DNA of 14,225 bases from Candidatus Aminicenantota bacterium (GTDB taxonomy: Bacteria; Acidobacteriota; Aminicenantia; Aminicenantales; UBA8522): NCBI GenBank assembly GCA_003524335.1, contig DQHV01000269.1, positions 1,500-15,724 of the forward strand, in the 5' to 3' direction. The translations under genes were made by a program, and so were the position numbers. Positions within the stretch are counted from its first letter, which is position 1; every line of letters starts with the position of its first letter. The notes beneath the pieces are model-generated. The model did not search any database and had not been told where the DNA came from. It saw only the letters and a program-made list of their open reading frames with translations. Positions 1 through 14,225 of this stretch are shown piece after piece.

Positions 1-1
1 G

Positions 2-478
2 ACCATATCCCAACCCTATATCGTCGCCCTGATGACCCAAAGCCTGGGCTTGGAAGGCGGCGAGAAAGTCCTGGAGATCGGGACGGGCTCGGGCTATCAA
101 GCGGCCGTCCTCGCCGAGCTCAAGGCCCGCGTGTTTTCGATCGAGATCAACCCGCGGCTGGCCGAACAGGCCGCCCGGACGGTCCGAGAGTTGGGCTACC
201 GGGACATCCGGGTCAAGAGCGGGGATGGCTTTTTTGGGTGGCCAGAGGAGGCCCCCTTCGATGGTGTCATCGTCACCTGCGCGTCTCCCCGGATCCCGCC
301 CCTCCTTGTTGAACAGCTCAAGGAAGGCGGCCGTCTCATCATCCCCTTGGGAGATGCCCGTCAATCTCAAGTTTTGACACTGGCGATAAAAACGGGAGGG
401 AAACTGAGGACCAGAGAGATCTCCGGCGTCCGCTTCGTGCCGATGACAGGGGAAGCCCAGAAAAAAAAGCGCGGGTAG
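2..478 (+). CDS. pcm: Protein-L-isoaspartate O-methyltransferase, C-terminal part (5' end outside window)
   Basis: This SAM-dependent methyltransferase repairs isoaspartyl residues in aged proteins by methylating their alpha-carboxyl group in the cytoplasm. The reading frame is open from base 2, so the gene begins upstream. The first visible residues, [11 protein letters not shown], are the hallmark PCMT substrate-site motif, including the catalytic-region serine. It is followed by the SAM-binding motif [12 protein letters not shown] (nt 68-100), the acidic end of the second strand (FSIEINP), the post-motif strand [14 protein letters not shown], and a late GGRLIIPLG segment. About 158 residues are present. 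The family is usually a little over 200, so roughly the first 50-60 residues are missing. The internal ATG at 32 lies inside the conserved motif and is not the true start. The gene ends with TAG, 50 nt before the next one. The family call is firm. Confidence 0.93.
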
Positions 479-528
479 CCGATTTGCTTTTCGGCGTGTT
501 CTTGTGCTAATTTTGGCCCGGGACAAAA

Positions 529-1929
529 ATGATCAAGTTTGGAACCTCGGGCTGGCGCGCGGTGATGGGGGAGGAATTTACCTTCAGCAACGTCCGGATC
601 GTCGTCCAGGCTATCGCCAACTATCTAAAACAGCGGTTTCCCGGCCGGACCATCACCGTCATCGTCAACTACGACACCCGCTTCCTCTCGGAGCGGTTCG
701 CCAATGAAGCAGCCAAGATCCTCTCCCATAACCAGATCCAGGTGCTGCTCGCCGACCGGGACGCCCCGGCTCAAGCCCAGGCGCTCCAGATCATCAAGCG
801 GAAAGCCCAGGCGGGGATCAACTTCACCGCCTCTTTCAACCCCCCCGAGTACAACGGTCTGAAGCTCAATCTTGAAAGCGGCGCTCCCGCTCTGCCTTAC
901 GAAACCGACAAGGTCGAGGAGGAGGCCCGGCGCCTGTCGAGGGCTCCGGTATTCAACCCGTATTACCCCCAACTCAAATTTGTGCAGAAAATCGACCTGC
1001 AGAGTGACTACCTTGAATTCATCCAGAAGAAGATCGATTTCGCCTCCATCCAGAAGTCCAAGCTCCGGATCGGCGTGGACCTTCTTTACGGGACGAGCCG
1101 CGAGTATCTGGACGAGATCCTGGAGGATAATGACATCCCCGTCGAGGAGATCCATGGCTATGTCGACCCCTATTTCGGCGGCATTACACCCTCCTGCAGC
1201 GAGCAGAACCTCAGAGAGCTCGGCAAGCTGATCCGAGAGAAGAAGTGCGACCTGGGCATCGCCACGGACGCCGACGGGGACCGCTTCGGGATCCTCGACC
1301 AGAACGGACACTTCATCATCCAGAACATCATTCTTGCCTTGCTGCTGGACTATCTCGTCCGGGTGAAAGGCTGGCGGGGTGGGGTAGCCCGCTCGGTGTC
1401 CACCACCCACCTGATCGACCGCGTCGCCCGGCGCTATGGTCTGCCGCTGTTCAAGACGCCCGTGGGCTTCAAGTACATGGCCGACCTCTTCCTCCGCAGG
1501 CAAATCATCTTCGGAGGCGAGGAAAGCGCCTGTATCGCTGTGAAATCGCATCTCCCTGAGAAGGACGGCATCTTCGCCGGTCTCCTTGTAGCCGAGATGA
1601 TGGCGGTCACGGGCCTGAGCCTGACCGAGTTGCGCCAGCATTTCTTCCGGGAGTACGGCAAGAAATACAGCGGGCAGAGGAGCGTCCCCCTCCATCCGAA
1701 AAGCGAGCGTGCGCTGAAGGACCTCCTCATCGCTCCCCCTGAGCATCTCGGCGGAAGACGGATTCTGGCGGTCGAACGGGTCGACGGGATCAAGTTCGAT
1801 TTCGAAGACGACGATTGGCTCCTCCTCCGGCTGTCCGGGACCGAACCTCTCATCCGATGCTACGCCGAGGCCGAGTCCAAGGTCGACCTGGAGAGACTTC
1901 TCAGCCACGGAGTGAAGAGGCTGGACTGA
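529..1929 (+). CDS. Phosphoglucomutase/phosphomannomutase family protein (alpha-D-phosphohexomutase)
   Basis: A 466-residue enzyme of the alpha-D-phosphohexomutase superfamily, which interconverts hexose 1- and 6-phosphates through a phosphoserine intermediate. All four family landmarks are visible. They are the N-terminal FGTSGWRA (residues 4-11), the phosphoserine loop TASFNPPEYNG with Ser102, the Mg-binding loop DADGDR (247-252), the sugar-recognition GGEES (329-333) and the phosphate-binding RLSGTEP (434-440). The phosphoserine loop normally reads TASHNP; here the histidine after the serine is phenylalanine, which is unusual. The substrate (glucose, mannose or glucosamine phosphate) cannot be fixed from the sequence. 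The ATG at 529 is chosen because the protein begins right at the conserved N-terminus; the ribosome site is weak (GGA at 521-523). The stop overlaps the start of the next gene by one base (TGATG), implying translational coupling. Confidence 0.9.
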   Translation: MIKFGTSGWRAVMGEEFTFSNVRIVVQAIANYLKQRFPGRTITVIVNYDTRFLSERFANEAAKILSHNQIQVLLADRDAPAQAQALQIIKRKAQAGINFTASFNPPEYNGLKLNLESGAPALPYETDKVEEEARRLSRAPVFNPYYPQLKFVQKIDLQSDYLEFIQKKIDFASIQKSKLRIGVDLLYGTSREYLDEILEDNDIPVEEIHGYVDPYFGGITPSCSEQNLRELGKLIREKKCDLGIATDADGDRFGILDQNGHFIIQNIILALLLDYLVRVKGWRGGVARSVSTTHLIDRVARRYGLPLFKTPVGFKYMADLFLRRQIIFGGEESACIAVKSHLPEKDGIFAGLLVAEMMAVTGLSLTELRQHFFREYGKKYSGQRSVPLHPKSERALKDLLIAPPEHLGGRRILAVERVDGIKFDFEDDDWLLLRLSGTEPLIRCYAEAESKVDLERLLSHGVKRLD

Positions 1930-2246
1930 TGGCTCCCGAAGAACGAAAGAAGGTTTCGCTCCGGAGAAAACTGGCCCTGGCGGCGGTGGCCTTTTTTTTC
2001 CTGGTCATCTTGATCTCTTCGCTTTTCGGCCGGAAAGGGCTCATCGAGATCTATCGGGCAAAAAGCAATTACGAGGCCCTGCTCCAGGAGATCCGGAGCC
2101 TCGAGGTCAGAAAAACCCAGCTCCATAAGGAGATCGAGGCGCTCCAGAATGATCCCCGGGCGGTGGAGAAGGAGGCCCGGGAGAAGCTCTGGCTGGTCAA
2201 GCCCGATGAGAAGGTCATCGTCAAGAAAAAAGAAGAGAAGCGTTGA
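1929..2246 (+). CDS. FtsB/DivIC-family septum formation initiator protein
   Basis: A 105-residue bitopic membrane protein. It has a short basic cytoplasmic N-terminus (KKVSLRRK), one membrane helix at about residues 14-33, and a coiled-coil segment at about 43-76. It ends with the family signature DPRAVEKEAREKLWLVKPDEKVI (shown here by its ends: D75, A83-R84 and the KPDEKVI end at 91-97). FtsB/DivIC proteins form a periplasmic coiled-coil complex with FtsL and DivIB/FtsQ that activates septal peptidoglycan synthesis. The family is short and variable, so the assignment rests on architecture plus the C-terminal motif. The frame extends upstream, but the ATG at 1929, overlapping the phosphomutase stop as TGATG, gives the normal family length. 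Its own stop overlaps the helicase start (TTGA), so the three genes are probably co-transcribed and coupled. No FtsL partner is seen in the window. Confidence 0.8.
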   Translation: MAPEERKKVSLRRKLALAAVAFFFLVILISSLFGRKGLIEIYRAKSNYEALLQEIRSLEVRKTQLHKEIEALQNDPRAVEKEAREKLWLVKPDEKVIVKKKEEKR

Positions 2247-5158
2247 GGCCGCCGCTCCAAGAGACGCAGGGACTCCTGAAGGACCTTAACCCTGACCAGA
2301 GAAAGGCCGTCAAGCACGGCCGAGGGCCGCTCCTGATCATCGCCGGGGCCGGAACCGGCAAGACCAAGGTTATCACCCATAGGATCGCCTACCTCATCGC
2401 CTCGAAGATGGCCAAGCCGGAGGAGATCCTGGCCGTGACCTTTACCGAGAAGGCCGCCAATGAGATGGAGGAGCGGGTTGATAGGCTCATCCCTTACGGC
2501 TACTCCTTTGTGGATATCAGCACCTTCAATTCCTTCGGAGAGAAGGTGTTGCGCAACTATGCCCTGGACCTCGGCTATCCTCTGGACTTCCGGCTTCTCG
2601 ACGACGTCGAACAGGCCATCTTTTTCCGGGAGAACCTGTTCCGCCTCCCCCTCCAGTACTACCGCCCGCTGAACTTTCCCACCCGCCACATCCAGGAACT
2701 GCTGGACGCCGTGAAGAGGCTGAAGCAGGAGGACGTCCACCCGGAAGAATATTTGGAGTATGCCCGGAAGCTCGCGGGCCGGGCCGAAGATGAAGCCGAA
2801 GCCGAGCTGGCCGCCAAGCATTTGGAGGTGGCCGGTGTTTGCCGAACTTATGAGGATCTCCTCAAGAAGGAAGCGAAGATCGATTTCGAAGACCAGGTCA
2901 GGCTGGTGGTCGACCTTTTCCGGAAAAGAGCCTCCGTGCTCAGGGAGTTTCAGCAGAAATATCGATACATTCTTGTTGATGAATTCCAGGACACGAACCA
3001 CATCCAGTTCGAGCTGCTGAAGCTGCTGGCCACCCGGCACCGGAACCTGACCGTGGTGGGAGACGACGACCAGAGCATCTTCCGTTTCCGGGGCGCCTCG
3101 CTCAGCAACATCCTCAATTTTCAGACGGTCTATCCCACTGCCAGGAAGATCGTGCTGACGAGAAACTACCGATCCGTTCAGCCCATCCTTGATTCGGCCT
3201 ATACCCTCATTCAGCAGAACAACCCCAACCGCCTGGAATTCCAGTCCAAAGTCGACAAGAAGCTGGTCTCCTGTTTCGCCGAGACCGGCAAGAGTATCCA
3301 CCTTCTTCAGTTTGACACCGTATCCCATGAGGCGGACCGGGTGGCGGAGATAATCCGCGAGAAATGGAAAGAGGGAGCCGAGCTGGGAGAGATGGCCATC
3401 CTTGTCCGGCGCAACGCCGACGCCGATCCGTTCCTCCGGGCCCTGAACATGAAGCAGGTCCCCTTCCGGTTCTCCGGCAGCCGCGGCCTCTACGCTCAGG
3501 AAGAGGTCAAAAACCTCGTCTCCTTTATCAAGGCCCTGACTGATTTCGAGGACGGCCGGAGCCTCTTTTTCCTCGCCCATTCCGAGATCTACCGGCTGCA
3601 ACTCTATGACCTGACGGTCATCTCGAACTATGCTCAAAGGAGGAACCTCTCCCTGCACGGCGTCTTCCGGTCGATAGCCGAAGGATCGCTTACCCTCGAG
3701 GTCTCACCCCAGACCGTAGAGGGTGTCAAGCGGATTTATGAGGACCTGGTCCATTTCGTCACCCTCTCCAACACCCAAAACGCCGGCCAAGTGGTGTTCG
3801 CCTTTCTGGACAGGACCGGGCACATCAAGAGCCTGGTGGAAAAAGCAAGCCTCGAGTCCGAGCTCAGGATCAAGAACATCCGGCTTTTTTTTGAGAAGAT
3901 CCGGAATTTCTCCGATCTCGTCAAGGATGATTCCATCCAGGCGTTTTCCCGTCACCTCGACCTTCTCCAGGAAGTCGGGGACAACCCGGCTACGGCCGAG
4001 GCCGAGCTCGAGGAAGAGGCCGTCAACGTCCTGACCGTCCACAAGGCCAAGGGCCTCGAATTCGAAAGCGTTTTTCTGGTCAGCCTGATCGCTGACCGCT
4101 TCCCGGGGCGGGAGCGACGCGAGAAGATCCCGGTCCCCGATGAGATCCTGAAGGAAGACCTGCCCCCCGAGGAGAGCTATCTTCAAGAGGAACGACGGTT
4201 GTTCTATGTCGGGATGACCCGGGCCAAGAAGTTCCTTTTTCTCACCTGGTCACGGGACTATGGGCTGAAGAGGCTGAAGAAGGTGAGCCCGTTCGTCCTC
4301 GAGGCATTGGACGTCCCCCAGCTCCCCGACGAGGTGCTCCGTACCTCAGCCATGGAAGAGATCAGACGCTACGGCATGGGGTTGCCCGAGGATAGGATCC
4401 CGCCTCAATTTAAAGTTAAGGAAGTCCTCACCCTGAGCTATTTTCAAGTCGAGGACTACCTGACCTGCCCCCTCAAGTACAAATTCCGCCATCTCTTGCG
4501 CATACCCGTGCTTCCCCATCACTCCCTTGTTTTCGGCCGGGTTCTGCACAACACCATCCATTCCTTTCTGAGGAAGAGATTGGCCGGGCAAAGGACCGGC
4601 GAGAAAGAGATCCTTGCGGAATACGAAAGCCTTTGGGTCAACGAGGGTTTCCTGAGCCGCGAACACGAGGAGCTCCGCAAAAAGGCCGGCCGGGAAGCTC
4701 TCGTCCGTTTCTATCGCCGCGAGGAGGCCTTGGGTATGAACCCGGCCTTCCTCGAAATGAGCTTCAAGTGGCAGCAGGACAAAATCAAGTTCATCGGCCG
4801 CTGGGACAGGATCGACATCCGGGAAGGGGAAGCCGTTATCATCGATTTCAAGGCCACCGAGGTAAAGAACCAGAAAGAGGCGGACAAGAGGGCGTCTGAC
4901 AGCCTTCAAATGGACCTGTATGCCCTCTCCTTCTGCAAATCCCAGGACATCCCTCTTCGCGAAACCCGGCTCCATTTCCTGGAATCGGACCTCGTCGGCC
5001 GGGCGAGGAAAGGGGAGAAGGAGATGGAAAGAGCCTGGGAGAAGATCAAAGAAACCGAACAGGGCATCCGAAACCGGGATTTCGCGGCCAGGCCCGATTT
5101 CCACAACTGCTTCTATTGCGAGTACAAGACCATCTGTCCTTACACTTACGCCTACTAA
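2243..5158 (+). CDS. UvrD/PcrA-type SF1 helicase fused to a Fe-S PD-(D/E)XK (RecB/Cas4-like) nuclease
   Basis: A 971-residue ATP-dependent DNA helicase-nuclease, probably for end processing in double-strand break repair. SF1A motifs in order: Q motif NPDQ (17-20), Walker A AGAGTGKT (34-41), Ia AVTFTEKAANEM (64-75), II DEFQDT (246-251), III GDDDQSIFRFRGA (273-285), IV LTRNYRS (305-311), V NVLTVHKAKGLEF (595-607) and VI RRLFYVGMTRAKK (651-663). The C-terminal nuclease has the SYFQVEDYLTCPLKYKF entry motif, GRVLH (765-769), the catalytic IIDFKAT (D868, K870) and LQMDLYAL. Cys742 with Cys956, Cys959 and Cys965 matches the four-cysteine [4Fe-4S] staple of AddB/Cas4 nucleases. Fusion of both modules in one chain recalls mycobacterial AdnA/AdnB subunits; AddA nucleases usually lack the cluster. 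The TTG start at 2243 overlaps the previous stop, with a purine-rich GAGAAG just upstream. No second subunit lies in the window. Confidence 0.92.
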   Translation: MRPPLQETQGLLKDLNPDQRKAVKHGRGPLLIIAGAGTGKTKVITHRIAYLIASKMAKPEEILAVTFTEKAANEMEERVDRLIPYGYSFVDISTFNSFGEKVLRNYALDLGYPLDFRLLDDVEQAIFFRENLFRLPLQYYRPLNFPTRHIQELLDAVKRLKQEDVHPEEYLEYARKLAGRAEDEAEAELAAKHLEVAGVCRTYEDLLKKEAKIDFEDQVRLVVDLFRKRASVLREFQQKYRYILVDEFQDTNHIQFELLKLLATRHRNLTVVGDDDQSIFRFRGASLSNILNFQTVYPTARKIVLTRNYRSVQPILDSAYTLIQQNNPNRLEFQSKVDKKLVSCFAETGKSIHLLQFDTVSHEADRVAEIIREKWKEGAELGEMAILVRRNADADPFLRALNMKQVPFRFSGSRGLYAQEEVKNLVSFIKALTDFEDGRSLFFLAHSEIYRLQLYDLTVISNYAQRRNLSLHGVFRSIAEGSLTLEVSPQTVEGVKRIYEDLVHFVTLSNTQNAGQVVFAFLDRTGHIKSLVEKASLESELRIKNIRLFFEKIRNFSDLVKDDSIQAFSRHLDLLQEVGDNPATAEAELEEEAVNVLTVHKAKGLEFESVFLVSLIADRFPGRERREKIPVPDEILKEDLPPEESYLQEERRLFYVGMTRAKKFLFLTWSRDYGLKRLKKVSPFVLEALDVPQLPDEVLRTSAMEEIRRYGMGLPEDRIPPQFKVKEVLTLSYFQVEDYLTCPLKYKFRHLLRIPVLPHHSLVFGRVLHNTIHSFLRKRLAGQRTGEKEILAEYESLWVNEGFLSREHEELRKKAGREALVRFYRREEALGMNPAFLEMSFKWQQDKIKFIGRWDRIDIREGEAVIIDFKATEVKNQKEADKRASDSLQMDLYALSFCKSQDIPLRETRLHFLESDLVGRARKGEKEMERAWEKIKETEQGIRNRDFAARPDFHNCFYCEYKTICPYTYAY

Positions 5159-5168
5159 AAGCCGCGTT

Positions 5169-6881
5169 CTAGTCTGTGGGAAGCCAGAAGGGCATGACGG
5201 CCCAAGGGTTTTCTCTTCCCAGGAATTGGAGGGCCTGAAGCATCTTGCTCAGGTCAGATGAGGGGAAGAGGTCGATTTTGGCCTGCGGCCGGCCGAAGAT
5301 CGTTCCGAGGAGTGAAGTCCTCTGCGGCCAGACCACGAGCCTCACATCTTCGTCAGCCGGGATCCCGGCCAGGCTCTTGGCCAGGTCCAGGGCTTTGTCC
5401 AACCCGCCCAGCTCATCGACCAGCTTGATCTCCTTGGCCTGACGTCCGGTCCAAACGCGCCCCCGGCCGACCCTGTCCACGTCATCTCGGGTTAAATTTC
5501 GGCCTTCCGCCGCCTTGGTAAGAAATCTCTCATAGGTCCAGAGGATCTGTTCTTTCAGGAGTTTCCGCTCTTCCGGGCTGAAGGGCCTGAAGGTCGAGAA
5601 TAGGTCGGCTCTTTGCCCGTAGGCCATCCTCTCGGCGGTGATCCCCAGCTTTTCGTAGAGTCCGGCCAGGCTGAACTTGCCGCCGAGGACGCCGATCGAC
5701 CCGGTAAGGGTCTGAGGCTGGGCCACGATCCGGTGACCGGCCATGGAGATCCAGTAGCCCCCCGAGCCGGCTAAGTCGGACATGGAGATGACCAGCGGCT
5801 TCTCCTTTTTGGCCAGGAATGTCTCCCTCCAGATGACATCCGAGGCGACGGCCGAGCCGCCGGGGCTGTCCACGCGGATCACGATGGCCGCCATCGACCG
5901 GTCTTCTCTTGCCCTCCGGATGGCCCTGGAGAGCGTCCGGCCGCCGATCATGTTGTAATCTCCTTCGCCGCCGATGATCGGTCCCATGGCGTAAATCAGG
6001 GCGACCTTACGGCCCGTTTCCAGGCCGAGGCCGGCCGGGTTCGTCCGGATGTACTCGGAGAGCCGGGCCCGCTTGAGCTTTTTGCCCCGGTCCAGGAGGA
6101 TCGCGCCCAGCTCGTCTTCGTAAAGGAGGTCGTCCACCAGGCCCGCCTGGAGCGCCTGTTCCCCTTGATAGAGGCCCTTATCGATGATCGCCCTGACCTC
6201 GTCCTCGGTCTTTTTCCGGGCCTCGGCGACGGCCCGCACGTATTCGGCGAAGATATCCTGATAGATGGCGTCCATCATCAGTTTATGGGCTGCGGTGAAG
6301 CCCTTTTCCATGAACATGTTGTAGGCGGTCTTAAATTCCTCGACGTGCTCGAAATGGGCTTCGACACCCAGCTTGTCCAGACCCTCCTTGAAGAACGGGA
6401 CCCAGCCGCCTATGCCGTTGACTCCCAGCCAGCCGAGGGGGTGGAGGATGATCCGGTCGCAGGCTGTCGCCAGGTAGTACTCTTTGTCGAATTCAGGGGC
6501 TTCCTCGATATAGGCATAGACCTTTTTCCCGGACGCGCGGAATGCCCGGACAGCGTCCCGGACCTCGCTTATCTTAGCCCAATCGCACTCCAAGTAGCCG
6601 AGCCGCAGCAGGACGCAACGAATACGGCTGTCCACCTTGGCCTTGCGAAAACTCTCCCAGACGTCGTGGACGGACAGCGTCCGTCCTCCGAGGAAATAGC
6701 TCGTCAGAAAATCCGGGGCGGCGAGTTCGGGAAAGGGACCGGTCAAGTCGATTTCGAGGTAGGAATCAGCCTGGATGTCCGGCGGCCTCCTGAACTCGGA
6801 ATAGATGAAGGCGATGACCGTCAAGGTCACTAGAAACAGAAAGAACAGGAATATAAAAAGGATGTATTTGCCCTTCTTCAT
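5169..6881 (-). CDS. sppA: Signal peptide peptidase SppA, long (67K) type
   Basis: A 570-residue membrane-anchored serine protease that degrades cleaved signal peptides. It has one N-terminal membrane helix (about residues 6-27) and then two tandem crotonase-like S49 domains, the long E. coli-type architecture. The catalytic dyad is split between the two halves. The general-base lysine is Lys184 in EEFKTAYNMF in the first domain. The nucleophile is Ser373 in DLAGSGGYWISM in the second, following IRVDSPGGSAVASD (336-348). Both match the positions expected from E. coli Lys209 and Ser409. The start is well supported by TAGGAG (complement of 6887-6892), 5 nt before the ATG. The gene converges on the helicase gene with only 10 nt between the two stops and no visible bidirectional terminator there. 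It is divergent from the RRM gene. The call is firm. Confidence 0.95.
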   Translation of the reverse strand: MKKGKYILFIFLFFLFLVTLTVIAFIYSEFRRPPDIQADSYLEIDLTGPFPELAAPDFLTSYFLGGRTLSVHDVWESFRKAKVDSRIRCVLLRLGYLECDWAKISEVRDAVRAFRASGKKVYAYIEEAPEFDKEYYLATACDRIILHPLGWLGVNGIGGWVPFFKEGLDKLGVEAHFEHVEEFKTAYNMFMEKGFTAAHKLMMDAIYQDIFAEYVRAVAEARKKTEDEVRAIIDKGLYQGEQALQAGLVDDLLYEDELGAILLDRGKKLKRARLSEYIRTNPAGLGLETGRKVALIYAMGPIIGGEGDYNMIGGRTLSRAIRRAREDRSMAAIVIRVDSPGGSAVASDVIWRETFLAKKEKPLVISMSDLAGSGGYWISMAGHRIVAQPQTLTGSIGVLGGKFSLAGLYEKLGITAERMAYGQRADLFSTFRPFSPEERKLLKEQILWTYERFLTKAAEGRNLTRDDVDRVGRGRVWTGRQAKEIKLVDELGGLDKALDLAKSLAGIPADEDVRLVVWPQRTSLLGTIFGRPQAKIDLFPSSDLSKMLQALQFLGRENPWAVMPFWLPTD

Positions 6882-7079
6882 GTCAGCTCCTAATCCCTAC
6901 TACGGATTCCACGACGACGGGTTTGCGCGTCCTGGCCCAACTCAATATAGCAGAAAGAAGGAAGCCGGGGATAGGGCTTGATTTCTTTTTTTGGATATGA
7001 AAGAATGAATCGGCTTTTGCCATCTTTGGACCGATCGGGACGGCCCGGTGAGGGTGAAAGCGCAAGGAGGTTTTTTTAT
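6882..7079. promoter_or_regulatory. Divergent intergenic region between sppA and the RRM gene, with candidate promoters
   Basis: About 198 bp separate two divergently read starts, so promoters for both strands should lie here. On the + strand two weak sigma-70-like pairs can be proposed: TTGCGC (6923-6928) with TATAGC (6946-6951), 17 nt apart, and TTGATT (6978-6983) with AAGAAT (7001-7006), also 17 nt apart. The second would leave a leader of roughly 65 nt on the RRM mRNA. No convincing - strand pair was found for sppA. A strong ribosome site AAGGAGG (7064-7070) ends the region, 9 nt before the RRM ATG. The promoter pairs are guesses by eye. Confidence 0.35.
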
Positions 7080-7373
7080 ATGTCTGCTGCAAAATTATAC
7101 GTGGGCAACCTCAATTACAGGACCACAGAGGACAAGCTGAAAGAACTCTTTTCCCAGTACGGAGAGGTGAATTCAGTCAACATCCTCCAGGGACGCGGTT
7201 TTGGCTTCGTCGAGATGGGTAACCCTGAAGGCGCCCAGGATGCCAAGACGAAACTGAATGGAACGGAATTCGACGGCCGGAGAATCATCGTCAACGACGC
7301 CAGACCCCGGGCCGAGAGGAATGGGCGCGTCGGCGGCGAGCGGAGAGAGCGAAGAGATTTCGGCAAGTTTTAG
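7080..7373 (+). CDS. Small single-RRM RNA-binding protein
   Basis: A 97-residue protein made of one RNA recognition motif and a short basic tail. RNP2 is LYVGNL (residues 6-11) and RNP1 is RGFGFVEM (39-46). The exposed aromatics Tyr7, Phe41 and Phe43 that stack on RNA bases are present; the last RNP1 position is Met instead of the usual Phe/Tyr. The C-terminal tail (about 74-97) is rich in Arg and Gly and ends RRDFGKF, as in bacterial and cyanobacterial Rbp-type proteins thought to act as RNA chaperones, often in the cold. The frame is open further upstream, to 6978. The ATG at 7080 is chosen because a perfect AAGGAGG sits 9 nt before it and the RRM fold begins immediately. The RNA targets cannot be deduced. 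It appears to be a single-gene unit, with a weak hairpin downstream. Confidence 0.92.
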   Translation: MSAAKLYVGNLNYRTTEDKLKELFSQYGEVNSVNILQGRGFGFVEMGNPEGAQDAKTKLNGTEFDGRRIIVNDARPRAERNGRVGGERRERRDFGKF

Positions 7374-7421
7374 TATAGACTTCATCCTTTAGCCCCCTTC
7401 TATCGATTTTTGGGGCCATCT

Positions 7422-7457
7422 GCCGGTCTGTCTTTCGGAATACACCGGCGCGCTTTT
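7422..7457 (+). terminator. Possible Rho-independent terminator after the RRM gene
   Basis: GCCGGT (7422-7427) can pair with ACCGGC (7444-7449), a six-base-pair GC-rich stem with a 16-nt loop. A four-T run (7454-7457) follows after a 4-nt gap, with further T-rich sequence. It lies between the RRM gene and the ECF sigma promoter, where a transcript end is expected. The large loop and the gap before the Ts make it only a moderate candidate. Confidence 0.4.
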
Positions 7458-7517
7458 CCTGTTCTCAAGGTGGTCGGCCATCGACAGCGGCTTCCCCAAT
7501 CTTATTGTCGTGGGGGG

Positions 7518-7543
7518 TGAACCTTTCGCGAAATCTGTTCGTA
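7518..7543 (+). promoter_or_regulatory. ECF-type (autoregulatory) promoter of the sigma factor operon
   Basis: The sequence TGAACCTTT (7518-7526) resembles the GAAC-type -35 element read by RpoE-like ECF sigma factors. CGTA (7540-7543) follows GAAC after 17 nt, a spacing and -10 core typical of that class. The pair lies directly upstream of an ECF sigma gene, as expected for autoregulation. Transcription would start near 7550, giving a leader of only about 10 nt before the ATG at 7559. This supports the short start over the longer open frame beginning at TTG 7505, which would run through the promoter. Confidence 0.6.
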
Positions 7544-7558
7544 GTAGTTGGTGAGCGT

Positions 7559-8140
7559 ATGGAAGATAATAGGACCACGCCGAATGAGGACATCAGCACT
7601 CTGCTCAAGAAAGCCGGGGAAGGCGACCGGCATGCCTTCAAGGACATCGTCAGCCTCCACCAGCAAAAAGTCTTTCTGCTGGCCTATTCCATCCTCCGGA
7701 ACAGGGAAGACGCCTTGGACGTCGTCCAGGAGACTTTCATGAGGCTCTACCAGAAACTCGACACTTACGAGAAGGACAGAAATTTCCAGGCCTGGCTCCT
7801 CCAGATCGCCAAGAACTTGAGCATCGATTACTACCGGAAGCACTACAGCCGGCGCCGGGGGATGGAGACAGGTAAGAGCATCGAAGAGTTGCCCTTGGCG
7901 GCCGAAGACCACGCCTCGAATCCGGAATCTTCAGAGCTCCGCCACGTTATCTCCCGCAACCTCGAACGCCTGGGAGAAAGGCAGCGTCTGATCTTCGTAA
8001 TGAAACACTTCAACGGGCTCGAGTACCGGGAGATCGCCCAGGTCCTGGGGATCTCGGTGGGGACGGTCAAGTCCCTCCATTTCAAGGCCGTCCGCAACCT
8101 CAAGCACTGGCTCAGCCCGCAACTGGGGATGCAACCATGA
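7559..8140 (+). CDS. ECF-family RNA polymerase sigma factor (sigma-24/RpoE-like)
   Basis: A 193-residue group IV sigma factor that would redirect RNA polymerase to stress promoters when freed from its anti-sigma partner. Region 2 spans about residues 26-95, including the core-binding and -10 recognition helix DALDVVQETFMRLYQKL and NFQAWLLQIAKNLSIDYYRK. A variable acidic linker (about 105-125) follows. Region 4 spans about 130-186, with the helix-turn-helix LEYREIAQVLGISVGTVKSL that contacts the -35 element. The ATG at 7559 has a GGTGAG site at 7550-7555 and lies just downstream of an ECF promoter. An in-frame TTG at 7505 would add 18 residues of no recognisable domain. The stop overlaps the anti-sigma start by 4 nt (ATGA), the usual coupling for sigma/anti-sigma pairs. 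The regulon cannot be read from this window beyond probable autoregulation. Confidence 0.94.
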   Translation: MEDNRTTPNEDISTLLKKAGEGDRHAFKDIVSLHQQKVFLLAYSILRNREDALDVVQETFMRLYQKLDTYEKDRNFQAWLLQIAKNLSIDYYRKHYSRRRGMETGKSIEELPLAAEDHASNPESSELRHVISRNLERLGERQRLIFVMKHFNGLEYREIAQVLGISVGTVKSLHFKAVRNLKHWLSPQLGMQP

Positions 8141-8934
8141 GCGAGTGCCGACGCGGAAAACGGGATCTCGTGGCTTACTTGGGAGGAGAGATGAGCGAAC
8201 GCGATCGGGAAAACATCCGGCGCCATATCGAGACTTGCCCGGCCTGCGCCGCTGAGGTCCGGGACCTCGAGAGGCTCCTGGAGAGCGCCGATTCAATGGG
8301 CCAGAACATGAAAGCGGCCCTGGCCGGGATTGATTGGGACGCCCAGGCGGAAAAGATCGTGAGCGCAGTCTGGAATGAAAAGGTACGGCCGCAGGTAGAG
8401 CCGAGACGGGAGCGGGTGTGGCTGTTCGGACCCCGGCTCAAGCCCGTTCTCGCCGGCCTCCTCCTCGGGATCATGGTCGGAGCGGCGGCCATGTTCATCA
8501 CTTATAGAAGTGGAGTGCTGGAGAAGGCGCCGGCGGAGGCGTTTTTCGCCAGCAACGAGTTCCTGGGCCGTATCGACCAGGAGATCGCCCGACGGGAAAT
8601 CCTGGATTACCTGGAGAAAAACCAGTATGTGCTCCTCGAACTGGCCCAGACTCAAACCGAAAGCGGGGATTGCCGCCTGACCGAGGCCGCGGCCCGCGAG
8701 ACCAGGGAACTGCTGGGCAAGAAAAGGTACCTGAACCCCCAGCTCGAGAAAGCCCGGATGTCCAAGGCCAAGGCCATCTGCGACCAGATCGAGCTTCTCT
8801 TCTACGAGTTGGCCCAGGTCAGCGAGAACTTGACACCTGCTCAGTGCCGGGGGATCCAGAACATGATCGAGGAAAAAAACATTCTCCTGAAAATAAAGCT
8901 CTTGAAGAAAGAGCTCCAGGAAAGCGAGGTCTGA
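8137..8934 (+). CDS. Transmembrane zinc-finger anti-sigma factor with extracytoplasmic helical domain
   Basis: A 265-residue protein with anti-sigma architecture. The N-terminal domain carries a zf-HC2/ZAS-type site: Cys4, then His30-x3-Cys34-x2-Cys37 in HIETCPAC. That domain normally wraps the cognate ECF sigma in the cytoplasm. One membrane helix follows at about residues 103-123. Outside the membrane is a roughly 140-residue, strongly helical charged domain containing two similar helices, YLEKNQYVLLELAQ (about 158-171) and CDQIELLFYELAQV (215-228), and cysteines 179, 215 and 237. This outer part is not a family I can name and is the likely signal-sensing part. Overlap with the sigma stop (ATGA) indicates coupled translation and a 1:1 partnership. 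The gene ends one base before the next start. The anti-sigma role is inferred from the zinc motif, topology and context. Confidence 0.88.
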   Translation: MSECRRGKRDLVAYLGGEMSERDRENIRRHIETCPACAAEVRDLERLLESADSMGQNMKAALAGIDWDAQAEKIVSAVWNEKVRPQVEPRRERVWLFGPRLKPVLAGLLLGIMVGAAAMFITYRSGVLEKAPAEAFFASNEFLGRIDQEIARREILDYLEKNQYVLLELAQTQTESGDCRLTEAAARETRELLGKKRYLNPQLEKARMSKAKAICDQIELLFYELAQVSENLTPAQCRGIQNMIEEKNILLKIKLLKKELQESEV

Positions 8935-8935
8935 G

Positions 8936-9784
8936 GTGAGAAAAACAGCCCTCATCATAATCATTCTGGCGGGTCTCGTCTGCGTCCGGGCGGCCGCCCA
9001 GGAGTCTGCGGATGAGAAGCTCTTCCAGGAGGCCAAGATTCTCTTCTTCGACGAGAAATGGGAAGACGCCCAGGAGAAGTTCGAAGACCTCCTGGAGGAC
9101 TACCCCGAAAGCTCCCTTCTCCCCCAGGCGACCTTCTACAGGGCCCAGTGCCTCGCCAGGCGGAAGGGCCATGAGGAAGAAGCCATCGAGGCGTATAAGG
9201 ATTATCTTTCGAGCAAGAAAAGAAACAATAGCCTGTCCGAGGAGGCGGAGTCCTCCATCATCGACCTGGCCTATGAGCTCTACAAGGATGACCAGGAGGA
9301 ATACCTGGACGAGATCGAGCAGCGATTGGAGAGCCCGAACCGTGTCATCCGGTATTATGCCGCCTTCAAGCTGAGCCTGGTCAAAGATAAGCAGGTTGCC
9401 GTCCAGGCCATTCCGGTGCTCGAGAGGATTATCGTCGAGGAGGGCGACAAGGAACTCAAGGACAGGGCGAAAATCGCCCTCTTGAGGATATCTCCTGACG
9501 CTCTGAAACATGTCGAAGACCAGGAAGAGCGGGGGAGGACCAAAGCCCTGAGGATCAGCGTCGTCGTCGAAGGACAGAGAGAGCCGGTGTTTTCGCTCAA
9601 CATCCCCTGGGCACTGGCGGACCTGGCTTTTCAGGCCATCCCGGAAAAGGATAAGGCCGCTTTAAGAGCCGAAGGGTATGACCTGGACAAGATCGTCTCT
9701 CAATTGACCCGGATTAAGGGAAACATCATCGTGATCCGGCCCCGGGAGGATAAGACACGGGTCATCAGGATATGGATCGAATGA
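8936..9784 (+). CDS. Exported TPR/HEAT-like repeat protein with C-terminal domain shared with the next gene
   Basis: A 282-residue protein with a Sec signal peptide (about residues 1-21, cleavage likely after AAA before QES). The Cys at 16 is not in a good lipobox, so it is probably soluble and extracytoplasmic. Residues about 27-95 look like tetratricopeptide repeats of the Tol-Pal YbgF/BamD sort (FQEAKILFFDEKWEDAQEKFEDLL; ends given by F30 and L53). Residues 130-186 look like one or two HEAT-like repeats (VIRYYAAFKLSLV; AKIALLRI). The last roughly 77 residues form a separate alpha/beta-looking domain with FSLNIPWALADLAF, YDLDKIVSQL and a final VIRIWIE, resembling the end of the next protein. 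The start is GTG at 8936, one base after the anti-sigma stop. As part of a sigma operon it probably senses or responds to envelope stress. The exact function is unknown. Confidence 0.8.
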   Translation: MRKTALIIIILAGLVCVRAAAQESADEKLFQEAKILFFDEKWEDAQEKFEDLLEDYPESSLLPQATFYRAQCLARRKGHEEEAIEAYKDYLSSKKRNNSLSEEAESSIIDLAYELYKDDQEEYLDEIEQRLESPNRVIRYYAAFKLSLVKDKQVAVQAIPVLERIIVEEGDKELKDRAKIALLRISPDALKHVEDQEERGRTKALRISVVVEGQREPVFSLNIPWALADLAFQAIPEKDKAALRAEGYDLDKIVSQLTRIKGNIIVIRPREDKTRVIRIWIE

Positions 9785-9818
9785 ATTCTCCTTTTTTCTT
9801 TTAATGAGGAGGAGCAAG

Positions 9819-10199
9819 ATGAGAAAGTACGTAGCTCTGGCCGCAGTGGTGGTGGTCTTTGTTTACCTGGCGGCCCCTGTTTTTGCGGGCGGACACGAGG
9901 ATGACCTCAAGGTGATCAAGAAGGCCATCAAGGGGGGTCACGCCTGCGAACCTGGGAAAGCCGTGAAGTGGTTCAAGGTTCTGATCACCGACAACAAGTC
10001 AGGGACCCATATCGTCAAGGTCACGCTGCCGATCTCCATGGCCAAGCTTTTCGCGCATTGCGCGAAGGACAAGCATCTGCGCACAGATAAGGCCGATATC
10101 GACATCGCGGCCGCACTCAAGGACCTCGAGGAGATGAGCCCGATGACCCTCCTCGAAATCGTAGACGACGACGCCACGGTCAAGATCTGGTTGGAGTGA
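9819..10199 (+). CDS. Small exported protein of unknown function, last gene of the ECF cassette
   Basis: A 126-residue secreted or periplasmic protein with a clear Sec signal peptide (basic start MRKY, hydrophobic core, cleavage likely after VFA at residue 23). The mature part of about 103 residues contains two cysteines (Cys43, Cys81) that could form a disulfide. Its C-terminal half (about 52-126; IVKVTLPISMAKLF, ADIDIAAALKDLEEM and the final VKIWLE) mirrors the C-terminal domain of the upstream protein, though no named family was recognised. The ATG at 9819 is preferred over an in-frame ATG at 9804, because AGGAGG at 9807-9812 sits at the right distance before 9819 and the signal peptide then starts normally. 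The 34-nt gap from the previous gene holds a pyrimidine-rich run and this strong ribosome site, hinting at higher expression. A terminator follows. Confidence 0.8.
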   Translation: MRKYVALAAVVVVFVYLAAPVFAGGHEDDLKVIKKAIKGGHACEPGKAVKWFKVLITDNKSGTHIVKVTLPISMAKLFAHCAKDKHLRTDKADIDIAAALKDLEEMSPMTLLEIVDDDATVKIWLE

Positions 10200-10243
10200 C
10201 GAAGAAGGGCACGGGTCTCTCTCCCCCTATAAATTCTGATCAT

Positions 10244-10280
10244 CGGCGGGCTGAAGGAACCCCCGCCGGCCTGCTTTTCT
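10244..10280 (+). terminator. Rho-independent terminator closing the ECF cassette
   Basis: CGGCGGG (10244-10250) pairs perfectly with CCCGCCG (10262-10268) across an 11-nt loop, followed by GCC and a T-rich run TTTTCT (10275-10280). It lies 45 nt after the last cassette gene and just before the next promoter. The T-run starts 6 nt after the stem, so it is good but not ideal. Confidence 0.6.
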
Positions 10281-10284
10281 TGAT

Positions 10285-10313
10285 TTGACAACATCACCTC
10301 CAACCCCAATAAT
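10285..10313 (+). promoter_or_regulatory. Strong sigma-70-like promoter of the acyl-CoA synthetase/lyase operon
   Basis: A perfect -35 hexamer TTGACA (10285-10290) is followed after exactly 17 nt by AATAAT (10308-10313), five of six matches to the -10 consensus, in an AT-richer patch of an otherwise GC-rich window. Transcription would begin near 10320. This leaves a very short leader with the ribosome site GGGAG just before the ATG at 10334, and no room for a leader regulator such as a riboswitch. Confidence 0.65.
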
Positions 10314-10333
10314 ATAGGCCCTGGGAGAAAGCC

Positions 10334-11899
10334 ATGGCCAGATTGTTCGAGTTTCAAAGCAAGAAGCTGCTCAAGCAGGGAGGGATACCGGTTCCCGCGG
10401 GCGATGTCGCCGCCACTCCGGAGGAAGCCCGGCGCATTGCCGAGAGAATCGGCAAGCCGGTGGTTATCAAGATCCAGGTCTGGGTGACCGGCCGGGCCGG
10501 GATCGGCGGGATCCAGTTTGCGGATACACCCGAGGAAGCGGAAGCCAAGGCCCGCCAGCTCCTGGGCATGAAGGTCAAAAACTTCGTCGTCGACCGCGTC
10601 CTGGTCGAGGAGAAGCTCGCGATCAAGGCCGAATACTTCGTCGGGCTGGTCATCGACGACGCCGCTAAGAAGCCCCTCCTCATCTTCAGTCCCGCCGGCG
10701 GCACCGGGATCGAGGAGATCGCCCGCCTCCATCCGGAGAAAATCGCCCGTCAAACCATCGACGTCCTCAAGGGGTTTCCCGAATTCGAAGCACGTAACAT
10801 GCTCATCCGGGTGGGGGTCGAGGGAACGATCCTGCCGAAGCTGGCCGACCTCCTGACCAAGCTCTATAAGGTGGCGCATTCGAGCGACGCCCGCTCGGCC
10901 GAGATTAACCCGCTGGTCTTGACCGCCGACGACAACATCTATGCCGCCGACTGCCACCTCGTTGTCGACGACTACGCCGTTTACCGCCATCCCGATTTCG
11001 GGATCGAGATCGCCCGCGAGTTCGACCGGCCGCCGACCGAGCTCGAGAAGATCGCCTACCGGGTGGAGGAGAAAGATTACCGCGGCACTTTCTATTTCTT
11101 CCAGATGGTCGAGCAGACGGCCGGCAGTGAGAAATACATCGGGTTCAACGGCGCGGGCGGCGGCGGCTCGATGATGTCCATGGACGCGGTCCTCAACCGC
11201 GGGTTTAAGCTGGCCAACTACTGCGACACGAGCGGCAACCCGCCGGCGAGCAAGGTCTACCGGGCCGCCAAGGTCATCCTGTCCCAGCCGGGGATCAGGG
11301 GCTACTTTGCCTCGGGCTCTGGTGTCGCCAGCCAGGAACAATATCACTCGGCCCGCGGCCTGACCAAGGCGTTCTATGAAGAAAAGCTGGATATTCCTGC
11401 GGTCATCCGGTTGGGCGGGAATTTCGAGGAAAAGGCGATCGAGATCCTGCAGACATATCTCAAAGACATTCCCGGTGTTGTCGAGGGATATGGCCGGGAC
11501 GATTCCCCCGAGTTCTGCGCCCGCCGCCTCGAGGAACTGGTGGCTAAGAACGGCGGGAAGAGATATGAGATCAGGCCGTTCGGCGAGACGCCGGTCCCGC
11601 ACAAAGCCTATGTTTTCGAGACCGTCACGGGACGGATTTCTTTCGACCATTCGAAATGTCCCGGCTGCAATACCAAGGGCTGTGTGCCGGCGTGTGCGCC
11701 TAAAATCCTGAAGCTCGAGGACGGGAAGCCGGTCCTGGCCATAACGCCGGAGGAGGCCAAGAAGGGCAAGTGCACCGAATGCCTGGCCTGTGAGATCTTC
11801 TGCCGGTTTCACGAGCAGGATGCCATCGTCATCCTTCTCCCCATCCCCGGGCTCAAGGAATACAGGGAGAGGATCCTCGCCGCCAAGGCTCAAACCTGA
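10334..11899 (+). CDS. SucC-like ATP-grasp acyl-CoA synthetase subunit fused to a 2[4Fe-4S] ferredoxin domain
   Basis: A 521-residue protein. Residues about 1-230 are a succinyl-CoA synthetase beta-type ATP-grasp: an N-terminus like LFEFQSKKLLKQGGIPVP, ATP-site Lys46 in VVIKIQV, then GRAGIGG, EINPLV with Asn192 and, 14 residues on, Asp206. These two match the Mg ligands of E. coli SucC. Residues about 260-400 are the CoA-ligase domain (FNGAGGGGSM, CDTSGNPPASKVYRAAKVIL). Residues about 436-500 add an unusual ferredoxin domain with cysteines 442, 445, 450, 454 and 480, 483, 486, 490, enough for two [4Fe-4S] clusters; the first set has a 2-residue insertion (C-x2-C-x4-C-x3-C). Ordinary SucC is about 390 residues and lacks it. 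With the next two genes it could form citryl-CoA synthetase; other acids (malate, succinate) are not excluded. Redox coupling or control is inferred only. Confidence 0.88.
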   Translation: MARLFEFQSKKLLKQGGIPVPAGDVAATPEEARRIAERIGKPVVIKIQVWVTGRAGIGGIQFADTPEEAEAKARQLLGMKVKNFVVDRVLVEEKLAIKAEYFVGLVIDDAAKKPLLIFSPAGGTGIEEIARLHPEKIARQTIDVLKGFPEFEARNMLIRVGVEGTILPKLADLLTKLYKVAHSSDARSAEINPLVLTADDNIYAADCHLVVDDYAVYRHPDFGIEIAREFDRPPTELEKIAYRVEEKDYRGTFYFFQMVEQTAGSEKYIGFNGAGGGGSMMSMDAVLNRGFKLANYCDTSGNPPASKVYRAAKVILSQPGIRGYFASGSGVASQEQYHSARGLTKAFYEEKLDIPAVIRLGGNFEEKAIEILQTYLKDIPGVVEGYGRDDSPEFCARRLEELVAKNGGKRYEIRPFGETPVPHKAYVFETVTGRISFDHSKCPGCNTKGCVPACAPKILKLEDGKPVLAITPEEAKKGKCTECLACEIFCRFHEQDAIVILLPIPGLKEYRERILAAKAQT

Positions 11900-11948
11900 T
11901 TAATCATATAGAATTTATAAAAATAATAGGAAAAAGAGATCAACGATC

Positions 11949-12845
11949 ATGGCCATCCTAGTGAATGAGCACTCGCGGGTTATCATCCAGGGCATCACCG
12001 GCCGCGAGGGCATGGTCCGGGCGCAGTTGATGAAGGACTATGGGACCAAGGTCGTCGCCGGCGTCACACCTGGGCGCGCCGGACAGGATGTCTACGGTGT
12101 GCCGGTCTATGATTCCGTGCTCCAGGCCTGGGAGAAGCAGGGTCCGCTGGATGTCAGCGTCATCTTTGTACCCGCCGCCCTGGTCAAGAATGCCGCCCTC
12201 GAGGCCATCGACGCAGGGATCAAGCTCCTCGTCATCGTGCCTGACCGGGTGCCCATCCACGACGTCCTGGAGATCGCCGCCCGGGCCGCCGAGAAGGGCG
12301 CGCGGTTCGTCGGGCCCAACACCCTCGGCTTGGTCAGCCCGGGCAAGGCCGTCCTGGGCATGATCGGCGGCCGGGCCGAACGAGCCCGGGAGTGGTTCAA
12401 ACCTGGGTCGATCGGTGTCAGCTCCCGGAGCGGCGGCATGACCTCGGCCATCTCCTATTACCTCACCAAGGCGGGCCTGGGCCTGAGCACCATCGTCCAT
12501 GTCGGCGGCGACGCCGTCATCGGGCTCTCCCATCCCGAGGTCATGGCGCTTTTCGAGGAGGACCCGGAGACCCGGATGGCCGTGATGTTTGGCGAGATCG
12601 GAACGACCCAGGAGGAGCGGGTGGCCGACCTCGTCGAAAGCGGCAAGTTCACCAAGCCGCTCGTCGCCTACATCGGCGGCAAAGCGGCTAAGTCGGGAAC
12701 GCGCTTCTCCCACGCCGGGGCCATCGTCGAAGGCTCGCGCGGCTCCTACGAGACCAAGGTGAAGAGGCTGCGTGAAGTCGGCGTCCATGTCGTCGACGCC
12801 ATCTCCGATATTCCCATAAAGGCCAAGGAAGTTCTGGGGACATAA
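11949..12845 (+). CDS. SucD-like CoA-binding acyl-CoA synthetase subunit with phospho-histidine
   Basis: A 298-residue partner of the preceding gene, homologous to the alpha subunit of succinyl-CoA synthetase and to the small citryl-CoA synthetase subunit. It has the CoA-binding Rossmann start (VIIQGITGREG, residues 11-21), FVGPNTLGLVSPG (120-132), GVSSRSGGMTSAISYYL (156-172), GGDAVIG (186-192), GEIGTTQEE (215-223) and the phosphorylated histidine His255 in RFSHAGAIVEG. These are the residues needed for ATP-dependent CoA thioester formation through phospho-His. The subunit is of normal length and adjacent to the ATP-grasp subunit, so the two should form one enzyme. The 49-nt spacer upstream is AT-rich, and no good Shine-Dalgarno site is seen close to the ATG; the assigned start fits the family N-terminus. 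Substrate identity depends on context; the following lyase favours citrate or a similar acid. Confidence 0.93.
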   Translation: MAILVNEHSRVIIQGITGREGMVRAQLMKDYGTKVVAGVTPGRAGQDVYGVPVYDSVLQAWEKQGPLDVSVIFVPAALVKNAALEAIDAGIKLLVIVPDRVPIHDVLEIAARAAEKGARFVGPNTLGLVSPGKAVLGMIGGRAERAREWFKPGSIGVSSRSGGMTSAISYYLTKAGLGLSTIVHVGGDAVIGLSHPEVMALFEEDPETRMAVMFGEIGTTQEERVADLVESGKFTKPLVAYIGGKAAKSGTRFSHAGAIVEGSRGSYETKVKRLREVGVHVVDAISDIPIKAKEVLGT

Positions 12846-12905
12846 CCCGAGTTCTCTGGAATTTGGGTCGTATCCGCTGATTTTGCGACTGGAGAGGAAA
12901 GAAAA

Positions 12906-13685
12906 ATGGCTGAAGATCTTCATTGGAAGACCGGAATTACCTCCGTGGAGCCGAACAAGGTGCGACTGCGCGGCTATCCCATCGACCAGTTAATGGGGAA
13001 GATCACCTTTTCCCAGGCGATCTACCTGGTCCTCAAGGGCGAGCTGCCTTCGCCCGCGGTCGGGAAGCTCCTGGATGCCATCTTTGTCTCATCCGTCGAC
13101 CACGGCGCCGGCCCGCCCTCGGTCCTCACCGCCCGCACCGTCGCCTCGACCGGGGCCGAACTCCATGCCGCCATCGCGGCCGGAGTCCTGGCCATCTCCC
13201 GGCTCCACGGCGGCGCGATCGAAGAAGGGATGAGGCTCTTCCAAGCGATCGCCCGCCGGGCCGAGGAGAAAAAGATCCCGGAAGAGGAAGCGTCCAAGGA
13301 GATCCTGGCCGAGATGAAGGCCAGGGGCGAGCGCGCCTCCGGGTTTGGCCACCGGGTCCACACCCAGGACCCGCGGACTGAAAAACTTTTCGCCATGGCC
13401 GAGGAGCTGAAGCTGGCCGGCCAGGCCGTGCGCATCGCCCGCGCCGTTGAAAAACTCTTCCGGGAGAGCGGCAAGCCGCTGCCGATCAACGTGGACGGCG
13501 CCATCGCCGCCCTGCTCTGCGACCTCGGCATCCCGGACGAAATCGGGAACGCCTTCTTCATCATCGCCCGCGTGCCGGGGCTCGTCGCCCACATCCAGGA
13601 GGAGAAGACGCGGATGAGACCGATGCGGAAAATCCACCCGTCCGATACCGAGTACGACGGGCCGGGAGAAAGGGAGATCCCATGA
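12906..13685 (+). CDS. Citryl-CoA lyase-like protein (short citrate synthase superfamily)
   Basis: A 259-residue citrate-synthase-fold protein, far shorter than citrate synthase (about 370-430) but of the size of the roughly 30 kDa citryl-CoA lyase known from Hydrogenobacter. The catalytic set is complete: His66 in SSVDHGAGP (equivalent to E. coli His229), His101 in SRLHGGAIEEG (His264), His149 in GFGHRVHTQDPR (His305) and Asp197 in INVDGAIAALLCDLG (Asp362). The long N-terminal domain of true citrate synthases is absent. With the synthetase genes upstream it would split citryl-CoA into acetyl-CoA and oxaloacetate, or a related tertiary hydroxyacyl-CoA. A good ribosome site (GGAGAGGA) precedes the ATG at 12906. 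The stop overlaps the HD gene by 4 nt (ATGA). A condensing (synthase) direction or another substrate is possible. Confidence 0.85.
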   Translation: MAEDLHWKTGITSVEPNKVRLRGYPIDQLMGKITFSQAIYLVLKGELPSPAVGKLLDAIFVSSVDHGAGPPSVLTARTVASTGAELHAAIAAGVLAISRLHGGAIEEGMRLFQAIARRAEEKKIPEEEASKEILAEMKARGERASGFGHRVHTQDPRTEKLFAMAEELKLAGQAVRIARAVEKLFRESGKPLPINVDGAIAALLCDLGIPDEIGNAFFIIARVPGLVAHIQEEKTRMRPMRKIHPSDTEYDGPGEREIP

Positions 13686-14215
13686 GAAAACAGCTGGAAA
13701 CACTGCTGCCCGAGCTCCGGCTCATCCAGGACCCCGAGCTCCGCGAGCAGACCATCAAGGTCTGGGTGGAAGCGATGAAGCGGGCCGGCTGGGGGATCAA
13801 GGATCTGGCCGAGATGCCCTTTACGCTCCTGATCAAGCACACGGAGGTCAACCTCATCACCCACACCCGGGCCGTCACCCTTTCGGCGCTGAAGATCGCC
13901 GAAGTCCTGATGGCGGAGTATCGGGAGAAGATCACGATTCATCGCGATCATCTCCTTTCCGGTGCTCTCCTCCATGATGTCGGCAAGCTCTTCGAGTACA
14001 AGCGGGAAGGCGGGAAATTTGTCAAGAGCCGGGAAGGCGAGCTGCTGCGGCATCCGATCTCGGGGGCGGCGTTTGCTTTTGCCCACGGACTGCCCCAGGA
14101 GGTCATCCACATCATCGCCGCCCATTCCAAGGAAGGCGACGGGTCGCGCCGGACGATCGAGGCCATCATCGTCAACCATGCCGACTTCGTCAACTTCGAC
14201 GTCCTTAAAGACTAG
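13682..14215 (+). CDS. HD-domain phosphohydrolase-like protein
   Basis: A 177-residue soluble protein. After a helical N-terminus (about 1-55) it contains a full HD metal site: His61 in THTRAV, His98-Asp99 in LLHDVGK, His124 in LLRHPISG, His148 in AAHSKEG and Asp168 in NHADF. HD proteins use two metal ions to hydrolyse phosphoesters, commonly nucleotides or cyclic nucleotides, and some act as dehydratases or oxygenases. The GYP extension of HD-GYP cyclic-di-GMP phosphodiesterases is not seen. Its start overlaps the lyase stop (ATGA), so it is translationally coupled to a metabolic enzyme and likely serves the same system, perhaps as a metabolite-repair or signalling hydrolase. The substrate is unknown. 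It ends 10 nt before the window edge; an ATG at 14220 may begin another gene but cannot be judged. Confidence 0.88.
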   Translation: MRKQLETLLPELRLIQDPELREQTIKVWVEAMKRAGWGIKDLAEMPFTLLIKHTEVNLITHTRAVTLSALKIAEVLMAEYREKITIHRDHLLSGALLHDVGKLFEYKREGGKFVKSREGELLRHPISGAAFAFAHGLPQEVIHIIAAHSKEGDGSRRTIEAIIVNHADFVNFDVLKD

Positions 14216-14225
14216 AAAGATGGGG

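Follow-up and report, generated by a model that had tools for sequence, protein, structure and literature searches.

Organization of the locus

The window, that is, the whole stretch of 14,225 nucleotides analyzed here (contig DQHV01000269.1 of Candidatus Aminicenantota bacterium), encodes on its forward strand a protein of 521 aa (10334-11899, +), which we term SucC-Fd. It is read in a single uninterrupted frame and joins the SucC-fold beta subunit of an ATP-dependent acid-CoA ligase (body, residues 1-408) to a C-terminal ferredoxin domain. The body comprises an ATP-grasp domain (residues 4-195; 10343-10918, +; PF08442, 183.5 bits), in which K46, R54, E190, and N192 are nearly or fully invariant in the 360-row family comparison described below, and a CoA-ligase-fold domain (residues 255-408; 11096-11557, +), which bears the signatures GGGGS, SGNPP, and SGSGVASQEQ, scores above the cut-off of PF16114 (Citrate_bind), and includes an invariant cysteine, C395. 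The ferredoxin-fold domain (residues 431-502; 11624-11839, +) has two predicted [4Fe-4S] clusters. Its first cysteine set (11657-11695, +) consists of C442, C445, and C450, assigned to cluster I, and C454, assigned to cluster II; in the second (11771-11803, +), C480, C483, and C486 would belong to cluster II and C490 to cluster I. The initial annotation, made from the sequence alone, had described a SucC-type body fused to a ferredoxin-like domain with eight cysteines at exactly these positions, and both statements hold: the frame is open throughout, and the identical fusion lies on many independent contigs, which refutes an assembly or frame artefact and leaves that explanation a negligible probability.

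Downstream on the same strand lies the gene of a SucD-like alpha subunit of 298 aa (11949-12845, +; PF02629 and PF00549), whose H255 (12711-12713), within an HAGAI motif, we take to be the phospho-histidine. It is followed by a citryl-CoA lyase-like protein of 259 aa with a citrate synthase fold (12906-13685, +), a member of NF004869 by score (277.2 bits versus a cut-off of 212), with H101, H149, and D197 as its presumed catalytic residues in HGG, GHR, and NVD motifs. Its best solved match is the citryl-CoA lyase of Hydrogenobacter thermophilus (6hxp, 199.5 bits; next match, 85), from which it differs in being paired with another type of ligase. The conserved block also includes an HD-domain protein of 177 aa (13682-14215, +; TIGR00277, 42.9 bits versus a cut-off of 27.6), which recurs from Aminicenantes to Chloroflexota, Zixibacteria, and COX1-bearing Acidobacteriota. 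Upstream, between 7505 and 10199, the window carries genes for sigma-factor-like and anti-sigma-like proteins (so named from the look of their sequences alone), a TPR protein, and small exported proteins, a set that is syntenic in many Aminicenantes loci. Rfam and tRNA scans of the window returned no hits.

Distribution of the fusion

By record title, SucC-Fd occurs, among the best 80 of 146 confirmed places, in Aminicenantes, WOR-3, Hydrothermota, Deltaproteobacteria, Calditrichota, KSB1, Zixibacteria, Cloacimonetes, Marinimicrobia, Gemmatimonadetes, and Chloroflexota. When 40 genomes of its own order (own genome included) and 119 of another order were compared, the identities showed two peaks: an upper one, at 55% or more, made up of fusions (a few of them split by contig ends), and a lower one, at or below about 49%, made up of ordinary SucC and more distant ATP-grasp proteins aligned over the body only. 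The fusion was found in only 8 of the 119 genomes of the other order. SucC-Fd is a distinct, widespread family in which the fusion is the rule.

Fold and cysteine conservation of the C-terminal domain

Fold comparison placed the tail in the ferredoxin fold, with the redox proteins FwdF, oxalate oxidoreductase, HgcB, and FixX among its neighbors; its sequence gave no significant match to solved structures (best E 0.034). Similar fold scores were obtained for ABCE1 and archaeal RNA polymerase subunit D, proteins unrelated to SucC-Fd that likewise carry an Fe-S ferredoxin fold on a non-redox machine. In both, the ferredoxin domain has a non-redox role and is not known to relay electrons. FixX, suggested by a resemblance as the parent of the tail, was not adopted, 7koe_D (EtfABCX) being just rank 26 among similar scores. 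In 297 genomes of the phylum, the tail gave 20 matches of at least 85 bits, 19 of them within frames of 510-749 aa and the remaining one in a 167-aa frame near a contig start (G147); the next match reached 33 bits, and no separate parent ferredoxin was found in these genomes.

The eight cysteines were followed in 360 rows (359 database proteins and the window protein), of which 357 are complete at all eight positions. The pattern CCCCCCCC is present in 257 of the 360, 96 read xxxCCCCx, three xxxCCCCC, and one xCxCCCCx, and three are gapped; the possibility raised in the initial annotation, that homologues lack the cysteines as a rule, therefore fails for the family at large. In the 96 rows, exactly 442, 445, 450, and 490 are gone and 454, 480, 483, and 486 are retained, and none of the 357 complete rows has lost any of the latter four. 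The sole loss of a cluster II ligand that was seen, C483 to Ser in the SucC-Fd frame of locus L023, lies outside the 357-row set and is possibly a sequencing error. The spacing of the eight cysteines is kept in all 120 nearest homologues, in 118 of 119 further homologues retrieved with a Syntrophobacteraceae query (the miss, of 408 aa, stops before the domain), and in 80 of 82 fusion frames in the fetched loci, where the exceptions are L023 and L078, the latter cut by a contig end. When 64 rows that are 56-78% identical to the window protein were aligned, all eight proved invariant, together with C395. This ninth cysteine (11516-11518) belongs to the final helix of the SucC body and is found in 360 of 360 rows, one-cluster forms included.

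Forms with some of the cysteines missing came to light in the phylum scan in two Acidobacteriota genomes, G326 and G360. A search from one of them yielded 120 proteins, three of them named Pyrinomonadaceae, and 118 of these are complete at the eight positions. The full set of cysteines is present in 18 of the 118 (one a Pyrinomonas sp. record), whereas 96 are without 442, 445, 450, and 490 and 4 have just one of these, so that cluster I is lost in 100 of 118; all 118 keep 454, 480, 483, and 486. In 2[4Fe-4S] ferredoxins, the first motif supplies three ligands to cluster I, whose fourth is the last cysteine of the second motif; for cluster II, the arrangement is reversed. The joint loss of the cysteines points to the same interleaved ligation in the SucC-Fd domain, L023 being the exception. 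Since the loss matches interleaved two-cluster ligation, with I lost and II kept, the cysteines very probably are ligands that hold clusters. Together with the fold and the two cysteine sets, this cluster-wise loss bears out the ferredoxin nature proposed for the tail.

A tree of 38 rows was built on the body without the tail, with ordinary SucC serving as the outgroup. The 14 one-cluster rows included in it group as a single clade (100/100), whose sister is a two-cluster row (96/94). As the one-cluster rows are a single clade within the two-cluster forms, one loss event suffices; an earlier tree with fewer two-cluster relatives had placed two one-cluster rows at the base. Judged by its ligands, cluster I is dispensable in this clade, and cluster II is kept there. 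The loss amounts to a natural experiment on the importance of each cluster, and it opens the role of the domain to direct testing. It bears, for instance, on a purely structural explanation, in which the clusters would do no more than stabilize the fold, as they do in ABCE1 or archaeal RNA polymerase subunit D, and SucD, the lyase-like protein, or the HD protein would use the domain as a scaffold. We regard this as fairly improbable, because the absence of any cluster II ligand loss in the 357 rows is stricter than a plain fold-holder requires.

Strong COX1 matches (481 bits or more) were obtained in 7 of 7 one-cluster hosts tested, including G434, which retains C490. Among 28 other hosts, three had matches of similar strength (G492, G262, and G377), five had weaker ones of 195-217 bits (G000 among them), and 20 had no match; the presence of both clusters was checked residue by residue for the window, G105, G174, G262, G377, and G492 and assigned by profile match for the remaining hosts. 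Cluster loss goes with COX1-bearing hosts, but COX1 or aerobic life does not force it, since G262, G377, and G492 have strong COX1 and yet keep both clusters.

Gene neighborhood and co-occurrence

Around SucC-Fd in 80 named loci, some of them cut by contig ends, SucD was found within two genes in 74, the lyase-like gene in 57, and the HD gene in 51. The initial annotation had proposed a survey of frequency and neighboring genes; the fusion recurs across many phyla, with SucD, lyase, and HD as its usual companions. Of 142 class genomes, 56 contain the tail and 57 a close lyase; the two occur together in 55, 3 have one without the other, and 84 lack both. In the seven genomes of family f11, SucC-Fd and the lyase are on different contigs and yet co-occur, so the association of ligase and lyase there is not mere adjacency.

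In f11 loci, a class II aldolase-fold gene instead of the lyase comes after SucD. Such a protein was seen after SucC-Fd and SucD in L060, L062, L064, L072, and L114, from another Aminicenantes-related group, one genome of which has the lyase on another contig beside S-adenosylhomocysteine hydrolase (L113). In two genomes of the sister family f6 (L096 and L097), a similar locus retains SppA, TPR, LeuC1, LeuB, TsaB, and RimI, and SucC-Fd, SucD, lyase, HD, and LeuC2/LeuD2 are absent from it, as if lost together. G073, also filed in f6, has a lyase 100% identical to that of the window and possibly contains cross-binned contigs.

After the block, Aminicenantes loci continue with LeuC/LeuD-like genes, a recurring LeuB/IDH-like dehydrogenase gene, and then a second LeuC/LeuD-like set. 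LeuC2D2 was rejected as an obligate partner, given four f8 genomes with a close LeuC2 and without SucC-Fd. The LeuCD/LeuB-like genes might belong to leucine or homocitrate synthesis, but an HMGL-like synthase was not found in 8 of 12 genomes, where a LeuA-type start is unlikely. On the window's own contig, the LeuB/IDH-like protein downstream (L095:5522-6637) aligns to an isocitrate dehydrogenase, its best solved match, except at residues 143-171, and may have an insert near the substrate side; just past the window, a run of N marking a scaffold gap (L095, about 2430-2465) truncates the start of the downstream LeuC-like gene. The two Acidobacteriota genomes of the one-cluster group have other arrangements, with lyase, HD, MmgE/PrpD, LeuC, LeuD, SucC-Fd, and SucD grouped together in G326, and lyase, HD, MmgE/PrpD, and SucC-Fd in G360.

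Pfam hits, with some inference, indicate that in four deltaproteobacterial-type loci (L075, L079, L080, and L082) the block is preceded by fumarate reductase-like subunit and fumarase-like genes, and in L080 also by 2-oxoacid:ferredoxin oxidoreductase-type subunits. The upstream genes in L088, a Chloroflexota locus, include an EtfA-ferredoxin fusion and one for a flavin/Fe-S protein resembling HdrA. The fumarate reductase, fumarase, and 2-oxoacid oxidoreductase context would also suit succinate as a substrate, or electron transfer, in which a working 2[4Fe-4S] ferredoxin would take electrons from, or pass them to, a 2-oxoacid:ferredoxin oxidoreductase or ETF system, with the ligase docked beside it and acetyl-CoA or succinyl-CoA channelled at once. 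Besides the genes upstream in L080 and L088, electron transfer would fit the retention of all eight cysteines in the two-cluster majority, the redox proteins among the fold neighbors, and the 20 of 28 other hosts with no COX1 match. We still consider it unlikely as the general role, considering that about 100 sequences of one clade are without cluster I and keep cluster II, that the ligation chemistry has no redox step, and that no flavin- or ferredoxin-type oxidoreductase was recognized among the genes recurring around the block in Aminicenantes, genes seen at a single locus being mostly unannotated. Members that keep both clusters may still act as a relay, most plausibly at loci with redox genes nearby.

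Type of ligase and probable substrate

The window protein misses the cut-offs of the SucC families (NF001913, 252.3 versus 370 bits; TIGR01016, 248.7 versus 375.55) and passes that of Citrate_bind (28.1 versus 26.8), with Ligase_CoA not listed. Citrate_bind was matched by 64 of 64 family rows at E<=0.01 and Ligase_CoA, weakly, by 2 of 64, whereas two ordinary SucC of the same order reach 108-111 bits with Ligase_CoA and give no hit to Citrate_bind at E<=0.001. At this threshold, two members of the one-cluster group match neither family. In addition to these scores, SucC-Fd differs from SucC, such as that of Thermus aquaticus (3ufx), in having the ferredoxin domain and in its substrate loops GGGGS, SGNPP, and SGSGVASQEQ, which show almost no variation among 64 rows drawn from roughly twelve phyla. 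Since the loops hardly vary across phyla, one substrate type is likely.

Overall similarity gives a different picture, the whole protein being nearer to the Thermus succinyl-CoA synthetase (SCS, 257 bits) than to the Hydrogenobacter citryl-CoA synthetase (CCS, 141), and SucD likewise; for the ligase domain alone, the two are nearly tied (59.6 versus 56.2). The R-L-G-G-N motif of SucC-Fd is also SCS-like. With the H. thermophilus CCS (CcsA/CcsB, 6hxq), SucC-Fd has in common the GGGGS and GNPPA loops and a PPTE...RG segment; the identity is 30%, the match is confined to the body (query 4-379), and the RR pair is incomplete, as R359 is kept and the following residue, its second arginine in CCS, is Leu, Ile, or Val in 64 rows. 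The counterpart of this second arginine in human ATP-citrate lyase binds citrate, and the invariant R341 might replace it. Citrate is our best guess for the substrate, with 2-methylcitrate as the main alternative.

Two papers describe the H. thermophilus CCS as two subunits working with a citryl-CoA lyase (PMC5459899, PMC9802188). SucC-Fd likewise occurs with a lyase, by adjacency and co-occurrence, and their joint operation is putative. If ligase and lyase cooperate, the net reaction would be that of ATP-citrate lyase, an enzyme to which the Citrate_bind match also points. ATP-citrate lyase unites the ligase and lyase modules in one enzyme; here they are encoded by separate genes and spread over three proteins, which may nonetheless form a complex, and an Fe-S domain is added. 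The match to the Chlorobium subunit is 105 bits.

Ordinary SucC is found elsewhere in the same and related genomes, as are a full-length citrate synthase (11 of 12 genomes) and an AcnA-type aconitase (12 of 12, partial in G000), and the block is therefore an extra, parallel node. This redundancy would also fit a ligase acting on 2-methylcitrate, citramalate, or succinate, and a lyase-like protein acting on the matching thioester, with the Fe-S role left open. The presence of MmgE/PrpD within the block in two genomes of the one-cluster group, with bacterial-type LeuC/LeuD in one of them, the two LeuCD-type dehydratases and the LeuB/IDH-like enzyme after the Aminicenantes block, and the SCS-like R-L-G-G-N motif agree with such a substrate. 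However, the nearest solved relative of the lyase-like protein is by far citryl-CoA lyase, the GGGGS and GNPP motifs are common to citryl-CoA synthetase, and the window protein matches Citrate_bind; we therefore see another acid as a serious but rather unlikely option.

Possible role of the iron-sulfur domain

Whether citrate is cleaved or formed decides between the reverse and the forward TCA cycle. At least one large genome survey scores the citrate step via ATP-citrate lyase or the Hydrogenobacter-type CCS/CCL (PMC9802188). SucC-Fd could escape such surveys, as it falls below the SucC cut-offs, is often labelled succinyl-CoA synthetase, and accompanies a citryl-CoA lyase-like gene. The accessible portions of PMC5459899, PMC9802188, and PMC9560492 describe the known citrate-cleaving routes alone, and no description of a SucC-ferredoxin fusion was found in an open-access library that lacks most subscription journals. 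The parts are known; no earlier account of how they are combined, of how widely the fusion occurs, or of the loss by cluster was found there.

The explanation we favor, tentatively and at somewhat less than an even chance, is a citryl-CoA-synthetase-like ligase/lyase citrate node in which the Fe-S domain would be a control or assembly module rather than an electron relay. SucC-Fd would be the beta subunit, with SucD, of an ATP-dependent CoA ligase that makes or uses a citryl-CoA-type thioester (acid + CoA + ATP <=> acyl-CoA + ADP + Pi). ATP, CoA, and the acid would react on SucC-Fd/SucD via the phospho-histidine H255 of SucD, by analogy, and the lyase-like protein would catalyze citryl-CoA <=> acetyl-CoA + oxaloacetate; electron transfer occurs in none of these steps. 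The two steps together would give a near-reversible citrate node, and we infer its direction as conditionally as its substrate. The ancestral ferredoxin fold would hold two [4Fe-4S] clusters outside the chemistry, and the domain would exert control, or serve assembly, depending on its Fe-S or redox state, by holding or gating the ligase or by docking a partner; cluster II would be essential, and cluster I an accessory that was lost in one lineage.

Control or assembly is favored over an obligatory relay because cluster I is lost whole with cluster II kept and no flavin- or ferredoxin-type oxidoreductase was recognized among the genes that recur in the Aminicenantes block. The initial annotation had concluded that the fusion implies redox coupling, redox control, or docking to an oxidoreductase. 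Of these, control or docking fits somewhat better, as a prediction, and a two-cluster wire is not needed in every member, since one clade is without cluster I and no recurring flavin/ferredoxin oxidoreductase was recognized in Aminicenantes. In favor of our explanation are the segregation of the cysteines by cluster, the single one-cluster clade with its COX1-bearing hosts, the co-occurrence with the lyase, the Citrate_bind matches, and the steady substrate loops. Several observations speak against it, namely, the score nearer to SCS, the missing arginine, the two one-cluster members without Citrate_bind, L023, the fumarate reductase-like and fumarase-like genes before the block in four deltaproteobacterial-type loci, and the hosts with strong COX1 that keep both clusters.

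In a more specific and quite improbable version, the citrate node would be switched by redox state, the clusters sensing the state of ferredoxin or oxygen and setting citrate cleavage, at the cost of ATP, against synthesis, with ATP regained. If this were true, a relative of ATP-citrate lyase under Fe-S control would exist in many phyla, most of the tested hosts being without strong COX1, and Acidobacteriota that bear COX1 would have a reduced form of it with a single cluster.
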